A stretch of 64,000 bases of DNA from Niastella koreensis GR20-10 (GTDB lineage: Bacteria > Bacteroidota > Bacteroidia > Chitinophagales > Chitinophagaceae). This document shows, in pieces, positions 1-64,000 of this stretch. Location: assembly GCF_000246855.1 (NCBI RefSeq), contig NC_016609.1:744001-808000 (forward strand). Direction: 5' to 3'. The notes under the pieces were generated by a model. It was not told where the DNA came from, ran no database searches, and saw only the letters and a list, made by a program, of their open reading frames with translations. The first letter of the stretch is position 1. Every line of letters starts with the position of its first letter. The position numbers and the translations under genes were made by a program.

Positions 1-694
1 CACTGTTTAGATAGGCCTGGTTGCTTTCTGCTATCGCCTGCAACGCGAACTGGGTAAGACTACTATAACCCAGGTAGTCTTTAATAAAGCTTTCTGCAAT
101 GGAGGTGAATGCTACCAGTACCCGCAGGTTACACGAGGCCTGCGCAATGGAGGATGGAGTTGCTGCGGCAGCATTATCTGTCTTTTTGTGTGAATCAGTC
201 ATGCCTGGTGCATCCTCAATGTAAGGAGCACGTTTAAAATCTATTTCATATACTGAAAACACGCCCTTTCCCATGGGGTTAATAGAATAATTTCCGGCTT
301 TGTAATTCAAATTACCCGAAATTTCGCCATTCAGATAAACCAATGCAATAGAGCCCTGGCTTTTGTCGGGCCCTTGAATATATCCATGCCAGGTGAAATT
401 ATTTTCCCCACGCTTCACCACTTTTTGTTTGATCGCTTTTATTGTTTCACCGGGAAAGATGTTCAGAAAGAAAATGGAGTCCTGTAAAGCCGCTGTGTTG
501 AACTCGTATACATTAACAACACCTTTTTTTGATCGTTGTTCCAAATATGGAATTACTTTTTCTTTGCCTGTCTGTTGTCTGGCGAAAGTGTTTTTATCTA
601 CCTGCCTAACAACAATGTTTTTTTGAGAATAACTTTTTTGCGTACACAAAAAAAGGAGTAATACTATTATTAGCGGGTAATGTTTGTGTTGCAT
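1..694 (-). CDS. Secreted metalloprotease-like protein, N-terminal part (runs off left edge)
   Basis: An open frame starts at ATG 694 and stays open to base 1, giving 231 codons of a longer protein. Residues 1-21 form a signal peptide (hydrophobic run LIIVLLLFLC, then SYSQ). The next ~150 residues look like a beta-rich propeptide. The last visible stretch, LRVLVAFTSIAES followed by AIAESNQAYLNS, resembles the first strand and helix of reprolysin/M12B-like zinc metallopeptidase domains in Bacteroidota. The HExxH site would lie outside the window, so the enzyme class is inferred. The gene starts 11 bp after the stop of the gene at 706-1707 and is probably co-transcribed with it. Confidence 0.7.
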   Translation of the reverse strand, partial: MQHKHYPLIIVLLLFLCTQKSYSQKNIVVRQVDKNTFARQQTGKEKVIPYLEQRSKKGVVNVYEFNTAALQDSIFFLNIFPGETIKAIKQKVVKRGENNFTWHGYIQGPDKSQGSIALVYLNGEISGNLNYKAGNYSINPMGKGVFSVYEIDFKRAPYIEDAPGMTDSHKKTDNAAAATPSSIAQASCNLRVLVAFTSIAESFIKDYLGYSSLTQFALQAIAESNQAYLNS

Positions 695-705
695 AAAATA
701 AGGCT

Positions 706-1707
706 TTATTTTTTTATCTGATTATGCAATTCAGTGTTGTCTCTTTCCAGCATTTCTATTTTTTTATTCAACGCAATAATGTATAACGTTAGCTCTTCAA
801 TTTTTTCTACTACACGTGTATTCATCTGACCTACTTCAAGCCCATTATTTTTCACCTCTTCTGCAGAAGGCATATTGGGCAGGCGATTGTTTTTCTTTAT
901 ATATTCTTCGAGTGAAGTAAGGCTTTTTAATTTGTAGCCGTTGCCAAAAACATAATCAGGCCAGGGATTTTGTGCCGTTACACGAATTTCACGCGCGCCT
1001 ATTTTGCCTTCAACCGCCAGTTTAAATGAACCGAAAGAGCTGGTGCCAATTCCCACCTGGCCAACATCATTTATATTTATAGCCCCCATTGCAGGTTCCG
1101 TTCCGCCGTTGCCGCCTATTTTAAAAATTTGCGGACCTGCGGTTAACCAAAAGGCTCCGTAATTGCCGAGACTCCCCTGGATAATAACATTTGCGTTGGC
1201 GTTGGCAGCACCTCTAAACCATCCGGCGGCTGCCCCGGCCTGTTGTACATCGGAAATAATACCCTGGCTGGTATAAGTTGTTCCTGCTACTGTAAGTTTC
1301 GTCCAGGGGCTTATTGTTCCAATACCCACATTGCCTTCACCTGTAATTTCCATAGCATCTGTAAGGCTTCCATTATTGCATGTACGCAGGCGAAGCTCAG
1401 TGGTACCTAAATCATTCTTCCGTCTTGCCTGCAAATAAACGACGTTGGAGGTGCTGTAGGGAGCCATAAAAATATGTCCTGGTAATAAAAGACTTTGCGC
1501 CGATCCTCCATTGATGGCACTGGATAAATAAATATCTCCATCTTTGGCCACATCAAATATTCCCCGCAGACTGGCGGTGCCCGAAGGGAGAATACCTACA
1601 TTCCCATCCCGGTAAATGTCTACTGATGTTGAGGTGCCGCCAACCCATTGAGCAAAAGTGTGGCTTAAGGCCAGTATAGCAATACAGGTAAATAGAAACT
1701 TTTTCAT
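706..1707 (-). CDS. Exported tail-fibre-like protein with C-terminal chaperone-like coiled coil
   Basis: The 333-residue protein has a signal peptide (ending HTFAQ). Its glycine- and asparagine-rich body contains repeated VGIG motifs (NVGIGT, QVGIGTS) typical of Bacteroidota surface proteins related to phage tail fibres. The C-terminus holds the common segment with RLPNMPSAEEV and GLEVGQMN, followed by a coiled coil from about residue 290 to the end (VEKIEELTLYIIALNKKIE). This resembles the self-trimerising, intramolecular-chaperone-like ends of S74-type proteins, but no Ser/Lys autoprotease dyad is evident. The role is probably surface or secreted; the ligand is unknown. It lies upstream of the protease-like gene in the same transcription direction. 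Confidence 0.7.
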   Translation of the reverse strand: MKKFLFTCIAILALSHTFAQWVGGTSTSVDIYRDGNVGILPSGTASLRGIFDVAKDGDIYLSSAINGGSAQSLLLPGHIFMAPYSTSNVVYLQARRKNDLGTTELRLRTCNNGSLTDAMEITGEGNVGIGTISPWTKLTVAGTTYTSQGIISDVQQAGAAAGWFRGAANANANVIIQGSLGNYGAFWLTAGPQIFKIGGNGGTEPAMGAININDVGQVGIGTSSFGSFKLAVEGKIGAREIRVTAQNPWPDYVFGNGYKLKSLTSLEEYIKKNNRLPNMPSAEEVKNNGLEVGQMNTRVVEKIEELTLYIIALNKKIEMLERDNTELHNQIKK

Positions 1708-1989
1708 AGTTTAAAAGGTTAAATGATTTGTTATTGTCTCGTTTTATTTTCAATAGCAATGTAGGTATAACAGTTATCTGTTATTGTGCCATTTAACAAC
1801 TGCAGCTTATCGTGAATAACTGCATCTTATATCAGATAACTGATAGGATACAGCTTCGATATAACTCAATACATTACATATCCATCAAATTTCCCCTGCT
1901 ATTTCCACCCCCCTTTTTTAAGAATCTACCTCCCATCCCGCTCCTGGTTATGGGGTACTTTTAAAGTCTAACGATTAAAACCATTTGTT

Positions 1990-3018
1990 ATGAAAAAATT
2001 ATTGCATGCAATATGCATGTCGGGCTTTCTTTTGCTGCTGGGTAGCTGCGCTAAGAGAAATAACCAGGCAGGTGATCCATCTGGCGATGTGGTATCCACA
2101 GAATCTGTGGGCGCTGCAGGTATTTCCGGATTAAACTGGGCCGATGGGAGAGACAATTTTGTAGATGGCTGGGTGATCCCCTCTGGTTTAACGGCGAGTG
2201 ATACCTATAGTACGGTAACTGCCAAAACAGATGCTATCCTGAACGGCTTTACGGCCAGGGTAAACGGTGTAAACACTATCCGTATCCCGGTTAATCCGCC
2301 TTCTGTAGCTCAAAGTTGGTGGGGTAGTTATACCGGGGCTATTGACAAGGCCACCAGTAAAGGTTGGAAAGTTATTATCGCCTGCTGGGAAGGCGCCTCC
2401 TCCAAGGATGGTAAAATTGATAACACAACCGACTTCTGGACTATGTGGACCACCATTGTAAATAAATACCAGGGCAACGGCAATGTATACTTTGAACCGT
2501 TTAACGAACCGCATGGGTATACGTTGAGTCAATTGACTGCCATCTATGCACAGTTCCTTTCAAATTATCCTAATGTCCCCAAAGGCAGAATTATCCTGGA
2601 CGGTCAGGGCTACTCTGAAAATGTTACCGGTGTTGGTGCGGATAGCCGGTTTAGCAGTTGTTTGCTGGGGCTGCATAACTATGCTTTCTGGGCTACCCAT
2701 AGTGCTGCTGACTGGCGTACCGACTGGCGGAACCGTATAGGTAGTTATGGAAGCCGCACGGTTATAACCGAATTCGGGGCAACCATGAATTCGGGGAAAG
2801 ATTACCAAAATGGTCCTCAATCTGATAATGAAATTGCCTACATCGTTTCTACCAGCGACGTTTGCAGGAACGATAAAATTGCCAGCGTTTACTGGCCAGG
2901 ATTGCGCGACGGTGATTCCTATAGCCTGTTAAATCGTGGGGGCAGTGGCACCAGTATTACAATTTCTACAGTTAATTCCTCCGGCGTTTTCAGGGTACGT
3001 TATGGTTGGGGATTATAA
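1990..3018 (+). CDS. GH5-family glycoside hydrolase lipoprotein (cellulase-like)
   Basis: The 342-residue protein begins with a lipoprotein signal (LLLLGSC, lipid-accepting Cys about residue 20). The body shows GH5 clan-A hallmarks: a VNTIRIPVN strand, PFNEPHG with the predicted acid/base Glu at residue 173, and ITEFGAT with the predicted nucleophile Glu at residue 261. Length fits a single (beta/alpha)8 barrel, with no binding module attached. It would hydrolyse beta-1,4-linked glucan or mannan from the cell surface; the exact substrate cannot be read from sequence. It stands alone and converges with the gene at 3025, leaving only 6 bp between stops. Confidence 0.88.
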   Translation: MKKLLHAICMSGFLLLLGSCAKRNNQAGDPSGDVVSTESVGAAGISGLNWADGRDNFVDGWVIPSGLTASDTYSTVTAKTDAILNGFTARVNGVNTIRIPVNPPSVAQSWWGSYTGAIDKATSKGWKVIIACWEGASSKDGKIDNTTDFWTMWTTIVNKYQGNGNVYFEPFNEPHGYTLSQLTAIYAQFLSNYPNVPKGRIILDGQGYSENVTGVGADSRFSSCLLGLHNYAFWATHSAADWRTDWRNRIGSYGSRTVITEFGATMNSGKDYQNGPQSDNEIAYIVSTSDVCRNDKIASVYWPGLRDGDSYSLLNRGGSGTSITISTVNSSGVFRVRYGWGL

Positions 3019-3024
3019 CCTCAC

Positions 3025-4266
3025 CTACCATTTCAGGGGCCCGGCCTCCCTTTTCCAGAAAAGCCAGCGGCATTCTTCATAGTGTTTACCTGTGCCGATA
3101 GTATGGTTATCACGGTGACCTGCATCCAGTTTCAACTGATGCAGGCCACCTGCATAACTGCCAACGTATAAGGTGCTTTCGTCTTCAGAAATGGCCATTC
3201 CGGAAATGGTTCCGCCTATATAATACTGCCAAAGATATTTGCCCTTGTAGTCGTACGCTTTTATATAACCGGATGCATTCCCCCAGATATAACCTTTTCC
3301 GGTAGCTACCCCGGCATATATACGGTCTTCTTCATTGATAACTTTCGGCTTTTTCTTCAGGTTATCGGTTGGAACTATCAATGTAGATCCATGATACATA
3401 TGACAGGAATTGAGCAGCACCTGGGCTCCATCTTTGGAGAACATGGTAAAGTGAGGGTATTCAGATGCAGGCCTAATATCAAATATGCCTTTGTTGCCAC
3501 CAACCCGGTGATCAGAACCCTGTTCACCAAAACTAATCACATTATTATCGGGAGATAATGCACCATGCTCCATATCTATTTCGGTTCCGTATTCGTCTTC
3601 ATCTTCCTCATCTTCTTCGTCGAAATCTTCTTCATCCTCCGGGGCATAGACAGGATGGATCAAAACACAATCTTCATTGATAGTAATGTAAATGCCATTG
3701 GGAGTGATTAACATAACCTGTAATCCATCATTAAAAGGTATCATCTGCGTGAGGGTCATGTCTGGATACTTAAACTCTGCAATAACAGTTCCTTCCCAAC
3801 CTGCCATGGTGATGATGCTGTTCTTTGTAGCAAGGGCAAAACAGTTATTCCGGGGCGATTTACCAATAGCTATGATAGCCGGGTCCAGATTCTCCAATTT
3901 GTCGTTTTTGGCATCCCACAGGTATGCCTGCCTCGTTTCGTAAGGCGCACCGGTCATGAATACAATCCTGTCTGCATCTATAAAATGAATGTCCCATATC
4001 GATTCGCCCTGCTCGGAAAGGGTGCTTACAAACGGGGCTAATGATGGTGGACAACTATCACGGAAAGCAGTTACGGTGTTGTTTTTGTTTGCCTGCCGGA
4101 GAGCGGCTAATATTTCCGGGGCAAGATGATCGCGTTGATCGGAGATCTCTTTTTGTTCTACTTTGTCCCATCCATGTTTAGCGGCGTAGGCTACCATTTC
4201 GTTGATCTGCTGAGCGAAGTGGGCCCCTTTCTCGTTCCATTCTTTTAATAATGACGTGGGTAGCAT
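3025..4266 (-). CDS. Cytoplasmic beta-propeller protein with acidic insert, function unknown
   Basis: The 413-residue protein has no signal peptide. After a helical N-terminal region (residues 1-75), it contains WD40/PQQ-like strand repeats such as SIWDIHFIDADRIVFMTG and GMAISEDESTLYVGSYAG, pointing to a seven- or eight-bladed propeller. A run of almost only Asp and Glu interrupts the propeller near residues 215-232 (EDEEDFDEEDEEDEDE) and probably forms an exposed loop. No catalytic motif is recognised. It is a single gene; the convergent GH5 gene ends 6 bp away. Confidence 0.6.
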   Translation of the reverse strand: MLPTSLLKEWNEKGAHFAQQINEMVAYAAKHGWDKVEQKEISDQRDHLAPEILAALRQANKNNTVTAFRDSCPPSLAPFVSTLSEQGESIWDIHFIDADRIVFMTGAPYETRQAYLWDAKNDKLENLDPAIIAIGKSPRNNCFALATKNSIITMAGWEGTVIAEFKYPDMTLTQMIPFNDGLQVMLITPNGIYITINEDCVLIHPVYAPEDEEDFDEEDEEDEDEYGTEIDMEHGALSPDNNVISFGEQGSDHRVGGNKGIFDIRPASEYPHFTMFSKDGAQVLLNSCHMYHGSTLIVPTDNLKKKPKVINEEDRIYAGVATGKGYIWGNASGYIKAYDYKGKYLWQYYIGGTISGMAISEDESTLYVGSYAGGLHQLKLDAGHRDNHTIGTGKHYEECRWLFWKREAGPLKW

Positions 4267-4331
4267 TTCTATTATAAGCGTTTATTAGATTAACGAAACA
4301 AAATGCCGAAAATTATGGGAGCGTTTCTAAT

Positions 4332-4362
4332 AAAAAAGAGGCTACCAGGCGATAGCCTCTTT
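4332..4362 (-). terminator. Rho-independent terminator behind the methyltransferase gene
   Basis: Arms GAGGCTA (4338-4344) and TAGCCTC (4353-4359) are fully complementary with an 8-nt loop. On the minus strand the stem is followed by six T residues (4337-4332). It lies 67 bp behind the methyltransferase stop and 66 bp before the next minus-strand start. Confidence 0.75.
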
Positions 4363-4428
4363 GCTGTAAACCTTTTGCGTCAGCAGATCCACTGTTTAAG
4401 GTATGGGCGATGTTTTTTGGGGAGATAA

Positions 4429-4935
4429 TCATTTAGTTAACGCCGCATAGATCGAATCCTTTCTATACACCGATTGCCGTTCTCCTATTTTTTCAATTTT
4501 GGGAAAGCCGGCCGCACCAAAGATCGACTGTGCACGTGCAAACGAAACAGGGAATGGCACCCATTGATTGCCGTTGTCGGTATCATATTCAACCAGAATA
4601 AATACGCCTGCGCCATTGCGTAAATAGTTTTTTAATTGTTTGATACAGGCCACCTGGTCTTTTACATAATGGAGAGAATTTGCCATTAAGATCCCGTCAA
4701 GTGGAGGAAGGGGTAATTTATCCTTTGCAAAATCTGCCTGGTGAAAAATGATCGGGGGATGAAGTTGGTGATTAGGTTGCTTATCAACTGCATGTATAGT
4801 TGAACCCGGCGGTAAAATGGAGGCTAAAGCTTCTGAAAATAATCCCTGACCAGCGCCAAGGTCGGCCCAGGTTTGTGGTGTGCTATGCGGAACAATTCCT
4901 TTTTGGATCAACGATATCGCTTCGGTTAATTGCAT
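4429..4935 (-). CDS. SAM-dependent class I methyltransferase
   Basis: The 168-residue cytosolic protein has the Rossmann SAM-binding motif I (TWADLGAGQGLFS, about residues 22-34), the acidic end of strand 2 (IHAVDKQP), and motif IV-like ILMANSLHYV about residue 84. Length and order match a compact methyltransferase type 11/25 domain. The substrate is unknown; no substrate-binding domain is attached. The start at 4935 lies 11 bp after a remnant of an NTF2-like gene (4947-5168), so the gene may originally have been the second cistron of that unit. Confidence 0.8.
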   Translation of the reverse strand: MQLTEAISLIQKGIVPHSTPQTWADLGAGQGLFSEALASILPPGSTIHAVDKQPNHQLHPPIIFHQADFAKDKLPLPPLDGILMANSLHYVKDQVACIKQLKNYLRNGAGVFILVEYDTDNGNQWVPFPVSFARAQSIFGAAGFPKIEKIGERQSVYRKDSIYAALTK

Positions 4936-4946
4936 GGTATTGGGTT

Positions 4947-5168
4947 CTATGGTTCTGGACTAAAGACTGCCTTGCCGGTTTTCAAATCAACCGGTACCGA
5001 AACATGTTCAAGTACGATCAGCCAGTTGCCTCCAATTTTGCGATAACCGTCGGTAACCCGCACTGTCCGGTCAACAGAATGACCTTCCTTATCAGTACCC
5101 GTTACATGCTGTTTGGTTCCAAAGGTATCATTAAAACTTTGGAAAATTAATGAACGGCCCCTGACTGC
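4947..5168 (-). pseudogene. C-terminal remnant of an NTF2/SnoaL-like protein
   Basis: The minus strand is open for 73 codons from a TAA at 5171-5169 to the TAG at 4949-4947. The frame encodes a coherent protein end: HVTGTDKEGHSVDRTVRVTD, GYRKIGGNWLIVLEH, VSVPVDLKTGKAVF. This pattern (last strands of a cone-shaped beta sheet, then VPVDL) matches the C-terminal half of SnoaL/NTF2-like proteins of the SgcJ/YybH type. No start codon with a plausible N-terminus lies upstream, and the first ~60-70 residues of such a domain are missing, so the 5' half has been lost. Confidence 0.6.
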
Positions 5169-5225
5169 TTAAACTGAAATTTTAAGTATATTCAATCGTC
5201 CTTTTCATTATTCAGCACCTTCCAT

Positions 5226-6350
5226 ATGAAATCAAATTTGATCTTCTTCCTGTTGCTCGTTTACGCGGGAGCGATAACCGCGCAGGCACCAGCAAAAACT
5301 TCCGCCGCCATTCAAAACAAACGCTATCTCTACGTAGCCACTCCCGGCATTCGAGATTACCTGGGTTACGGCGGGCATGGCATCCTGGTGTTTGACATCA
5401 ACAATAACCATCGTTTTGTAAAACGCATCAGCACCCAGGGATTTCATCCCAATGGAAAACCTTCCAATGTAAAGGGAATTGCAGTCAGCATTCCGCTTAA
5501 CAGCATTTATATAACCACATTGGAATCGCTGCAGCGTATCGATCTCACAACTGACAAATTAGTATGGGAGAAGAAATTTGAAGGCGGTTGCGACCGCATG
5601 GCTATTTCACCCGATGGGCTCATGATGTACCTGCCTTCCCTGGAAAATACCTTCTGGAATGTGGTGGATTGCAAAACCGGCGATATTATCAAAAAGATCA
5701 CCGTTTATAAAAGAGCGCATAATACCATTTACAGTCGTGCCGGCAACCTGGTTTACCTGGATGATATCGGAAGCCCCTGGTTGTACATCGCCGATGCAAA
5801 ACAGCATGAGTTAACCGGGAAAGTAGGCCCCTTCGCCAATAATATTCGTCCCTTTACGGTGAATGGTAAAGAAACGTTGGTATATGTAACCGTCGACAGT
5901 CTGCTGGGTTTTGAAGTGGGCGATTTGCAGCATGGTAATAAGCTTGCTCATGTGGAAGTAGAAGGATGGGAACAGGGGCCGGTGAGGCGGCATGGCAATC
6001 CCAGTCATGGTATTGGCCTTACGCCGGATGAAAAGGAACTGTGGCTGTGTGATGGCTATAATATGCGGATGCATGTATTCAGTGGGGAAGCTCCTTATCA
6101 GCAACTTACTACCATTCCGCTACAGGATATGCCCGGGTGGATCACTTTCAGTATTGATGGAAGGTTCGCCTATCCTTCCAGCGGGGAAGTGATAGATGTA
6201 AAGACCCGCGCCATATTGCTGCACCTGAAAGACGAATTTAACAACAACGTTGCCAGCGAGAAAATGGTAGAGATCCAGTTCAATGGCAACAAACCGGTAC
6301 GTGCCGGCAACCAGTTCGGTATCGGTGGAAAAATACCTTCAGATCAATAG
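5226..6350 (+). CDS. Secreted YVTN-type beta-propeller protein
   Basis: The 374-residue protein has a signal peptide (IFFLLLVYAGAITAQA). Its repeated blades, such as RMAISPDGLMMYLPS, HGIGLTPDEKELWLCDG and WITFSIDGRFAYPSSG, are the usual YVTN/NHL-like propeller strands. It is therefore an exported propeller, perhaps binding a ligand or a protein partner; no catalytic residues are apparent. It is a single gene ending in a hairpin that overlaps the stop codon. Confidence 0.7.
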   Translation: MKSNLIFFLLLVYAGAITAQAPAKTSAAIQNKRYLYVATPGIRDYLGYGGHGILVFDINNNHRFVKRISTQGFHPNGKPSNVKGIAVSIPLNSIYITTLESLQRIDLTTDKLVWEKKFEGGCDRMAISPDGLMMYLPSLENTFWNVVDCKTGDIIKKITVYKRAHNTIYSRAGNLVYLDDIGSPWLYIADAKQHELTGKVGPFANNIRPFTVNGKETLVYVTVDSLLGFEVGDLQHGNKLAHVEVEGWEQGPVRRHGNPSHGIGLTPDEKELWLCDGYNMRMHVFSGEAPYQQLTTIPLQDMPGWITFSIDGRFAYPSSGEVIDVKTRAILLHLKDEFNNNVASEKMVEIQFNGNKPVRAGNQFGIGGKIPSDQ

Positions 6351-6364
6351 GACCTGAAGGTATT
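6332..6364. terminator. Hairpin overlapping the propeller gene stop
   Basis: AATACCTTCAG (6332-6342) and CTGAAGGTATT (6354-6364) form an 11-bp perfect stem with an 11-nt loop that contains the TAG stop. It sits between convergent genes. There is no strong T run, so it may be a weak bidirectional terminator or only an mRNA 3'-end stabiliser. Confidence 0.5.
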
Positions 6365-6383
6365 AATATATGAATCGCTAAAA

Positions 6384-6746
6384 TTAAAGTAAACCGGAAA
6401 CGCCAAATCCACAGGCCAATAAAATTCCAAGATCAACCAGGATACTAAAAGCAAAAACCGGGATAGTGATCTTGGTTGGCAATGCAGCCAGATTGGTGAT
6501 CAGCACAAGGGCCATCGCCAGGATAGCCGACATAAACAGGATCAGGTTATTGCCCGAATTCACTACAGCAAATACGGTTAATGGGGTAAGCACGCAGCCG
6601 TGCCCTGCCAGGGCTACTGCCAGCCAGGAGAAGCGGTTTTCCTCTTGGTTCTCACACCAGGTAATAAATCTTGACAGTATAAATGGTTTTGATTCTCTTG
6701 CACTATAAGTAGTTCCTATTTGATGTTTAAAAGTTGTTGTTGACAT
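6384..6746 (-). CDS. Small inner-membrane protein, unknown
   Basis: The protein of 120 residues starts MSTTTFKHQIG from ATG 6746; an in-frame ATG at 6770 would add eight residues and is less likely. The N-terminal third is soluble. Three hydrophobic segments follow: WLAVALAGHGCVLTPLTVFAV, LILFMSAILAMALVLI, and IPVFAFSILVDLGILLACGF. No catalytic residues or known family are recognised. The gene converges with the propeller gene and is divergent from the lipoprotein at 6912. Confidence 0.6.
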   Translation of the reverse strand: MSTTTFKHQIGTTYSARESKPFILSRFITWCENQEENRFSWLAVALAGHGCVLTPLTVFAVVNSGNNLILFMSAILAMALVLITNLAALPTKITIPVFAFSILVDLGILLACGFGVSGLL

Positions 6747-6911
6747 ATTAACCTCATTTTTGTTCCACAAATTTCACTCTCCACCAACCGGTAAAAGGTG
6801 AGGCCGGAAAGACTGAAACATGATTTTAATCATGTTCCATTTTACGGTTAGTTACATAGATAAAATGCTTTTTCAGCGGGGCCTGTGTTTACCTTGCATA
6901 AAAAGAAGACC

Positions 6912-7382
6912 ATGAAAAAAGCATTAGTAGCGGGTATACTGACTTATATTACCGCGTGTAATTCCGTAAAACAGGAATCGGAAGCAGGAGTAGTTGACAA
7001 AGAACAAATTAAAAAAGAAATTCAGGCAAAGGAGGATGAATTTGCCGCTACTTATAATACAGGAGAACTTAAAAATATTGGCTATTATGCGGATGACGCC
7101 ACTTCCTTTTTTCAAAACAGGGCGCCATTGGTAGGCAAAGAATCAATTATAGAATTTCTGAGGTCAGACCTGGCTTCTAATTCCAACAAGATCTCGTTTA
7201 AGACCAATGAAGTGTTTGTGTCGAGTGATGGGAAACAAATTGTAGAAGTCGGCTATTTTAAAGTTGTAGACTCCAGTAATGCAACCATTAATTCCGGAAA
7301 CTACATGAGCCTGTTCGAAAAAAGAGATGACAAATATTTGTGTATAAGAGATATGAGCATTTCTGAAAATCCAGTTGAATAA
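6912..7382 (+). CDS. NTF2/SnoaL-like (DUF4440-type) lipoprotein
   Basis: Starting at ATG 6912 gives 156 residues with a lipobox (TYITAC, Cys about residue 14). An upstream in-frame ATG at 6885 would only add a charged stretch in front of the signal. The mature part reads as an NTF2-like fold: an initial helix (EQIKKEIQAKEDEFAATYN), then YYADDATSFFQN, and a final sheet strand ending YLCIRDMSIS. These domains usually bind small hydrophobic molecules or act as binding partners. Interestingly, a truncated copy of the same fold lies at 4947-5168. Confidence 0.72.
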   Translation: MKKALVAGILTYITACNSVKQESEAGVVDKEQIKKEIQAKEDEFAATYNTGELKNIGYYADDATSFFQNRAPLVGKESIIEFLRSDLASNSNKISFKTNEVFVSSDGKQIVEVGYFKVVDSSNATINSGNYMSLFEKRDDKYLCIRDMSISENPVE

Positions 7383-7427
7383 GACCTGGAATATACCTTG
7401 CGATAGTGGAGTGAAAGCAATTTCACT

Positions 7428-8507
7428 TTATCGTCTTCTGCCTCCGCCGCCGCCTCTCATTCCTCCGCCTCCGCCTCGCATGCCATCTCCACCGCCACTG
7501 CTCCTGGTTCTGCCAGATCCTGAAGACATGTTTGATGCCGATGGACGTGATGACGAACGATCAGATGCACCGGCTGATGGGCGATTGGCCCCTGCTCCGG
7601 ATTGTCGATTGGATACTCCTGAACGATCGGCCGTTCCTGCCGATGGGCGATTGGAACCTCCTGTTGACGGGCGTGTTCCCGCAGAAGGTCTGTCGCCCCG
7701 GTTGCCTGATCTGTTGTTCCCATAGTTGCCATTATTCCGGTTATTGGATACGGTATTGGACCGCATTTTATTGTTGTTGTAATTATTGAAGTTATTAAAG
7801 TTGTTGTTATTAATAACTACGTTGCCGCCATGCCCGCCATAATAACCTCCATGGGAATAATAATGGTTACTACGATAAATTCCCACCGCCATAACAGTAG
7901 CAAAGCCAAACCAGGGCGGATAATATCCATAATGATAGGGTGGAACATAAGGCACGTATGCAGGGGAGTACACATATTGTACAATCGGTGCAGATTCAAC
8001 CACGACGGTTGTCGTTGTTGGAGCCGGAACAGTCACCGTAACAGGGTTTTCGCCGGTATACGCAGGATTGGGTGTTACAGATGAATTCCCTTTTGGCTCA
8101 ATAACATAATCCTTGCCGTACAATTCCTCATCACCCACTATTTGTAGGGAGACCTTGTTGTTTTTATCTTTATCTAATAAAATAACGGCTACATCCTGCG
8201 TTTCATTTTTGGTAACATCCACCTGGAGTATAAATGTATGGGAGTTGTCTTTTTTCTTTGAAACTACTTTTATAAAATCAACCTTTTTATCAAGATTCAA
8301 ATCCAGGTTATTGATCTTTGTTTTTGGATCATTTAAAGTTTTTTCAAACTCTTCAATCGTTTTTGACTTTTGAAAGGTCGTTAACACCGCATAAAGATCC
8401 AGGTTATCCCCTGCCATGCCTAAGGCAGCTGTATCCTCCTGTGAAAAAACAGGTTGATTTAGCAAACTTATTACCGCTGCTAAATACAGTAAAATAATTT
8501 TTTTCAT
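7428..8507 (-). CDS. Exported protein with Asn/Gly/Ser-rich low-complexity tail
   Basis: The 359-residue protein has a signal peptide (IILLYLAAVISLLNQPVFS). Residues ~30-140 form a folded domain (SKTIEEFEKTLNDPKTKINN, SHTFILQVDVTKNETQDVAVIL). A Pro/Tyr-rich hydrophobic section follows (YVPPYHYGYYPPWFGFATVM), then an Asn-rich run, several PSAG/RPSAG repeats and a C-terminal Gly-Arg tail. The organisation matches a family of Bacteroidota envelope proteins without known function. The low-complexity tail explains the long antisense frames opposite it. Confidence 0.65.
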   Translation of the reverse strand: MKKIILLYLAAVISLLNQPVFSQEDTAALGMAGDNLDLYAVLTTFQKSKTIEEFEKTLNDPKTKINNLDLNLDKKVDFIKVVSKKKDNSHTFILQVDVTKNETQDVAVILLDKDKNNKVSLQIVGDEELYGKDYVIEPKGNSSVTPNPAYTGENPVTVTVPAPTTTTVVVESAPIVQYVYSPAYVPYVPPYHYGYYPPWFGFATVMAVGIYRSNHYYSHGGYYGGHGGNVVINNNNFNNFNNYNNNKMRSNTVSNNRNNGNYGNNRSGNRGDRPSAGTRPSTGGSNRPSAGTADRSGVSNRQSGAGANRPSAGASDRSSSRPSASNMSSGSGRTRSSGGGDGMRGGGGGMRGGGGGRRR

Positions 8508-8730
8508 TGCAGCTATAATTTATAAAGGGAGTGTAAGCAAGTTAAGCTAATAGCCTGACTTTGTAGCTCACCTAACGGTGCTCAAACCCTGGTCTGCGTG
8601 AGTTATCCGTTTATTGCTTTTTTATTTTACTGTAAAACAACGTGTCCGGGGCCTCAAATAATTGAACAGGTTTGCCCGATATTATAAAAACGTGCCGATT
8701 AGTTACAGGGGTAGATTGCGGATGTAAGTG

Positions 8731-9156
8731 TTATAGTTTCAGCGGCTGCAGATCCGGGGCCAGCCAGTTTTTTCTGGCTTCTTTACTCATCAGGAATTCG
8801 CGGCTATAATAGGTGAGCGGAAAGCCTTTCTTTAAAAATTCTCGCTGCCAAAGCCCGTTCAGTTTTTCTTCAAATTGCCCGTCGCTGCAGGTTTCCAATA
8901 TATAGTTAATGATCTGCCTGATGTAAAACACCGTGATCGTTTCGTGATAACCGGAGTGATCGGTATTTTCTCCGCCAACGCTGATGTTGTATTTCTTTAT
9001 CCCTTCTTTTATGGATTCAATGGCCTGCGGTAATGGCTGGCGGCAACAATACCAGAGCGCCATTACAAAATGTGCTTCATGTGTCCATTTTACTTTTGGC
9101 AACGTGCCATTCTCAAATTGATGAACCAGTTCATTTGCTTCTGTTGCTGTCATCAT
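8731..9156 (-). CDS. Conserved hypothetical protein, co-translated with an Lrp regulator
   Basis: The 141-residue soluble protein is helical, with conserved-looking histidines in WTHEAHFVMALWYC (about residues 24-37) and TDHSGYHETITVFYI (about 66-80). These could bind a metal, but no enzyme family is recognised. Its start ATG overlaps the stop of the Lrp gene by 4 bp (ATGA), so translation is coupled and the product probably acts in a pathway sensed by that regulator. Confidence 0.6.
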   Translation of the reverse strand: MMTATEANELVHQFENGTLPKVKWTHEAHFVMALWYCCRQPLPQAIESIKEGIKKYNISVGGENTDHSGYHETITVFYIRQIINYILETCSDGQFEEKLNGLWQREFLKKGFPLTYYSREFLMSKEARKNWLAPDLQPLKL

Positions 9157-9602
9157 AAAAAGTTTTTGGTGTTCACCTCTTCTTTATAGGTGTTGAGAAT
9201 GATGGTGGTATTGGTGCGGGTAATGGCTTTTATGGATTTTATCTTTTTTACCAGCAACTCTTCCAGGGCCAAGGTATCTTTTACCAGCACTTTCAGCAGC
9301 AGGTCATAATCACCGGCGGTATGGTGGCATTCGAGCACTTCGTTCAATACAATGAGATTCTCTTTTACCGATCCGCTTTTGGTATGATCGATCCATACCT
9401 GGATAAACGCCATCAATTGCAGGTTTACCTGTTGCCGGTTTACTTTTATCGTGTACTTTTCTATATACCCCGATCTGTCGAGTTTGCGTAGGCGTTCTGT
9501 TACCGCAGGCAGTGATAAATTTATTTTGCGGGCTATGTCCGCCCCGGTAATGCGGGCATTTTCAACTAGCAACTGGAGTATTTTGCTGTCGTAGCGGTCC
9601 AT
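9153..9602 (-). CDS. Lrp/AsnC-family transcriptional regulator
   Basis: The 149-residue protein has an N-terminal winged helix-turn-helix (residues ~1-60: ILQLLVENARITGADIARKI, LSLPAVTERLRKLDRSGYIE) and a C-terminal RAM/AsnC ligand domain (residues ~68-140: MAFIQVWIDHT, VLECHHTAGDYDLLLKVLV). Lrp/AsnC proteins bind amino acids and oligomerise on DNA to control amino-acid metabolism or transport genes. It is the first gene of a two-gene unit and likely regulates itself; 231 bp upstream are gene-free. Confidence 0.9.
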   Translation of the reverse strand: MDRYDSKILQLLVENARITGADIARKINLSLPAVTERLRKLDRSGYIEKYTIKVNRQQVNLQLMAFIQVWIDHTKSGSVKENLIVLNEVLECHHTAGDYDLLLKVLVKDTLALEELLVKKIKSIKAITRTNTTIILNTYKEEVNTKNFL

Positions 9603-9734
9603 AATGATGAATTATTTATCCCGAAAATAAACTTTGTCTTTATATTATTTAGCTATACTTACAGAATAACAGCGACTATTAAGAAAAATAAATAAGTTCC
9701 TTAATAATAAATTGAAATAAAAATATTTTGGATA

Positions 9735-9766
9735 CCGTTACACCGGTTTTAGTGGCGCCGTAACGG
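9735..9766 (-). terminator. Possible terminator behind the gene at 9834
   Basis: CCGTTAC (9735-9741) and GTAACGG (9760-9766) form a 7-bp stem. On the minus strand it is followed by an AT-rich stretch with a TTTTT run about 12 nt away. It lies downstream of the minus-strand gene 9834-10232. The spacing of the T run makes this only a weak call. Confidence 0.35.
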
Positions 9767-9833
9767 AGGGAGCATCAGGAGCCGGGTTGTTGGCGGGAAC
9801 GATCGAACTGCAAAGGGTTATGGCAGGGAATGA

Positions 9834-10232
9834 TTAATGCGTACAACATTTGGCAAAATTTAGTTTCAGCTTGTAGCTGGCTACCTTTAGCACATAACAT
9901 CCTTCCTTACTGGAATAAAACAGATCACCTTTGAGGTCAAAATTATAACAGATCGCGCAGGTAACAATTTTCCTGTTAAATTCCTGCTCCTGCCTGGTGC
10001 TTGCAAATTCAATGTCAATATCCTGGTTTAATAATTTTTTTCCAAGCGATGCAGGGGAAACCTTACTTACGTTATATCGGGGATAACAGTCGCCGCAAGC
10101 GTAAGCCAGATAATGGCAATTTACACTTACATTATTTTGAATATGGTATTTGGCAAATTTTAAAAAATAGGTTGCCGTAGCGGCAATGGCTACAAACAAC
10201 AGGATACCGGGTAGTAGAAATTTTCTTTTCAT
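9834..10232 (-). CDS. Small Cys-rich exported or membrane-anchored protein
   Basis: The 132-residue protein has one N-terminal hydrophobic helix (LPGILLFVAIAATATYFL) that acts as a signal or anchor. The remainder carries eight cysteines (NCHYLAYACGDCYPRY, TCAICYNF, EGCYV, and a final KCCTH), suggesting disulfides in the periplasm or a metal site. No family is recognised. It follows the propeller gene at 10256 by 23 bp and is probably in the same operon. Confidence 0.55.
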   Translation of the reverse strand: MKRKFLLPGILLFVAIAATATYFLKFAKYHIQNNVSVNCHYLAYACGDCYPRYNVSKVSPASLGKKLLNQDIDIEFASTRQEQEFNRKIVTCAICYNFDLKGDLFYSSKEGCYVLKVASYKLKLNFAKCCTH

Positions 10233-10255
10233 TGTACCAATATACGCAATCGGGT

Positions 10256-11428
10256 TTATTGTATGTATATTGAATTTGCAATGGCGTTTGAAGTGCTATC
10301 AGTCAATTTAACAACCTCGCCATTTTTCCAGTAGGTTGCAATAAGAGTACCCCCAATTTTCCATTGATAACCTGCCACATACACATCGTTTCCCGCAACA
10401 AAAATGGAATTGGCTACTGACGCGATTGTCCCGGATGTAAGGGTGGTGGGTATGCCGTTTTTCCAGCAAATGGCCCGGGAGTAGTTATTTATATTTTGAT
10501 AGCCTGCAATGTATACATCATTGCCTGAAACAAAGATGGAATTGGCCGACGAACCACTTATAGAATCGGTAGAGAGGTAAAAAGGCGCTCCGTTTTTCCA
10601 ATATATTGCTACAGGCTTGCTGATACTGGTTAACTGGTTACCTGCAATGTACACATCGTTTCCCGAAACAGCAATTGCAGTAGTTGTTGGATAGCACAAG
10701 GTGCCATTGGCGGCCTGATAGGTCAGTTTTTGGGATAGATCTGTAAGTACGCCATTTTTCCAGTACCCTGCATTATTTCCCCAATAGTGGCTGCCTCCGG
10801 CAACATAGACATCATTCCCTGAAATAAACAAAGAGCTTACATAATCTGCATACATGCTAACGCCATACTGACCGCTACCCGACAACCCGGTAGTGTGAAA
10901 GCCGGGCAGCTTTGCTGCAATCCCATTTTTCCAGATGGTTGCCAGATTTCCAATTTTCGGGTACTCAGCAGACGGTGTGGTATAGGGTACATGTACCGTA
11001 TCGGCAAAGTAATTGGCAATACCTGCAACATATACATCATTATTAGCCATAAAAATCGAATTGGTGAAGGCGTCGCCGGATGAATCCGGTAAAAGGGTGG
11101 CAGTTTCATTTTTCCAGTATAATGGAGACGTACTGTACCTCGTAATATTATTAAAGCCAAATCCGGCTATGTATGCATCGTTGCCGGAAACAACCAGGGA
11201 AGAGCTGCCAAATTTATAAAATACTTTCGACTGAACAAGCAGGCTGCGGGCTACACCATTTTTCCAACATACGGCCGAATCACCACTGGTGCCAAGCACA
11301 TATATATTTACAGGGTGAGATTGATTGCCATCTCCACTTCCGCCTGTGTTTTTCCTGCAGGCAGTGCTCAGTATCAACAGGCCCGATACCAGAAACAGGT
11401 AGTGAGCAGTTTTTGTTCCCTTTGGCAT
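10256..11428 (-). CDS. Lipoprotein beta-propeller with GNDVYVAG repeats
   Basis: The 390-residue protein starts with a lipoprotein signal (LLILSTAC). The mature part contains six imperfect repeats of 40-65 residues, each with the signature SGNDVYVAG or a variant and YWKNG a little later. The chain begins with a lone strand NIYVLGTSGD and ends with ANSIYIQ, the first half of another repeat. This is what a velcro-closed seven-bladed propeller looks like: the last blade is built from both chain ends. Function is unknown; it may be a binding protein on the outer membrane. Confidence 0.65.
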   Translation of the reverse strand: MPKGTKTAHYLFLVSGLLILSTACRKNTGGSGDGNQSHPVNIYVLGTSGDSAVCWKNGVARSLLVQSKVFYKFGSSSLVVSGNDAYIAGFGFNNITRYSTSPLYWKNETATLLPDSSGDAFTNSIFMANNDVYVAGIANYFADTVHVPYTTPSAEYPKIGNLATIWKNGIAAKLPGFHTTGLSGSGQYGVSMYADYVSSLFISGNDVYVAGGSHYWGNNAGYWKNGVLTDLSQKLTYQAANGTLCYPTTTAIAVSGNDVYIAGNQLTSISKPVAIYWKNGAPFYLSTDSISGSSANSIFVSGNDVYIAGYQNINNYSRAICWKNGIPTTLTSGTIASVANSIFVAGNDVYVAGYQWKIGGTLIATYWKNGEVVKLTDSTSNAIANSIYIQ

Positions 11429-11598
11429 GGAATTATACGCGGTTTAGTTAACTTAAAGTTATCGCCAATTATTATAAATGCGTATCGTTATCAGGAATGT
11501 AACAAGTTTGTAACTTATAGCATAAACGGATTATGCGTAGCCAGAGTGAATCAGAGCAGGTTTTATATAATGATCTTTCGGACCTTTGATTGTTAACC

Positions 11599-11606
11599 TA
11601 TATTTG
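11599..11606 (+). promoter_or_regulatory. -7 promoter box (TATATTTG)
   Basis: A perfect match to the Bacteroidota -7 element TAnnTTTG lies 54 bp upstream of the CWC-domain gene start at 11660. A clear -33 element is not seen. Confidence 0.45.
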
Positions 11607-11659
11607 CTTATGAGCCCGGCTAGCAACAATTTAATCACCCCAACTAACTTATATCATCC

Positions 11660-12154
11660 ATGATAAAACAATGCTCAAAATGTGGAACACCGTTTAACTG
11701 TCAGAACGAGTCAAGAGGATGTTGGTGTGAGAACCTTCATTTGTCAAGCCAGCAGTTGACCCATTTAAAAGAAAACTATGACAATTGTCTTTGTTCAGAA
11801 TGCTTAAAGGAGTTTGAAATGGTAAAGAAAACACCGGAACAACTTTGCCAGGAGTATTCAGATATTTTCAATGATGTTGCTGACTATGCTATAGTGGAGA
11901 CAGCTGATTACCAATTTATACTTCAGATATCAGTAATGAATTATGTAATAATCGAGGAAGATTATAAAGCGGTCATTCATTTAATGAAAGAGAAGGGGGT
12001 TAGAGTTGTAAGCGATGCCGTAGCAGTAAAGCCAAAGGATTTTGTCAGATATCACAATATGTGGGATGAGGGACAAAAGACATTTCGATTGATTTCTCAA
12101 AGTGAGCTGGATCAAATATTGGAAGAAAGAGCAAAGAATAAAGGAAAAAAGTAA
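11660..12154 (+). CDS. Cysteine-rich CWC-domain protein with C-terminal extension
   Basis: Residues 1-50 of this 164-residue protein carry the Cys pattern of the cysteine-rich CWC family: CSKCGTPFNC, GCWCENL, LCSECLKEF, presumably holding a zinc ion. Proteins of that family are usually only ~70 residues. Here an extra ~110-residue acidic domain (QILQISVMN..., MKEKGVRVVSDAVAVKPKDF) follows, so this is a fusion or a longer variant. Cytosolic, function unknown. Confidence 0.65.
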   Translation: MIKQCSKCGTPFNCQNESRGCWCENLHLSSQQLTHLKENYDNCLCSECLKEFEMVKKTPEQLCQEYSDIFNDVADYAIVETADYQFILQISVMNYVIIEEDYKAVIHLMKEKGVRVVSDAVAVKPKDFVRYHNMWDEGQKTFRLISQSELDQILEERAKNKGKK

Positions 12155-12262
12155 CGAGCAGGAATGTACGTTATAACACTGGTTTCATATTGCTGTTAAT
12201 TGATATGAATTAAAAGCAAAAGCGGCACTATTTTTTCTTGTTGTTGCCTTTAATCAAACCTT

Positions 12263-13813
12263 ATGTTAATGCGTAACATTTTAATCTTATCTATCCTGGT
12301 TTTGTGTTTTTCCTGTAAAAAAGAGAGTACTGTAAATTCAACGGACTCTAACGATCCTAAAGGAGGCTCTGCCAATGCAGCACTGGGGACCGTTTATTAT
12401 GTTGATGGCGCAGCGGGCAACGACGCTAATAATGGTCTTAGCCTCACCACCGCCTGGAAAACGATTCAGAAGTCCTTTAATACTGCCGGGGCGGGGAGCA
12501 CGGTAATGATCAAAGGTGGAACTTACTACGAACAACTGACTGTAAAAGTTAGTGGCACTGCGGGAAGCCCTGTTACATTTACGAATTACAATGGTGAGCA
12601 GGTGATCATAGACGGGTCAAAGAATTCAGGCACTACCATTGTTACCATTACCGACAAAAGCAATCTCGTTTTCAGCAATCTTACGGTTCAGAATATTACA
12701 AAGAACAATGCCATAGGGGTGCTGGTTTCGGCAAATAAAACCGGTGGGGTAAGCAACCTGACTTTCCACAATGTGGCGTTCAAAAATATCAAATGGACCA
12801 GCAACGCGTCTACAACCCCCAATAGCAATCAAAATGCACAACCATTTATTGCATTCGGTTATGGCACAGCTCAGGCAAATGCCATTACGAACCTGGTGGT
12901 TGACAGTTGTGAATTCACCGGTAATGTTACCGGCTACAGCGAATCGTTGTCATTAGATGGCAATATCGACGGGTTCACTATTACCAACAACAAAGTACAC
13001 GACAATTCGAACATTGGCATTGCAGCAATAGGACATTATGGAACAAGCTCCAATTCCGCCCTGGACCAGTCGCGTAATGGTTTGATCAGCGGAAATACCT
13101 GCTACAATAACAAGGCTGGTTATGCTACAAGCGGCGGTATTTATGTTGATGGCGGAGCAAATATTAAAATTGACCGGAATATAACCTATCAGAATGGTTA
13201 TGGAATTGAAATAGGCAATGAAGAAAACGGCACGGCCAGTAACATCACGGTTACCAATAATTTAATTTACCTGAACGAGGTTTCAGGAGTAGCCATTGGC
13301 GGATATGACTCGGGTAATTCAGGGCAGGTGACGAATTGTACCATCAGGAATAACAGCTTTTTAAAAAACAATACCAACAATGATGGTTCCGGCGAATTTT
13401 ATGTGACAAAGGCTTCCAACTGTACCATCGGGAATAATGTTTTTTATACTAATAGCCAGAATACCCTGTTCTCATTGGAGAATATCAGTCCGCAAACAGG
13501 AAATGTGATCGACTACAACGACTGGTATACACAATCGGGAAATGCTTCCGACATCACGGTCAACTGGCGCACTACCAGTTATGGATCATTTACTGATTAT
13601 AAAACCAAATCATCGCAGGACGCACATTCTACTTTCAAGGATCCGCTTTTCAATGGGATTGGAACCATCCCCGACCTGCATGTGAAAACAGGAAGCCCCT
13701 GTTTACGTACCGGCAATGCTGCCTGGATCACAGATGCGGCAGAAAAGGACCTCGATGGCAAACCCAGGGTTGTTAATGGAACAGTTGACATGGGCGCTTA
13801 TCAGCAGCAATAA
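12263..13813 (+). CDS. Right-handed parallel beta-helix lipoprotein (polysaccharide-lyase-like)
   Basis: The 516-residue protein starts with a lipoprotein signal (LVLCFSC). The mature part begins YYVDGAAGNDANNG and WKTIQKS, the usual entry of DUF1565/choice-of-anchor-Q beta-helix proteins, followed by rungs rich in Asn and Gly (NLTVQNITKNNAIGVLVSAN, NNKVHDNSNIGIAAIG). It ends in GTVDMGAYQQQ, a typical last strand. The fold is that of pectate lyases and other carbohydrate-active enzymes or of carbohydrate-binding adhesins; active-site residues cannot be assigned by eye. An ATG at 12269 is an equally possible start. Confidence 0.75.
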   Translation: MLMRNILILSILVLCFSCKKESTVNSTDSNDPKGGSANAALGTVYYVDGAAGNDANNGLSLTTAWKTIQKSFNTAGAGSTVMIKGGTYYEQLTVKVSGTAGSPVTFTNYNGEQVIIDGSKNSGTTIVTITDKSNLVFSNLTVQNITKNNAIGVLVSANKTGGVSNLTFHNVAFKNIKWTSNASTTPNSNQNAQPFIAFGYGTAQANAITNLVVDSCEFTGNVTGYSESLSLDGNIDGFTITNNKVHDNSNIGIAAIGHYGTSSNSALDQSRNGLISGNTCYNNKAGYATSGGIYVDGGANIKIDRNITYQNGYGIEIGNEENGTASNITVTNNLIYLNEVSGVAIGGYDSGNSGQVTNCTIRNNSFLKNNTNNDGSGEFYVTKASNCTIGNNVFYTNSQNTLFSLENISPQTGNVIDYNDWYTQSGNASDITVNWRTTSYGSFTDYKTKSSQDAHSTFKDPLFNGIGTIPDLHVKTGSPCLRTGNAAWITDAAEKDLDGKPRVVNGTVDMGAYQQQ

Positions 13814-13841
13814 TCAAAACAAGCATATTTTCACCTTCAAG

Positions 13842-13876
13842 ATTGCACCATCCGCCAGCTGGTGCAATTCTTTTTT
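13842..13876 (+). terminator. Rho-independent terminator of the beta-helix gene
   Basis: ATTGCACCA (13842-13850) pairs with TGGTGCAAT (13860-13868), and TTCTTTTTT follows directly. It lies 29 bp behind the stop of the beta-helix gene. Confidence 0.85.
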
Positions 13877-13915
13877 AGGCTCTATATAATTGTATTTTGC
13901 AGCTAAAATTTGTCT

Positions 13916-14092
13916 ATGACCAGGGATGAATTGATTGAATTAGGGAAAAAAATTATCGCACCTGATGTCAGTGAAGAGGAAGGGTCCGGGCTAATGGAAT
14001 TGTTTGACGCACATGTGCCGCATCCGGTTTTTAAGGCCCGGGAGGTTAATAGTAAAGAAAAGCTGCTCTTAAACGCTCTAAAAGCGCAATAA
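13916..14092 (+). CDS. Short hypothetical protein
   Basis: Starting at ATG 13916 gives 58 residues; a TTG six bases upstream is less likely. The sequence begins TRDELIELGKKIIAPD and ends KEKLLLNALKAQ, a soluble, mostly helical small protein without transmembrane segment or Cys motif. It lies 45 bp before the SRPBCC gene and is probably co-transcribed. Related short proteins are common in Bacteroidota but have no function that I know. Confidence 0.5.
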   Translation: MTRDELIELGKKIIAPDVSEEEGSGLMELFDAHVPHPVFKAREVNSKEKLLLNALKAQ

Positions 14093-14137
14093 TGGCCGGG
14101 GGGCACAAATTTTGATGTTTCCCTAATAAATTAAATT

Positions 14138-14578
14138 ATGAAACTGCCAGTTATTGCTACGGTTGCCGGATTATTTTCCGTACCGCCTGAAAAGGTTTTT
14201 GAAGCGTTCCTGGATACAAAAATGATTGGGCGTTTTATGTTTGGCCCGGAGGTGAGGGAAGAAGAGATTATAAGTCTTGACAACGAACCCCGGGTGGGAG
14301 GCAAATTTAGTTATGTCGTTCGCAGACAGGGAAAAACATTCAGTCATATTGGGGAATATCTCGAAATTGAACGTCCCCACCGCCTGGTATTCAGCTGGGC
14401 TGTAAAAGAAGATCCTTCAAATATTCAATCGCGCATCGATATCGAGGTCCTGCCCGTTATTGATGGCTGCGAACTTACCCTGAAGCATGAAATGCCGCAT
14501 GGGCAGGAAGATTTTGTGGAAAAAAGCAAAATAGCCTGGGGCAAAATGATCGACAAGCTTACCGAAATATTGGGTTAG
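14138..14578 (+). CDS. SRPBCC (AHSA1-type) domain protein
   Basis: The 146-residue protein spans a single START/Bet v1-like domain: PPEKVFEAFLDTKMIGRFM at the start, GEYLEIERPHRLVFSWAV in the middle, ELTLKHEMPHGQEDFVE and a final long helix GWGKMIDKLTEIL-like (IAWGKMIDKLTEI). These match the Activator-of-Hsp90-ATPase homologue 1-like family, small hydrophobic-ligand binding proteins often linked to stress or antibiotic responses. Cytosolic; ligand unknown. Confidence 0.85.
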   Translation: MKLPVIATVAGLFSVPPEKVFEAFLDTKMIGRFMFGPEVREEEIISLDNEPRVGGKFSYVVRRQGKTFSHIGEYLEIERPHRLVFSWAVKEDPSNIQSRIDIEVLPVIDGCELTLKHEMPHGQEDFVEKSKIAWGKMIDKLTEILG

Positions 14579-14656
14579 TGGACTGGTTCCTCAAGAATTT
14601 ACCCCGTTTCATGTAAAAATATTTACCAGCCCCCATCCTTTCTTTTTTTTCGTGGT

Positions 14657-15658
14657 ATGAAAAAACAATTTCACCACGAACACGAATATATACCCGATGC
14701 TGATAGCGACGGCGTTGACAGAAGAGGTTTTTTAAAATGTATGGCCTGGGCAGGTACCGGCGTATTCTGGATGATGACCGGCGGCGTTCTGAAATCATAT
14801 GGCATGAGCCAGATGATTGATAAAAGCACCGGCCGGCTCAAAAATGGACTCGTTTTGCCAGCATCTGATTTTAGCTTTGTGCAGATCAGTGACAGCCACA
14901 TTGGGTTTAATAAAGCCGCTAACCCCGATGTTTTAGGAACGCTGCAAAGTACCATTGATAAGATCAATAATCTGCCATCAGCTCCCTCATTTGTACTCCA
15001 CACAGGCGATCTGTCGCACCTGGCCCAGGCCGAGGAATTCGATGTACTGGAGCAATCTTTAAAAAGCGTAAAGACCGGGAAAATATTTTATGTGCCCGGC
15101 GAACATGATGTCACAGATAATGGGAAACTTTACCTGGAACGCTTCGGCAAAGAGACCAAAGGCGATGGCTGGTACAGCTTCGACTCCAACGGCGTACATT
15201 TTATTGGGTTGGTAAACGTTACCAATCATGTTGACGGGGGACTCGGCTATTTAGGCCCTGAGCAGATCAAATGGCTGGAGAAAGATCTAAAACCACTGTC
15301 GTCCAGTACACCTATTGTTGTATTTGCGCATATCCCCATGTGGGCTATTTACCCGCAATGGGGGTGGGGTACTGAAGATAGCGCCCAGGCATTACTATTG
15401 CTGAAACGTTTTGGATCAGTATCAGTACTCAACGGGCATATTCATCAAACCATTCAAAAGGTAGAAGGGAACATCACCTTCCATACCGCCACTTCAACTG
15501 CGTTTCCGCAACCGGCCCCGGGTGGCGCTCCATTTCCCGGGCCCATGAAAGTTCCTGAAGAAAAGCTTCGCTCGTTGCTTGGCCTCACCAGTATAAATTA
15601 TCAGGAGCATAACCATTCGCTGGCCATTACCGATATGCCATTAATAAAATCTGAATAA
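14657..15658 (+). CDS. Tat-exported calcineurin-like metallophosphoesterase
   Basis: The 333-residue protein carries a twin-arginine signal (DRRGFLKCMAWAGTG, residues ~22-36) and then a complete metallophosphoesterase core: QISDSHIGF (motif I), HTGDLSH (motif II), PGEHD (motif III, with Glu where Asn is usual), FAHIPMW and NGHIHQ (metal-binding His motifs). It therefore folds with its two metals in the cytoplasm and is exported to the periplasm. The substrate could be a phosphodiester or nucleotide. Its stop overlaps the ATG of the next gene by one base (TAATG), so it is tightly linked to the cytochrome. Confidence 0.85.
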   Translation: MKKQFHHEHEYIPDADSDGVDRRGFLKCMAWAGTGVFWMMTGGVLKSYGMSQMIDKSTGRLKNGLVLPASDFSFVQISDSHIGFNKAANPDVLGTLQSTIDKINNLPSAPSFVLHTGDLSHLAQAEEFDVLEQSLKSVKTGKIFYVPGEHDVTDNGKLYLERFGKETKGDGWYSFDSNGVHFIGLVNVTNHVDGGLGYLGPEQIKWLEKDLKPLSSSTPIVVFAHIPMWAIYPQWGWGTEDSAQALLLLKRFGSVSVLNGHIHQTIQKVEGNITFHTATSTAFPQPAPGGAPFPGPMKVPEEKLRSLLGLTSINYQEHNHSLAITDMPLIKSE

Positions 15659-16065
15659 TGGTGATAATCAATAAAAAATCAGGGGTGATTGTATGTATTG
15701 CAATTACCGTGATCGCGGGTGTTGCAGCCACGGCTCCCAGACCTCCTGTTATGAAGTATACGAATTTAAAAGTATTACCGAAGAGTATTTCCTCTAAAGA
15801 GCTGATGGGAATTATGGTGGATGATTTTCAGGACGGGTTGGGCGTTACCTGTAATTTTTGCCATGCCAATGCAAAAGATGGCCACGGTCTTGATTTTGCC
15901 AGCGATGCCAAACCCGAGAAGGAAGTGGCAAGAAACATGATGCGCATGACCCTTGGACTCAATAAAAAATATTTTAAGATAAAACACCCTGTAATAGGGA
16001 GCGGGTCCCTCGATGTAACATGCATCACCTGCCATAAGGGGCATGCTTTTCCGGGTGGCGACTGA
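15658..16065 (+). CDS. Exported c-type cytochrome (photosynthetic-reaction-centre cytochrome-like)
   Basis: The 135-residue protein has an N-terminal export helix (GVIVCIAITVIAGVAATA). It contains two haem c motifs, CNFCH (about residue 65) and CITCH (about residue 123), and the KSISSKELMGIMVDDFQDGLGVTC stretch typical of the c-type cytochrome family related to reaction-centre cytochrome subunits. It would be a periplasmic electron carrier. Its coupling with the Tat-exported phosphoesterase suggests that both act in the same periplasmic process. Confidence 0.82.
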   Translation: MVIINKKSGVIVCIAITVIAGVAATAPRPPVMKYTNLKVLPKSISSKELMGIMVDDFQDGLGVTCNFCHANAKDGHGLDFASDAKPEKEVARNMMRMTLGLNKKYFKIKHPVIGSGSLDVTCITCHKGHAFPGGD

Positions 16066-16093
16066 GGACAGAAATAATTGTATTTTTATATAA

Positions 16094-17128
16094 ATGAAAC
16101 CCGGGATCAGTTTGAAAAAAGGTTCAATCATATATCATTTGCTGTTCTGGCTATTTGCCTATGTATGCTGGATCTTTGTTTTCAGGAACAGCACGCTGGT
16201 GCTTACCCATGCCATTACTATTCAGTTTTGTTATTTACTATTCATCGCTGCCAATTACTACTTTAATACCTTATATAACATTCCTCAGCTGCTCAATAAA
16301 AAGAAGTACCTGGAGTTTGGAGGATTGTTTATACTGGCAATAGTAATATCAGCAGTAGTAAGAGTTCCTGTTTCAATGCTGGTTACCATTTATGTTTTTA
16401 AAGTGTCAGGGGCGCCATTCAATTATCTTGCTATTTTTTATAATTCATTCGTCAACATTCTTTTTTGGGTGGTCTTAATTCTGGCCGGTAAAATGATTGC
16501 CGAAAAGATCCGGTCTGAGATTTACATTGAGAAAATTGAAAAAGAAAAGGCAGCCAATGAACTTAATTATTTGCGGGCGCAGTTTAATCCACATTTCCTG
16601 TTTAATTCTATTAATTCCATTTACGGCCATATCGATAAGTCGAATAAACTGGCCAGGGAAATGCTGCTGAGTTTTTCTGAAATGCTTCGCTACCAGTTAT
16701 ACGAGTGCAATGTTGAACAAATTGAACTAACGAGGGAACTTAATTATATAAAGAACTATATCGAGCTTCAGAAAAGCCGGATCGACGAACGTATAAAGGT
16801 GTTGTTTTGTGATGGTCAAATTGGTGGTAATTTAAAAATTGCGCCCCTGCTCCTGATTACGTTTATTGAAAATGCCTTTAAATACGTAGGTTTTAATGAG
16901 GGCAGGGATAATTATATCAACATAAGTTTAACCCATAACAACGGGATGCTCATTTTTAAAGCTTCAAACTCAAAAGATGGCTGTATTAACCGGGTTGAAA
17001 ATTCTTCGGGATTGGGAGTGGCAAACGCCAAAAGATTACTGGAGCTGATATATCCCGATAAACATCTCCTGCAGATCGATGAGCAGGAGGATAGCTATGA
17101 AGTCACTTTAACCCTGATTGATGTATGA
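16094..17128 (+). CDS. LytS-like membrane sensor histidine kinase
   Basis: The 344-residue protein has four hydrophobic segments in its first ~135 residues (including LFWLFAYVCWIFVF, TIQFCYLLFIAANYYF, LFILAIVISAVV and FVNILFWVVLILAG). The His_kinase domain then starts with LRAQFNPHFLFNSINSIYG, where the His after the Pro is the phosphorylation site, and the ATP-binding region has ITFIENAFKYV and SGLGVANAKRLLEL. It has no periplasmic domain. It overlaps the next gene by 4 bp and so forms a kinase-regulator pair. Confidence 0.9.
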   Translation: MKPGISLKKGSIIYHLLFWLFAYVCWIFVFRNSTLVLTHAITIQFCYLLFIAANYYFNTLYNIPQLLNKKKYLEFGGLFILAIVISAVVRVPVSMLVTIYVFKVSGAPFNYLAIFYNSFVNILFWVVLILAGKMIAEKIRSEIYIEKIEKEKAANELNYLRAQFNPHFLFNSINSIYGHIDKSNKLAREMLLSFSEMLRYQLYECNVEQIELTRELNYIKNYIELQKSRIDERIKVLFCDGQIGGNLKIAPLLLITFIENAFKYVGFNEGRDNYINISLTHNNGMLIFKASNSKDGCINRVENSSGLGVANAKRLLELIYPDKHLLQIDEQEDSYEVTLTLIDV

Positions 17129-17844
17129 AATTAAAATGCCTGATCATTGATGATGAACCAATAGCCCGCAAATTATTGCAGGAATATATAGAAGAAACTG
17201 ACTTTTTGGAGTTGGTTGGCGTAGCGGAACATCCGTTAAAAGCTGCCGGACTAATCAACAGCACCGAAGTTGATCTGATCTTCCTGGATATTAATATGCC
17301 CAAAATGAGCGGGCTTGATTTCTTACGATCGGCGCCTAATTTACCTATGGTAATTCTTACTACGGCATATGGCCAGTACGCGCTGGATGGTTTTGAGCTG
17401 GCGGTAGTTGATTACCTGGTAAAACCTTTTTCTTTGGAACGCTTTTTAAAAGCAGGCATGAAGGCCTTTGAATTGAAACAATTGAAGGAAGGTAAATCAA
17501 CCAACCCAAAGCCGGAGGCCGACCATTTCTTTGTTAAATGCGAAGGGAAAATTGAAAAGGTAATGTATGATGAACTGATCTATTTAGAGGCCCTGGTAAA
17601 TTATGTGGTCCTTCATACCGTTACCAATAAAATGGTCGTATACCTCACCATTAAAGGTGTACTGGAAAAGCTTCCGGCCGATCAGTTTGTGCAGGTACAT
17701 AAAAGCTATATTGTAAATATGGGAAAGATAAATACCATTGAAGGAAATATGCTGCATCTGGGGAATACCAAAATCACGATGGGCCTGAATTATACAGAGC
17801 GGGTAATGGAGCGGGTCTTAAAAAACAAGTTTATCAAAAGATAA
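17125..17844 (+). CDS. LytTR-family response regulator
   Basis: The 239-residue protein has a receiver domain (LIIDDEPIARKLL, phosphoacceptor Asp in LIFLDINMPKMSG about residue 55, and DYLVKPF with the conserved Lys) and a C-terminal LytTR DNA-binding domain (residues ~130-235: FFVKCEGKIEKVMYDELIYLEAL, VQVHKSYIVNMGKI). Its ATG overlaps the kinase stop (ATGA). It is the output partner of the kinase at 16094-17128 and is followed by a strong bidirectional terminator. Confidence 0.93.
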   Translation: MKLKCLIIDDEPIARKLLQEYIEETDFLELVGVAEHPLKAAGLINSTEVDLIFLDINMPKMSGLDFLRSAPNLPMVILTTAYGQYALDGFELAVVDYLVKPFSLERFLKAGMKAFELKQLKEGKSTNPKPEADHFFVKCEGKIEKVMYDELIYLEALVNYVVLHTVTNKMVVYLTIKGVLEKLPADQFVQVHKSYIVNMGKINTIEGNMLHLGNTKITMGLNYTERVMERVLKNKFIKR

Positions 17845-17881
17845 ATAGTTCGGTTTGCAGAAAGTTAGAATTTTTACTAAA

Positions 17882-17916
17882 AGGGGCCGGATGTCTATCC
17901 GGCCCCTCATTTTTTT
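17882..17916. terminator. Strong bidirectional Rho-independent terminator
   Basis: AGGGGCCGGAT (17882-17892) pairs perfectly with ATCCGGCCCCT (17897-17907). A T run follows on the plus strand (17910-17916) and A residues precede the stem. It separates the convergent response-regulator and serine-hydrolase genes. Confidence 0.9.
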
Positions 17917-19435
17917 ACTGTTTTATAAAAACATAAGGATCTTCTTCCACAAAATCACTTTCTTTGGTTTCGATGGATATTACTTTGTTGCCACTTATCT
18001 TAAATTGAATAGAGAAGATGCCGTATTCAATATTGTCATATTGCAGCAGCCATTCATTTGAATCCATATACGAAAGGGTAGCCGTCAAATTCGCATGGCT
18101 GTTGAATTTTACCGCCAGGTTCTTTTTATCAGCCGCCGGTTTAATATCCAGTGAACCGTATAATTCGTTTGTATAATGTCCCGTATAAGCAGAGAGGGGC
18201 AGCGATGGCGCTGTGCCTTTTACCCGGGCCTGCCAGCCGTGAATGGTTTTCAACGTATCGGCCATGGTACTATTGAAATCTGCCAGGTATTTTTTGCTTC
18301 TGTTCTGGTAAGGCATACCCGTATAAGCATCCAGCACCTGGGCCCGCAGGGCGCCATACAAACTCTGGTTATCGTTGTTGGTAAGCACCGCAATTCCCAG
18401 TCTTTCTTCAGGCACAAAGCATACAACGCTTACCATACCGGCAGCGCCTCCAGTATGCCAGTAAACCTGCCGGCCGTTGTAATCGCCCGCTATAAGGCCT
18501 AATGCATATCCTGCAAAGTGCGAAGGAACAACTGATGATTTCCGGCTTGCAATGGGGGTATTGATATCGCGGGTTGTTTGCAGCACACTAAATGGCATCA
18601 CCCGTTTTCCTTCATAACGGCCGCTATCTAGTTGAAATAGCAGCCAGTGCGACATATCACTCACGTTGCTGATCAACGCTGCGGCGGGCGCCAGGTTATC
18701 CCAGTCGTCCCAGGGCACCTGCTTCAGCGTGCCGGTAAAACTGGTTGTATAAGGTTTTGACAGCAGGCGGGTATCAGTCAGGTTGTGAATGCTGGTATAG
18801 GTATGGTTCATTTGCAAAGGCGTAAGAATACTATCCTGTACATAGTTTTGCCACGACTTACCGGTTATTTTGGGAATTACTTCGCCGGCTGCTAAAAAGC
18901 AACTGTTGCAATAGCCGTAATGGTTACGAAAACCAGCCTCAGGTTTCATCAGCTTCATTTTTTGCATGATCTGTTGCGAAGTAAGCTGGCTGTTCCAATA
19001 GGTAAAGTCACCCTGGAAGGTTTTGGTTCCAATGCGATGGCAGAGCAGGTCGCGGACAGTTAATAAACTGGTGGTGGTGGGTTCATATAAGGTAAACCCG
19101 GGAAAGTATTTGGTGAATTTATCATCCAGCGATAGCTTTTTGTCATAGGCCAGCTGGCTAAGCGCAGTAGCTGTAAACAGTTTGGAGTTGCTGGCAATCA
19201 TAAACAGGGTGTTCTCATCAACAGGCTGGCGGGTAGCCGTATCTGCCACCCCATAGCCCTTCATAAAAGCAACCTGCCCATCTTTTACGATTACAATGGC
19301 AAGCCCCGGTACATTCCAGTCTTTCATCCCCTGGCGGATGTAACCATCCAGGCTATCGGTAATAAAGGCGGGCGTTTGGCTGAATACGCATTGGCTGATG
19401 GTAGCCAGCACCAGCAGAGACAGTAGTTTTCGCAT
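17915..19435 (-). CDS. Exported beta-lactamase-fold serine hydrolase (class C-like)
   Basis: The 506-residue protein has a signal peptide (SLLVLATISQCVFSQ). The penicillin-binding-protein-like domain holds the S-x-x-K motif (IASNSKLF, Ser about residue 82), the Y-x-N motif (YGYCNS) and the late HTGGAAGM motif equivalent to KTG. A C-terminal ~110-residue lipocalin-like beta domain follows (LSAYTGHYTNELYGSLDIKP), as in DUF3471-tailed members. Most such proteins are peptidases or esterases of the periplasm, not antibiotic-degrading beta-lactamases. Single gene. Confidence 0.88.
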   Translation of the reverse strand: MRKLLSLLVLATISQCVFSQTPAFITDSLDGYIRQGMKDWNVPGLAIVIVKDGQVAFMKGYGVADTATRQPVDENTLFMIASNSKLFTATALSQLAYDKKLSLDDKFTKYFPGFTLYEPTTTSLLTVRDLLCHRIGTKTFQGDFTYWNSQLTSQQIMQKMKLMKPEAGFRNHYGYCNSCFLAAGEVIPKITGKSWQNYVQDSILTPLQMNHTYTSIHNLTDTRLLSKPYTTSFTGTLKQVPWDDWDNLAPAAALISNVSDMSHWLLFQLDSGRYEGKRVMPFSVLQTTRDINTPIASRKSSVVPSHFAGYALGLIAGDYNGRQVYWHTGGAAGMVSVVCFVPEERLGIAVLTNNDNQSLYGALRAQVLDAYTGMPYQNRSKKYLADFNSTMADTLKTIHGWQARVKGTAPSLPLSAYTGHYTNELYGSLDIKPAADKKNLAVKFNSHANLTATLSYMDSNEWLLQYDNIEYGIFSIQFKISGNKVISIETKESDFVEEDPYVFIKQ

Positions 19436-19684
19436 GATCGTAGTTAATTAGGCACCGAAAATAATGAAAATGAGGATATCGCATCTACCGGTATTTATAA
19501 CACCATGAAAATCATGTAATCAATTTTCCACTGTAGGGGTTTTGATGTGCCCTCAAATTTGGTAACCGCGCCCATTAACCGCATTTTTACATCCCCTTCG
19601 CACTAAACTCTGCCCGTCGCACACAACCCCAGGGACTTCCAGGTAAGTCCATACATTTTTTGGTTAACCATTTAAATTGAAAAC

Positions 19685-21331
19685 ATGAAGAAAAATTCTA
19701 GCAGGTTGCTATTGGGCAACGTTAAAACAAAGCTATGCAGAACGATGTACTGCATGTTGATCGTATTACTCTCTTCTTTAATGTCACCGGCAGAAGCACA
19801 ATTTAAAGTAGTGGGCTACCTGCCTACCTGGGCCGGTGCGGTAAGTAATGTTCAGTTCAGTAAATTAACCCACGTAAACTATGCCTTCCTGATTCCTACT
19901 TCCAACGGCGGGTATCAGCCTATTGAAGATGCGGCCAAGTTGCAAAGCCTGGTTTCTGCTGCACACGCCAATGGCGTAAAAGTACTGGTTTCAGTTGGTG
20001 GTGGAGGCGGCGGAGATGGTTTTCATGGAATAGTTGCCAGCTCTGCCAACCGCATCAACTTTGCCAACAATATGCTTGCTTTTGCCAACCAGTATAACCT
20101 GGATGGGATAGACATTGACTGGGAATACCCGGCTGATGGAACAGAGGCAAATAATTTTGTATTGATGATGCAACAGTTATCAACCACCATGCATAACAAT
20201 GGCAAGTTGTGTACCATTGCGGTGATCGGTTTGTATGGCACCTCCATATTAAATGGCGTTTTTGATGCGGTAGATTATCTGACCATTATGGCTTATGATG
20301 ATAATGAATACGAGCATTCTACTTACAACCTGGCCGTGCAATGTATGAATTACTGGCGGGGCAGGGGCGTACCGGCTGCCAAAGCTATTCTGGGCGTTCC
20401 TTTTTACTGCCACCCAACCTATGAAACCTACGCGCAATTGCTGGCCCAGGGCGCTGACCCTTATTCTGATACCTTCAATGGTAAAGGATATAATGGCATT
20501 ACTACTATTAAAAATAAAACCAACCTGGCCTTCGATCAGGGCGGCGGCATTATGATGTGGGAACTCTCTGGTGATGTAAACAACCAGTATTCATTGGTAT
20601 CGGCTATCCATGATGTGGTAGTAACCAGAACCGGTGGGGGTGGTAATCCTGTTACCACAGCGCCTATCGGCAAAACCATTTGGCTGCAGGGTAATAACGG
20701 ATTGTATGTAAGTTCTGAAAATGGTACCCAGGCCATGAATTGTAACCGTACTACCCCTCAGGGCTGGGAACAGTTTTTAGTAGGGGATGCCGGCAATGGT
20801 AAGGTAACCCTGCAGAGCATGGGCAAATATGTGTCATCTGAAAACGGCACGCAGGCCATCACCTGCAACCGCGCCACCCCACAGGGTTGGGAGCAGTTTG
20901 ACTGGGTAGTAAATGCCGACAATACCATCTCTTTGCGCGGTAGCAATGGATTGTATGTAAGTTCAGAAAATGGCGCGCAGGCGATGACCTGTACCCGCAC
21001 CACCATTCAGGGCTGGGAAAAATTCAACTTTGGGATCATTTCAGGTGCAAGAATAGCAACCACAGCTATTGATAATGTTACAGCCAACACGCCGGGAGGC
21101 ATGTATCCTAACCCGGTACAAAAAGGATCAGCATTGACTGTTGCGGTAAAACAATACAATGCCAATGCACCCGTACATGTAACGGTAATAGATCTTTCGG
21201 GTAAAACGCTGGCTCAAATTAATGGCAACACCGGTACTCTTAAAATTCCGGTGAAATATTTGCCAGGAACATACTTTGTGAAAATTGAAAATGCAGGTAA
21301 GAGTTATGTTCAAAAACTGATAGTGCAATAG
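19685..21331 (+). CDS. Secreted GH18 chitinase with fascin-like module and T9SS sorting domain
   Basis: The 548-residue protein has a signal peptide followed by a GH18 barrel (residues ~40-320) with the DxxDxDxE motif DGIDIDWE (Asp 140 to catalytic Glu 147) and [11 protein letters not shown] on strand 3. Then comes a module of three repeats with the signature YVSSENG and (T/N)CNRTT..GWE(Q/K)F (residues ~325-450), which resembles a fascin-like beta-trefoil and probably binds carbohydrate. The last ~75 residues ([10 protein letters not shown] to SYVQKLIVQ) are a type A T9SS C-terminal domain, so the enzyme is secreted through the type IX system. The same fascin-like module occurs in the GH16 and GH30 genes at 48.8-51.9 kb. 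Confidence 0.93.
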
Positions 21332-21352
21332 GAAAGCGCTATATAAAATGAG

Positions 21353-21387
21353 AAGGGGTCGCTGGGTAAGCGGCCCCTTTTATTTAA
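21353..21387 (+). terminator. Rho-independent terminator of the chitinase gene
   Basis: AAGGGGTCGCT (21353-21363) pairs with AGCGGCCCCTT (21369-21379) with one mismatch; TTTATTT follows. It lies 22 bp behind the chitinase stop and overlaps the end of the convergent gene at 21384. Confidence 0.8.
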
Positions 21388-21770
21388 ACTTCATAAATCT
21401 CAATGGGTAGATTGTCCGGGTCATTAAAAAAGGTGAACTTCCTGCCGGTATACTCGTCAATCCGGATTGGTTCTACTATGATATTTTTTGACGTTAAAAA
21501 TTCAACAGACTGCTCAATATCTTTCACGCCAAATGAAATATGCCTTAAGCCTGTTGCCTCGGGTCTTGTTGGCCGTTGAGGCGGATTGGGAAAGGAAAAA
21601 AGTTCAATTAAGTATTGCCCATTCAATGAAAGGTCCAGTTTATACGAGTCTCTTTCCTTACGGTATACTTCATTGTCAATGGTAAAACCCAGGATCTCTG
21701 TATAAAAACGCTTTGACTGCCCGTAGTCGGAACAGATGATGGCGACGTGATGTAAACTTTCAATTTTCAT
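21384..21770 (-). CDS. VOC/glyoxalase I-like metalloprotein (YaeR-type)
   Basis: The 128-residue protein is one vicinal-oxygen-chelate domain with two beta-alpha-beta-beta-beta halves. The expected metal ligands are seen: SLHHVAIIC (His), YLIELFSF (Glu), LRHISFGV (His) and LPIEIYEV (Glu). The GLRHISFGVKDI segment and overall length match the SMU1112c/YaeR-type subgroup of glyoxalase-like proteins. The substrate is not established. Single gene, convergent with the chitinase. Confidence 0.85.
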   Translation of the reverse strand: MKIESLHHVAIICSDYGQSKRFYTEILGFTIDNEVYRKERDSYKLDLSLNGQYLIELFSFPNPPQRPTRPEATGLRHISFGVKDIEQSVEFLTSKNIIVEPIRIDEYTGRKFTFFNDPDNLPIEIYEV

Positions 21771-21841
21771 TTGTATTTGTTCAGCGGATAAAGATAATCA
21801 TTCCATTTTTTCCTGAACTTTACCCTGTAATTTAATGTAAA

Positions 21842-22420
21842 ATGAATACAGATTTTTTTGCTGTTATTTATAACCATCCGCTTCTCAAAAAAGAGGATTA
21901 TGAGGCAATAGGGAACGCGCACACCAAACTTCAATTTCAGCAGGGAGCAATGTTGTTAGAGACAGGCAAAACGGCTAAAGAATTTTATGTTGTAGAGCAT
22001 GGTTTATTAAGGTCTTTCCTTTTTGATTATAAGGGCATTGAAACAACCACAGAATTCTATTGCGGTAACGAAGTTCTGATTGAATCTTTTTCGTTATTTC
22101 ATCGAATCGCGTCAAAAGAGAATTTTCAGGCGGTGACGGACGCAATTGTTTGGAAAATCGAATACGATAGATTTCAGGAACTTCTTCACAACATAGAAGG
22201 ACTCAGGGAATGGGGAAGAACCTGGGCCACCAGTCAATTATTTATGCTGAAACAACGCTCAATAAATACCCTCACAATAAGTGCTACCGATAGATACTTA
22301 AGCCTTGTAAATGAAAGACCGGAAGTTATTAAACTATCTCCGCTAAAATATATTGCTTCTTACCTGGGCATAACCGACACCTCATTAAGCCGGATCCGCA
22401 GAGATATTTCTAACACCTGA
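21842..22420 (+). CDS. Crp/Fnr-family transcriptional regulator
   Basis: The 192-residue protein has an N-terminal cyclic-nucleotide-binding-like beta roll (KLQFQQGAMLLETGKTAKEFYVVEHGLL split over residues ~30-60; TEFYCGNEVLIES), a long dimerisation helix, and a C-terminal winged helix ending LKYIASYLGITDTSLSRIRRDI. No Fnr-type cysteine cluster is present, and the phosphate-binding residues of Crp are not clear, so the ligand is unknown. Directly behind it lies a perfect 16-bp palindrome and then a VOC-family gene, a plausible target. Confidence 0.9.
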   Translation: MNTDFFAVIYNHPLLKKEDYEAIGNAHTKLQFQQGAMLLETGKTAKEFYVVEHGLLRSFLFDYKGIETTTEFYCGNEVLIESFSLFHRIASKENFQAVTDAIVWKIEYDRFQELLHNIEGLREWGRTWATSQLFMLKQRSINTLTISATDRYLSLVNERPEVIKLSPLKYIASYLGITDTSLSRIRRDISNT

Positions 22421-22425
22421 CATTT

Positions 22426-22441
22426 CTTGCCATATGGCAAG
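22426..22441. promoter_or_regulatory. Palindromic operator candidate for the Crp/Fnr regulator
   Basis: CTTGCCATATGGCAAG is a perfect 16-bp palindrome with the TTGCC-N4-GGCAA layout that Crp/Fnr proteins recognise (Fnr: TTGAT-N4-ATCAA). It lies 5 bp behind the regulator gene and 21 bp before a -7 box, about where an activator or repressor would sit. Confidence 0.55.
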
Positions 22442-22462
22442 TGCATTTTTCTTTACTGCTAT

Positions 22463-22470
22463 TAATTTTG
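22463..22470 (+). promoter_or_regulatory. -7 promoter box (TAATTTTG) of the VOC gene
   Basis: A perfect TAnnTTTG match lies 27 bp upstream of ATG 22498 and 21 bp downstream of the palindrome at 22426-22441, which would cover the -33 region. Confidence 0.5.
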
Positions 22471-22497
22471 ATGTACCATCAACTTAAAAGGAAAATA

Positions 22498-22881
22498 ATG
22501 AAAAATGTAATTAACTGGTTTGAAATTTATACATCAGACTTCAACAGGGCGAAACAATTCTACAAGGATGTATTCAAATGTGACCTGATTGATATTCCCA
22601 TGAATAGCGACAGACATTCGCAAATGCAATATGCTTTATTTAGAAAAAATGAAAATAAATTTGATCTAAACGGGGCGCTGGTAAAAATTGATGAGGCGAA
22701 ACCGGGAATTGGCGGCACCCTGGTCTACTTTGCTACTGAAGAAATTACAGCGGAACTGGGCCGGGTTGAAACCGCAGGAGGAAAGATTATCCGTCCGAAA
22801 TTGGATCTTGGTGAATTCGGTTTCATCGCATTGATACAGGATACCGAAACAAATTTGATCGGGTTACGTTCTGAGAAGTAA
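22498..22881 (+). CDS. VOC-family protein
   Basis: The start at ATG 22498 gives 127 residues: VINWFEIYTSDFNRAKQFYKD at the start, then QMQYALFRKNENK and GGTLVYFATEEITAELGRVE, ending FIALIQDTETNLIGLRSE. This is the glyoxalase/bleomycin-resistance fold without a full set of metal-binding His/Glu, like many small uncharacterised members. The upstream GTG start at 22441 would add a hydrophobic peptide encoded by the operator and promoter region and is rejected. It is probably controlled by the Crp/Fnr protein encoded just upstream. Confidence 0.8.
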   Translation: MKNVINWFEIYTSDFNRAKQFYKDVFKCDLIDIPMNSDRHSQMQYALFRKNENKFDLNGALVKIDEAKPGIGGTLVYFATEEITAELGRVETAGGKIIRPKLDLGEFGFIALIQDTETNLIGLRSEK

Positions 22882-22902
22882 GAATAGGTCCTGACAATTT
22901 CG

Positions 22903-22926
22903 GTAAGGGGGCGGTGGCCCCCTTAC
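22903..22926. terminator. Hairpin between convergent VOC and lipoprotein genes
   Basis: GTAAGGGGGC (22903-22912) pairs perfectly with GCCCCCTTAC (22917-22926) with a 4-nt loop. The following TTATATTCACTTTT is only partly T-rich. Confidence 0.65.
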
Positions 22927-22959
22927 TTATATTCACTTTTCCCAATTTCTCATGGGTTA

Positions 22960-23487
22960 TTAAAATTTATGAAATTCAACCTTGATATGGTGCTTGTCAG
23001 CAAAGGCCTTGCCCAGCTCCATCAGCTTATCGTATTTCTTGCCGAATGCCTCTTCATACAATTCGTTGAATTTGACAGCAGCCACCTTGATCGAATCATC
23101 CGGCACATGCGCATCCTTCATGGCGGCGATTGAAAGATAGCCGTTCTTTTCTTTATCGATCGTATAACCAAAAAGATCTTTGGATGCCTCGATCATCGGC
23201 TTTGTTTCCTCCGTTACTGAAAGCGCCTGTACATCGTTATACGCCTTTTCAGAATAAGCGATCCTGAATTTTACATGTTCCACATAAGATGACTGCACCA
23301 TGGCTTTGCTTTTTTCATCATAAGCTTGCGGTGTTTCCTGGAGCATTTCATAGATCTCCTTACCGCCAAAGCGGCTGAGCGTGTTGGCATTTAATACAGC
23401 TACATCAAATGACTTTTCGGGTGTAGCACTGTTACAGGCTGCCAATGATAATACAATGCCAGCCGACAAAATAATTCCTGGTTTCAT
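22960..23487 (-). CDS. Lipoprotein, unknown function
   Basis: The 175-residue protein has a lipobox (LSLAAC, Cys about residue 18). The mature part is helical (GKEIYEMLQETPQAYDEK, KFNELYEEAFGKKYDKLMEL) with no recognised domain. It follows the 926-residue HEAT protein by 59 bp on the same strand, so it may be the last gene of that operon; a separate promoter in the gap cannot be excluded. Confidence 0.55.
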   Translation of the reverse strand: MKPGIILSAGIVLSLAACNSATPEKSFDVAVLNANTLSRFGGKEIYEMLQETPQAYDEKSKAMVQSSYVEHVKFRIAYSEKAYNDVQALSVTEETKPMIEASKDLFGYTIDKEKNGYLSIAAMKDAHVPDDSIKVAAVKFNELYEEAFGKKYDKLMELGKAFADKHHIKVEFHKF

Positions 23488-23546
23488 GTGTTTATTTTTT
23501 ACCGGTTATAACTGCCTGTTAATTCCAGCTGTTACAGGTATCTTTT

Positions 23547-26327
23547 TTACCTTCTTTCTTCTATCATGCTGATCGTTTTCTCTATCGTCTCCTGTTTCTC
23601 TTTCACAAATCTCGTTTGCGGATAAAGCGTCAGTAATTCTTTCAGTAAAGTATAACCTTCTTCCGTTTTTCCGTCTTGCAGGTTTTTTGCCGCCTGCTGG
23701 TACAGAGCCACGGCCGCTTCCTGTGCCGGATCTTTTACCGGGAAATGTTTATAGGCAAAATCTTCCCACATTTCTGTAGTAAAGGGCCAGCGTTGTTGCA
23801 AGGCTTCTTTATTCATCTGTTTGGGCACATCGGGGTATTGTTTCCCTTTGAATTCGGGATCGAGCTGGCTCAGCTTGGTCAGTACACCAGCATACATAAT
23901 ACTGATCGCTTCAGACAGTTCGGGCGAAACAGGCAGCTTGTTCAACAGGGAGGTATAATCGTACCATTTTCTCCAGAAGGTTACCACCATGCGATCGCCG
24001 AGCGCATCGCCGGCCGGCAGTTGCTGGTAGCGGTTAGCCAGCATCAACAGGAAGGCGCCATACTGTTGCTGATCTTTAAAGATCGCTTTGGCCCAGGTGC
24101 CGCTTCCATTGCGGAACAGGTGCTCCAGCGCCAGGTATTGCAGGGTGTTCTGTGCAGGCAGTTCCGGCATTGGTGCGTTGAAGAGCTTTGCCGGCAGGTC
24201 GCCAGGTTCCAGCGCAAACACCAGCCGGGCTATTGGCCAGTTATTATAGGCGCAGCCCCAGCCGGCATATTCCCAGTCGTTCAGCGTGGCAGCGCTGCGT
24301 TTTGATTGTATATCGGGCACATGGTATACCATGTATTCATTGTAGCGCTCCTGCGTAAACAGGTCAGTCAGTTTATGACGATAGCTCAGGTCCAAGAAAC
24401 CCATCTTCTCCAGGTAGCTGGCTACTTCGTACAGGGTACTGCTGTCCTGTCCGTACAGAATATAACGAAGGCTGATGTCTATCAACTCGGGTGTAACCAG
24501 TTTGCCTTCCCGCATAATACCGAGCACCAGTTGTATAAGCCCGGTAGATTTAGGCATGCGCAGCAGCATTCCATACAACTCTATCAACTCTGCTTTTTTG
24601 ATGGTGCGGTTGTTCCAGGCGTCGGTGATCAGCGCTTTCATGCCCAGGAAACTGGCAGTACCGCTGTCGGTCATCAGGGCGTGTTTAAATGCCGCCAGGA
24701 AGGCGCCCGTTTGTTCGCTTTTCTCAGCATTCTTCAACAGCCAGTTAGCACCGGTAAGCTGAATCATCCAGGGCAGGGCTGTACGGATGGGGGCCTGGGT
24801 ATCGGCCATTTTACCCAGCAGTTGTACCCAGTCTGCCAGGGGCGCCTGCGGATAGGAACCGATGTGCCGCAGGAGCAGGCGCATGAGTACAGGCGCCAGT
24901 TCTTCCCAATCGGTTTTCAGCGTCTTCAGCAGTTCGTAGCTGCGATCCAGTTCGTAAATATCTTTTGCCTGTTCCAGCAGTAATGCAAGGCAACGTTTAA
25001 AACCCGCATCGTCGGTATAGGAAAATGTTTTAAGGCGTTCGATTACCTGGTCTTTCAATGTATCGGGGTACCAGGGCCCTTCCATCACTTCACAAAACAG
25101 TTGCAGCAGGTCATGGCGGTTACTATCTGTGACCACTACCTGGCAAACCGCAGCTGCCAGTCTGGCTTTCAGCCAGTGGTCTGTTTCACCGAGTGCCAGC
25201 GTCGTAAGGATCGCTTCTGTTTGTGCCGATTTACGGCCGGTTTGCAGCAGTATATCAGCCAGGGCGCGGCGCAGGGCAATCAATGGTTCATTCCTGATCG
25301 CTGTGGCCAGTACGGGCTCCAGCTGATCCTGCCACTGCGCAAAGCGGTAAGCCAGCAATGGAATAGCGGCTTCACGCACATATGGATTGTTATCCTGCAA
25401 TGCGCTGATGATCAGTTGAGGCACCTCACTGTTCTGCAGCATCGAAAGCAGGTTCATTTTTAAATTGGCCGAAGTGGTTTGTTGAAACAGGTTGGCAAAA
25501 AGTGGCTGCAGGTGCGCCAGGGCGGTGAGGCGGTCTGCTACCAACGCCAGCAGTTCCGGCTGATCGGGCATTTGCTGCAGGGCCTGGAACAGGTGGGTGA
25601 ACACCTGTTCATCGATGTGTTTGCGCGTGCGCAGCAGGTTAATGATGGCGCCCTGTACCTTCCAGCTGCTATCCGTAGCCAACGCGGCGGTTATACCTGC
25701 CAGTACTTCGGTGGGCAGCGATGGAATGTTGGCCAGTTCCTGTACCGCTGTGAGCCGCAGCTGTTCGCGCTCGGCCGGATTGATAAAGAGCAGCAGCAGT
25801 TTTGCGTTATCGGGCAACGGCAGCGGCGCTACCAGCTTCAGCAGCGACTCTTTGCATGCGAGCGGCGCTACCGGAATATATCCATATAACGACTGAATGG
25901 TACCGGCTGTTTTAGGCACTGCATTATGCAGGCCGTGCAGGCTGGCCATCTGTACGTGGGTATCCAGGTCGTTGGTGAGCGTGAGCGCCAGTATTTCCTG
26001 TACTTCGGGGTTATGGGCAGCTATTGCTGCCAGTACGCCCGTTGCCAGGCGGCGCAGTTCCCGCTCTGGTTCCAGGCAGGCAATGCTGGCCATGGTATCT
26101 ATGTAATCCTGGTGGTTACTGATGCGTGCGATGTCTATCCCGCAAAGCATTTGCAGCATAGCCAGTTTTACTTCTTTGCTGGCTTCATCACGGGTGGCGG
26201 CGGCCAGTTTGGCAATGCCTTCGTCTGATTCAAGAAACGGCCGCATGTCGGCCAGTGCCTGAAGACGGTCTGCCGTACTGCGCTCCGGTGATACAAGTAT
26301 ATCGAATAAGTTGATGTCTGTGGCCAT
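23547..26327 (-). CDS. Large HEAT-repeat protein (926 residues) with TPR-like end
   Basis: A long alpha-solenoid: repeated helix pairs of 30-40 residues such as LRLTAVQELANIPSLPTEVL, SSWKVQGAIINLLRTRKHI and NPYVREAAIPLLAYRFAQW span residues ~20-400, and less regular helices follow. The last ~60 residues (LYQQAAKNLQDGKTEEGYTL, LLKELLTLYPQTRFV) look like a TPR motif. No signal peptide or membrane helix is seen, so it is cytosolic. It is the third solenoid gene of an operon that starts with an Hfq-like gene; spacing to the previous gene is 29 bp. Such proteins usually act as scaffolds, but the partner is unknown. Confidence 0.7.
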   Translation of the reverse strand: MATDINLFDILVSPERSTADRLQALADMRPFLESDEGIAKLAAATRDEASKEVKLAMLQMLCGIDIARISNHQDYIDTMASIACLEPERELRRLATGVLAAIAAHNPEVQEILALTLTNDLDTHVQMASLHGLHNAVPKTAGTIQSLYGYIPVAPLACKESLLKLVAPLPLPDNAKLLLLFINPAEREQLRLTAVQELANIPSLPTEVLAGITAALATDSSWKVQGAIINLLRTRKHIDEQVFTHLFQALQQMPDQPELLALVADRLTALAHLQPLFANLFQQTTSANLKMNLLSMLQNSEVPQLIISALQDNNPYVREAAIPLLAYRFAQWQDQLEPVLATAIRNEPLIALRRALADILLQTGRKSAQTEAILTTLALGETDHWLKARLAAAVCQVVVTDSNRHDLLQLFCEVMEGPWYPDTLKDQVIERLKTFSYTDDAGFKRCLALLLEQAKDIYELDRSYELLKTLKTDWEELAPVLMRLLLRHIGSYPQAPLADWVQLLGKMADTQAPIRTALPWMIQLTGANWLLKNAEKSEQTGAFLAAFKHALMTDSGTASFLGMKALITDAWNNRTIKKAELIELYGMLLRMPKSTGLIQLVLGIMREGKLVTPELIDISLRYILYGQDSSTLYEVASYLEKMGFLDLSYRHKLTDLFTQERYNEYMVYHVPDIQSKRSAATLNDWEYAGWGCAYNNWPIARLVFALEPGDLPAKLFNAPMPELPAQNTLQYLALEHLFRNGSGTWAKAIFKDQQQYGAFLLMLANRYQQLPAGDALGDRMVVTFWRKWYDYTSLLNKLPVSPELSEAISIMYAGVLTKLSQLDPEFKGKQYPDVPKQMNKEALQQRWPFTTEMWEDFAYKHFPVKDPAQEAAVALYQQAAKNLQDGKTEEGYTLLKELLTLYPQTRFVKEKQETIEKTISMIEERR

Positions 26328-26356
26328 TGAAATTCTGATTGTTGGAATGAATAGTA

Positions 26357-28516
26357 TTAATCTGCAAAGCCGGGACCTTCCTCTGCCTCTTGCGTTGGTG
26401 GCGGTACCGTGGTACGTATCAGTCTGTCTGCGTCTACTCCCGCATTGCGGCAGGCTTCTTTAAACAGGCTGGCAAAGCTGGTGTCGTCGAGCATGGCGGC
26501 ATGGTGTTCCAATACGCTTTTCAGCACCGCGGGTGCAGCCCGCCAGTTATTATTCACGGAGATGTATTGCAGATAGGGCATCATTCCATTTGCCGTTTGT
26601 TGCGCGGCAATGCGTTGTTTGAACTGGTTTTCCAGGTCGGCGCCATAGATGATGCGTAACAGTTCGTCGAACTGAATAAGATTCAGTCCATTCCTGTAGC
26701 CGCGTAATTCCAGCAATTGCCACAGCGCGGGTTGCAGCTCTGGCACAAACGGATAACTTTTAATGATCAGCAGGTAGTGGTACAACATGCCATTGTAACG
26801 CAGGTCGGCCTGCAACAGGTGACTGATGGCATAACGGATCAGGTCTTCGTCGATGCCAAAATTGGCGATCATAAATTCCAGGATATCCGCTTCCGAAATG
26901 TTCTGTGCATACAATGCATTGCCGTTGGCAGGGTTCATACAGGCGTACAACACTTTTTTGGCCATGTCGGGGTTCTCCTGAAAGTAAAACCAGATATGCG
27001 GGAAGATGCCATTCAGGTCGTTACTTACATCTGCTTTATGCAGCCATTGATCCCAGTCTATGCCGGCAGCGCCACTCTGCGAGATGGCTTTTTCCTGGGC
27101 CAGCGTAGCACTGCGTAAAATATCGCCATCTCTTTCATGATCGTTCAGGCGCACAAACACGGCGATGGTTTCCGCTGGCAGGTTGGGAATAACGCTGAGC
27201 TTGCGGGCCAGTCGCCGCCGCAGGTCAAGGCGAAGTTCGGGCTGCAGCAGGGCAGGGGCGACCTGTACTACTATGGGTACGTTCTCACGGGTTACCGGCA
27301 TCATCAAGAGGCCCTGGATGGCCCATTCACGGATACCGGTGGCGGGAGAACGAAGTGATTTCAGATATAGTTCATGCCTGTCGCCCATGGTATTGCTGAG
27401 CGCTTTCAGTATAACGGCTTTGGCATCGTCGCGTTGTTCCTTTTCATAAGCCTGGATGAATTTCTCCTGCATAGCGGGGTTGGTTGGCACCAACCGGCCC
27501 AGGATGTCATAGATGGAAAGCGATACGCTGGCGTGCAGGTCCTGTTGCAACAGGTAGTACAGACCGTCTGTCAATTCAGGGCTCTGGCTGGTATGGGGCG
27601 CCAGGAACTGTAATAATTGCAGGGCCAGCTTTGTATCGGTTTCAGCACCCAGGCAATAATTCAGGTAACCCACTACTTCAGGTGTAAGACTGATACTGTA
27701 ACCAAACACATGCAGGGCAGCTTCGCGAACGCGGGCGTCCTGGTCATTTTTCAGCGCATACATAATAGCGTCCAGCACGGCCACGCTTTTTACGCTGTGA
27801 ACGGCCAGCAACAGAATGGCCCAGTGGCGAAAGCGTGGTTCCGGATCTATGCGAAGTATAACGCTCAGGGGCACTTCCGGTACAATGGAACGGTCTATAC
27901 AATACCGCAGCACCAGTTCCTTAATGGCCGGTGGCGCCATGGGCTGCAGTAGCTGGGTGATCTGGTCTATTGTTAGTTTATCATGTAACAATAAACGCGC
28001 AATCACCAATCTTTTATCATCTGAATCTGTTTCGTGCAGGATGCTGTTAAAAAAAGCCAGATCCGTTTCGTCTGTTGTTTTAGGAATCAGCAGCCAGTTC
28101 AAAATACTGCGGCGGGTATCTGCATTGTTATGCTGCTGGTAGAAGGCGATCAGCGGTTGTTTGGCAGCAGGAAAAGAAAGCGACAATTTTCCCAGCAGCC
28201 ATAATACGGTGTCACGGCCTTCATCCTGTTGCAGCACACTTACCAGCAGCTGCATAAAGGCGGCGGGATCAGGAATGGCCTGCAGGTTGCTGCCGGTAAT
28301 GCGGTACAGCATATCGGCGCGTAAACGGGTGTCTGTTTCCGCTACTGCAATACTGATCCATTTATTAAGTACTTCGGCATCGTTGAGATAATGGCCGGCA
28401 GATGCCAGCAGGTTGTATTTGTTCTCTGTGTCCGACAGGGGAACCATATCGAGCAGCATCAGCGCCTGTTCGCGACTGCTGTTGCTGCGGGCCTTTATTG
28501 TTTCAGTAATTTGCAT
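26357..28516 (-). CDS. HEAT-repeat protein (719 residues)
   Basis: A cytosolic alpha-solenoid with recognisable HEAT units: LVLRYCIDRSIVPEVPLSVI, RFRHWAILLLAVHSVKSV, DARVREAALHVFGYSISL and ATGIREWAIQGLLMMPV. The C-terminal ~250 residues are helical but less repetitive, ending with an acidic tail (EAEEGPGFAD). It starts 1 bp after the stop of the 538-residue HEAT gene and is followed 29 bp later by the 926-residue one. The three proteins are probably paralogues that diverged strongly. Function is unknown. Confidence 0.7.
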   Translation of the reverse strand: MQITETIKARSNSSREQALMLLDMVPLSDTENKYNLLASAGHYLNDAEVLNKWISIAVAETDTRLRADMLYRITGSNLQAIPDPAAFMQLLVSVLQQDEGRDTVLWLLGKLSLSFPAAKQPLIAFYQQHNNADTRRSILNWLLIPKTTDETDLAFFNSILHETDSDDKRLVIARLLLHDKLTIDQITQLLQPMAPPAIKELVLRYCIDRSIVPEVPLSVILRIDPEPRFRHWAILLLAVHSVKSVAVLDAIMYALKNDQDARVREAALHVFGYSISLTPEVVGYLNYCLGAETDTKLALQLLQFLAPHTSQSPELTDGLYYLLQQDLHASVSLSIYDILGRLVPTNPAMQEKFIQAYEKEQRDDAKAVILKALSNTMGDRHELYLKSLRSPATGIREWAIQGLLMMPVTRENVPIVVQVAPALLQPELRLDLRRRLARKLSVIPNLPAETIAVFVRLNDHERDGDILRSATLAQEKAISQSGAAGIDWDQWLHKADVSNDLNGIFPHIWFYFQENPDMAKKVLYACMNPANGNALYAQNISEADILEFMIANFGIDEDLIRYAISHLLQADLRYNGMLYHYLLIIKSYPFVPELQPALWQLLELRGYRNGLNLIQFDELLRIIYGADLENQFKQRIAAQQTANGMMPYLQYISVNNNWRAAPAVLKSVLEHHAAMLDDTSFASLFKEACRNAGVDADRLIRTTVPPPTQEAEEGPGFAD

Positions 28517-28517
28517 G

Positions 28518-30134
28518 TTAATTCGTTTTCAGGGTACCTGGTTTTATTTCAGCCAGTGCATCGGCAAGGCGGTTGGTTTCTGCTTCGGTGGGCGGCAGTT
28601 TAATAATGGCGTCGAGCGCTTTTTGTCTGGAAGAAACATCCACCTGTTCGTTTTTCACCACGGTCAACAGTACGTCGAAGCGTTTCTGCACGCCGGGGCG
28701 CAGGTAGCCATCGAGGCTCAGCCGTACCAGTTCGCGCTCATTATCGTATAACAGCACATCTTCCAGTGCCGGTATTATCTGCGCATACTGTTCGGCGGCA
28801 TTGGCCAGCACGCCGGCGCAGGTAATACGGAAGGGCGAACCCGGTTCGGTCAGTTCTGCACAAAACACATCTACCAGTTGCGGGTGACGGGCTACAGACA
28901 ATGCCTTTACCTGGTTGAACAACAGTTCGCGCAATGATTCATTACGCTCATTGCGGAACAATTGTAAAACAGTGTCGAGCAGCTTTTCGATATTTATTTT
29001 ACCTATCAACAGCTCCAATAGCTTTTTACGCTGGTTGGTGTTGGGCAGGCTTTTCATACTCTGCAACAATTGCTGGCTGATGGCTTCATCACGGCCGGCA
29101 TAAGGCGCCAGCATGCTGGTGAGCTGTTCAAATTCTTCATCGCTGAACACACCGGGGTTACCGGCAAAGGCGGCAGCTACTTCCGCCCTGATTGGTTGCA
29201 AACGCATTACCGGTTTCAGCAGTTCCAGCAAGGTACTGCGTACTCCTTCCGAGCGGTCTGCCGAAAGGCGGGCGGCCATAGCCTGTAACTGTTCATTGCT
29301 TAGTTCGGGCATCTCCTGTTGCATTTGCAGGGCTTTGCTGCGAATGGCAGCAGAAGAGTCGTTGGCAGCGGAATGATATAATTGGGTGATGATGTCTTCG
29401 TTCCAGGGTTTGATGCGGGTAACGGCTTTCAGCGCTTCCGCCCGCGCCTGTTCGTCATTGTCGGTACGCAGCACGGCAATCAACAGCGAACCGTAGCTGG
29501 GATCGAGCAGGCGGGCGCCGGCCAGTTTGTTCAGGATGCGGAATCGGATGCCGCGGTCTGTTTTTACATCGAGATAGGGTTGCAGCGCATTCACCAATTC
29601 CGGACCCCAGGATGGACATTTCTCTGCCAGTTGAACGGCTTGCAGCTGCAAAACATTGGGCGCATTATTATTTTTTGCCAGCACTTCCAGGGCTGTTTCC
29701 GGCGAAACAGTGGGCAGGCTGCTGAGGGTTTCCTGTACGGTAATCCGTTCCGGTTCACTGAGACTTTCCTGGGCCGATAGTTCAATAAAGAATCCGGCCA
29801 GCCGGGGATCCTGGTGCACACTTTCCTGCAGGCGTTGCAGCAGGCGGTTGCGTACCTCCCGGTCCCGCTCCTGTTTGTATACATCCAGCAGGGCATTAAA
29901 CAGGGCTGCGGTATCAGGGAAACGGGAAGTATTCAGCGAGGAAAGAAAGCCCAGGAGGCGATCGCGGGTTTCTTTGTCTTTTGTGAGTGGTAACACTTCC
30001 AGCAGGGCGGTAGTCACTTCCGGCACATGCAGGTTCTGGGACGCCAGTTGAATGATCTGCGCTTTGATCACCTGCTCAGAATGAGGACTACCCAGCACTT
30101 TTCTGATAAGGCCGGGCAAGGCATTGTTTTCCAT
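28518..30134 (-). CDS. HEAT-repeat protein (538 residues)
   Basis: A cytosolic solenoid with HEAT repeats over almost its full length, for example KAQIIQLASQNLHVPEVTTA, NDEQARAEALKAVTRIKPW and SSAAIRSKALQMQQEMPELS. The gene starts 24 bp after the Hfq-like gene, which places it second in the operon. There are no catalytic motifs. High GC content and helix-rich coding explain the many long antisense frames opposite the three HEAT genes. Confidence 0.7.
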   Translation of the reverse strand: MENNALPGLIRKVLGSPHSEQVIKAQIIQLASQNLHVPEVTTALLEVLPLTKDKETRDRLLGFLSSLNTSRFPDTAALFNALLDVYKQERDREVRNRLLQRLQESVHQDPRLAGFFIELSAQESLSEPERITVQETLSSLPTVSPETALEVLAKNNNAPNVLQLQAVQLAEKCPSWGPELVNALQPYLDVKTDRGIRFRILNKLAGARLLDPSYGSLLIAVLRTDNDEQARAEALKAVTRIKPWNEDIITQLYHSAANDSSAAIRSKALQMQQEMPELSNEQLQAMAARLSADRSEGVRSTLLELLKPVMRLQPIRAEVAAAFAGNPGVFSDEEFEQLTSMLAPYAGRDEAISQQLLQSMKSLPNTNQRKKLLELLIGKINIEKLLDTVLQLFRNERNESLRELLFNQVKALSVARHPQLVDVFCAELTEPGSPFRITCAGVLANAAEQYAQIIPALEDVLLYDNERELVRLSLDGYLRPGVQKRFDVLLTVVKNEQVDVSSRQKALDAIIKLPPTEAETNRLADALAEIKPGTLKTN

Positions 30135-30158
30135 TTTTTGTTTTTAGGATTATAGTTA

Positions 30159-30356
30159 TCAGGCAATGGAAATCGCTTCAATTCTATCCAGGGCCACAAT
30201 ACAACGTTTCACTCCGTCTATCCGGAGTTCAACTGTATCATTGTTCAGGTTGGCAACTATGCCGCTGATAAGATGATTGGTGAGAAAAATATTTACAGGC
30301 ACCTGTTCTATCCTGCTATTGTTCAGGAGGTCGAAAAATATGGACTGGCTAGGCAT
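30159..30356 (-). CDS. Small Hfq/Sm-like protein
   Basis: The 65-residue protein reads like an Hfq core: a short N-terminal helix (SIFFDLLNNSRIEQ) followed by QVPVNIFLTNHLISGIVAN, NNDTVELRIDG and a last strand IVALDRIEAIS. Compared from memory with E. coli Hfq (FLNALRRERVPVSIYLVNG..LQGQI ... MVYKHAIS) the order helix, VPV-I-LxN, G-I, xVxL, and AIS is kept. The RNA-contacting YKH triad is replaced by RIE, and the N-terminal Gln and the central Asp environment differ. It leads an operon of three HEAT proteins. If it forms an Sm ring, its RNA specificity must differ from Hfq. Confidence 0.65.
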   Translation of the reverse strand: MPSQSIFFDLLNNSRIEQVPVNIFLTNHLISGIVANLNNDTVELRIDGVKRCIVALDRIEAISIA

Positions 30357-30497
30357 ATGGAATAATGTATTGTGCGTTTTGAAGGCTAAATATAATATTT
30401 TTCAGTGCTTTGTGTCAGCCATCCGATGTTAAGGTTTGAATATACCTACTTACCATAAAAGATTGCCAGATGGCTATGAGGGTTAAAATTTATTGAT

Positions 30498-30505
30498 TAT
30501 GTTTG
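30498..30505 (+). promoter_or_regulatory. -7 promoter box (TATGTTTG) of the DUF805 gene
   Basis: A perfect TAnnTTTG match sits 28 bp upstream of ATG 30534. No convincing -33 element is seen at the expected distance. Confidence 0.5.
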
Positions 30506-30533
30506 TCCATTCCAAAATCCAAAACCCTAAAGT

Positions 30534-30899
30534 ATGAAGTGGTATATCGACGTTTTAAAGAAATACGCAGTTTTTAATGGCAGAGCAAGAAGAAGTGAGT
30601 ATTGGTATTTTGTGCTGTTCAATTTGATTATCTCAATTGTCCTGGCTGTAGGCACCGCGGCTATTCGCATGCCTTTCCTGTATTCGGTTTATAGTTTGGC
30701 TGTTATGCTTCCGAGTCTTGCTGTGGCAGTAAGACGGATGCATGACGTGAATAAAAGTGGCTGGTATATCCTTATACCAATCTACAATTTGATCTTAGCC
30801 TGCACAGAGGGAACCAGCGGCCCTAATAGTTATGGTGATGATCCCAAAAACGAATTCCTTAACGAGATCGACCAATGGGGCGAGAATACCCCGGCCTAA
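30534..30899 (+). CDS. DUF805 inner-membrane protein
   Basis: The 121-residue protein shows the DUF805 signature: KYAVFNGRARRSEYWYFVLF at the start, three hydrophobic segments (LIISIVLAVGTAAI, YSVYSLAVMLPSLAVAV, WYILIPIYNLILA), VRRMHDVNKSGWY in the last cytoplasmic loop and GPNSYGDDPK at the end. Members (YhaH/YhaI-like) are inner-membrane proteins of unknown function. It is a monocistronic gene flanked by a promoter box and a strong terminator. Confidence 0.9.
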   Translation: MKWYIDVLKKYAVFNGRARRSEYWYFVLFNLIISIVLAVGTAAIRMPFLYSVYSLAVMLPSLAVAVRRMHDVNKSGWYILIPIYNLILACTEGTSGPNSYGDDPKNEFLNEIDQWGENTPA

Positions 30900-30926
30900 C
30901 ACAGCCATCAACAACGTATTAATAGT

Positions 30927-30957
30927 AAAAAAAGCCATATTTGTGGCTTTTTTTGTT
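30927..30957. terminator. Bidirectional-type Rho-independent terminator
   Basis: AAAAAAAGCCA (30927-30937) pairs with TGGCTTTTTTT (30944-30954), with TTTG following. It lies 28 bp behind the DUF805 stop. Confidence 0.85.
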
Positions 30958-30971
30958 TGTACTTTTCACCC

Positions 30972-31463
30972 ATGAACTACACCATTGCGGTTTATACCGG
31001 TAATTATAAGCAATCAATAATCAACCTGATCCTTCCCATTCAAACCGAAGAATTTAATGTAGCAATAACCGCCGGCGACCAGCCCGATCTGCAGGATATT
31101 CCCGGTTATTATCAGCTAGGCACGGGAAATTTCTGGGTAGCGGTTATCGACAACACGGTGGTGGGCACCATTGCGCTTTCGGACATCGGCAACCAACAGG
31201 GCGCCCTGCGAAAAATGTTTGTTCATAAAGATTACCGGGGTAAAGAGTATGGTATAGCCCAGGCGTTGCTGAACACGTTACTATCCTGGGCCAGGCAAAA
31301 AGAGTTGAAAGAGATTTTCCTGGGTACAACAGATAAATTTCATGCTGCTCATCGCTTTTATGAAAAAAATCATTTTCAACGGGTGCCTGTTGACTCGTTA
31401 CCGGCTAATTTCTCCCGGATGGCAGTTGATAGTATTTTCTATAAACTAAAACTCATATACTAA
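30972..31463 (+). CDS. GNAT-family N-acetyltransferase
   Basis: Starting at ATG 30972 gives 163 residues. The acetyl-CoA-binding core is clear: VAVIDNTVVGTIALS, then LRKMFVHKDYRGKEYGIAQAL (motif A, R-G-K-E-Y-G-I-A) and FYEKNHFQRVP near the end. The TTG at 30957 lies inside the upstream terminator and promoter region and is rejected as a start. A near-match to the -7 box (TACTTTTC, 30959-30966) ends only 5 bp before the ATG, so the mRNA leader would be extremely short. The acceptor substrate is unknown. Confidence 0.88.
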   Translation: MNYTIAVYTGNYKQSIINLILPIQTEEFNVAITAGDQPDLQDIPGYYQLGTGNFWVAVIDNTVVGTIALSDIGNQQGALRKMFVHKDYRGKEYGIAQALLNTLLSWARQKELKEIFLGTTDKFHAAHRFYEKNHFQRVPVDSLPANFSRMAVDSIFYKLKLIY

Positions 31464-31558
31464 ATCGGTTTGATGTAATATCCAAGTATTACTATACGGC
31501 AACTGTTTCAAAAAGTGTACTTTAGACTTTTTTAAATTGTTGTCCTATAAATAACTGC

Positions 31559-34500
31559 ATGGCATTTCACCATTTCCGGCTGCCTGTATTACTGGCTTGT
31601 TGCCTGTTGATGTTCAGGTTATCACATGCACAAACCAGCCAGCCTGATTATAGTGTCATCAATTACAACAGTGATAATGCCCTTCCCCAGAACAGCATCA
31701 ATGAAATGGCTTTCGACAGCAATGGTTTTCTTTGGCTGGCCACAGAAATGGGCATGGTGCGTTTCGACGGACAGCATTTCAGGGAGTATAACAAGGTTAA
31801 TTCCCCCGCCTTATATACCGACAGGTGTTTCCATGTGAAAGCCGTGAAGGGTAAAATACTGCTTGAGCCGTCTTATTGCGGCCACCGGATGCTTACCGTT
31901 ACAGATGATTATCAATTGAAGGCCGACAGCCTTTCTTCTGCGAACCCATATCAATGCGACCGCTGGAACAATTGCATCTTTTACTTTGATCACATTTTTA
32001 AAAAATGGGGACGTGATCCATCTGTCTTTAACGGACTGTTACCCGGGTTAATCCTGAATGGCGACCAGGTAACAGCAAACGAAAGACAGGCTTATGTGAG
32101 AAAAGATTCAAACTGCTACTACCTGAACGATAATACGGCCGAAGTTCGCCTGCTGAAAGAAACGGCAGGCCATGCATTCAAGATGATGTTCATGGTAGAA
32201 GATGTATGTTTCTATTTCGACAGGCAAAACCGCTTGTATGTTTACAAACAGGGACGCCTGCAAAAAAGCATCACCTGCAGCGGGCGGCTTCTAAACATCT
32301 TCAAACAGGCGCAGTCAGGACCTTACCCCAGTCAGTATACAGTAAATGCCCTGCGGGATGCGCGCCATACATTCCTTGTTTACAAAGGAAACATCCTGCT
32401 GTTGACTATCAGGAACGGGGTGCTTGATTTTGACGTACTGGCTGCCAATACGGCTATCAAAAGCATAAACGGTCTCATTTATAACGAGGATTACCGCACC
32501 TTATATGTGGGAACTGCCACCAGCGGATTATATATTCTGAGAAAGCATGTGTTCGACCGGCTTTTCTTTACCGGCGAAAATTATGCGATCAACAGCCTGT
32601 ATGCACAGGTTGAAATATCACCCGGCCGTGTGCTCACTTCATCCGGAGTGTTAAACCGGAATAGCCCGGTAAATAGACCAACGCCCGGTTTATACGACCG
32701 GCCTGCGTTGCTTAAAGCATCCGATGGCTATATCTATTACTCCGGTTATGATTCTTTAAAAAGGATCGATACCGGCCTGCGGCACCCGGTTCCCCTGCAA
32801 TTTTTCGGCGGCTGGCTGTTGACGATCACCGAAACCCACCATGGAGACCTGTTATACAGTGACGATGGCAGATTGTACCGCCGCAGGGGAAATGATACCA
32901 CTACATTATTGAATATACCGGAAAGTATACTGGTGACACAGGAAATGTATCCCAATGAACTATGGATCGGTACTTCAGCCGGATTGTATTCATATGACCT
33001 GGTGAAGGGAACGCTTCGCCGGTTGGGTTTGCCACATGCTACTGTAAGAGCGTTGTATAAGGCCAGCGATGGAAGCATCTGGATTGGTACCTACGGACAG
33101 GGTTTTTATAAATACGACAATGGGCGCTTCCTGAAAATGCCCCTTGACCTTGGAAATAACCTCACCACTGTTCATTGTTTTATGGAAGATAAGCTGGGGA
33201 ATTTCTGGCTGCCATCCAACAAAGGCTTGTACAGGGTGGCGAAAAAAGAACTCGATAGTTATGCCTCGGGCAACAGGGAAAATGTTTTCTATTATTACTT
33301 CGACAAATCGGCCGGGTATTCAACCAATGAATTCAACGGCGGCTGCATGCCCTGCGGCATTGTTTTACAGGATGGGCATTTTTCTCTTCCTTCTTTAGAT
33401 GGGTTGGTCCAGTTCAAACCAGACAGTATTCCTGTTGAGCTGCCCGTTTCGCCCGTTTTTATTGATCGTATGATTCCGGAGGAAAAGAAAGTGTTGCCGG
33501 GCGATCGTTTTGAACAGCGCCAGGATTCGGGCCCATTGGTATTTATGATCTCCTCACCTTATTTTGGTAACCCGGCCAATCTGCACCTGGAATATTCCAT
33601 CCCTCAGCTTGACAGCAAATGGCGCCCGGTGAATAAGGATGGCCTGTTGGTATTAACCGGGTTGCGGAAGGGGAGATATAAGCTTTTAATCCGCAAACAG
33701 GAGGGGTATGGCCGTTATGCTTTTAACCGCATTTCATGGAGGGTACTTCCTTACTGGTATGAAACGGTCTGGTTCCGGGTGCTGGTCATCATTGTATCAA
33801 TAAGTATTCTCTTATTTGTTTTTCTCCTGCTGTATGCACGCGAGGTTAAAAGAGCCGCGCAGCTGGAACAAAAAGTAGCAGAAAGAACGGAAGCATTAAC
33901 GGCAAGTAACCTGGTAAAAGAAAAAATGATCACGGTTGTTCTGCACGATCTGCGGTCGCCGCTCCGGTTTCTTCATATCATGGCCGATCATATTTATGAG
34001 AATTATCAGAAAGCTGCCCGGCCCGAAATGACCGGTATGTTATTGAAATTCCGTAACGCCACCCATGACCTGAACGAATTTACCCAGGATTTCATGACCT
34101 GGACAAACGCACAGAATGACGGATTTGTCATCCGGCGGGAAGGAATTGCCCTTCGGGATACGGTGGCCAGTATAGTTTCGCTGTATGAGCCTGCGGCTGC
34201 CATCCGTAACAATAAGTTGATTAACGGTGTGCCGCCGGAACTTACATTGATCTCCGATCTGAATATCTTAAAACTGATTATCCGGAACCTGGCTGACAAT
34301 GCCAACAAGTATACCGTGAATGGAGAAATAAGAATAGAAGCCAGGCAGGATGACGGCAATATTTTTATTACGATTACCGATACCGGCGCCAGCATGGATA
34401 AATCACTCATTGCGGGGATCCTGAACAATACCTATCAGGCAGATGGTGGTAACCATGGTTTGGGCTATAAGATCATTCTTGAATTATTAGCCCGCATAGA

Positions 34501-34585
34501 AGGGAAACTGACAATAGATCAACCCGGTGAAACCGGCAACAGGATCACCCTCACTTTTACAACCGGAAACGAAGAAGGGCGCTAG
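31559..34585 (+). CDS. Two-component propeller sensor histidine kinase (no receiver domain)
   Basis: The 1008-residue protein has a signal peptide, a periplasmic double beta-propeller of Reg_prop type (SINEMAFDSNGFLWLATEMG, KASDGSIWIGTYGQGFYKYD, DKLGNFWLPSNKGLYRV), a Y_Y_Y-like domain (residues ~640-730) and a transmembrane helix (VLVIIVSISILLFVFLLLY). The cytoplasmic kinase has the HisKA box VVLHDLRSPLRF and an ATPase with NLADNANKYT, ITDTGASMD and GLGYKI. Unlike hybrid HTCS proteins it ends after the ATPase and has no receiver or AraC domain, so it needs a separate regulator. The LuxR-type gene that overlaps its 3' end by 4 bp is the obvious candidate. Confidence 0.9.
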   Translation: MAFHHFRLPVLLACCLLMFRLSHAQTSQPDYSVINYNSDNALPQNSINEMAFDSNGFLWLATEMGMVRFDGQHFREYNKVNSPALYTDRCFHVKAVKGKILLEPSYCGHRMLTVTDDYQLKADSLSSANPYQCDRWNNCIFYFDHIFKKWGRDPSVFNGLLPGLILNGDQVTANERQAYVRKDSNCYYLNDNTAEVRLLKETAGHAFKMMFMVEDVCFYFDRQNRLYVYKQGRLQKSITCSGRLLNIFKQAQSGPYPSQYTVNALRDARHTFLVYKGNILLLTIRNGVLDFDVLAANTAIKSINGLIYNEDYRTLYVGTATSGLYILRKHVFDRLFFTGENYAINSLYAQVEISPGRVLTSSGVLNRNSPVNRPTPGLYDRPALLKASDGYIYYSGYDSLKRIDTGLRHPVPLQFFGGWLLTITETHHGDLLYSDDGRLYRRRGNDTTTLLNIPESILVTQEMYPNELWIGTSAGLYSYDLVKGTLRRLGLPHATVRALYKASDGSIWIGTYGQGFYKYDNGRFLKMPLDLGNNLTTVHCFMEDKLGNFWLPSNKGLYRVAKKELDSYASGNRENVFYYYFDKSAGYSTNEFNGGCMPCGIVLQDGHFSLPSLDGLVQFKPDSIPVELPVSPVFIDRMIPEEKKVLPGDRFEQRQDSGPLVFMISSPYFGNPANLHLEYSIPQLDSKWRPVNKDGLLVLTGLRKGRYKLLIRKQEGYGRYAFNRISWRVLPYWYETVWFRVLVIIVSISILLFVFLLLYAREVKRAAQLEQKVAERTEALTASNLVKEKMITVVLHDLRSPLRFLHIMADHIYENYQKAARPEMTGMLLKFRNATHDLNEFTQDFMTWTNAQNDGFVIRREGIALRDTVASIVSLYEPAAAIRNNKLINGVPPELTLISDLNILKLIIRNLADNANKYTVNGEIRIEARQDDGNIFITITDTGASMDKSLIAGILNNTYQADGGNHGLGYKIILELLARIEGKLTIDQPGETGNRITLTFTTGNEEGR

Positions 34586-35214
34586 GCGATATCGAACCGG
34601 TTAACCAGGGTGGTTAGTTCAATTACGTTTTTAACTTTCAGCTTTTGAAGAATGCTGGCTTTGTGCGTACTGGCTGTTGAGATGTGAACAGAAAGGATTT
34701 CGGCAATCTCCGATACATTCTTTCCTTCTACCAGGTGTGTCATTACTTCCAGTTCGCGGGCCGACAGGATTTCAAATACACTTTTGGCGGCAGCGCCTTC
34801 TACCGGCTGGCGGGTTATGGCTTCCTGCATTTTGGGACTAACATATCTTCTGTTGCTCATTACTGTAGTAATGGCCCTGCGGATCTCAGTAGCATCGGAT
34901 TCTTTATTAATAAATCCCAATGCGCCCAGCTGCAGATATTTTTTTGCGTAGATCTCTTCGCTGCTCATACTAAGGATCAGGACTTTGGACTGCGGTTGAA
35001 TGCTGAAGATATTTTTCAGCAGGTTAACAGAGTCCGTGGCAGGCATATTGATGTCCATTATAAAAAGATCATACCCGGTTGATTGTATTTTTTCCCACGC
35101 ACAATTACCATCGCTGCATTCGTCTATCTGCGCGTTTAAATATTCCGTTTTAATAAGAACACTTAGTCCTGTTCTTACTATGGTATGGTCATCAGCAATT
35201 AAGATCCTTTTCAA
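34582..35214 (-). CDS. NarL/FixJ-type response regulator
   Basis: The 210-residue protein has a receiver domain (RILIADDHTIVRTGL, phosphoacceptor in LFIMDINMPATDS about residue 55, GFINKES with the conserved Lys) and a LuxR-type helix-turn-helix (LSARELEVMTHLVEGKNVSEIAEIL, STASTHKASILQKLKVKN). The only in-frame start in front of KRILIADDH is TTG at 35214, since a TAA precedes it by seven codons; an unusual start codon is therefore very likely. The stop overlaps the stop of the propeller kinase (tail-to-tail, 4 bp), which suggests a functional pair. Confidence 0.9.
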   Translation of the reverse strand: MKRILIADDHTIVRTGLSVLIKTEYLNAQIDECSDGNCAWEKIQSTGYDLFIMDINMPATDSVNLLKNIFSIQPQSKVLILSMSSEEIYAKKYLQLGALGFINKESDATEIRRAITTVMSNRRYVSPKMQEAITRQPVEGAAAKSVFEILSARELEVMTHLVEGKNVSEIAEILSVHISTASTHKASILQKLKVKNVIELTTLVNRFDIA

Positions 35215-35302
35215 GAATGTGGTGCTTTGCGGTTAAAATACAATTAATATCTGTAATTATTTAATAGAAAATACGAAAACGAAGTAGTATTCTCCTGCCT
35301 GT

Positions 35303-36103
35303 TTACTGGTGTGGATTCTCTTTAAAAAATCTGACTACCGCCGTGTCAGCATCCGCCGGAAAAATATGTGCACCCGGATGCGTATAAACCACTACCGGTG
35401 TTTTTAAAGAAGAAGGATAAAGCACGGCGAATTTACTATATGGCTGTCCCTGCGTACTGCATTTATTCAATGTAAACAACCAGTCGATCTGTTTTTTCTG
35501 CCACGCTGTTTTTACCAGCTGATCGTTCTCACCCATAATATGCATAACCGGTTTGGGCTTCAGCTGATCGTTGAAGCGAAAAGCTACTGCTGCCGATGGC
35601 GCTACTGCTGCAAAGTCATCATTGCGCATGGCCCACAGCAGATAGGTGAAGCTGCCGCCATTAGAGTGACCGGTAGCATAAATATGTTTTTTATCTACTT
35701 TATAATCCGTAGTTAAACTCCGCAGTATCTCATCAAAGAAGTGAATATCCCGGTCATTCTGATCGCCCGGCGTTTGCTGCCAGCCGGGAAAATTCCCTTC
35801 CCGATCTACTAACTGTCCAGGTGTTTTTAAGCCTTGCGGCGACACCACAATAGCTTCAGGCCACAGGCTGGTGAAATTATGGTACTTAAAAATTTCTTTC
35901 ATATTACCGCCATGCCCGTGAAAAAGGAAGATCACCGGCGTAGGGCTGCTTTTTGCTGAAGCGGGAATGTAAATCATTGCCTCCCTGGTAACCCCGTCTA
36001 CAGTCCACTGCCTGGTAATTGTTTGGGAAGATTGTCCCTGAGCGCGGTAAAAGCCAACGCTTATTAGGGATAAAATTAATGTGAGTGTGATGATCCGGTT
36101 CAT
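35303..36103 (-). CDS. Exported PHB-depolymerase/LpqC-like esterase
   Basis: From ATG 36103 the protein has 266 residues: a signal peptide (IITLTLILSLISVGFYRAQG) and an alpha/beta-hydrolase with oxyanion segment FLFHGHGGN, nucleophile motif GHSNGGSF and late His in HPGAHIFPADAD. This is the carbohydrate-esterase-1/poly(3-hydroxybutyrate)-depolymerase-like group; feruloyl or acetyl ester cleavage is the likely activity. In-frame ATG 36115 and TTG 36127 are also possible starts, but a -7 box at 36132-36125 would leave almost no leader for them. Confidence 0.82.
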   Translation of the reverse strand: MNRIITLTLILSLISVGFYRAQGQSSQTITRQWTVDGVTREAMIYIPASAKSSPTPVIFLFHGHGGNMKEIFKYHNFTSLWPEAIVVSPQGLKTPGQLVDREGNFPGWQQTPGDQNDRDIHFFDEILRSLTTDYKVDKKHIYATGHSNGGSFTYLLWAMRNDDFAAVAPSAAVAFRFNDQLKPKPVMHIMGENDQLVKTAWQKKQIDWLFTLNKCSTQGQPYSKFAVLYPSSLKTPVVVYTHPGAHIFPADADTAVVRFFKENPHQ

Positions 36104-36124
36104 AGATCTGAGCATTGAATATTG

Positions 36125-36132
36125 CAAACTTA
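36125..36132 (-). promoter_or_regulatory. -7 promoter box (TAAGTTTG) of the esterase gene
   Basis: On the minus strand this is a perfect TAnnTTTG match, ending 22 bp before ATG 36103. Transcription would begin near 36118, favouring the 36103 start over 36115 or 36127. Confidence 0.5.
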
Positions 36133-36247
36133 GGATCTTTCGTGGTATATATAGTTAATGATATCTTTAACGCATTGCGGTACTGTTAATAATTATTAAA
36201 TACCCGGTGAGGGTATTTCATTCCTACCAAAAGAAGTGTATTTTAAA

Positions 36248-36705
36248 ATGGAGACCGTGGCCGAACCCTGGGATACTATTGAAGGCTATACGGCGAAAAC
36301 AGGATTTATTGACAAAACCGGAAAATCAATACAACAAAAAACAACATTTACTTCAATGCCTCGGACAGCCGTTTGTACATGACTGTACAGGCCAAGAACC
36401 CCCAGGGGGAATGGAAAGACATAGAATATTTACCCCGTAGCTTTTGCGGTAACAGTTACCACATATTAACGCTGGAGCCAAACTGGTACTGGAAATTCCT
36501 TACCCCGGTTTATGAAGGGGATTTTAAAACAACACTTCGTATAGAGCTGACTTACATTGACCCAAAAGATAAAGCTGAATATTTCAGACAAAGAAAACAG
36601 CTTACCCTTTACAGCAATGAATACAAGGGCAGCATCAATCCCGGGCAATTCTGGCGTAAAGAAGGCTATTCCCCCGGAAATATAATGGACCCGTATTTTG
36701 ATTGA
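36248..36705 (+). pseudogene. Frameshifted hypothetical gene
   Basis: From ATG 36248 one frame reads ETVAEPWDTIEGYTAKTG and DKTGKSIQQK, then runs into meaningless sequence and a stop. The next frame takes over exactly there with NIYFNASDSRLYMTVQAKN and continues smoothly to PGNIMDPYFD (stop 36705). The change falls in an A6 run at 36335-36340; one extra A would join both parts into a ~152-residue soluble protein. It is either a true one-base deletion, a sequencing error or, less likely, programmed slippage. No function is recognised. Confidence 0.65.
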
Positions 36706-36710
36706 TGACC

Positions 36711-38663
36711 TTAAATTCGTTTTAAATGCATCTCGGGAACCGGTGAAACCATCAGCGGAAATTTTTCAACCGTTAAATTCGCGGGGTCTAATCCAAATCC
36801 TCTTGCCTCTGATAAACTTATTTTTTTCAACCGGAAATAAAAATCCATGATCATACGCTCTGCCATCGGCAATTCATTGTCGGAGCTTAAATATTTTTCC
36901 ATTACAATGAAATGAATATCGCCGGTGGGGTTGTGTTTGTACATAGCATCATAACCCCCTGAAATGACTACCTCTTTGTTGGTAATCAATTCTGCTATGA
37001 TATAACGGAACATCAAATGTACATCGGGATCGATGCGGAATCCCAGTCGTAACTCAATCCGGATGATGCTGTTCGGTATCACATGGGTCACTTCGTATTC
37101 CCTTCTATACGGATCATCGGTAGTATGTACGTGTACAAACCAATAAATATCGGCCCGTTTAGGCGCTTTGGCCAATATGGAATGTACGATCTTATGCTCT
37201 ACTTCTTTGCGGTTGTCGGAACTTGTTAAGTAAACAAGATGGTTTGTATATTTTGGAATGGAGCGGTCGCGGCTTATTGAATGGATCATGGGGATATAGT
37301 CTTCCAAACGAACCAGTTCAACATACCGGTTCTTGATCTTCCTGGCCCGGTACCAGATATACATTACGCCGATAATGCCAACTTCAAATACCAGGAACAT
37401 CCATCTTTGTTTGATCTTGGCAACATTGGCAATAAAGAAAGAGATCTCTACTGTTAGAAACACCATTAATACCACGCTGATTATTACTGCATGCCATTTC
37501 TTATGGAACTTCATATAGTAAAACATCAGGATGGTGGTCATCAGCATGGCGATGGTAATGGAAAATCCATAAGCGGCTTCCATATGGCTCGACTCTCTGA
37601 AATACAGCATTACGGCAATACATCCAAACCATAAGATCCAGTTGATGCTTGGAATATAGATCTGGCCACGGATATTGGTTGGATATTTCACTTTTATCTT
37701 TGGCCAGAAGATCAACCGCATGGCTTCGTTGATGAGGGTGAATGATCCGCTTATCAATGCCTGACTGGCTATAATTGTAGCTGCCGTTGAAATAATGATA
37801 CCAATAAGCAGGAAGGAGTGTGGCATGATCTCGTAAAAAGGATTCAGGTCGTTCAATGAAGGTTTTCCACGAAGCAATACCCACGCACCCTGACCAAAAT
37901 AGTTGAGCAGTAAAGTGGTTTTTACAAAGATCCAGCTCACCTGGATATTCCTTTTTCCGCAGTGCCCCAGATCGGAGTATAACGCTTCCGCCCCGGTAGT
38001 ACATAGAAATACCGCCCCCAGTAACCAGAAACCATTGGGGTAATGCACCAGCAAGTTGTATGCATACACCGGGTTTATTGCTTTTAAGATCTGCGGATAA
38101 TGCGCTATCTGGCTGATACCTAAAACGCCAATCATCGTAAACCAGATGAGCATCATGGGGCCAAATGCGCTGCCCACTACCTTGGTGCCAAATTGCTGAA
38201 AGAAAAAGAGAATAGATATAATACCTATAATAATACTGACCGTCAGTGTATTTCCGGGTACAATATATTTTTCCAGACCCGATACGCCGTTCAGTCCTTC
38301 GATGGCAGATGAGACTGAAATAGGCGGGGTAATAATGCCATCGGCCAATAAAGTACCGGCGCCTATAATGGCGGGCAAAAATAACCAGTGACGATACCGG
38401 CGTACCAATGCAAATAAGGAGAAGATACCACCTTCCCCGCGGTTATCGGCCTGCAGGGTAAGTAAGATATACTTGAATGTGGTTTGTAAAGTGAGGGTCC
38501 ATAAAACGCACGACAGTCCGCCGTAGATCAGTTCGTCGGTTATTGGCCGGCTTCCTATTATGCTCTTCAATACATAGAGGGGCGACGTGCCAATGTCGCC
38601 ATAAATGATTCCCAAAGTAATTAACAGGCCTGCCAGGGATACCTTATTCAATTGTTTGCTCAC
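36711..38663 (-). CDS. kup: KUP-family potassium uptake protein
   Basis: The 650-residue protein has the KUP/HAK signature at the N-terminus (LGIIYGDIGTSPLYVLKSI), about twelve hydrophobic helices over residues 8-430, and a soluble C-terminal domain (residues ~440-650) as usual. It brings K+ into the cell in symport with protons. The start is GTG at 38663; no ATG lies in frame upstream. A terminator-like hairpin (38842-38874) and a possible 18-codon leader frame lie 180-280 bp upstream on the same strand, hinting at attenuation. Confidence 0.93.
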   Translation of the reverse strand: MSKQLNKVSLAGLLITLGIIYGDIGTSPLYVLKSIIGSRPITDELIYGGLSCVLWTLTLQTTFKYILLTLQADNRGEGGIFSLFALVRRYRHWLFLPAIIGAGTLLADGIITPPISVSSAIEGLNGVSGLEKYIVPGNTLTVSIIIGIISILFFFQQFGTKVVGSAFGPMMLIWFTMIGVLGISQIAHYPQILKAINPVYAYNLLVHYPNGFWLLGAVFLCTTGAEALYSDLGHCGKRNIQVSWIFVKTTLLLNYFGQGAWVLLRGKPSLNDLNPFYEIMPHSFLLIGIIISTAATIIASQALISGSFTLINEAMRLIFWPKIKVKYPTNIRGQIYIPSINWILWFGCIAVMLYFRESSHMEAAYGFSITIAMLMTTILMFYYMKFHKKWHAVIISVVLMVFLTVEISFFIANVAKIKQRWMFLVFEVGIIGVMYIWYRARKIKNRYVELVRLEDYIPMIHSISRDRSIPKYTNHLVYLTSSDNRKEVEHKIVHSILAKAPKRADIYWFVHVHTTDDPYRREYEVTHVIPNSIIRIELRLGFRIDPDVHLMFRYIIAELITNKEVVISGGYDAMYKHNPTGDIHFIVMEKYLSSDNELPMAERMIMDFYFRLKKISLSEARGFGLDPANLTVEKFPLMVSPVPEMHLKRI

Positions 38664-38841
38664 AGCAGTACGTGAATGTTGATTATAAATGTTATTTGAA
38701 CAATAGTTCGGGTTGCTTATACACAGCGCCCCCCGGCTGGAAGGCCAATTATGTGCCGTACAAGATGTAAGTCAGAAAAAATAAGCTGAATGCAGACCTG
38801 TAGCAGGTTTTCGGCGAATAGAAATTTCCAGGGGCAATTGG

Positions 38842-38874
38842 CAAAAAAGAAAAACCCTTCCAAAATGGAAGGGT
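38842..38874 (-). terminator. Minus-strand terminator hairpin in the kup leader region
   Basis: ACCCTTCCA (38854-38862) and TGGAAGGGT (38866-38874) pair perfectly over 9 bp with a 3-nt loop. On the minus strand TTTTC and TTTTTT follow. No minus-strand gene precedes it, since it lies between divergent genes, so it either ends a small RNA or attenuates kup. A second, imperfect copy of the 5' arm lies just upstream (38875-38900). Confidence 0.65.
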
Positions 38875-39066
38875 GATTTTTCAAAATGGAAAGGTTTTTC
38901 TTTTAATGCAGGGAATAAGGCAATTGGGTATACTGAGCGGTAATTTGTAAAAAGTACATCTTTTGTGTATCAAAAGTTTTAATATTTGCGTTGAAAGACG
39001 TTGATATAAAACCTTAAGAAGCAGATCAATAACTTATTAGAAAAATTCTACAACTAACCGCATTCT

Positions 39067-42000
39067 ATGTTTTCATTTCGTACCCCGCCGGTACTGTATC
39101 TTCTTTTATTCCTGTTATCGGCTAACTGCAGTTTTGCTGTCATTCGTTATGTAAATATTAATAATCCCACTCCAGGCGCCGGCACCAGCTGGGCAACTGC
39201 TTATAATGACCTGAACCTGGCGTTGGCGGCGTCCACATTCCCGGCGCATTACGGCGACACCATATGGGTGGCGCAGGGCACCTACAAACCAACTACTACC
39301 AACAACAGGTCTGCTACATTTCTATGTACATTCGGTTATAGTGTTTATGGTGGATTTAATGGAACCGAAACGGCATTTTCCCAGCGGAATCCAAAAGTGA
39401 ATGTTACTATCCTTAGCGGCGACATTGGCATAACTGGTAGTGCCAGCGATAATTCGTATCACGTGGTAACCTTACAGGGATTCCAGGGCGGCCGGGATTT
39501 CGATGGATTTACCATTCGTGATGGCAATGCCAATGCCGGTTATCCGGGCAGCACCACGCAGCAACCCGATAACTCGGGTGGCGGCATATTGGAACTGGCT
39601 TTGGCGAGCGATATCAGCTATGCTGATTTGAGTAATGATATAATCACAAACAACTTCGCGGTATACGGCGGTGGCTTTTGCTCTTATGGGGATGGAACCA
39701 GCGCCCAGTCTTTTTTTCATTTAACCCGGCTCCTGTTTAATAACAATACCGCTTTATTCGGTGGTGCAGTTGGCGCAGTGACGATGAACAACGACTGGGG
39801 AATGCCGGATATGCAGAATTGTATTTTTACCAACAACAACAGTCTTACGGGACAAGGGTCGGTATTTGCAAACCTGGCAGATAACCCTTATACCGGCGGG
39901 GTGTCGTCTACCATGGATAACTGTACGCTTTACGATAATCCGGCGCCGGTGGTTTTTAACCAACCAGTTGGTGCAGCTGTTAGTAATGTGAGATTAACCA
40001 ACATTATTATCTGGAAATCGGGAGCAGCCTATCCGGGACCGCTGGATGCGGGACCTTCTATTTTTTACAGTTACTGCGATCTGGATTTGGTAACGCCGCC
40101 TGTTAGTGGCAATGCCAATATCGATGCCGATCCGCTTTTCGTGAATGCGGCCGGGAATGATTTTCATTTAATGCCTTGCAGTCCGGCGGTTGATAAGGGA
40201 TATCCCGTTTTTCAGTTGACTACCGATTATGAAAGTAATATACGTCCCCAGGGAGCAGCGATGGATATGGGGGCTTATGAAACAGCGGGAGGCGGTGCGG
40301 CAGCTGCGCCAACTGCTACATCACCTAGTTATTGTCAAAATGCTACTGCCACTGCCCTAACAGCAACCGGCAGCAACCTGCAATGGTATACGGTGGCTGC
40401 CAATGGTGCCGGTAGTGCAACAGCGCCGGTGCCTTCCACCGCTTCCGCAGGCACCACTACCTGGTATGTGACCCAAACGCCGGCGGGCAGTTGCGAAAGC
40501 ACCCGCACGCCTGTAACGGTTACTATCAAAAGCGCATCAGCAGCACCAACTGCCACCTCTCCAACTTATTGTCAGAATGCAACAGCTACTGCTTTAACAG
40601 CAACCGGCAGCAATCTGCAATGGTATACAGTGGCCATCAATGGTACTGGTAATGCAACAGCCCCGGTACCTTCTACTGCATCGGCAGGCACCACCACCTG
40701 GTATGTAACCCAAACCCCGGCGGGCAGTTGTGAAAGCGCCCGCACGCCTGTGACGGTTACCATACAGGGAATAGCAGCCGCACCTACTGCCACTTCACCC
40801 AGCTACTGTCAGAACACTACCGCTACTGCATTGACTGCAACGGGAAGCAATCTACAATGGTATACGGTGGCTGTCAATGGCACAGGCAGTTCAATAGCCC
40901 CGGTGCCTTCTACTTCATCGGCAGGCACCGCCACCTGGTATGTAAGCCAAACGCCGGCGGGCAGTTGTGAAAGTTCGAGAACACCCATTGTTGTTACAGT
41001 TGGTAGTACCGCTGCTGCGCCCACTGCCACCTCTCCAACTTATTGTCAAAATGCAACCGCTACTGCTTTAACAGCAACCGGCAGCAATTTGCAATGGTAT
41101 ACGGTGGCCATCAACGGAACAGGTAATTCAACAGCACCGGTGCCTTCCACTGCTTCCGCAGGCACCACCACCTGGTATGTAACCCAAACCCCGGCGGGCA
41201 GTTGTGAAAGCGCCCGCACGCCTGTTACCGTTACTGTTGGCAGCGCTGCGGCAGCACCAACAGCCACCTCGCCAACTTATTGCCAGAACACTACCGCCAC
41301 TGCTTTAACCGCAACCGGCAGCAATCTGCAATGGTATACGGTTGCCGTCAACGGTATCGGTAGTACAACAGCTCCCGTGCCATCAACCACTGCAGCAGGC
41401 ACCACCACCTGGTATGTAAGCCAAACCCCAACGGGTAGTTGCGAAAGTGCAAGAACGCCCATAACAGTTACCATCAATGGCCAGCCGGCTGCGCCAACAG
41501 CTACAGCGTCCGCGTATTGTCAGAATGATGCTGCGGTTGTTTTAACAGCCACAGGAACCAACTTGCTTTGGTATACTGTTGCTACGGGTGGAACCGGCAA
41601 TGGGGCGGCCCCAACACCTTCTACTGCTGCCGCAGGAACTATAAATTATTATGTTAGTCAAACCAGTGGCTGCGAAAGTTCCCGTACCCTTGTTACGATA
41701 ACGGTAAACGCGCTTCCCCAGGTTAGCATCAGTCCTGTAAACGGCCCGTTGTGTGTAGGCGGTTCTGCCACGCTGACTGCAAACGGTGCAGCAACGTACC
41801 AATGGAATCCCGCAACCGGACTATCCGATGCGGCCAGCAGCAATCCTGTTGTTACACTTAAAACCGATGTACAGTATACCGTTACCGGCACCGATAATAA
41901 TGGCTGTATTGCTACCGCGCAAATTTCATTAAAGCCGTCTATTGCCTGTACGGGATATAATGTCCCCGATGCCTTTACTCCGAATGGCGATGGGCATAAC

Positions 42001-42225
42001 GACATCTTCCGGGTGGCCACAGCTGATGTGCCGCAATCATTTCATATGATAATTTTCAACCGGTACGGCGGTAAAGTTTTTGAAACAAGTGATGTACAGG
42101 CCGGTTGGAATGGTTACATGGGCAGCAGCCCGGCTATGTCAGGCGCGTATGTGTATACTATCGCAATAAAAACATCCACCGGTACCGTAATCGAAAAGAA
42201 AGGAACTGTGCTGGTGATCAGATAG
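39067..42225 (+). CDS. Large T9SS-secreted adhesin with beta-helix and Ig-like repeats
   Basis: The 1052-residue protein has a signal peptide, then a parallel beta-helix domain (residues ~25-405: RYVNINNPTPGAGTSWATAY at entry, AMDMGAYETAGG at exit). Six tandem Ig-like repeats of 79 residues (the last of 77) follow, each with CQN(A/T)TATALTATGSNLQW and TTWYV(T/S)QTPAGSCES. A PKD-like domain (PQVSISPVNGPLCVGGSATL) comes next, and the last ~90 residues (DAFTPNGDGHNDIFRV, NRYGGKVFET) are a type B T9SS/gliding-motility C-terminal domain. It is probably a long surface fibre for adhesion, secreted by type IX secretion and attached to the cell or left in the matrix. Confidence 0.9.
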   Translation: MFSFRTPPVLYLLLFLLSANCSFAVIRYVNINNPTPGAGTSWATAYNDLNLALAASTFPAHYGDTIWVAQGTYKPTTTNNRSATFLCTFGYSVYGGFNGTETAFSQRNPKVNVTILSGDIGITGSASDNSYHVVTLQGFQGGRDFDGFTIRDGNANAGYPGSTTQQPDNSGGGILELALASDISYADLSNDIITNNFAVYGGGFCSYGDGTSAQSFFHLTRLLFNNNTALFGGAVGAVTMNNDWGMPDMQNCIFTNNNSLTGQGSVFANLADNPYTGGVSSTMDNCTLYDNPAPVVFNQPVGAAVSNVRLTNIIIWKSGAAYPGPLDAGPSIFYSYCDLDLVTPPVSGNANIDADPLFVNAAGNDFHLMPCSPAVDKGYPVFQLTTDYESNIRPQGAAMDMGAYETAGGGAAAAPTATSPSYCQNATATALTATGSNLQWYTVAANGAGSATAPVPSTASAGTTTWYVTQTPAGSCESTRTPVTVTIKSASAAPTATSPTYCQNATATALTATGSNLQWYTVAINGTGNATAPVPSTASAGTTTWYVTQTPAGSCESARTPVTVTIQGIAAAPTATSPSYCQNTTATALTATGSNLQWYTVAVNGTGSSIAPVPSTSSAGTATWYVSQTPAGSCESSRTPIVVTVGSTAAAPTATSPTYCQNATATALTATGSNLQWYTVAINGTGNSTAPVPSTASAGTTTWYVTQTPAGSCESARTPVTVTVGSAAAAPTATSPTYCQNTTATALTATGSNLQWYTVAVNGIGSTTAPVPSTTAAGTTTWYVSQTPTGSCESARTPITVTINGQPAAPTATASAYCQNDAAVVLTATGTNLLWYTVATGGTGNGAAPTPSTAAAGTINYYVSQTSGCESSRTLVTITVNALPQVSISPVNGPLCVGGSATLTANGAATYQWNPATGLSDAASSNPVVTLKTDVQYTVTGTDNNGCIATAQISLKPSIACTGYNVPDAFTPNGDGHNDIFRVATADVPQSFHMIIFNRYGGKVFETSDVQAGWNGYMGSSPAMSGAYVYTIAIKTSTGTVIEKKGTVLVIR
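40305..41724 (+). repeat. Tandem 237-bp coding repeats of the adhesin
   Basis: Five near-identical 237-bp units and one diverged ~231-bp unit encode the Ig-like repeats. Units 2 and 4 are the most alike, and the first five share long exact stretches, so copy number should change easily by recombination. The period is a multiple of three, so gain or loss keeps the frame. Confidence 0.85.
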
Positions 42226-42245
42226 TAAACTTTTTCAGGAAAGCA

Positions 42246-42286
42246 ACCGTCTCCGTATTTTTACATAAATAGGAGACGGTTTTTTA
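42246..42286 (+). terminator. Rho-independent terminator of the adhesin gene
   Basis: ACCGTCTCC (42246-42254) pairs with GGAGACGGT (42272-42280), followed by TTTTTT. The loop is 17 nt. Confidence 0.8.
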
Positions 42287-42363
42287 TTAAATACCACTTA
42301 TTCCCTGGCGGGAAGAACAGAAAAGATCCGCGGTGGAGGGTTAAATAAAACATCAGTGAGAAG

Positions 42364-42900
42364 GATAACTATACAATATCATTGATAATTACATTTCGTC
42401 CAGAGATAACTATGTTTTTTGGGGTAAATAAGTACAAAAGGGCAAATTAAAATTACTTTTTGTACGGGGATAGGTTAAAATCAGTTCCGATGGCTAACAT
42501 TTCATAAAAAATAGCGAATGATCCCCAATAAAAAGTGAGGTAGTGGCATTTAAAATTTACTTTCAGGAAAAAAAGGTGAGTTGCGGGCAAAAAGAGGTTA
42601 CAATTCCTGAAATAAAATTAAGTATGAAGAAAAACAGGTTATAGGTTAGTAAAAACATGTTACAACCTCGGAAAAAAAATTATCTCGGGGTGTTTTTATG
42701 TTATCGCCGGACAAAAAGTAGTTATCTCTCATAAAAAGTAATTATCTCGCATAAAAAATAGGTTATAACCGAAAAAAATAAATTATCTCCGGACGAAAAG
42801 TAAGTATCGCCCCCCAAAAAGTATGTATCTCCCGACGAAAAGTAATTATCGCCCCCCAAAAAGTAATTATCGCCTGGAAAAAGTAAATATCTTCCCCCTT
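42364..42900. repeat. Non-coding array of ~20-bp A-tract units in both orientations
   Basis: The 728-bp gap behind the adhesin contains no gene. From about 42669 to 42900 it consists of at least ten imperfect units of the form AAAAAGTAATTATC followed by GCCCCCC, TCCGGACG or TCGCAT; A-tract starts fall at 42713, 42733, 42753, 42772, 42796, 42816, 42838, 42858 and 42878. Inverted copies occur at 42384-42401, 42402-42424 and 42451-42472, and weaker copies in between. The ~20-bp spacing equals two helical turns, so the DNA should be curved. The array carries no open frame and is not a CRISPR. Confidence 0.7.
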
Positions 42901-42953
42901 GAATCGATTCATGAGAATTTTAACGATTATCTTAACCGGGATAAATGATTGTT

Positions 42954-43496
42954 CTATTTATTGGGGGTATAGATCAGTTGCACCACTCCCGATTTGAACA
43001 CTTTTGTTTCGGCCAGTGCCAGGTTGAGCCTGGCGGGTATATTAAACAAGGGTTTGCCTGCGCCTAATGCAGTTGGATGAACAGAGATCATATATTCATC
43101 CACCAGGCCGTTTTCAATAAAAGTAGTGATCAATTGGGCGCCTCCATAAAGCCAGATATCTTTTCCTGGTTGGTTCCTGATCTTTTCTATCGCAGTTACT
43201 ACATCAGTGCTGATAAAAGTGGCTTTATTATCCGCCCTTGGCTGGCTGGAGAAAACGAATTTTTCCTTAGACTGTATTGCTGAGTAGATCTGTTTCTCCA
43301 GATCCGATGCAGCTGCATCTGGCTGGTAATTGCCCCATAGATCATAACTCACCCGTCCATAAAAGATGGTATCGATAGCCTTCAGGAAACTGTCGAAATG
43401 CATATCCTCCTCCAGGATACACCAGTCCAACTCGCCATTGGCTCCTTCAATAAAGCCATCCAATGTAGTGGCTAAATTCAGTATTATTTTTCTCAT
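42954..43496 (-). CDS. Dihydrofolate reductase-like (RibD C-terminal domain) protein
   Basis: The 180-residue protein shows the family pattern: KIILNLATTLDGFIEGANGE at the start, DTIFYGRVSYDLWGNYQP, KDIWLYGGAQLITTFIENGL with the NADPH-binding glycines, and DEYMISVHPTALGAGKPLF. Members are NAD(P)H-dependent reductases of unknown substrate, often found in soil bacteria in many copies. A perfect -7 box lies 4 bp upstream of the ATG, so the mRNA should be nearly leaderless. Confidence 0.9.
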   Translation of the reverse strand: MRKIILNLATTLDGFIEGANGELDWCILEEDMHFDSFLKAIDTIFYGRVSYDLWGNYQPDAAASDLEKQIYSAIQSKEKFVFSSQPRADNKATFISTDVVTAIEKIRNQPGKDIWLYGGAQLITTFIENGLVDEYMISVHPTALGAGKPLFNIPARLNLALAETKVFKSGVVQLIYTPNK

Positions 43497-43500
43497 AGGG

Positions 43501-43508
43501 CAAAGGTA
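43501..43508 (-). promoter_or_regulatory. -7 promoter box (TACCTTTG) of the reductase gene
   Basis: On the minus strand the box is TACCTTTG, a perfect TAnnTTTG. It ends 4 bp before the ATG at 43496, implying a leaderless or nearly leaderless transcript. Confidence 0.55.
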
Positions 43509-43548
43509 ATATGCCGGGAGGGAGCAGGTTTGGAAAAATGCGACAAAA

Positions 43549-44283
43549 TTATAACAGGGAGGGGGGCAGGCCGGTATACCGCTTTATTTCATTGGACAAA
43601 TGCGCGTGGTCGTAATACCCATGTTCGATGGCAATATCCAGTAAGCTTTTGTGTTTTTTATTAAGGTTGATGTCGGCATAAGCATGCTGAAACCTGGTTA
43701 TGTTAATGAACTCTTTCGGGGTGATGCCTATATGTTTTTGAAAACTTCTTTCAAGTTGTCGCGGTGTAGTGAGCTTTTTTTTAGCCAGGGCATCTACAGT
43801 AATTTGTCCCCTGGCTGCTTTAATAGATTTTACAATTCCTGAAATGTCGTCTTTGGGAGGGGTGAGTCGCCTGAGAAAAAACACGTTCAATGCTGCAAAA
43901 GACAGGTCCTTCATTTTACTGGTATCCGGAGCCAGCTTTTTTTCCAGTTCCACTGTCTGCTCCGTAAATTCTGCCAATGGCAGGTTGTTATAAAATTGAG
44001 CGAAGGCCCCTGGTTTAAAGCACACGCCAATCAGGTGATGTTTCCCGTTAAGATATGTTTCTTTATAAGCCGTCATGGCGCCTACTAAATAAGACTTTCC
44101 AGGCTGCATGGTTACCAGGCCATTATCGGTCCTGCATTTTTCACCCAGATTCAATACAAGACCAGGGCTTCCATCCGGGAAGATCCGTTCTACATGCAGC
44201 TCGCTTCCGGCGCCTTCTATTGACCAAAAGCAGTCAATACAGGCAGCCAGTGCGGGATTTGGTATTACCTGTTTATAAATCAT
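43549..44283 (-). CDS. AraC-family transcriptional regulator
   Basis: The 244-residue protein has an N-terminal DUF6597-like domain (ALAACIDCFWSIEG, VERIFPDGSPGLVLNLGE, HHLIGVCFKPGAFAQFY) and two C-terminal helix-turn-helices (ALAKKKLTTPRQLERSFQKH and LLDIAIEHGYYDHAHLSNEI, ending KRYTGLPPS). It probably responds to a small molecule and may control the adjacent reductase or TonB-receptor genes, both on the same strand within ~60 bp. Confidence 0.9.
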   Translation of the reverse strand: MIYKQVIPNPALAACIDCFWSIEGAGSELHVERIFPDGSPGLVLNLGEKCRTDNGLVTMQPGKSYLVGAMTAYKETYLNGKHHLIGVCFKPGAFAQFYNNLPLAEFTEQTVELEKKLAPDTSKMKDLSFAALNVFFLRRLTPPKDDISGIVKSIKAARGQITVDALAKKKLTTPRQLERSFQKHIGITPKEFINITRFQHAYADINLNKKHKSLLDIAIEHGYYDHAHLSNEIKRYTGLPPSLL

Positions 44284-44343
44284 GATCCTTCACTGGTTTT
44301 AGCAGTACAAGGTCTGTCTTTTTCAGGCAATTTGCAGTTAAAT

Positions 44344-46500
44344 TTACTGCACCTTAACCCGTTGTGTTTCTTCATCCGAAGCGGTTTGCCGGGTACGCGC
44401 CCCTTTTAATTTCTGATTGCCAAAGGTATAGTTGAGTGTCAAACGGATATTTCTTGTTTCATTCCACTGATGAAAATGTACATTCACCTCCTCGTAAATA
44501 ACTTCACCACTGGTTTTTTCGCTAAAAAGCAGATCGTTGAAATTAAGACTGACCTTAGCTTTCTTATCCCACAAGAATTTTTGAACGGCCAGGTTCACGC
44601 TTCCCATATGGTTGATTAAAATAAATTCGTTTAACAGCGCAGTAGTATAATACCCTGAAAATTCAAAACTCCAGGCAGGAGTGGGTTTATAAGCCACCTG
44701 CCAATAGGCAAGCCAGTTCCATTTAGCCCGGTCATAGGTGGCGCCCAGGTAATTGGCATGGTAATGATTATAAATAGCCTGGTTGCCGCCATACCCGGTA
44801 ATTTTCTTTCCCAGTTCGATGGGGAAATCCAGTTCTGCCACAACGTTTGTATAAGACGCCAGATTTTCCGGCGTAGTATAGGTGAGGTTTCCTACCTGGT
44901 TGGGGGCATTATCAAAAATAACATCGCGCTTTTTATTATAGCTGATTGAAAAAAATGGCTGATTCTTATACGCCAGCGAAAATTTATACTCATCGGCAAT
45001 TTCAGGTTTTAGGAGGGGATTCCCTTTTGAATAGGTGAGTGAATCAAGATATTGAATAAAGGGGTTCTGTTGCAGGTAGCCTGGTCTGTTCACCCGTTTG
45101 CTGTATTGCACCAGGGCGGATAATTGTATACTCAACTTCCGGGTTACTAAAAAGGAAGGAAACAATTGCCAGTAATTTTTATCCAGGATAAGCTGCCCCT
45201 GCATATTTCCGGTGGCAATAGTTTGTTCCGTACGTAAACCGCCCCGCAGTTCCCATTTATTAAATGTATGTTGTAATGATGCATAGGCAGCATTGATATT
45301 TTCCAGGTATTTAAAATCGGTGCTCCGGCTTTTGTCAGGTACACCATTTTGGGTAAAGCCCAGGTCGTTATTGATAATGGCTCTTCCTGATTTTATACCC
45401 ACTTCCAATTTGGAATGTTGGCCGATTGGCCGGGTATAATCGGTCTTGAACACCAGCAGGTAGACCGGGTTATGAATAATTTGCCGGCTGGGATATTTAA
45501 CACCGTTTGATAACTGGTTAACAATATCACTTGTGTTTTTGAAAGTGTATTCAGAATAATCAAGATCAATATTTAACTCATTTCCCAATGAATCAAAACT
45601 ATGTTTCCAGTTGCCGTTGACAGCTGTATTGGTTCTTTGGGCCCGCGTATAATTAAAAGTTTGAAAATTGCTTAGTGGCTGGTCGGTAACCCCATCAGAT
45701 TGCCGCGTATTGTTTTGTGCTTCATTCAATCCATTTCTTGAAAAGCCCCTTATCATAATACCAATTGTATTTTTCCTGTTTGCATAAAAGTCAATGCCGG
45801 CCCTGTAGGTATGGCTGTTATAGTAGCCGGGAGAATAATTGGATTGGAAAAACCGGTAGGAATTAATCAACCGGTCAAATTCATTATAGTCGAACTGGTT
45901 CCGGTGCAAAAAATTATAACTGGTATAAATATTAAATCTGCCCTCCCGGTGATTGATGGTAATCCCCTCGCCATGCCGGTAAAAGTTCCTGTCGGTATGG
46001 GTAGTGGCCCTGTTATATATGCCCGTTGCTGCATTCAGATTAAGGCTGCCATTTGTGCCCAGGTTAGCATTATGTTTTAAAATGAAATTGATGATGGCGC
46101 CGCCCGTTGCATCATATTTTGCGCCCGGGTTCGTAATCAATTCTATCTTTTCTATCCCGGTTGCGCTCATTTCCCGCAAAACCTGCATGATATCGGTGTA
46201 TTGAGAAACTTTACCATCTATCATGATAACCGGCACGCCTTTGCCCGCTACCATTAACTTTTCATTGATCACCAACACACCTGGTATTTTTTGTAATATT
46301 TCAAAAGCCGTTGCGCCCGCCGCGGTGGCGCTGCCTTCGATATTCACTATTAGCTTATCCGCTTTTTGTTCAAGAAAAGGTTTTTTCCCGGTAACCGTTA
46401 CCTTGTCAAGAACTGTAGCAGGAGACGACAAAGAGTCTTTTTGCTGTGCCAATAAAGAAGTAAGCGGTGTAAAGGCTAAAAGGAATAAGATCGGTTTCAT
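44344..46500 (-). CDS. TonB-dependent receptor-like outer-membrane beta-barrel protein
   Basis: The protein of 718 residues starts at ATG 46500; the TTG two codons upstream is not needed. After a signal peptide (PILFLLAFTPLTSLLAQ) comes a plug domain (ATAFEILQKIPGVLVINEKL, VPVIMIDGKVSQYTDIMQVL, IEKIELITNPGAKYDATGG) and a C-terminal outer-membrane beta-barrel of the OMP_b-brl_3 type with alternating aromatic strands (NIRLTLNYTFG near the end). The usual N-terminal carboxypeptidase-like domain is missing. These proteins often occur next to LytTR or AraC regulators, as here. The transported or sensed ligand is unknown. Confidence 0.87.
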   Translation of the reverse strand: MKPILFLLAFTPLTSLLAQQKDSLSSPATVLDKVTVTGKKPFLEQKADKLIVNIEGSATAAGATAFEILQKIPGVLVINEKLMVAGKGVPVIMIDGKVSQYTDIMQVLREMSATGIEKIELITNPGAKYDATGGAIINFILKHNANLGTNGSLNLNAATGIYNRATTHTDRNFYRHGEGITINHREGRFNIYTSYNFLHRNQFDYNEFDRLINSYRFFQSNYSPGYYNSHTYRAGIDFYANRKNTIGIMIRGFSRNGLNEAQNNTRQSDGVTDQPLSNFQTFNYTRAQRTNTAVNGNWKHSFDSLGNELNIDLDYSEYTFKNTSDIVNQLSNGVKYPSRQIIHNPVYLLVFKTDYTRPIGQHSKLEVGIKSGRAIINNDLGFTQNGVPDKSRSTDFKYLENINAAYASLQHTFNKWELRGGLRTEQTIATGNMQGQLILDKNYWQLFPSFLVTRKLSIQLSALVQYSKRVNRPGYLQQNPFIQYLDSLTYSKGNPLLKPEIADEYKFSLAYKNQPFFSISYNKKRDVIFDNAPNQVGNLTYTTPENLASYTNVVAELDFPIELGKKITGYGGNQAIYNHYHANYLGATYDRAKWNWLAYWQVAYKPTPAWSFEFSGYYTTALLNEFILINHMGSVNLAVQKFLWDKKAKVSLNFNDLLFSEKTSGEVIYEEVNVHFHQWNETRNIRLTLNYTFGNQKLKGARTRQTASDEETQRVKVQ

Positions 46501-46600
46501 GCGCAAAACAACGGCAGGCGATACGCAAAACCGAATAACCGGCAGTCAAAGGCGGCCAACTGTAGCCTTTTTCCGGTTGAAGTGCACGGTAATGGCAAAA

Positions 46601-47413
46601 TTATGCCTGAAACCATGCTTTAAAGGCCGGCGCTTTTAACCTGCTCATGGGGATTGATTGGGGGAAATGAGGCGATCCGGCTAATAGAATATTTAATTTG
46701 GAATGCTCCGCCTTCTCAAAACCCGTGATCATATTACGGTTCATTATATATTTTCTGCTAAGCCTGAAAAATAATTCCCGGGGCAATTGCTTTTCAACCG
46801 CATCCAGCGATTCATCCAAAACATGTTTTTTGCCATCAATAGTCACCAGCATGGCATAATCACCTTCAATATAGATCCCGGCAATTTCATCAAACCCAAC
46901 ATTGAAATGCTGTTTTCCTTTTTTCACTATAAACCCTTCCTGCCTTACCTGCTTTTCCTGCCGGCGCAGGTTTTCTGACGCTGCATACTGTTCATAATAA
47001 TGCAGGCCAACATAAATGCCGTTAATTACTATCGACCAGATCATAAAAATAAAAATGTCTACCCGGTAAAAGCTGACGGGTACCGGCGTATCCTTTAGAG
47101 CTGCGTTAATTGATTCGGTAGCTATAATGATGATGCTAAGTGCTGCTACGGTAGTCAGCACCAGTTGTATTATTATTCGCTTTATTGGGTTGGGAAAATA
47201 GGGCAGTTTCCGATCGAGATAAACGATGATGACACGAATCAGCCACCAGGCGGCATACCCCAGCGCTGTATCAATTAAATAAGTGACTAATGTGTGGATG
47301 CCGAATGAGATCTTTCTGTAGGTGAGATAGTAATTAAATGCATTGATGATGGGGATCGCTATAATAAAAAATGTAATATCCCTTTTTGTATTACCTGTTT
47401 TGTTTTTCGACAT
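46601..47413 (-). CDS. Membrane-anchored LytTR-family regulator
   Basis: The 270-residue protein has four hydrophobic helices (FFIIAIPIINAFNYYL, TLVTYLIDTALGYAAWWLI, IIIQLVLTTVAALSIIII, IFMIWSIVINGIYVGLHYY) and then a LytTR DNA-binding domain (residues ~155-265: GFIVKKGKQHFNVGFDEIAGIYIEGD interrupted here for length, DAVEKQLPRELFFRLSRKYI, NMITGFEKAEH). No kinase or receiver domain is present, so it would sense at the membrane and act on DNA directly. It lies 100 bp upstream of the receptor gene and probably controls it. Confidence 0.85.
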   Translation of the reverse strand: MSKNKTGNTKRDITFFIIAIPIINAFNYYLTYRKISFGIHTLVTYLIDTALGYAAWWLIRVIIVYLDRKLPYFPNPIKRIIIQLVLTTVAALSIIIIATESINAALKDTPVPVSFYRVDIFIFMIWSIVINGIYVGLHYYEQYAASENLRRQEKQVRQEGFIVKKGKQHFNVGFDEIAGIYIEGDYAMLVTIDGKKHVLDESLDAVEKQLPRELFFRLSRKYIMNRNMITGFEKAEHSKLNILLAGSPHFPQSIPMSRLKAPAFKAWFQA

Positions 47414-47551
47414 ACATCTGGTTATACTGGTAGAGAATTTCTGATTACCTGATTATTCAAAAGATAAATCAATATACGCTATCTTATTTGTTATCCACAA
47501 AACCCGCCTGCACAGATCTCCATTAATCCACAATTAATCTTTTATTACGAT

Positions 47552-47650
47552 ATGGGAAGCATTGGCAGTTACGCTGCCAACTCCTGCCACAAGGTGCGGA
47601 TCGTATTTAATACCGGTAATATAAATGTCCAGTTGCTACCGGGAAGTTGA
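47552..47650 (+). CDS. Possible 32-codon small protein
   Basis: An ATG frame encodes GSIGSYAANSCHKVRIVF and NTGNINVQLLPGS and stops 26 bp before a plus-strand terminator that has no other gene. It could be a small protein, a remnant of a larger exported protein or part of a small RNA. No similarity is recognised. Confidence 0.25.
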   Translation: MGSIGSYAANSCHKVRIVFNTGNINVQLLPGS

Positions 47651-47675
47651 GTTTTGTTAAATGAAAAGAAGTTGT

Positions 47676-47706
47676 AAAGGTCTGTAGCAATACAGGCCTT
47701 TTTTGT
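47676..47706 (+). terminator. Rho-independent terminator without assigned gene
   Basis: AAAGGTCTGTA (47676-47686) pairs with TACAGGCCTTT (47691-47701) with one mismatch (T·G), followed by TTTT. Its T run points to plus-strand transcription, though only minus-strand genes flank it. Confidence 0.7.
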
Positions 47707-47754
47707 TAATTTACGCATAACATACCTTGTTATTTATGCACCTGCATTTGGGCG

Positions 47755-48699
47755 TCAGGGTTTTAATGTTATTCGCCATTCCACCACCACCTGCCAGCCT
47801 GAAGATCGTACCTCGTTTAGTTGTGTTTGTTCCGGTTCGCCGCTGGCCAGGTAGAGCTCATCGATGCCGCGGCCGGTTTGCCATTGGGAATAGCTGCCTT
47901 TAATTCCTATTGAATGGATGTGAGAAGCGCGGTATAACAAAGCTGTGTGGATGTTTATGCCATACCCGTTGGCTGTATGCCGGAAACTCTCGGGGTGACT
48001 GAACTCCCGGATCAGGTTCCAGTTGGCGCTGGCTTTATAGCGCACCTGGTTATAACGGAAACCTGTAGCCAAATTTAATTTCTTTGTCAATCCGGTTGCG
48101 CACAAAAGCTGTGCGTATGCACCACTCCACGTCGTTTTATAGGAGCTGTTAAGATCATTAATGGGAGCGGTATTCCCAACCAGGTACAGTGATTGATGAA
48201 ACTGGCCATACCCAGCTGAAGGAGTGATCGAGAAAGTATGGGTTACCATTAAATGATAGCCCAAACCCGCCAGCCAGCGATCGGCGCCGCCCTTATTGGC
48301 ATTGAACTGCTGCGCATATACGCTGTTAGTGCGGTTGTTGCCGCCATAGTCGTTATCGGCTACTTTACCGGATAGATAGAAGGTGTGCTCATATTCGCCT
48401 TCGAGCAACCAGTGGTTGAAAAAGTTATATTGTACATGCATGCCTGATACCGGTCCGGCAACGGCTTTCCATTTGAGTTCTGACAATACATTCGGGTTCT
48501 GGCCATTGGCATTGCCCGCAATAGACCAGCGCAGGTTTTCCTGCCGGTAGCCGCCGGTTACTGATAACTGTAACTTTGCCGGTGGGTCCTGGGCCATACA
48601 GGTGTGAATACCAAAGAGGATCAATAGCGGAATAAGGCCTCCCCCCAACCCCCTCCGGTGGAGGGGGAGAATTACAACCTCGCGATAATTATTCAACAT
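47755..48699 (-). CDS. Outer-membrane beta-barrel protein
   Basis: The 314-residue protein has alternating hydrophobic and aromatic strands throughout (LQLSVTGGYRQENLRWSIAG, GMHVQYNFFNHWLLEGEYEH, WLAGLGYHLMVTHTFSITPS) and ends VVVEWRITLKP, typical for a porin-like barrel. The export signal is LIPLLILFGIHTCMAQ (to about residue 37). The n-region before it (LPLHRRGLGGG) is encoded by a GC-rich interspersed repeat (48637-48670), so the native start may once have been further downstream. Function unknown. Confidence 0.75.
   Translation of the reverse strand: MLNNYREVVILPLHRRGLGGGLIPLLILFGIHTCMAQDPPAKLQLSVTGGYRQENLRWSIAGNANGQNPNVLSELKWKAVAGPVSGMHVQYNFFNHWLLEGEYEHTFYLSGKVADNDYGGNNRTNSVYAQQFNANKGGADRWLAGLGYHLMVTHTFSITPSAGYGQFHQSLYLVGNTAPINDLNSSYKTTWSGAYAQLLCATGLTKKLNLATGFRYNQVRYKASANWNLIREFSHPESFRHTANGYGINIHTALLYRASHIHSIGIKGSYSQWQTGRGIDELYLASGEPEQTQLNEVRSSGWQVVVEWRITLKP
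48637..48670. repeat. GC-rich interspersed repeat inside a signal-peptide coding region
   Basis: The plus strand reads a C-rich tract (CCTCCCCCCAACCCCCTCC) and then GGTGGAGGGGGAGAATT; CCCCTCC pairs with GGAGGGG. Short elements of this composition are common as dispersed repeats in Bacteroidota genomes. Here it encodes the first ~20 residues of the outer-membrane protein. Confidence 0.5.
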
Positions 48700-48720
48700 A
48701 TTTAACTGGTTAACTGTAAG

Positions 48721-48795
48721 AGGGTAGACCTGTCAGGTTCGTCACCGGATCCTGAAAAATCAGATTGTCCGAACGAACCTGACAGGTCATACCCT
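48721..48795. repeat. REP-like inverted repeat between two minus-strand genes
   Basis: GACCTGTCAGGTTCGT (48727-48742) and ACGAACCTGACAGGTC (48773-48788) are perfectly complementary over 16 bp, and AGGGTA/TACCCT extend the match with a one-base bulge. The loop has 30 nt. It resembles dispersed palindromic elements and may stop or process the mRNA between the GH16 gene and the outer-membrane protein gene. Confidence 0.7.
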
Positions 48796-48802
48796 TAAAG
48801 TC

Positions 48803-50023
48803 TTACTGGTTTACGCGGAACTTCTCCCATCCGTCAATGGTAGTGCGGTTGCACGTCATGGCCTGCGCGCCATTTTCACTGCTCACAAACAATCCATTAT
48901 TTCCCTGCAGGGAAATGGTACCGTCGGAGTTGGAGATCCAGTTAAACTGTTCCCAACCACTGGCAGTTGTTCTGTTGCAGGTAATAGGATTAACACCATT
49001 CTCGCTGCTTACATATTTGCCTGTGCTTTGCAACGAAACCTTGCCATTACCGGCATCTACTACCAGGAACTGTTCCCAGCCTTGCGCGGTTGTGCGGTTG
49101 CAGGTCATAGCCTGGGTGCCGTTCTCACTGCTCACATACAAATTATTGCTGCCTTTCAGGGTGATGGTTTGTCCAATAGGCGGAGCAGAAGAGGTACTCA
49201 TGCTGTAAACCCGAACATAGTCAACCAGCATCTGCGTTGGCAGGGCGCCGTTGTTGACGGTAGAACCGGGCAGATCGCCGCCAATAGCCAGGTTAAGTAT
49301 GATGAAGAAGGGGTTGTGGAATGCGCCGGTGTTATTGATATTGTTGGCAATATTACCGGTTACATACAGGGTATTGTCAACATACCACCTGATGCTGGAA
49401 GCATCCCACTCCACTGCATACACGTGAAAATCGCCGGGATTGGTTGTGGTGCTGCTTCCATATTGCACGTGACCGCTGCCACCATCCCAGTGCATGGTGC
49501 CCAGAATGCTGTTGGATGTGTTTACATGCTCCATAATATCAATTTCACCGCAGCCAGGCCAGCCGGCGCCGGTGTTGATATTGTTACCCAGCATCCAGAA
49601 AGCAGGCCAGGTACCTTGTACCATAGGCAGCTGCATACGGGCCTCTATACGTCCGTACGTAGTGGAAAACTTACCATAGGAGGTGAGCTTGGCAGAGGTA
49701 TAAGGTTGCCCGCCCATGCTCTGTTGTTTGGCCGTGATAACCAGGTTGCCGCCTGTTACGGTGGCATTCGCGCCCTGGTAATATTCCAACTCGTGGTTCA
49801 CGTTAGGGTTTCCATTGTCGAGGTTCCAGTTGTTTGTGTTCACACCGGTGCCATCGAACTCGTCGCTCCATACGAGCTGATAAGTTACTGCCCTGGGGGT
49901 AGTAACTTCCTTTTGGGCAGAAGCGTCACCGGAATGCAAATCCTTTTTACAGGAATTAATAAAGAATGATAATGTGATGCATGCGATGGCGCATGACAGG
50001 ATGCGAAAAGATTGTTTTCTCAT
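48803..50023 (-). CDS. GH16 endo-beta-1,3-glucanase lipoprotein with fascin-like module
   Basis: The 406-residue protein has a lipobox (LSFFINSC). Residues ~45-275 form a GH16 jelly roll (LVWSDEFDGTGVNTNNWN at the start; catalytic CGEIDIMEHV with the E-x-D-x-x-E motif; FHVYAVEWDASSIRWYVD). The last ~125 residues hold three YVSSENG/CNRTT repeats like those of the chitinase. It would cut laminarin-like beta-1,3-glucan at the cell surface. It follows the GH30 gene by 13 bp, so both are made together. Confidence 0.93.
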   Translation of the reverse strand: MRKQSFRILSCAIACITLSFFINSCKKDLHSGDASAQKEVTTPRAVTYQLVWSDEFDGTGVNTNNWNLDNGNPNVNHELEYYQGANATVTGGNLVITAKQQSMGGQPYTSAKLTSYGKFSTTYGRIEARMQLPMVQGTWPAFWMLGNNINTGAGWPGCGEIDIMEHVNTSNSILGTMHWDGGSGHVQYGSSTTTNPGDFHVYAVEWDASSIRWYVDNTLYVTGNIANNINNTGAFHNPFFIILNLAIGGDLPGSTVNNGALPTQMLVDYVRVYSMSTSSAPPIGQTITLKGSNNLYVSSENGTQAMTCNRTTAQGWEQFLVVDAGNGKVSLQSTGKYVSSENGVNPITCNRTTASGWEQFNWISNSDGTISLQGNNGLFVSSENGAQAMTCNRTTIDGWEKFRVNQ

Positions 50024-50036
50024 GTTGATGGTATTT

Positions 50037-51923
50037 TTATTGATTTACTCCAAATGCTTCCCAACCACTGATGGCTGTACGATTACAGGTCATAGCCTGG
50101 GCGCCGTTCTCGCTGCTGATATAGCGGCCATTATTACCCTGCAGGGCAATGGTGCCATCGGCATTCACGATCCAGGTAAACTGCTCCCAGGCGCCAACCG
50201 TGGCCCTGTTACAGGTAATAGGGTTTACGCCGTTTTCACTGGAAACGTATTTGCCCATGCTTTGCAGCGCTATCTTGCCGCCGCCGGCATCCACTACCAG
50301 GAACTGTTCCCAGGCCTGAGCAGTTGGCCGGTTGCAGTTCATAGCCTGCGTTCCATTTTCACCACTTACATACTGACCGTTAAAACCTTTCAACGTAATG
50401 GTTTGGCCAATAGGTGCACCGCTGCCGCCGCCACCGCCGGAAGATTGCGTGCCCGTCCATTTAAACGTAGCAACGGCGCCTGCCGCGAGGGTATACGTAA
50501 AGGATTCATTACCCCATTTAACTTTGAACGATACGCTTGACCCAGATGTATTGAGTGCAAGCAATACCTTGGAGCCATCAGGATTTTTGAAGGCTACGTT
50601 CTGGATGCTTCCCGGTGTGTTGGATGAAATGCGAACCGCGCCCTGTTTTACAAATTGTGAGGCATGCGCAATAATATAATAGGCGGTGTTGCGTGAATAA
50701 GAATTACCGGAGATGGTAACAGCGCCCATACAGTTTGAACAACCGCCACTGGTATGCGGAAAATAATTGGGGTCAGCAGCCAGGTTCCATTCAAGGGCTG
50801 CCTTGCTCCAGTTCCTGGTTGAACCGATCACCACATTGTTCACGTGCCAGGAGAGGTCGCCGCCAAAATTGCCGGGGCCTCCGATGTATTGCTCGGTAAA
50901 ATAAACGTTCTTGGCAGGGAACGCATTGTGCACGGTAGTAAGCGCATCGATCTGGCCGCTGTACAGGTGAAAAGCAGAACCATCGATATACTGGTTGGCC
51001 GCGGCATCGCCCAGTACGGTGGTGGGATACTCCGGGTGGTCGCAATTATGATCATAACAGATGATTCGCGTACTGATGCCATTGTTACTGAACTGGGGGC
51101 CCAGGTAATTCTTGATGAAATTAGCCTGTTCTCCGGCCGACATGGTCATCGATGGATTGTTGTACGGGTTCATTGGTTCGTTCTGTGGACACACCGCGTA
51201 AATGTTGATGCCCTGTGCCTGCATGGCCTGGATATATTTTACAAAGTAACGTGCATAGGCATCGTAATAGGCGCTGCTGGTGTTCAGACTGCCGCCGGTG
51301 AATCCGCCGTTACCTGTTGTGCTCACCTTCATCCATACCGGGGCCGTCCAGGGAGTGGCCAGGATTTTGATGGAAGGATTGATAGCCACGATCTTCTTCA
51401 GCACCGGCACCAGGTCGGTCATTTCGGCGTTAATGTTGAAGTTGTTGAGATTTAAGTCTGTTTGGCCGGAAGGCATATCATCATAGGTAAAATCGGCCGG
51501 GCTCAGGTCAGAAGCACCGATGCTTAACCGCAAAAAGCTTGAGCCTACCTGTGAGGGACTGAAGATCTCATTCAGAAAAGCAGTTTGGTTAGCGCCCAAT
51601 CCGTTAATGAGCGAAGCGCTTCCGCCAGTGAGGGTAAACCCAAAACCATCTATGGATTGGTAAGTCACCGTTTCATCAACTGTTACAGTAACCGGGTTGG
51701 TGCCCGCATCGGCCGCAAAATTAATGGCTGCCTGTTGTTGTAACAGTTTGGATTTATCGCCGGTGGTCATCCACACATTCACTGTTTCGTTGGCTGCCCT
51801 GGCCACAGTGGGTCCCTGAGTGGGGGAGGGCGAAACATCTCGTGTACAGGAAAAAGGGATCAGTGCCGCGCATAGCAGGGTAAGGGCCTGCAACGGCCAT
51901 GATCGTTTGCTTTGAGGGAACAT
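50037..51923 (-). CDS. GH30 glycosidase lipoprotein with fascin-like module
   Basis: The 628-residue protein has a lipobox (ALIPFSC). The GH30 barrel starts with [16 protein letters not shown] and contains [13 protein letters not shown], the acid/base motif CPQNEPMNP and the nucleophile motif [10 protein letters not shown]; the C-terminal beta-sandwich of the family follows ([17 protein letters not shown]). A Gly/Ser linker leads to three YVSGENG/YVSSENG repeats (residues ~500-628). Family members act as beta-1,6-glucanase or glucosylceramidase; next to a GH16 enzyme, beta-1,6-glucan of fungal walls is the likely target. First gene of the GH30-GH16 unit. Confidence 0.92.
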
Positions 51924-52405
51924 GTAACGTCTTTTTAATAGTTTGGAAAATGTTACTAATCTCTAACAGCGGGTAATGCAGGGCGGGGAGTGGGAAGTAA
52001 GTCTAACGGGCTGAAACAATAAAATACTTCCACCCAATGCGGGGGCAATTGGCAAGAATCGTTCCATAATTGGCAGTTGATTTTAGTGGCGTACTGAAAT
52101 TGACACTAAAACAGGCTTTTACCAAAATAGGGAACACATCAAAACCACTACAAGGCTGTGATTTTTGAATGGCTACCCCCTCCAAACCACTACAACGGGA
52201 GATAATGTATTGACTTTAAATAATTATTATTTATCGGCCGGCCCTACAAATTACCTTTAGATTTGCTACCCGTTACACGATTATTGCCTGAAATAACACG
52301 GCTATTGGTAAAAATGCACGAATATTAAATAATATACGCTGCATGGTTAAGGTTAGTAAATTTACTGACGCGTTTACGCGTAAATATTTTAAGTGAACCT
52401 TAACC
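51924..52405. other. Divergent regulatory gap between GH30 and RHS genes
   Basis: The 482-bp gap separates the minus-strand glucanase unit from the plus-strand RHS gene. Two 12-bp direct repeats AAACCACTACAA lie at 52142-52153 and 52184-52195, spaced by four helical turns, and the right end holds the inverted repeat described at 52342-52408. No gene is seen. Confidence 0.5.
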
Positions 52406-52408
52406 ATG
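52342..52408. promoter_or_regulatory. 13-bp inverted repeat around the RHS start codon with two nested palindromes
   Basis: CATGGTTAAGGTT (52342-52354) is the exact reverse complement of AACCTTAACCATG (52396-52408), and the right arm contains the ATG start codon of the RHS gene. The 41-bp loop contains two perfect 12-bp palindromes, AGTAAATTTACT (52355-52366) and TTTACGCGTAAA (52373-52384). In RNA the outer stem would hide the start codon; in DNA the palindromes look like regulator sites. Confidence 0.6.
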
Positions 52409-54634
52409 AGAAAACTATTACTGCTTGTTCCCTTTTTACTTCTTTGCCTTTATTCTTTTGCTCAAACCAACATCCGGCAGGATAACCGGGTAAGCCCGGT
52501 TTTAAAGCGGGCGGTAAGCCCCCAAAGCGGTTATAATACGTATGGCAGAACCGGCCGGTTTATTAACATGGCTGTACTCAATACATCCTCCCACACAATA
52601 AGCTGGTTCACCTGTTATGGCAGATTGTTTGATTCTACCCGGCTCGATGATCAGGAATTTAAAGAGGTCACCGCCAAACAGATTGATCCGTTTACATTAT
52701 ATCAGAACATTTGCGACAAATACCTGGCAGATATAGCCGCCGCCAAAGATATCTACCGGGTTTACGGCGGTAATCAGCTTTTAGTCAAGCTGCCTGGCAA
52801 TTACCAGGCATTGTTTGCCATGGAGAGCGTACAGGCTGCCAAAACTCCTTTGCAAAAGTTGATGGCGATAGAAAATGTCCGGAAGAAAATTCTCATGCAG
52901 CTTGCCTGGCTGAACTGCGCCAATCCGGCCTCATTACATGATGACCCGCTTTATAGGGCCAATAAAGAGCAGGCAGGCTCTATGGTGCAAACAAAAGACA
53001 GCACGGTATATTATAATATCGACCCCACCAGTGCAGTTGCCAAAATAAGTCTTTATATAACATCGCCCGAAAAGCTATACGTACAGAACAGGCTGGGTGA
53101 AGTAATTGACAGCGTTGCCCTGTTACCGGCAAAGAGTGCTCTTTTGCAGAAAGAGAAAACAGATGTTTTCCTGTTGTATCGGGGTTGGCTTGAGATGCAG
53201 TGGCAGGAAGCCATGTACGCTATAAAGATAAATAACGGAGAATACAGGCAGGTCAATGGTAAGGAAGAGGGCTACAGGCTGCTCAATGCCATCAGGGCAA
53301 AGATCAATTTATTGATCTCGCCCGAAGCAAAGTGTATTGAGCAGGCGGTATATGAGGCCTATAGAAGTGAAGCTTCTGAAATATATTATATCCCCCTGTT
53401 GGGCATCAGCTACAACCTGGTTCAAACCAGGGGCCTGAAAGAATATGAGTTGAGCAATCATCTGGGGAACGTGCTGGTCACGGTTAATGACAAGAAAATT
53501 GGTGTACCTGCCACCACTAATAGTTCTTTGATCGATCACTATGAACCGGATATCGTAAGTGCGCAGGATTATTATCCGTTTGGCATGTTGCAGCCGGGGC
53601 GTTCTCTTGCTTCTTCAGGAGATAAATATAGATACGGGTTTAATGGCAAGGAAAATGACAATGAAGTGAAGGGTGAGGGCAATCAGCAGGATTATGGGAT
53701 GCGGGTGTATGATCCGAGGTTGGGGAAGTTCTTGAGTGTGGATCCATTAACCAATTCTTACCCATTTTATACGCCATATCAGTTTTCAGGAAATATGCCA
53801 ATTACAGCCGTTGATCTGGATGGCTCGGAGGCAAAAGTGACATTTAATTTGGGTACGATTGGAAAGGATCGGACCTGGATGAATTTAAGTACCTCTGTTA
53901 ATATTAAAATTCAGATAATTAATTTGTCTGCGACATCTGATGATAATTTGAGTATGGAAACAATAAGGCAAAATCTTAGTGCTGACTTATCTGATAAACT
54001 TGGTGGACCAGCTACTGTAAATGGTATAAATATACCGTTTGTATTTAAGGCCACAGATAACAAAATAACATCAGTGACCCTGGCAAAGAAAGGTGAAATG
54101 AGGAGCTACAATATTACATATAATACCACCGTTACTGCTGATGTTTCAATTGTACATGATATTTCACAGATTGCCAGAGATGGATTCGTTTTTGCAATAG
54201 TAGATGATATAAAAGACGAACCTGGAATGGATACCAGAGGGCTGGCTGATCAAAAGGGTGGAAAGGTTGCAATGGGCGAGGCTAGTGAATATGATGTCAG
54301 TAAGGTTGGTAAAGAAGGAAGACAACTGACTTACCATGAAGTTTTACATTTGCTCGGTGCTGTAGATACTTATAAAAAAGATGTACCCCATTTTGAAGGA
54401 ACTGATAATAATAACAATGTGATGTATTTTGTAAGTCCGGATAATAAGATGCAATTAATACCAAGGCAAAAAGTTTCTGAAATATGGCAACAAATAATAG
54501 GGTATCCACAAGATCTTTTGAGGCCTGGGCCCTATGTACAACCCTCCACAACTGATAATAGCACTTCAACTGCTGAACAACTAAAAAAATTCATTAAAGA
54601 AAATGGAAGCGCTGCAAAAGTTAGTACGCAATAG
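52406..54634 (+). CDS. RHS-core protein with C-terminal metzincin-like metalloprotease domain
   Basis: The 742-residue protein has a signal peptide, ~340 residues of unclear helical/beta sequence, and then a short RHS-associated core (YELSNHLGNVLVTVND, DYYPFGMLQPGR, YRYGFNGKENDNE, YGMRVYDPRLGKFLSVDPL, residues ~345-460). The usual long series of YD repeats is missing. The variable C-terminal region (~residues 475-742) contains HEVLHLLGAVD starting at His 644, which fits HExxHxxGxxD, and NNVMYF about 18 residues later could be the Met-turn, as in metzincins. Polymorphic toxins are built this way. The gene overlaps the next one by 32 bp; base composition drops to AT-rich within the C-terminal region, as is typical of exchanged toxin tips. 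Confidence 0.8.
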   Translation: MRKLLLLVPFLLLCLYSFAQTNIRQDNRVSPVLKRAVSPQSGYNTYGRTGRFINMAVLNTSSHTISWFTCYGRLFDSTRLDDQEFKEVTAKQIDPFTLYQNICDKYLADIAAAKDIYRVYGGNQLLVKLPGNYQALFAMESVQAAKTPLQKLMAIENVRKKILMQLAWLNCANPASLHDDPLYRANKEQAGSMVQTKDSTVYYNIDPTSAVAKISLYITSPEKLYVQNRLGEVIDSVALLPAKSALLQKEKTDVFLLYRGWLEMQWQEAMYAIKINNGEYRQVNGKEEGYRLLNAIRAKINLLISPEAKCIEQAVYEAYRSEASEIYYIPLLGISYNLVQTRGLKEYELSNHLGNVLVTVNDKKIGVPATTNSSLIDHYEPDIVSAQDYYPFGMLQPGRSLASSGDKYRYGFNGKENDNEVKGEGNQQDYGMRVYDPRLGKFLSVDPLTNSYPFYTPYQFSGNMPITAVDLDGSEAKVTFNLGTIGKDRTWMNLSTSVNIKIQIINLSATSDDNLSMETIRQNLSADLSDKLGGPATVNGINIPFVFKATDNKITSVTLAKKGEMRSYNITYNTTVTADVSIVHDISQIARDGFVFAIVDDIKDEPGMDTRGLADQKGGKVAMGEASEYDVSKVGKEGRQLTYHEVLHLLGAVDTYKKDVPHFEGTDNNNNVMYFVSPDNKMQLIPRQKVSEIWQQIIGYPQDLLRPGPYVQPSTTDNSTSTAEQLKKFIKENGSAAKVSTQ

Positions 54635-54956
54635 CATAATATTCATATTTATGAGTGTTATGTGTATTCAATTTATTAAATGTAGTGGTACTGCAGTTAA
54701 AGAAGATAAAGGTTATGGCAAATTGTTTTTTTATCAGAATTGCGCTATTTGTCATATGCAAAAATATGATGGCATTGATAAATCTCCGGGATTACTAACC
54801 TTGAATAGCTATGATAGTCTGACATTATTTAACAAAATGAAAGGTATAAAGCAGGATAGTATTCATGAAGTAATACTTCAGTCTGTGGATTATTCTGAAA
54901 AGCAAATTAAATCAGTGTGTAAGTTTATAAAAAGTTATTATGATTTAAGTGAATGA
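54603..54956 (+). CDS. Small exported c-type cytochrome-like lipoprotein
   Basis: The 117-residue protein has a signal-like segment (SIIFIFMSVMCIQFIKC, lipid-accepting Cys about residue 27) and a haem c motif CAICH (about residue 50), followed by a helical cytochrome-like remainder and no obvious Met ligand motif beyond FNKMKGIKQD. It overlaps the RHS gene by 32 bp, the position where immunity genes of toxin systems lie, though no immunity function is known for such cytochromes. A later ATG at 54651 would avoid the overlap but shorten the signal. Strongly AT-rich like the toxin tip upstream. Confidence 0.65.
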   Translation: MEALQKLVRNSIIFIFMSVMCIQFIKCSGTAVKEDKGYGKLFFYQNCAICHMQKYDGIDKSPGLLTLNSYDSLTLFNKMKGIKQDSIHEVILQSVDYSEKQIKSVCKFIKSYYDLSE

Positions 54957-54967
54957 GGTTTAATTAA

Positions 54968-55567
54968 TTAGCAATTTTTTATTTTGTGTTGAACTGCAGT
55001 ATCATTTGGATAGTGTTCTAAATATATGTTATAATATTTTAGGGCACTATCTTTTTTGTACATCAGGTTAAATACAGTCCCTACCTGAAGGGAATAGTCA
55101 TAATTAATAGCGGCGGCTTTTTTATAATCAGATAGAGCGGAATCAAGCTTATTCATAACTACATATATTCCTGCTCTTTTGCTTAGTGCAAGCGGGAAAG
55201 GCTCGTTACTAATGAGGGTGCTATATTCCTTAATTGCTTCCTGATATTTTTTTTGTTTTTCGTAAATCATTCCGCTATAAAGGTGTAATGAATTAGCTTT
55301 TCCAAAAGCAGGGAGTGAATCCATAAGGTAATAAGCGGTATTGAAATCGCCGTTATGTATGCTTTTTTCTATCCGGAGGTTCAAATCGTTTTCATAGGCG
55401 ATGGCTCGTTTTAGAGAGTCCAATCCTGCTATATTTTCTTCCCTGACTTTATTAATGAATGTTGCTGCATCAGGTTTGCGATAAACATACCTGAAGATGA
55501 AAAAGCCACTTGCACCCGCAATCAGTGTAAGGAGCAATAAGGAAAACTGTTTGTTTCTTTTGTTCAT
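54968..55567 (-). CDS. Membrane-anchored TPR protein
   Basis: Starting at ATG 55567 gives 199 residues. An N-terminal transmembrane anchor (SLLLLTLIAGASGFFIFRYV) is followed by TPR-like helix pairs (LHLYSGMIYEKQKKYQEAIK, ALSKRAGIYVVMNKLDSALS, FNLMYKKDSALKYYNIYLEH). An upstream extension to 55636 would run into the Y-RNA-like gene at 55615-55763 and is rejected. The gene is AT-rich like the convergent cytochrome gene 11 bp away. TPR domains mediate protein contacts; the partner is unknown. Confidence 0.75.
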   Translation of the reverse strand: MNKRNKQFSLLLLTLIAGASGFFIFRYVYRKPDAATFINKVREENIAGLDSLKRAIAYENDLNLRIEKSIHNGDFNTAYYLMDSLPAFGKANSLHLYSGMIYEKQKKYQEAIKEYSTLISNEPFPLALSKRAGIYVVMNKLDSALSDYKKAAAINYDYSLQVGTVFNLMYKKDSALKYYNIYLEHYPNDTAVQHKIKNC

Positions 55568-55614
55568 GCTATCTGTTTTGCTACGAATGTCAAAATGACT
55601 TTGGGCAAGATAGC

Positions 55615-55763
55615 TAAAAAATAAACAAGGCAACAATCCGAAAAGAGCGTCTTACTATGGTGCGCTACCGGTTGCGCTATTCCGCTCAGCGGAAGCTGGG
55701 ATTTGAACCCGCACCCCCATATCCCTAAACGAAGTAACTCTTTGCTACGGCACTTGTTTATAA
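55615..55763 (-). ncRNA. Y-RNA-like gene A with tRNA-like module (YrlA type)
   Basis: Read on the minus strand, the ends pair (AUAAACAAG at 55761-55753 with CUUGUUUAU at 55629-55621) and are followed by TTTTT. Next to the 5' arm is the conserved box GUGCCGUA (55753-55746) and then GUUACUUCG (55738-55730). Inside lies a tRNA-like part: GGG-UUCAAAU-CCC like a T arm (~55712-55697), a closed hairpin UUCCGC/GCGGAA (55694-55680) and GCGC-AACCGGUA-GCGC like a D arm (55677-55662). The order is that of a tRNA opened at its anticodon and closed at its acceptor, as in bacterial YrlA RNAs bound by Ro60. Confidence 0.75.
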
Positions 55764-55772
55764 GTTGAAGAA

Positions 55773-55858
55773 GGTAAACACAAGCAAGGCGACAACTGAA
55801 AAAAGCCTGGTTTGATTTTAAGTCGAAGTAACTTTTTTCCACGGCACTTGCTGTGTTA
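55773..55858 (-). ncRNA. Y-RNA-like gene B, short form without tRNA-like module
   Basis: On the minus strand GCAAG (55851-55847) and CUUGC (55788-55784) close the RNA, with ACACA/UGUGU adding to the stem across a bulge. The conserved boxes GUGCCGUG (55847-55840) and GUUACUUCG (55832-55824) are present and a perfect inner stem GAAAAAAG/CUUUUUUC follows. Only ~20 nt remain for the loop, with no T or D arm, so this unit would be a minimal Ro-binding RNA. The T-rich stretch TTTACCTTCTT follows the 3' arm. Confidence 0.65.
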
Positions 55859-55863
55859 CTGCT

Positions 55864-56018
55864 ATAAAAGAATTGTAAGGTAAAAAGCGAATAAAGTACA
55901 TAGTTGCTCTACCAACTGAGCTACCATATTGCGGTTGCAATATGAGCAGGAATCGAACCCGCGACCCACTGATTGGAAATCGAAGTAACCCTATTCTACG
56001 ACACTTACAATTATTTTA
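55864..56018 (-). ncRNA. Y-RNA-like gene C with complete tRNA-like module (YrlA type)
   Basis: Minus strand: AAUUGUAAG (56012-56004) pairs with CUUACAAUU (55879-55871), then UCUUUUAU. The conserved boxes are GUGUCGUA (56005-55998) and GUUACUUCG (55989-55981). The inner module is the clearest of the four: T arm GCGGG-UUCGAUU-CCUGC (55963-55947), a perfect 8-bp hairpin CAUAUUGC-AACC-GCAAUAUG (55944-55925), and D arm GCUC-AGUUGGUA-GAGC (55921-55906). In a genuine tRNA the D arm comes first; here it comes last, so the order is circularly permuted. Confidence 0.8.
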
Positions 56019-56034
56019 GTTCATTGATAAATTT

Positions 56035-56157
56035 AAAAAACAGGGCAAAAAGCAAAACAAGTTTGTGGGCATTGCTTGCCGGAGTCGAACCGGATAGTTG
56101 TTACACTATTCCTCCCAATTTGGAGCGAAGTAACCCGTTTTTTACGGCACCTGTCTT
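56035..56157 (-). ncRNA. Y-RNA-like gene D, reduced tRNA-like module
   Basis: The first RNA after the Ro60 stop (22 bp). Minus strand: ACAGG (56154-56150) pairs with CCUGU (56044-56040), followed by six T. The boxes GUGCCGUA (56150-56143) and GUUACUUCG (56134-56126) are kept. Two hairpins (CUCC..GGAG; AUAGU..ACUAU) precede a T arm CCGG-UUCGACU-CCGG (56093-56079), and a small hairpin GGCA/UGCC follows, but no D-arm-like sequence is seen. Confidence 0.7.
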
Positions 56158-56178
56158 TATTTGCTATAGGGCAAATGG

Positions 56179-57708
56179 TTATAATGCTATTTTTTTAATC
56201 ACATCGATGGCATTGGAACCATCTTCCAGGGCGTCCATCACTTCAAATACCTTGTCGCTCCAACCCGCTATCAAATGAACACCATTCTGTTCTACCTTTA
56301 ATGGCACATGTTTATGCCCCGCCAGATCAAATATATACAGCTTCGCATTGGGCGCAATTTTTTTATACGCCTGCCATTGATAGCTGATGGTGTTTTCTGC
56401 ACGCTGGTTTTTAGTGTTGCTATCCCACATTTGGGTATCGGTGAACAACATGATCTTGTCGGCTTTATATCTTTTCGATACAAGGTCTTTTATAACAAGA
56501 TACCCGTTGGTTGAATAACCCACTTCACCTTCCCGGTTATAGAATGCATCCACATTGGCCAGGATGCCTGTTGATGGCATTGGCACAATTTTCCAACTGT
56601 CGCCAAACATACCGGCCTGCACATTTTCGCATCTTGCCTGTAACAGCATACCCAGCAACAAACCGATGTCGTACATCAATACTTTGCTTTTTGGCGATAC
56701 AGGTTGCTGCATAGAACCGGATACATCACAGGCTATAACTACTTTGGTATCCAGGTCAAAGCCTTTCATGTTTTGAATGCTTGCTACCAGGGCATTTTCC
56801 AAAGCCGTCATTATATAAGAAGTATAACCCGAGTTTACAGTTTTCAATTCCTTGTACGACGACAGAAAACGGAATGGCAATTGTTTTGAATTGGCCACCG
56901 CAGTTTTGTTGGTCAGGTAATCGGCTACCATTCTGATATGGTCAATGCTTACTTCAGCTTCCAGGATATTTCTCAGGTTTCTAAGCAGGGCCATATAACC
57001 CAGCTTTTTGCTGCTGATCAGGTCTTCCCATTTGGCTTTGATGGCATTTTTCTTTGCATATGCTGATGTAAACTTTTGTTGTCCGAGTGCCGACAACTCC
57101 GTTTCCCAGGTATAAGGCACCGCCAGTTCGTTGTTTACAATTTTATTGAAAAGCAACTGCTGCGCTTCATCCTTTGCTTTAGGGTGAACAAGAAACAAGG
57201 CATCACGCAATTTTACAGCGGTATCCCGGTTATATTTTGCAAACTGGTATTCGTCAAAATTGTTGAAGGAAGCCGCCAAACCCTTTTGCAGTTGTTTGGA
57301 AATTTTGTTCAGTTTTTTAACGCCTTTTCTTTCGTTGGCTATTTGATAATAAGACAACAGTTCCGTTATCTCATCAGGTCTCTTAACCACGTTTTCAACG
57401 GTTTTTTTCACCAGGTCATCACCCTTATGAATTTTAGCCAGTTCGGTAGCCAGCACCACAGGAGCGGTACGCAGATTCATTTGCTGTCTGGCATATACAG
57501 CCAGTTTTGCAACGAATGCCGAATTTACCTTAGTCACCAAACTTTTTATTCTTGCCAGCCGGTCGTCCGCTTTTTCATAAAAGGTATCGTTCAGCATAGA
57601 AGTGGCAATGGCTGAGTAGAGTTCCATTTCAGGAGATAAAGTATAAGCTTTAGCACCTGCATGGTTTACTGCTGCTGTTTTTTCTTTAGTTCTGAAATTG
57701 AATCTCAT
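56179..57708 (-). CDS. rsr: Ro60 orthologue (TROVE domain plus vWA domain)
   Basis: From ATG 57708 the protein has 509 residues; the GTG at 57747 would add an unrelated leader. Residues ~15-320 are the TROVE HEAT-like ring (LSPEMELYSAIATSMLNDTF, ARIKSLVTKVNSAFVAKLAV, MNLRTAPVVLATELAKIHKG, LGYMALLRNLRNILEAEVS). Residues ~322-509 are a vWA domain with the MIDAS motif DVSGSM (Asp 328) and FTDTQMWD. Bacterial Ro60 (Rsr) binds Y RNAs and works with exonucleases such as PNPase in rRNA maturation and in RNA turnover under stress. Four Y-RNA-like genes follow directly downstream on the same strand. Confidence 0.95.
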   Translation of the reverse strand: MRFNFRTKEKTAAVNHAGAKAYTLSPEMELYSAIATSMLNDTFYEKADDRLARIKSLVTKVNSAFVAKLAVYARQQMNLRTAPVVLATELAKIHKGDDLVKKTVENVVKRPDEITELLSYYQIANERKGVKKLNKISKQLQKGLAASFNNFDEYQFAKYNRDTAVKLRDALFLVHPKAKDEAQQLLFNKIVNNELAVPYTWETELSALGQQKFTSAYAKKNAIKAKWEDLISSKKLGYMALLRNLRNILEAEVSIDHIRMVADYLTNKTAVANSKQLPFRFLSSYKELKTVNSGYTSYIMTALENALVASIQNMKGFDLDTKVVIACDVSGSMQQPVSPKSKVLMYDIGLLLGMLLQARCENVQAGMFGDSWKIVPMPSTGILANVDAFYNREGEVGYSTNGYLVIKDLVSKRYKADKIMLFTDTQMWDSNTKNQRAENTISYQWQAYKKIAPNAKLYIFDLAGHKHVPLKVEQNGVHLIAGWSDKVFEVMDALEDGSNAIDVIKKIAL

Positions 57709-57923
57709 AAAAATTTGTTTTATCGTGTTGGTATTGCAAATATGCACGCACCCTTACGCAGCCAACCTGCGCAGTGAAATATATTTGTAAAATATTTTTA
57801 GAGCGCTTGATTCTCAGCGTTGTAAGTGATAAACTATTTTCTGTGGAAAAAGGAGCCCGATCAGCTGCGCAGCTCCATTGCGTATTCCGGCCTTCGTTTT
57901 TACAAATAGTTGCCAAAGTCAAC

Positions 57924-57931
57924 TATATTTG
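57924..57931 (+). promoter_or_regulatory. -7 promoter box (TATATTTG) of the GNAT gene
   Basis: A perfect TAnnTTTG match 37 bp before ATG 57969. A TTTT stretch at 57897-57900 is the only -33 candidate, at a long spacing of 23 bp. Confidence 0.45.
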
Positions 57932-57968
57932 TTTTCTTTGTTGTAAGAAATAATAAAGGGGGAACATC

Positions 57969-58469
57969 ATGAAAACAATTACATTAAATGATATTGCTAT
58001 CAGAACAAGGTTACATCCCGGTGACCTGGGCTATGTAGCCTACCTCCATGGCGATCTGTATACAAAGGAGAACGGGTATGGGTTGAGTTTTGAGTCTTAT
58101 GTATTGAGCGGCCTGGGGGAGTTTAGTTACGGCTATAATCCGGAAGCAGACCGCATCTGGATGTGTGAGCACGATGGCAAAATGATTGGTTTTCTATTGG
58201 CGCAGCACCGGCCAGCCGCAATACAGTTACGATACTTTATCTTCCGGCCGGAATACAGGGGGATCGGATTGGGAAAGAAACTGATGACAGAATTCATCGG
58301 GTTCATGAAGCAGCGCGGGGTTAAGGACGCCTATTTATGGACCACCGACGAGCAGTTGGCCGCCATTAGTCTGTACACCCGGTTCGGGTTCAAATTAACC
58401 GAAGAAAGGCATTCCCATTCCTTTGGTAAACCACTTACTGAACGGCGTTATGACCTGCACCTGGCTTAA
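57969..58469 (+). CDS. GNAT-family N-acetyltransferase
   Basis: The 166-residue protein has the GNAT core: RIWMCEHDGKMIGFLLAQH, then LRYFIFRPEYRGIGLGKKLM (motif A with R-G-I-G-L-G) and a last part YLWTTDEQLAAISLYTRFGF. The N-terminal HPGDLGYVAYLHGDLY stretch is common in members fused or linked to MarR regulators. Indeed a MarR gene starts 36 bp downstream. The acceptor is unknown. Confidence 0.9.
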   Translation: MKTITLNDIAIRTRLHPGDLGYVAYLHGDLYTKENGYGLSFESYVLSGLGEFSYGYNPEADRIWMCEHDGKMIGFLLAQHRPAAIQLRYFIFRPEYRGIGLGKKLMTEFIGFMKQRGVKDAYLWTTDEQLAAISLYTRFGFKLTEERHSHSFGKPLTERRYDLHLA

Positions 58470-58505
58470 TGGAGCTGATTATTGATTGCCAATGTCAACA
58501 AGTAT

Positions 58506-58943
58506 ATGAAGGATAAAACAAAACTAATAAATGACATCCGGGAGTTTAACCGGTTCTACACCCGGCTGATCGGTTTGCTGGATGGTCATTTACTCGATAG
58601 CAACTATTCGCTGGCTGAAGCGCGCATTTTGTACGAGATCTATACCGGGAAACAAATAAGCGCGTCTCAGATTGTTGCTACCCTGGGTATGGATAAAGGC
58701 TATGTGAGCCGCATTTTAAAGAAATTTGAAAGGGATGATCTAATTAATAAGGAGAACTTTTCTACCGACGCCCGGGTTTCTTTACTGGCTTTGTCGGAAA
58801 AAGGCCTTAAAGTGTTTCATCATTTAAACCGGGCTTCTAACGACCAGGTAGATGCCCTGATTTCGCCGTTGGCCATTGCAAAGCAAAAGGAACTGGTGAT
58901 GCACATGCAGGAGATCATGCAGATCTTAAATAGCCAGCAATAG
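58506..58943 (+). CDS. MarR-family transcriptional regulator
   Basis: From ATG 58506 the protein has 145 residues; a TTG at 58482 is less plausible. It is helical with a winged helix-turn-helix (SLAEARILYEIYTGKQISAS, QIVATLGMDKGYVSRILKKF, LINKENFSTDARVSLLALSE). In many soil bacteria MarR and GNAT domains are fused into one protein; here they are adjacent genes, 36 bp apart, and likely co-regulate or act together. Confidence 0.9.
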   Translation: MKDKTKLINDIREFNRFYTRLIGLLDGHLLDSNYSLAEARILYEIYTGKQISASQIVATLGMDKGYVSRILKKFERDDLINKENFSTDARVSLLALSEKGLKVFHHLNRASNDQVDALISPLAIAKQKELVMHMQEIMQILNSQQ

Positions 58944-59123
58944 TATCTTAGCTGAAAGTATTTATATTCATACCAGATGGAAAACAAAATAAGATTAACC
59001 CTCATTGGGTAACAGCCTGGGCAATACGGAGTACACCGATGGTAAATACCGGGTTAGCGGTGTGAGTTGGTTATTCCTCTTACAAAAGTATTGTGGTTTG
59101 AAAAAGTAGTAAAATATATTTTT

Positions 59124-59444
59124 TCACTCAATCACGTTCAACTGCTCAAGCACCGTTTTGTAATACTGCCGGGCAATGGGAATAACGTTGTTACAAATTA
59201 CTAAACTGATCCTATCTATTGTTTCAATATAAAATATGGAAGCTGCCCAGGAACGGTGAGTTTTAATAAACATTTCTTCAGGCATTTTTTTTAGAACAGT
59301 AGACAAGCTTGCATGCACCATGAAATAGGTTTCATTCGACAAAATGATCTTAGTATAATTTCCTTCAGTTTTCAGGAACATCACATGTACGGGATCAATA
59401 CGGATCAGTTTTTTATCTTTCCATACAAAAAAGGGCTGTAGCAT
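59124..59444 (-). CDS. Stand-alone LytTR DNA-binding domain protein
   Basis: The 106-residue protein is just one LytTR domain: PVHVMFLKTEGNYTKIILSN, FMVHASLSTVLKKMPEEMFI, KTHRSWAASIFYIETIDR and IPIARQYYKTVLEQL. No receiver, membrane or sensor part is attached. Such single-domain regulators may be controlled by protein contacts or expression level. It lies upstream (in its own reading direction) of nothing on the same strand, and its leader borders the repeat-rich gap 59445-60024. Confidence 0.85.
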   Translation of the reverse strand: MLQPFFVWKDKKLIRIDPVHVMFLKTEGNYTKIILSNETYFMVHASLSTVLKKMPEEMFIKTHRSWAASIFYIETIDRISLVICNNVIPIARQYYKTVLEQLNVIE

Positions 59445-59611
59445 AACGAGTAGGCTTTGAGGTTAATGGATGTGCAAGTTTAAATAAAATTGCTGGTAAA
59501 AATCCTGTTTGCGTAACAATGACTCAAAGCGTGAACGCTCTCAATAGTGTTTTAATGAAGCCTTATTATATTTTCTTTGTGACCTCTTTGTTTCCTCGAT
59601 CCCCAACGTTT

Positions 59612-59720
59612 CATCGAGGTTTCATTGAGGTTAAATAGAGGTGAATTGAGGTAAATCCGAGGTGTGCCCGAGGTAAAATAGTGGAAATTCCGAGGTGAAA
59701 CCGAGGCGAACAGGTGGTGA
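59612..59720. repeat. 11-bp period GAGGT repeat array (non-coding)
   Basis: GAGGT or a one-base variant starts at 59616, 59627, 59638, 59648, 59659, 59670, 59681, 59692 and 59703, a constant step of 11 bp with one step of 10. The consensus is roughly CCGAGGTGAAA. The period is not a multiple of three and there is no open frame. Two inverted fragments (ACCTC at 59582, CCTCG at 59594) precede it. Confidence 0.75.
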
Positions 59721-59730
59721 AACTATTAAA

Positions 59731-59842
59731 CGTCACTAAATTTATGCAGTTCGTCACAGCATTTTCCTGACACCGTCACTAAAAAACAGATGCTTCCGAG
59801 GTAAAATTACCAAACATCACATCCAAAGCCGAAGCCCGTCAC
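59731..59842. repeat. CGTCAC motifs at 21-22-bp steps
   Basis: CGTCAC begins at 59731, 59752, 59774 and 59837, and a CATCAC variant at 59815; the steps are 21, 22, 41 and 22 bp, i.e. two or four helical turns. CGTCACTAAA and CGTCACAGC versions alternate. This directly follows the 11-bp array in the same gap upstream of the gene at 60025. Confidence 0.55.
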
Positions 59843-60024
59843 AGCGAAAGCAAAACACCATCAGATGATCAGTACAAAGCGTTGAAAGCTGAAGTACATT
59901 TGTGTCATCAGTCGCTGAAATGGAGTTTCGCTCAGGGCTAACAGAAAGAGCGGATCTGTGAACCCTCTCCGCTACAGCAACTGTCGATCGCCACCCAATT
60001 GTTCATCTCTAAAACTCGTGTCAC

Positions 60025-60594
60025 ATGGCACATTCAGACAATAGCCTGGTAACAGGCCGAATTAGTGGAACCCTCGGTAAAGAACTCGTATTTCGCGAGT
60101 GGGAGGGCAAAACAGTAGTCGCTAAGGCGCCTAGAAAGCGTAAGGGAGAGCCAAACTCCAAACAAGCCGAAACTCAGGAGAAATTCCTGCTTGCTTCGAG
60201 GTATGCAAGGGCCATTATTAAAAATACAGATAAAAGCATGGCGGAAGCCTATGCCACTGTACTGCGGCCACGGCAGAATGTTTACAGCAGGGCATTGGAA
60301 GATTTCCTGAGCCCACCCAAAGTTAAAAGCATCAATACACGTAATTACAAAGGCGCAACCGGCGATAAGATCGCAGTGCGCGCAATAGATGATTTTCGCG
60401 TTGTAAGTATACAGGTGGAAATCTATGCTGCCAACGGCACATTACTGGAAGAAGGCAAAGCCGTACAGGAAAACAATGGCCTTGATTGGACTTATACCGC
60501 CACGCAACTTAATGGCACACTGGCCGGTACAAAGATCAACGCCATTGCAACCGATGTTCCGGGCAATGAAGGAATATTGGTCGTATCTTTGTAA
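60025..60594 (+). CDS. Conserved hypothetical protein of Bacteroidota
   Basis: The 189-residue soluble protein has a basic N-terminal part (TGRISGTLGKELVFREWEGK, VVAKAPRKRKGEPN), a helical middle (KFLLASRYARAIIKNTDKS) and a beta-rich C-terminal half (VVSIQVEIYAANGTLLEEGK, AGTKINAIATDVPGNEG). No signal peptide or catalytic motif is seen. The layout occurs in a family I cannot name. It is followed by a strong hairpin; the gene at 60661 may nevertheless be read through. Confidence 0.6.
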   Translation: MAHSDNSLVTGRISGTLGKELVFREWEGKTVVAKAPRKRKGEPNSKQAETQEKFLLASRYARAIIKNTDKSMAEAYATVLRPRQNVYSRALEDFLSPPKVKSINTRNYKGATGDKIAVRAIDDFRVVSIQVEIYAANGTLLEEGKAVQENNGLDWTYTATQLNGTLAGTKINAIATDVPGNEGILVVSL

Positions 60595-60601
60595 TGCTGA
60601 T

Positions 60602-60642
60602 GAATTCCTTCCTGGTTAAACCGGGGAGGAATTCCCTTTGTT
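60602..60642 (+). terminator. Hairpin terminator behind the gene at 60025
   Basis: GAATTCCT (60602-60609) pairs with AGGAATTC (60627-60634), with an inner GGTT/AACC helix. CCCTTTGTTT follows. Confidence 0.65.
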
Positions 60643-60660
60643 TAATTACAAATAATTGAT

Positions 60661-61311
60661 ATGAGCAAGTTATCGAAGCGGCATTTTTGGGAATGGTTCA
60701 AACGCAACAACAAGGAATATCTCGATCTGCATAGTAAATCAAAAAAAGAAGCTACCTACTGGTTATGTGAATTGAATGCACATTTGCGCGCCTATTACAA
60801 GTTCTTCGAATACAGTGTATCCTTACCTGATAACGGAAAAGGCATTCCTAAACTTACTATTACTGTAAATGGCAGGGTGATGCATTTTAAGAAAGTGGAT
60901 GTTTTTGTGGCCACTGCACCGGAGATCCCGGGCTGGCAGATCGGCGCATTGGAAGATCCGATGCCCATCGATTTCCTGTTGGAAAAACAAATAGAAACCC
61001 TGAATATTCATCCAACTGAATTCTCCTTTTCTTTTTCCAGTGATGATCCTGATGATACCTCATTGATAATATATCACCCTTTATGTTCTGCACGCAATGA
61101 AGCGGAATATTTACAACTGGCTTATCCTGCTATTTATAATTTATTGGGTGAACGGGCGTATGGTTCAGATATCAACCACGTTGATGTGGCCAACCTGTCT
61201 GCTGCCGGTATGAACGATGTTCATCCGCTGGAAGAATTACCTATTCACATGGCCTTGCGCAAATCAGCCATGGTGGTGGGCCCTAATGGAACATTGCAGG
61301 GGATGGATTAA
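60661..61311 (+). CDS. Hypothetical protein
   Basis: The 216-residue protein is soluble: a helical N-terminal region (KRHFWEWFKRNNKEYLDLHS, ATYWLCELNAHLRAYYKFFE), then a beta-rich part (LTITVNGRVMHFKKVDVFVA) and IYNLLGERAYGSDINHVDVA, ending MVVGPNGTLQGMD. No known family, signal peptide or metal motif is recognised. It lies 66 bp behind the gene at 60025, with a terminator between, and ends at a strong bidirectional terminator. Confidence 0.6.
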   Translation: MSKLSKRHFWEWFKRNNKEYLDLHSKSKKEATYWLCELNAHLRAYYKFFEYSVSLPDNGKGIPKLTITVNGRVMHFKKVDVFVATAPEIPGWQIGALEDPMPIDFLLEKQIETLNIHPTEFSFSFSSDDPDDTSLIIYHPLCSARNEAEYLQLAYPAIYNLLGERAYGSDINHVDVANLSAAGMNDVHPLEELPIHMALRKSAMVVGPNGTLQGMD

Positions 61312-61350
61312 ACGAATGTGCTAATGTGATAATTCGATAAGGTGATAATG

Positions 61351-61391
61351 AAATACAGCTCACGTGAGTGCTTCGCGTGAGCTGTATTTTT
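61351..61391. terminator. Strong bidirectional terminator
   Basis: AAATACAGCTCACG (61351-61364) and CGTGAGCTGTATTT (61376-61389) form a perfect 14-bp stem with an 11-nt loop, followed by TT. It separates the convergent genes ending at 61311 and 61404. Confidence 0.85.
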
Positions 61392-61403
61392 CACATTTGG
61401 GAT

Positions 61404-62948
61404 TTATTGTTTTTTACGAATACTGATCATTATTACACCGTGTGGTGGTACGTCAGCAGAAAATTCATCTTTATAAACACCCAGGTCTTTCTGGCGCCAC
61501 AGATCGCGCACAATATAGGCTCCCTGAATGCCAAGATCACTCCATTTTACAGTAAGTTTTCTCGCAATGCTGTCTGTTACATTGAACAATCCGGCGGCTT
61601 TGCTTCCGTCTGCCAGGTCTTTGGCCAGTACACCACAGGAATCTGTTTTGGAAACAATGGTTGCCTGTTTGCCTAATGGGTCCTGGTTTACTGCCAACAC
61701 TTCATCATTCGTCAGCAGACTTAATGTAAAAGCATCTAGTTTGGTTAGATCGCAACCTAACAACAAGGGAACTGATTGTAAACACCAGGCGCTCATATGC
61801 GCATATTGTTCATCTGGTGTAAGGTGTGTTGGATAAGGCCCTTTTCCCCAGCCAACCCAACCAACGATCATCATGTCGGGATCATTCCAGTGCCCCGGCG
61901 ACGCATACGGCGCCCATTTATCCTGGGTAAGCAACCGGCTTTTCAGGCTTTTCCAACTATCTCTTATATCACCACCGGTTCTCCACGTGTTGGCAATTTT
62001 TGACAGTTCATTGATACCTGCAAACGGCGTACTGTTGGAGAGACTGAAAACAACATCCCGGCCGCTGTTGCGCAACAGGTCGTACATGGCTTTCGTTTCA
62101 GGAACTTCAATCGGGTTCCAATCGTACTTTAAATAATCAAAGCCCCATTTCGCCCATTGCTGTACATCTTTATCCCAGAAAATATACTGGCCAATGGCGT
62201 AGGGCAATTGTTTTTTATTACGGGGAATGTTTTCTGTAGTTCTTACAAATGTGCCTTCCGCATTGATAGCAGATCCACCAATATGATGACCATATGATTC
62301 AACCCACGGGGTAGAGTAGATGCCTGCTTTTAAACCCAGCTGGTGTATATCATTTACCAACGCCTGCATGTTGGGAAATGTGGTTGAATCGGGCAGGATG
62401 CCACCAAATTCGCCGCCTCTTTTTCCCTGCCATACATCATCGATATTCATATAATTCCAGCCATGATCGATCAACCCGCTGCTGGCCATCGCTTTTGCAT
62501 TGGCCAGCACCAGTTCCTGCGTAACTTTTGAGGCATAAATATTCCAGCTGTTCCAACCCATAGGTGGGGTTAATGCAATAGCTTCTCCTACTACAATTTT
62601 GAAGGAACGTTTGGTGGCGCCCAGTTTGTTTTTTGCATGCAGCGTAATCGTATATTCTCCAGGCTTTGTAATGGAACCTGAGATTTGTCCGGTGGTTGCA
62701 TTCACCATTACACCTGTTGGCAAATTGTCTGCAGAAAAACTCATGGGCCTTGTTCCTGTAGCAGGTATGGTAAACAAAATAGGGTGGCCGGGACGAACAC
62801 CAAACACCACGGGGCCGTTGATCTTTGGCTGCGGACTTGCTGCAGGGGTTAAAATATATTTTGAAAGCGTGTCCTGTGCATTGGCAGTTAATAACAATAG
62901 CCAGGAAACCGCCATACAGCAAAGCTTTTTAAAGGAAAGCAAATTCAT
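61404..62948 (-). CDS. GH27 alpha-galactosidase, secreted
   Basis: The 514-residue protein has a signal peptide (CCMAVSWLLLLTANAQ), an N-terminal putative-Ig/NEW3-like beta domain (residues ~35-125: SADNLPTGVMVNATTGQISG, GEYTITLHAKNKLG) and a GH27 catalytic barrel beginning ALTPPMGWNSWNIY. The nucleophile Asp is in FDYLKYDWNP and the acid/base Asp in WRTGGDIRDSW. It removes terminal alpha-galactose from glycans in the periplasm or outside. It lies 9 bp behind the GH29 gene and is co-transcribed with it. Confidence 0.93.
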   Translation of the reverse strand: MNLLSFKKLCCMAVSWLLLLTANAQDTLSKYILTPAASPQPKINGPVVFGVRPGHPILFTIPATGTRPMSFSADNLPTGVMVNATTGQISGSITKPGEYTITLHAKNKLGATKRSFKIVVGEAIALTPPMGWNSWNIYASKVTQELVLANAKAMASSGLIDHGWNYMNIDDVWQGKRGGEFGGILPDSTTFPNMQALVNDIHQLGLKAGIYSTPWVESYGHHIGGSAINAEGTFVRTTENIPRNKKQLPYAIGQYIFWDKDVQQWAKWGFDYLKYDWNPIEVPETKAMYDLLRNSGRDVVFSLSNSTPFAGINELSKIANTWRTGGDIRDSWKSLKSRLLTQDKWAPYASPGHWNDPDMMIVGWVGWGKGPYPTHLTPDEQYAHMSAWCLQSVPLLLGCDLTKLDAFTLSLLTNDEVLAVNQDPLGKQATIVSKTDSCGVLAKDLADGSKAAGLFNVTDSIARKLTVKWSDLGIQGAYIVRDLWRQKDLGVYKDEFSADVPPHGVIMISIRKKQ

Positions 62949-62957
62949 ATTGGAATA

Positions 62958-64000
62958 TTAATTTTTTAATGCTACTTCAATTACATCAACCAGGTTGGAA
63001 CGAACGCTGGCCGGTAAATCAATAATAACCTGACCGCCTTCATACCTGAAATGTAAGGTTTTTCCTGCGCCTATCAGGGAAACGGCTGTAGGTTGCAAAG
63101 GCGTTGTTAATGAAAGTACCGTGTCTTTTGCAGGTAAGCGGTCTGCATCATACTTGCTTCCGTTTTTAAATTCAGGTATGGCGAACAGATACCGGTAATT
63201 CTTTTTGGCTGTGGCCGGTACCGATGCCAATTCACCTGCCGGCAATTGCTGTACATGTTGCACTGCGCGGCCGTTCTTTTTCATCCAGCCGGCCACTACT
63301 TTCATGTTGTCATACACTGCTTGCGGAAATACGCCATCTGCAGTAGGGCCTACACCCAATAAATAATTCACCCCCCAGGCGCGTGCCGAAACAAATTCTC
63401 CCAATGCAAAGGCGTTGGAGTGGAAAGGCTGGGTATTGCTGTTGGCCCAGCTATTCGTCCAGGTATTGCAAAACTCTGCCCAGGTATCGCCGGGGTCCTG
63501 TTTGGGCGGATTGCGTTCGAAAGTGATATAATCTCCTTTCCCATGCAGGCGGGGATTGATCACAATGCCTGGTTGCAGCTTCCGGATCTCGTCCTGGGTT
63601 ATTATTTCAGTAGCATTGGGTACAGGGGGCTTGCCATCGAACCATAACAGGTCAATTTTCCCATAACGCGTGAGCAGTTCTTCAATTTGTTTTTTAACCA
63701 TCAGCGCATAGGCCGCCTGGTGTTGTTTGATTTCTTCTGCTGATTTATTGTCCGTTCTCGGGTTAAGGTCGCCATCAACTTTTGGTAAGGATGGATTGGC
63801 TGTATAAGCCCGGCCATAAATAAAACTCATATACTCCCGGTCGAAATACCAGTTGGGAGGCGAATAATAAAACCCCAGTTTCAATCCGTATTTACGAACT
63901 GCTTCCACGTAAGGTTTCAGGAGGTCCTTTCCGCCAATAAAATTCTTTGTGCTGAAATCACCATATTCACTTGGCCATAATGCAAAACCTTCGTGATGCC
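62958..64000 (-). CDS. GH29 alpha-L-fucosidase, C-terminal part (runs off right edge)
   Basis: The frame is open from the right edge to the stop at 62958, so the gene is cut by the window; the GTG at 63908 is internal. The first visible residues, HHEGFALWPSEYGDFST, are the conserved GH29 core, followed by LKLGFYYSPPNWYF, QIEELLTRYGKIDLLWFDGK with the nucleophile Asp, and a final beta-sandwich domain. It releases alpha-L-fucose from glycans. The following GH27 gene starts 9 bp later, forming a two-gene glycan-trimming unit. Confidence 0.93.
   Translation of the reverse strand, partial: HHEGFALWPSEYGDFSTKNFIGGKDLLKPYVEAVRKYGLKLGFYYSPPNWYFDREYMSFIYGRAYTANPSLPKVDGDLNPRTDNKSAEEIKQHQAAYALMVKKQIEELLTRYGKIDLLWFDGKPPVPNATEIITQDEIRKLQPGIVINPRLHGKGDYITFERNPPKQDPGDTWAEFCNTWTNSWANSNTQPFHSNAFALGEFVSARAWGVNYLLGVGPTADGVFPQAVYDNMKVVAGWMKKNGRAVQHVQQLPAGELASVPATAKKNYRYLFAIPEFKNGSKYDADRLPAKDTVLSLTTPLQPTAVSLIGAGKTLHFRYEGGQVIIDLPASVRSNLVDVIEVALKN

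What the first reader, a model, noticed from the sequence alone, without database searches (positions are those of the whole stretch)
55615..57708. Ro60 gene followed by four tandem Y-RNA-like genes
Directly behind a TROVE-vWA (Ro60/Rsr) gene on the same strand, four consecutive RNA units share the boxes GUGYCGUR and GUUACUUCG near the 5' side, have complementary ends and stop in T-rich sequence. Three contain tRNA-like pieces, as known for bacterial YrlA RNAs. I know of loci with one or two Y RNAs; four in a row with different inner modules would be an unusually large set and suggests Ro60 particles of different specificity in one cell.
Basis: partly seen in the sequence, partly recalled or inferred. 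Interest (0 to 1): 0.9.

Follow-up and report, generated by a model that had tools for sequence, protein, structure and literature searches.

The report
Ro60 gene with four Y RNAs
A bacterium of the phylum Bacteroidota carries a gene for the RNA-binding protein Ro60 followed by four different small RNA genes that share one presumed Ro60-binding frame; such strings turn out to be common behind Ro60 genes in its phylum and suggest that one protein is fitted with several RNA adaptors.

Summary
Window 55621-56157 (minus strand), directly behind an intact TROVE-vWA (Ro60/Rsr) gene, holds four RNA units with one shared frame. Covariance models built only from other species' loci hit these places and nothing else in 64 kb (best E per unit 3e-19 to 5e-31), and the frame covaries strongly across Bacteroidota. 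Units 2 and 4 carry a circularly permuted tRNA-like domain (YrlA type). Unit 1 carries a module resembling the Deinococcus Y RNA. Unit 3 is the bare frame. Rfam's own models score below their gathering thresholds. That four is unusually many fails for this phylum: 63 named Ro60 loci hold about 300 units, median 5, up to 10; all 221 model hits lie on the Ro60 strand. This is a known kind of RNA in a rich tandem form. That the modules give Ro60 different partners or substrates is inference; array-mates are not more diverse than chance. Side leads: three related units carry a module with a 23S rRNA helix 69-71 stretch (clear in two), and one viral-collection contig carries Ro60 plus five units. 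Expression and Ro60 binding are untested.

The parts
56179..57708 (-). Ro60/Rsr orthologue (TROVE domain plus vWA domain, 509 aa, DVSGS metal-site motif)
   Evidence: Pfam TROVE E 2.5e-28, 99.9 bits; vWA_Ro60 E 4.2e-5, 24.0 bits, below its cut-off of 27.7; intact frame; relatives at 47-77% identity in 13 further genomes of 147 searched in the family and at 53-87% in 63 named loci; solved TROVE protein 9l5y E 1.2e-31. The metal-site (MIDAS) name is recalled
56036..56157 (-). Y RNA unit 1, 122 nt: common frame plus Deinococcus-type module (GGGAGGAAUAGUG..CUAUCCGGUUCGACUCCGGC..AUGCCC, a T-arm-like hairpin)
   Evidence: R3 model 93.8 bits E 4.7e-24; R1 47.6 bits E 4.6e-12; Rfam Deinococcus_Y_RNA only 22.4 bits, E 0.25
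55871..56012 (-). Y RNA unit 2, 142 nt: common frame plus circularly permuted tRNA-like domain (T arm, closed acceptor stem, D arm)
   Evidence: R2 120.1 bits E 4.8e-31; Rfam YrlA 34.8 bits E 1.2e-5; its free fold is this structure, z -3.10; ARAGORN accepts the un-permuted module
55781..55854 (-). Y RNA unit 3, about 74 nt: the frame alone (minimal Y RNA)
   Evidence: R1 71.1 bits E 3e-19; by energy alone its fold is not better than shuffles (z -0.79; z -1.91 for a 91-nt version)
55621..55761 (-). Y RNA unit 4, 141 nt: common frame plus permuted tRNA-like domain with a 5-bp anticodon-stem equivalent (CCAUA/UAUGG)
   Evidence: R2 89.5 bits E 1.4e-22; Rfam YrlA 29.4 bits E 4.3e-4; against: the free minimum-energy fold differs (-43.7 against -36.7 kcal/mol with the tRNA-like helices enforced) and ARAGORN does not accept its un-permuted form

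Best explanation
This is a Ro60-Y RNA locus: one Ro60/Rsr protein and four Y RNAs made from the region directly behind it, probably from one transcript that is cut into units. SHOWN by sequence: every unit has the same frame, which is a closing helix with a bulged U, two further pairs, an internal loop, a second helix, and GUUACUUCG on the 5' side; onto the frame is set a variable module. INFERRED from known bacterial Y RNAs: Ro60 holds the basal frame, and the module acts as adaptor or gate. Permuted tRNA modules (units 2, 4) and the Deinococcus-type module (unit 1) would tether PNPase or present a tRNA-like surface, while the bare frame (unit 3) would only block or gate the Ro60 ring. The array thus gives one Ro60 several interchangeable RNA partners for structured-RNA decay or tRNA quality control under stress.
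For: Models from other loci find exactly the four units. Covariation, counted on RNAalifold structures of the same alignments: permuted-tRNA class 97.6% of cells paired, 25 of 32 pairs with both-sided change, score 0.614 against 0.193 in shuffles and at most 0.129 in slid controls; minimal class 14 of 15 pairs; Deinococcus-type 24 of 34. In 220 of 258 non-duplicate box units whose 3' strand could be placed by the outer stem alone, the inner Y:R pair is Watson-Crick in 183, against a permutation mean of 101 and maximum of 125; helix 2 is complementary in 143 against a mean of 22 and maximum of 34. All 221 R1 hits in 63 loci lie on the Ro60 strand. Box and TROVE co-occur: 14 of 28 TROVE genomes (own included) have the box against 10 of 367 others, Fisher p 2.7e-12. 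Un-permuted modules are called tRNA by ARAGORN in 44 of 96 and 12 of 64 units of two classes, none of their three shuffles each. RtcB, RlaP and WYL-regulator genes recur near Ro60 (19, 8 and 25 of 64 loci by BLAST cluster, named from one or two representatives). A review gives Ro60 binding by the basal stem, PNPase binding by the tRNA-like domain and DusA/TruB modification for known bacterial Y RNAs (PMC8394870 passages).
Against: No expression or binding data. Promoter patterns no commoner than in shuffles and no terminator. Rfam YrlA and Deinococcus models score below threshold. Single-sequence folding is clearly significant only for unit 2, and unit 4 prefers another fold. Class diversity within arrays is not above chance. 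None of 20 Deinococcus-type modules passes the rotated tRNA test. Half of the TROVE genomes in the phylum sample (14 of 28) lack the exact box and were not examined with the models. In this genome RtcB and RlaP lie elsewhere. The box search demanded the bulged U, so its constancy is no evidence.
Confidence: 0.8

Rival explanations
1. The units are not separate trans-acting RNAs but 3'-untranslated elements of the Ro60 messenger: Ro60 binds the frames in its own message and so controls message stability or its own level (autoregulation).
For: Unit 1 starts 21 nt behind the stop codon, spacers are about 16-23 nt, promoter patterns are no commoner than in shuffles.
Against: Modules are structured domains, including permuted tRNA folds, that covary; in some Prevotellaceae-type loci units lie 5' of Ro60; in several Chryseobacterium loci the first unit lies 1.4-2.5 kb away with genes between (for example L036, L031). 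One weak promoter match does lie between units 1 and 2.
Confidence: 0.15
2. The tRNA-like modules are decoys: they soak up tRNA-cleaving nucleases (phage or toxin anticodon nucleases) or tRNA-modifying enzymes, and Ro60 only stabilises them.
For: Permuted tRNA modules; recurrent neighbours RtcB and RlaP of RNA repair; a contig of the viral collection carries Ro60 with five units; a 2020 paper offers YrlA as a possible competitive inhibitor of an anticodon nuclease (PMC7790460 passages).
Against: The bare-frame units have no tRNA part; the anticodon loop, which anticodon nucleases are understood to need (recalled), is replaced by the Y-RNA stem.
Confidence: 0.2
3. Remnants of tRNA genes or of a mobile element that lodged behind Ro60; no function.
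For: tRNA-like sequence; ARAGORN calls a tRNA-Gly at 55937-56005; Ro60 is patchy in the family, 14 of 147 genomes with the own one.
Against: Compensatory changes in most helices; permuted order T arm, acceptor, D arm kept across genera; same-strand position of all 221 hits.
Confidence: 0.02

Closest known systems
YrlA bacterial Y RNA (Rfam RF02553; Salmonella YrlA, PDB 6CU1)
   Same: Next to a Ro60/Rsr gene; basal stem plus circularly permuted tRNA-like domain (T arm, closed acceptor stem, D arm); PMC11472068 (passages) describes 6CU1 as circularly permuted against tRNA
   Different: Basal frame is diverged (GUGYCGUR / GUUACUUCG), scores 34.8 and 29.4 bits against a threshold of 69; several tandem units with other modules beside it
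Deinococcus radiodurans Y RNA (Rfam RF01053)
   Same: Unit 1 module has a similar order of a GGGNGGAA strand, a hairpin and a T-arm-like hairpin, with GGUUACUUC in the 5' strand (alignment)
   Different: 22.4 bits against a threshold of 80; E 0.25; a covarying Bacteroidota form of its own
Ro60-containing RNA-repair operon (rsr-yrlBA-rtcBA of Salmonella)
   Same: Ro60, Y RNAs and RtcB near each other in 19 of 64 loci; two Y RNAs (yrlB, yrlA) in that operon (PMC7790460 passages)
   Different: In the window organism RtcB and RlaP are elsewhere in the genome; neighbours here are a GNAT acetyltransferase, a MarR-type regulator and a TPR protein
Vertebrate Y RNAs
   Same: Basal helix with a bulged pyrimidine as Ro60 site (PMC4726728 passages); several different Y RNAs per cell
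   Different: Bulged U instead of C, different loops, tRNA-like modules; PMC4726728 calls bacterial Y RNAs not homologous with the vertebrate clades

Membership tests
Bacterial Y RNA (broad sense: Ro60/Rsr-associated small RNA with basal stem and loop module) | Encoded beside a Ro60/Rsr gene | tested here: met
   Adjacent TROVE-vWA gene; all 221 model hits on the Ro60 strand in 63 loci
Bacterial Y RNA (broad sense: Ro60/Rsr-associated small RNA with basal stem and loop module) | 5' and 3' ends pair into a basal stem with a bulge and internal loop | tested here: met
   Covariation of both helices; all four units fit. The bulged U itself was demanded by the box search and so not tested
Bacterial Y RNA (broad sense: Ro60/Rsr-associated small RNA with basal stem and loop module) | Binds Ro60 in the cell | not testable with these tools
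   Needs pull-down
Rfam YrlA (RF02553) | Score at or above the curated gathering threshold of 69 bits | tested here: not met
   34.8 bits (unit 2), 29.4 bits (unit 4)
Rfam YrlA (RF02553) | Circularly permuted tRNA-like domain | tested here: met
   Units 2 and 4; un-permuted unit 2 accepted by ARAGORN, unit 4 not
Rfam YrlA (RF02553) | Substrate of DusA and TruB | not testable with these tools
   Feature as stated in PMC8394870
Rfam Deinococcus_Y_RNA (RF01053) | Score at or above the curated gathering threshold of 80 bits | tested here: not met
   Unit 1: 22.4 bits, E 0.25; a 791-base stretch of L025 with one unit of the same type gave no Deinococcus match at E <= 0.1
RYPER (Ro60-Y RNA-PNPase complex) | Y RNA tethers Rsr to PNPase | not testable with these tools
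   Needs co-purification
tRNA genes | Canonical cloverleaf order with anticodon loop | tested here: not met
   Order is T arm, acceptor, D arm; Rfam tRNA does not hit the window at gathering; the ARAGORN tRNA-Gly call spans frame plus T arm and is a mis-call

The most novel reading that the evidence does not exclude
Bacteroidota Ro60 works with a cassette array: a fixed Ro60-docking frame repeated in tandem, each copy carrying an exchangeable mimic of a substrate or partner surface (tRNA in permuted order, a Deinococcus-type module, in some species a piece of 23S rRNA helices 69-71, or nothing), so that one ring protein becomes a family of RNA-addressed decay or repair particles, and the array is mobile enough to ride on viral contigs.
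Probability: 0.3. Interest if true: 0.85.

Novelty: new variant of a known kind. Interest (0 to 1): 0.6.

Why it matters
What the variable part of Y RNAs does is still open. A phylum in which 60 of 63 retrieved Ro60 loci have Y RNA units, 57 of them two or more, on one docking frame with different modules, is a natural experiment: frames and modules can be swapped and compared in one cell. The RNAs are missed by curated models: no Y RNA family reaches its gathering score in the window or in the 13 related loci searched, and ARAGORN and the Rfam tRNA model (L025) mis-call one each as tRNA, so genome annotation of this phylum probably lacks a common RNA class. Bacteroides Ro60 RNPs also matter as suspected triggers of Ro60 autoimmunity (PMC11277228 passages).

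Tried and rejected
tRNA or tmRNA gene: rejected; permuted order, and Rfam gathering gives no hit. Chance boxes: rejected (3 hits in one mononucleotide shuffle against 270; the pattern read backwards hits 8 of 395 genomes against 24 for the pattern). Repertoire hypothesis by class diversity: tested on 54 arrays, no support; the classes came from simple regular expressions. Within the window, modules 2 and 4 share 56% identity against 47% for shuffles, the other five pairs are at or below shuffle level or one point above, so these are not recent duplicates. Single-sequence folding energy as proof: weak except unit 2. 23S-like units as a widespread class: the pattern TACTTCG-N2-14-CTAAGGTAGC is in none of 395 class genomes; Rfam finds no LSU match in the L059 unit at E <= 1; only the stretch over helices 69-71 is similar to 23S (33 of 33 nt in L059, 23 of 25 in L022; 17 of 19 in L049, not above shuffles). 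Sigma-70-type promoters and terminators: not above shuffles; TANNTTTG, recalled as the Bacteroidota -7 element, occurs on this strand of 55550-57950 only inside the Ro60 gene. Ten box-positive genomes without a TROVE match (11 loci): R1 finds a clear unit in one (L102, genome G272; the TROVE-positive G177 is of the same genus) and weak matches in three (L099 E 0.0034, L101 0.017, L098 0.04); the rest look like chance. One search also left out box units without a good outer stem (220 of 258 kept). One search left out 8 units without stem and two coding-region hits.
Full report
What is there. The minus strand of 56179-57708 is an intact 509-aa TROVE-vWA protein (Pfam TROVE E 2.5e-28; vWA_Ro60 E 4.2e-5 at 24.0 bits, below its curated cut-off of 27.7), the only TROVE gene found in a 9.03-Mb genome. 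Its nearest named relatives are Niastella vici and N. soli (87 and 86% identity). The genome length, 9,033,684 bases, is the one I recall for Niastella koreensis GR20-10; no tool confirmed that. Twenty-one nucleotides behind the stop codon begin four RNA units, 56036-56157, 55871-56012, 55781-55854 and 55621-55761, about 16-23 nt apart.

Is it more than chance. Rfam at gathering thresholds finds nothing in the window. A sensitive 1-kb search finds YrlA at units 2 and 4 (34.8 and 29.4 bits, E 1.2e-5 and 4.3e-4) and a weak Deinococcus Y RNA match at unit 1 (22.4 bits, E 0.25), all below threshold. I therefore built three covariance models from loci of other species, none with the two Niastella loci: R1 from 22 minimal units, R2 from 25 permuted-tRNA units, R3 from 18 Deinococcus-type units. 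Over the whole 64-kb window at E <= 1 they give 4, 4 and 3 hits, all in the array: unit 1 93.8 bits (R3, E 4.7e-24), unit 2 120.1 bits (R2, E 4.8e-31), unit 3 71.1 bits (R1, E 3e-19), unit 4 89.5 bits (R2, E 1.4e-22). E-values of these models are rough.

Structure. The frame is a closing helix, a bulged U, two more pairs, an internal loop, and a second helix made by the spacer between the two boxes. In 220 of 258 non-duplicate box units I could place the 3' strand by the outer helix alone; the inner Y:R pair is then Watson-Crick in 183, against a permutation mean of 101 and maximum of 125 in 2000, and helix 2 is complementary in 143, against a mean of 22 and maximum of 34 in 300 (permutations do not keep relatedness). 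On alignments, with structures predicted from the same alignments, the permuted-tRNA class has 97.6% of cells paired, 25 of 32 pairs with changes on both sides and a covariation score of 0.614, against 0.193 in shuffles and at most 0.129 when slid. The minimal class has 14 of 15 pairs with changes on both sides (3 of 500 shuffles reach that count, none the score), the Deinococcus-type class 24 of 34. The box search demanded the bulged U, so its constancy proves nothing.

Modules. Units 2 and 4 have the order T arm, closed acceptor stem, D arm, that is, a tRNA opened at the anticodon and closed at the acceptor end. After rotating modules back with a neutral anticodon loop, ARAGORN accepts 44 of 96 and 12 of 64 units of two classes, none of 20 Deinococcus-type, 5 minimal and one 23S-type units, and no shuffle (three per unit); unit 2 is accepted, unit 4 is not (same counts). 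Unit 2 folds freely into this structure (z -3.10). Unit 4's free minimum is another fold, 7 kcal/mol lower than the tRNA-like one, a point against it that I let covariation and the model score outweigh. Unit 1 carries a T-arm-like hairpin in a module resembling that of the Deinococcus Y RNA. Unit 3 has no module.

How common. The loose box gives 270 hits in 72 of 77 sources (L004-L079 plus the window, three of them duplicates) against 3 in a mononucleotide shuffle. In 63 named Ro60 loci, themselves retrieved by likeness to this Ro60, R1 gives 221 hits, all on the Ro60 strand. The union of box and R1 is about 300 units, median 5 per locus, maximum 10 in Chryseobacterium binzhouense; three loci have none (L033, L046, L074), and in these the contig ends within Ro60 or 0.2-1.7 kb behind it. 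Of 219 box units, R1 found 140, so each method misses some. In 395 genomes of the phylum, 28 have TROVE and 24 the exact box, 14 both (own genome included), each time within 3 kb of each other; box without TROVE in 10 of 367, about the rate of the reversed-pattern control (8 of 395) (Fisher p 2.7e-12). R1 re-finds units in all 13 further genomes with both (49 hits), and clearly in one of ten box-only genomes (G272). The 14 TROVE genomes without the exact box were not examined with the models. Four units is therefore ordinary for this phylum. From recall, described bacterial loci have one or two; the Salmonella operon has two (PMC7790460 passages). No paper in the held library that I found describes arrays (search listings), but the primary papers are not held, so the literature claim is weak.

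Surroundings. Across 64 loci the recurrent neighbours include a divergent WYL-domain regulator (25), RtcB (19) and RlaP (8), BLAST clusters named from one or two representatives each, reminiscent of the Salmonella RNA-repair operon (PMC7790460 passages). A glyoxalase-family protein (19 loci), a sulfate permease (12 loci) and several others also recur, by the loci listed mainly in Chryseobacterium. In the window's genome three RtcB-like genes and two adjacent RlaP matches lie elsewhere, and the neighbours are a GNAT acetyltransferase, a MarR-type regulator and a TPR protein. Ro60 is patchy (14 of 147 family genomes with the own one), and one contig of the viral collection carries Ro60 with five units, so the locus probably moves.

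Mechanism. Reviews state that known bacterial Y RNAs hold Rsr by the basal stem, that the tRNA-like domain binds PNPase, and that DusA and TruB modify it (PMC8394870 passages; PMC4726728 passages). The same division of labour fits here: frame for Ro60, module for the partner, bare frame as gate only. This is inference. Rivals are an autoregulatory 3' UTR (close spacing, no promoter pattern above shuffles) and tRNA decoys. The idea that arrays are assembled to be diverse got no support: 2.72 classes per array against 2.64 by chance.

Side finding. Three relatives (L059:7067-7308, L022:8004-8232, L049:3897-4112) have units of 216-242 nt that align with 77% mean column identity, frame included, and hold 33 of 33, 23 of 25 and 17 of 19 nt of the 23S stretch over helices 69-71 (helix names recalled; the last not above shuffles). 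The searched pattern occurs in none of 395 class genomes. The rest of the module resembles nothing I could name. Since Deinococcus Rsr acts in 23S maturation (title of a 2007 paper seen in a reference list), an rRNA-mimic Y RNA would be of interest.

Verdict. The thing is a Bacteroidota-type tandem Y RNA array, a new variant of a known kind; the number four is not exceptional; functional specialisation is untested.

Noticed in passing
L059:7067-7308, L022:8004-8232, L049:3897-4112: Y RNA units of 216-242 nt with a module containing a 23S rRNA helix 69-71 stretch (33 of 33 nt in L059, 23 of 25 in L022, doubtful in L049); conserved among three loci and otherwise unidentified.
   Followed up: partly
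L113:5517-5968: A contig in the viral collection carries Ro60 followed by five Y RNA units.
   Followed up: partly
window 55937-56005 (-): ARAGORN calls a tRNA-Gly(tcc) here; it lies inside Y RNA unit 2 and is a mis-call that annotation pipelines may copy. Rfam's tRNA model makes a like call at L025:6726-6797.
   Followed up: yes
L019:3698-4717, L024:7740-9269, L025:7360-8118: Divergent WYL-domain regulator, RtcB ligase and RlaP nucleotidyltransferase recur near Bacteroidota Ro60-Y RNA arrays.
   Followed up: partly
L064, L068, L075, L079, L065, L072 (about 4340-4970); L061 and L063 on both sides: In Prevotellaceae/Bacteroidales-type loci Y RNA units sit 5' of Ro60, in two loci on both sides.
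   Followed up: no
L026:8163-8999 and L028:7338-7868: Proteins without Pfam match (279 aa) and of DUF6584 recur inside or beside the Chryseobacterium arrays.
   Followed up: no
window 52406-54634 (+): 742-aa protein with an RHS-core-like stretch (recalled motif); Pfam gives no match at E 0.001.
   Followed up: no
window 48803-51923 (-): Two neighbouring secreted glycosidase-like proteins (by recall) share a repeated C-terminal domain ([19 protein letters not shown]); seen in the translations.
   Followed up: no
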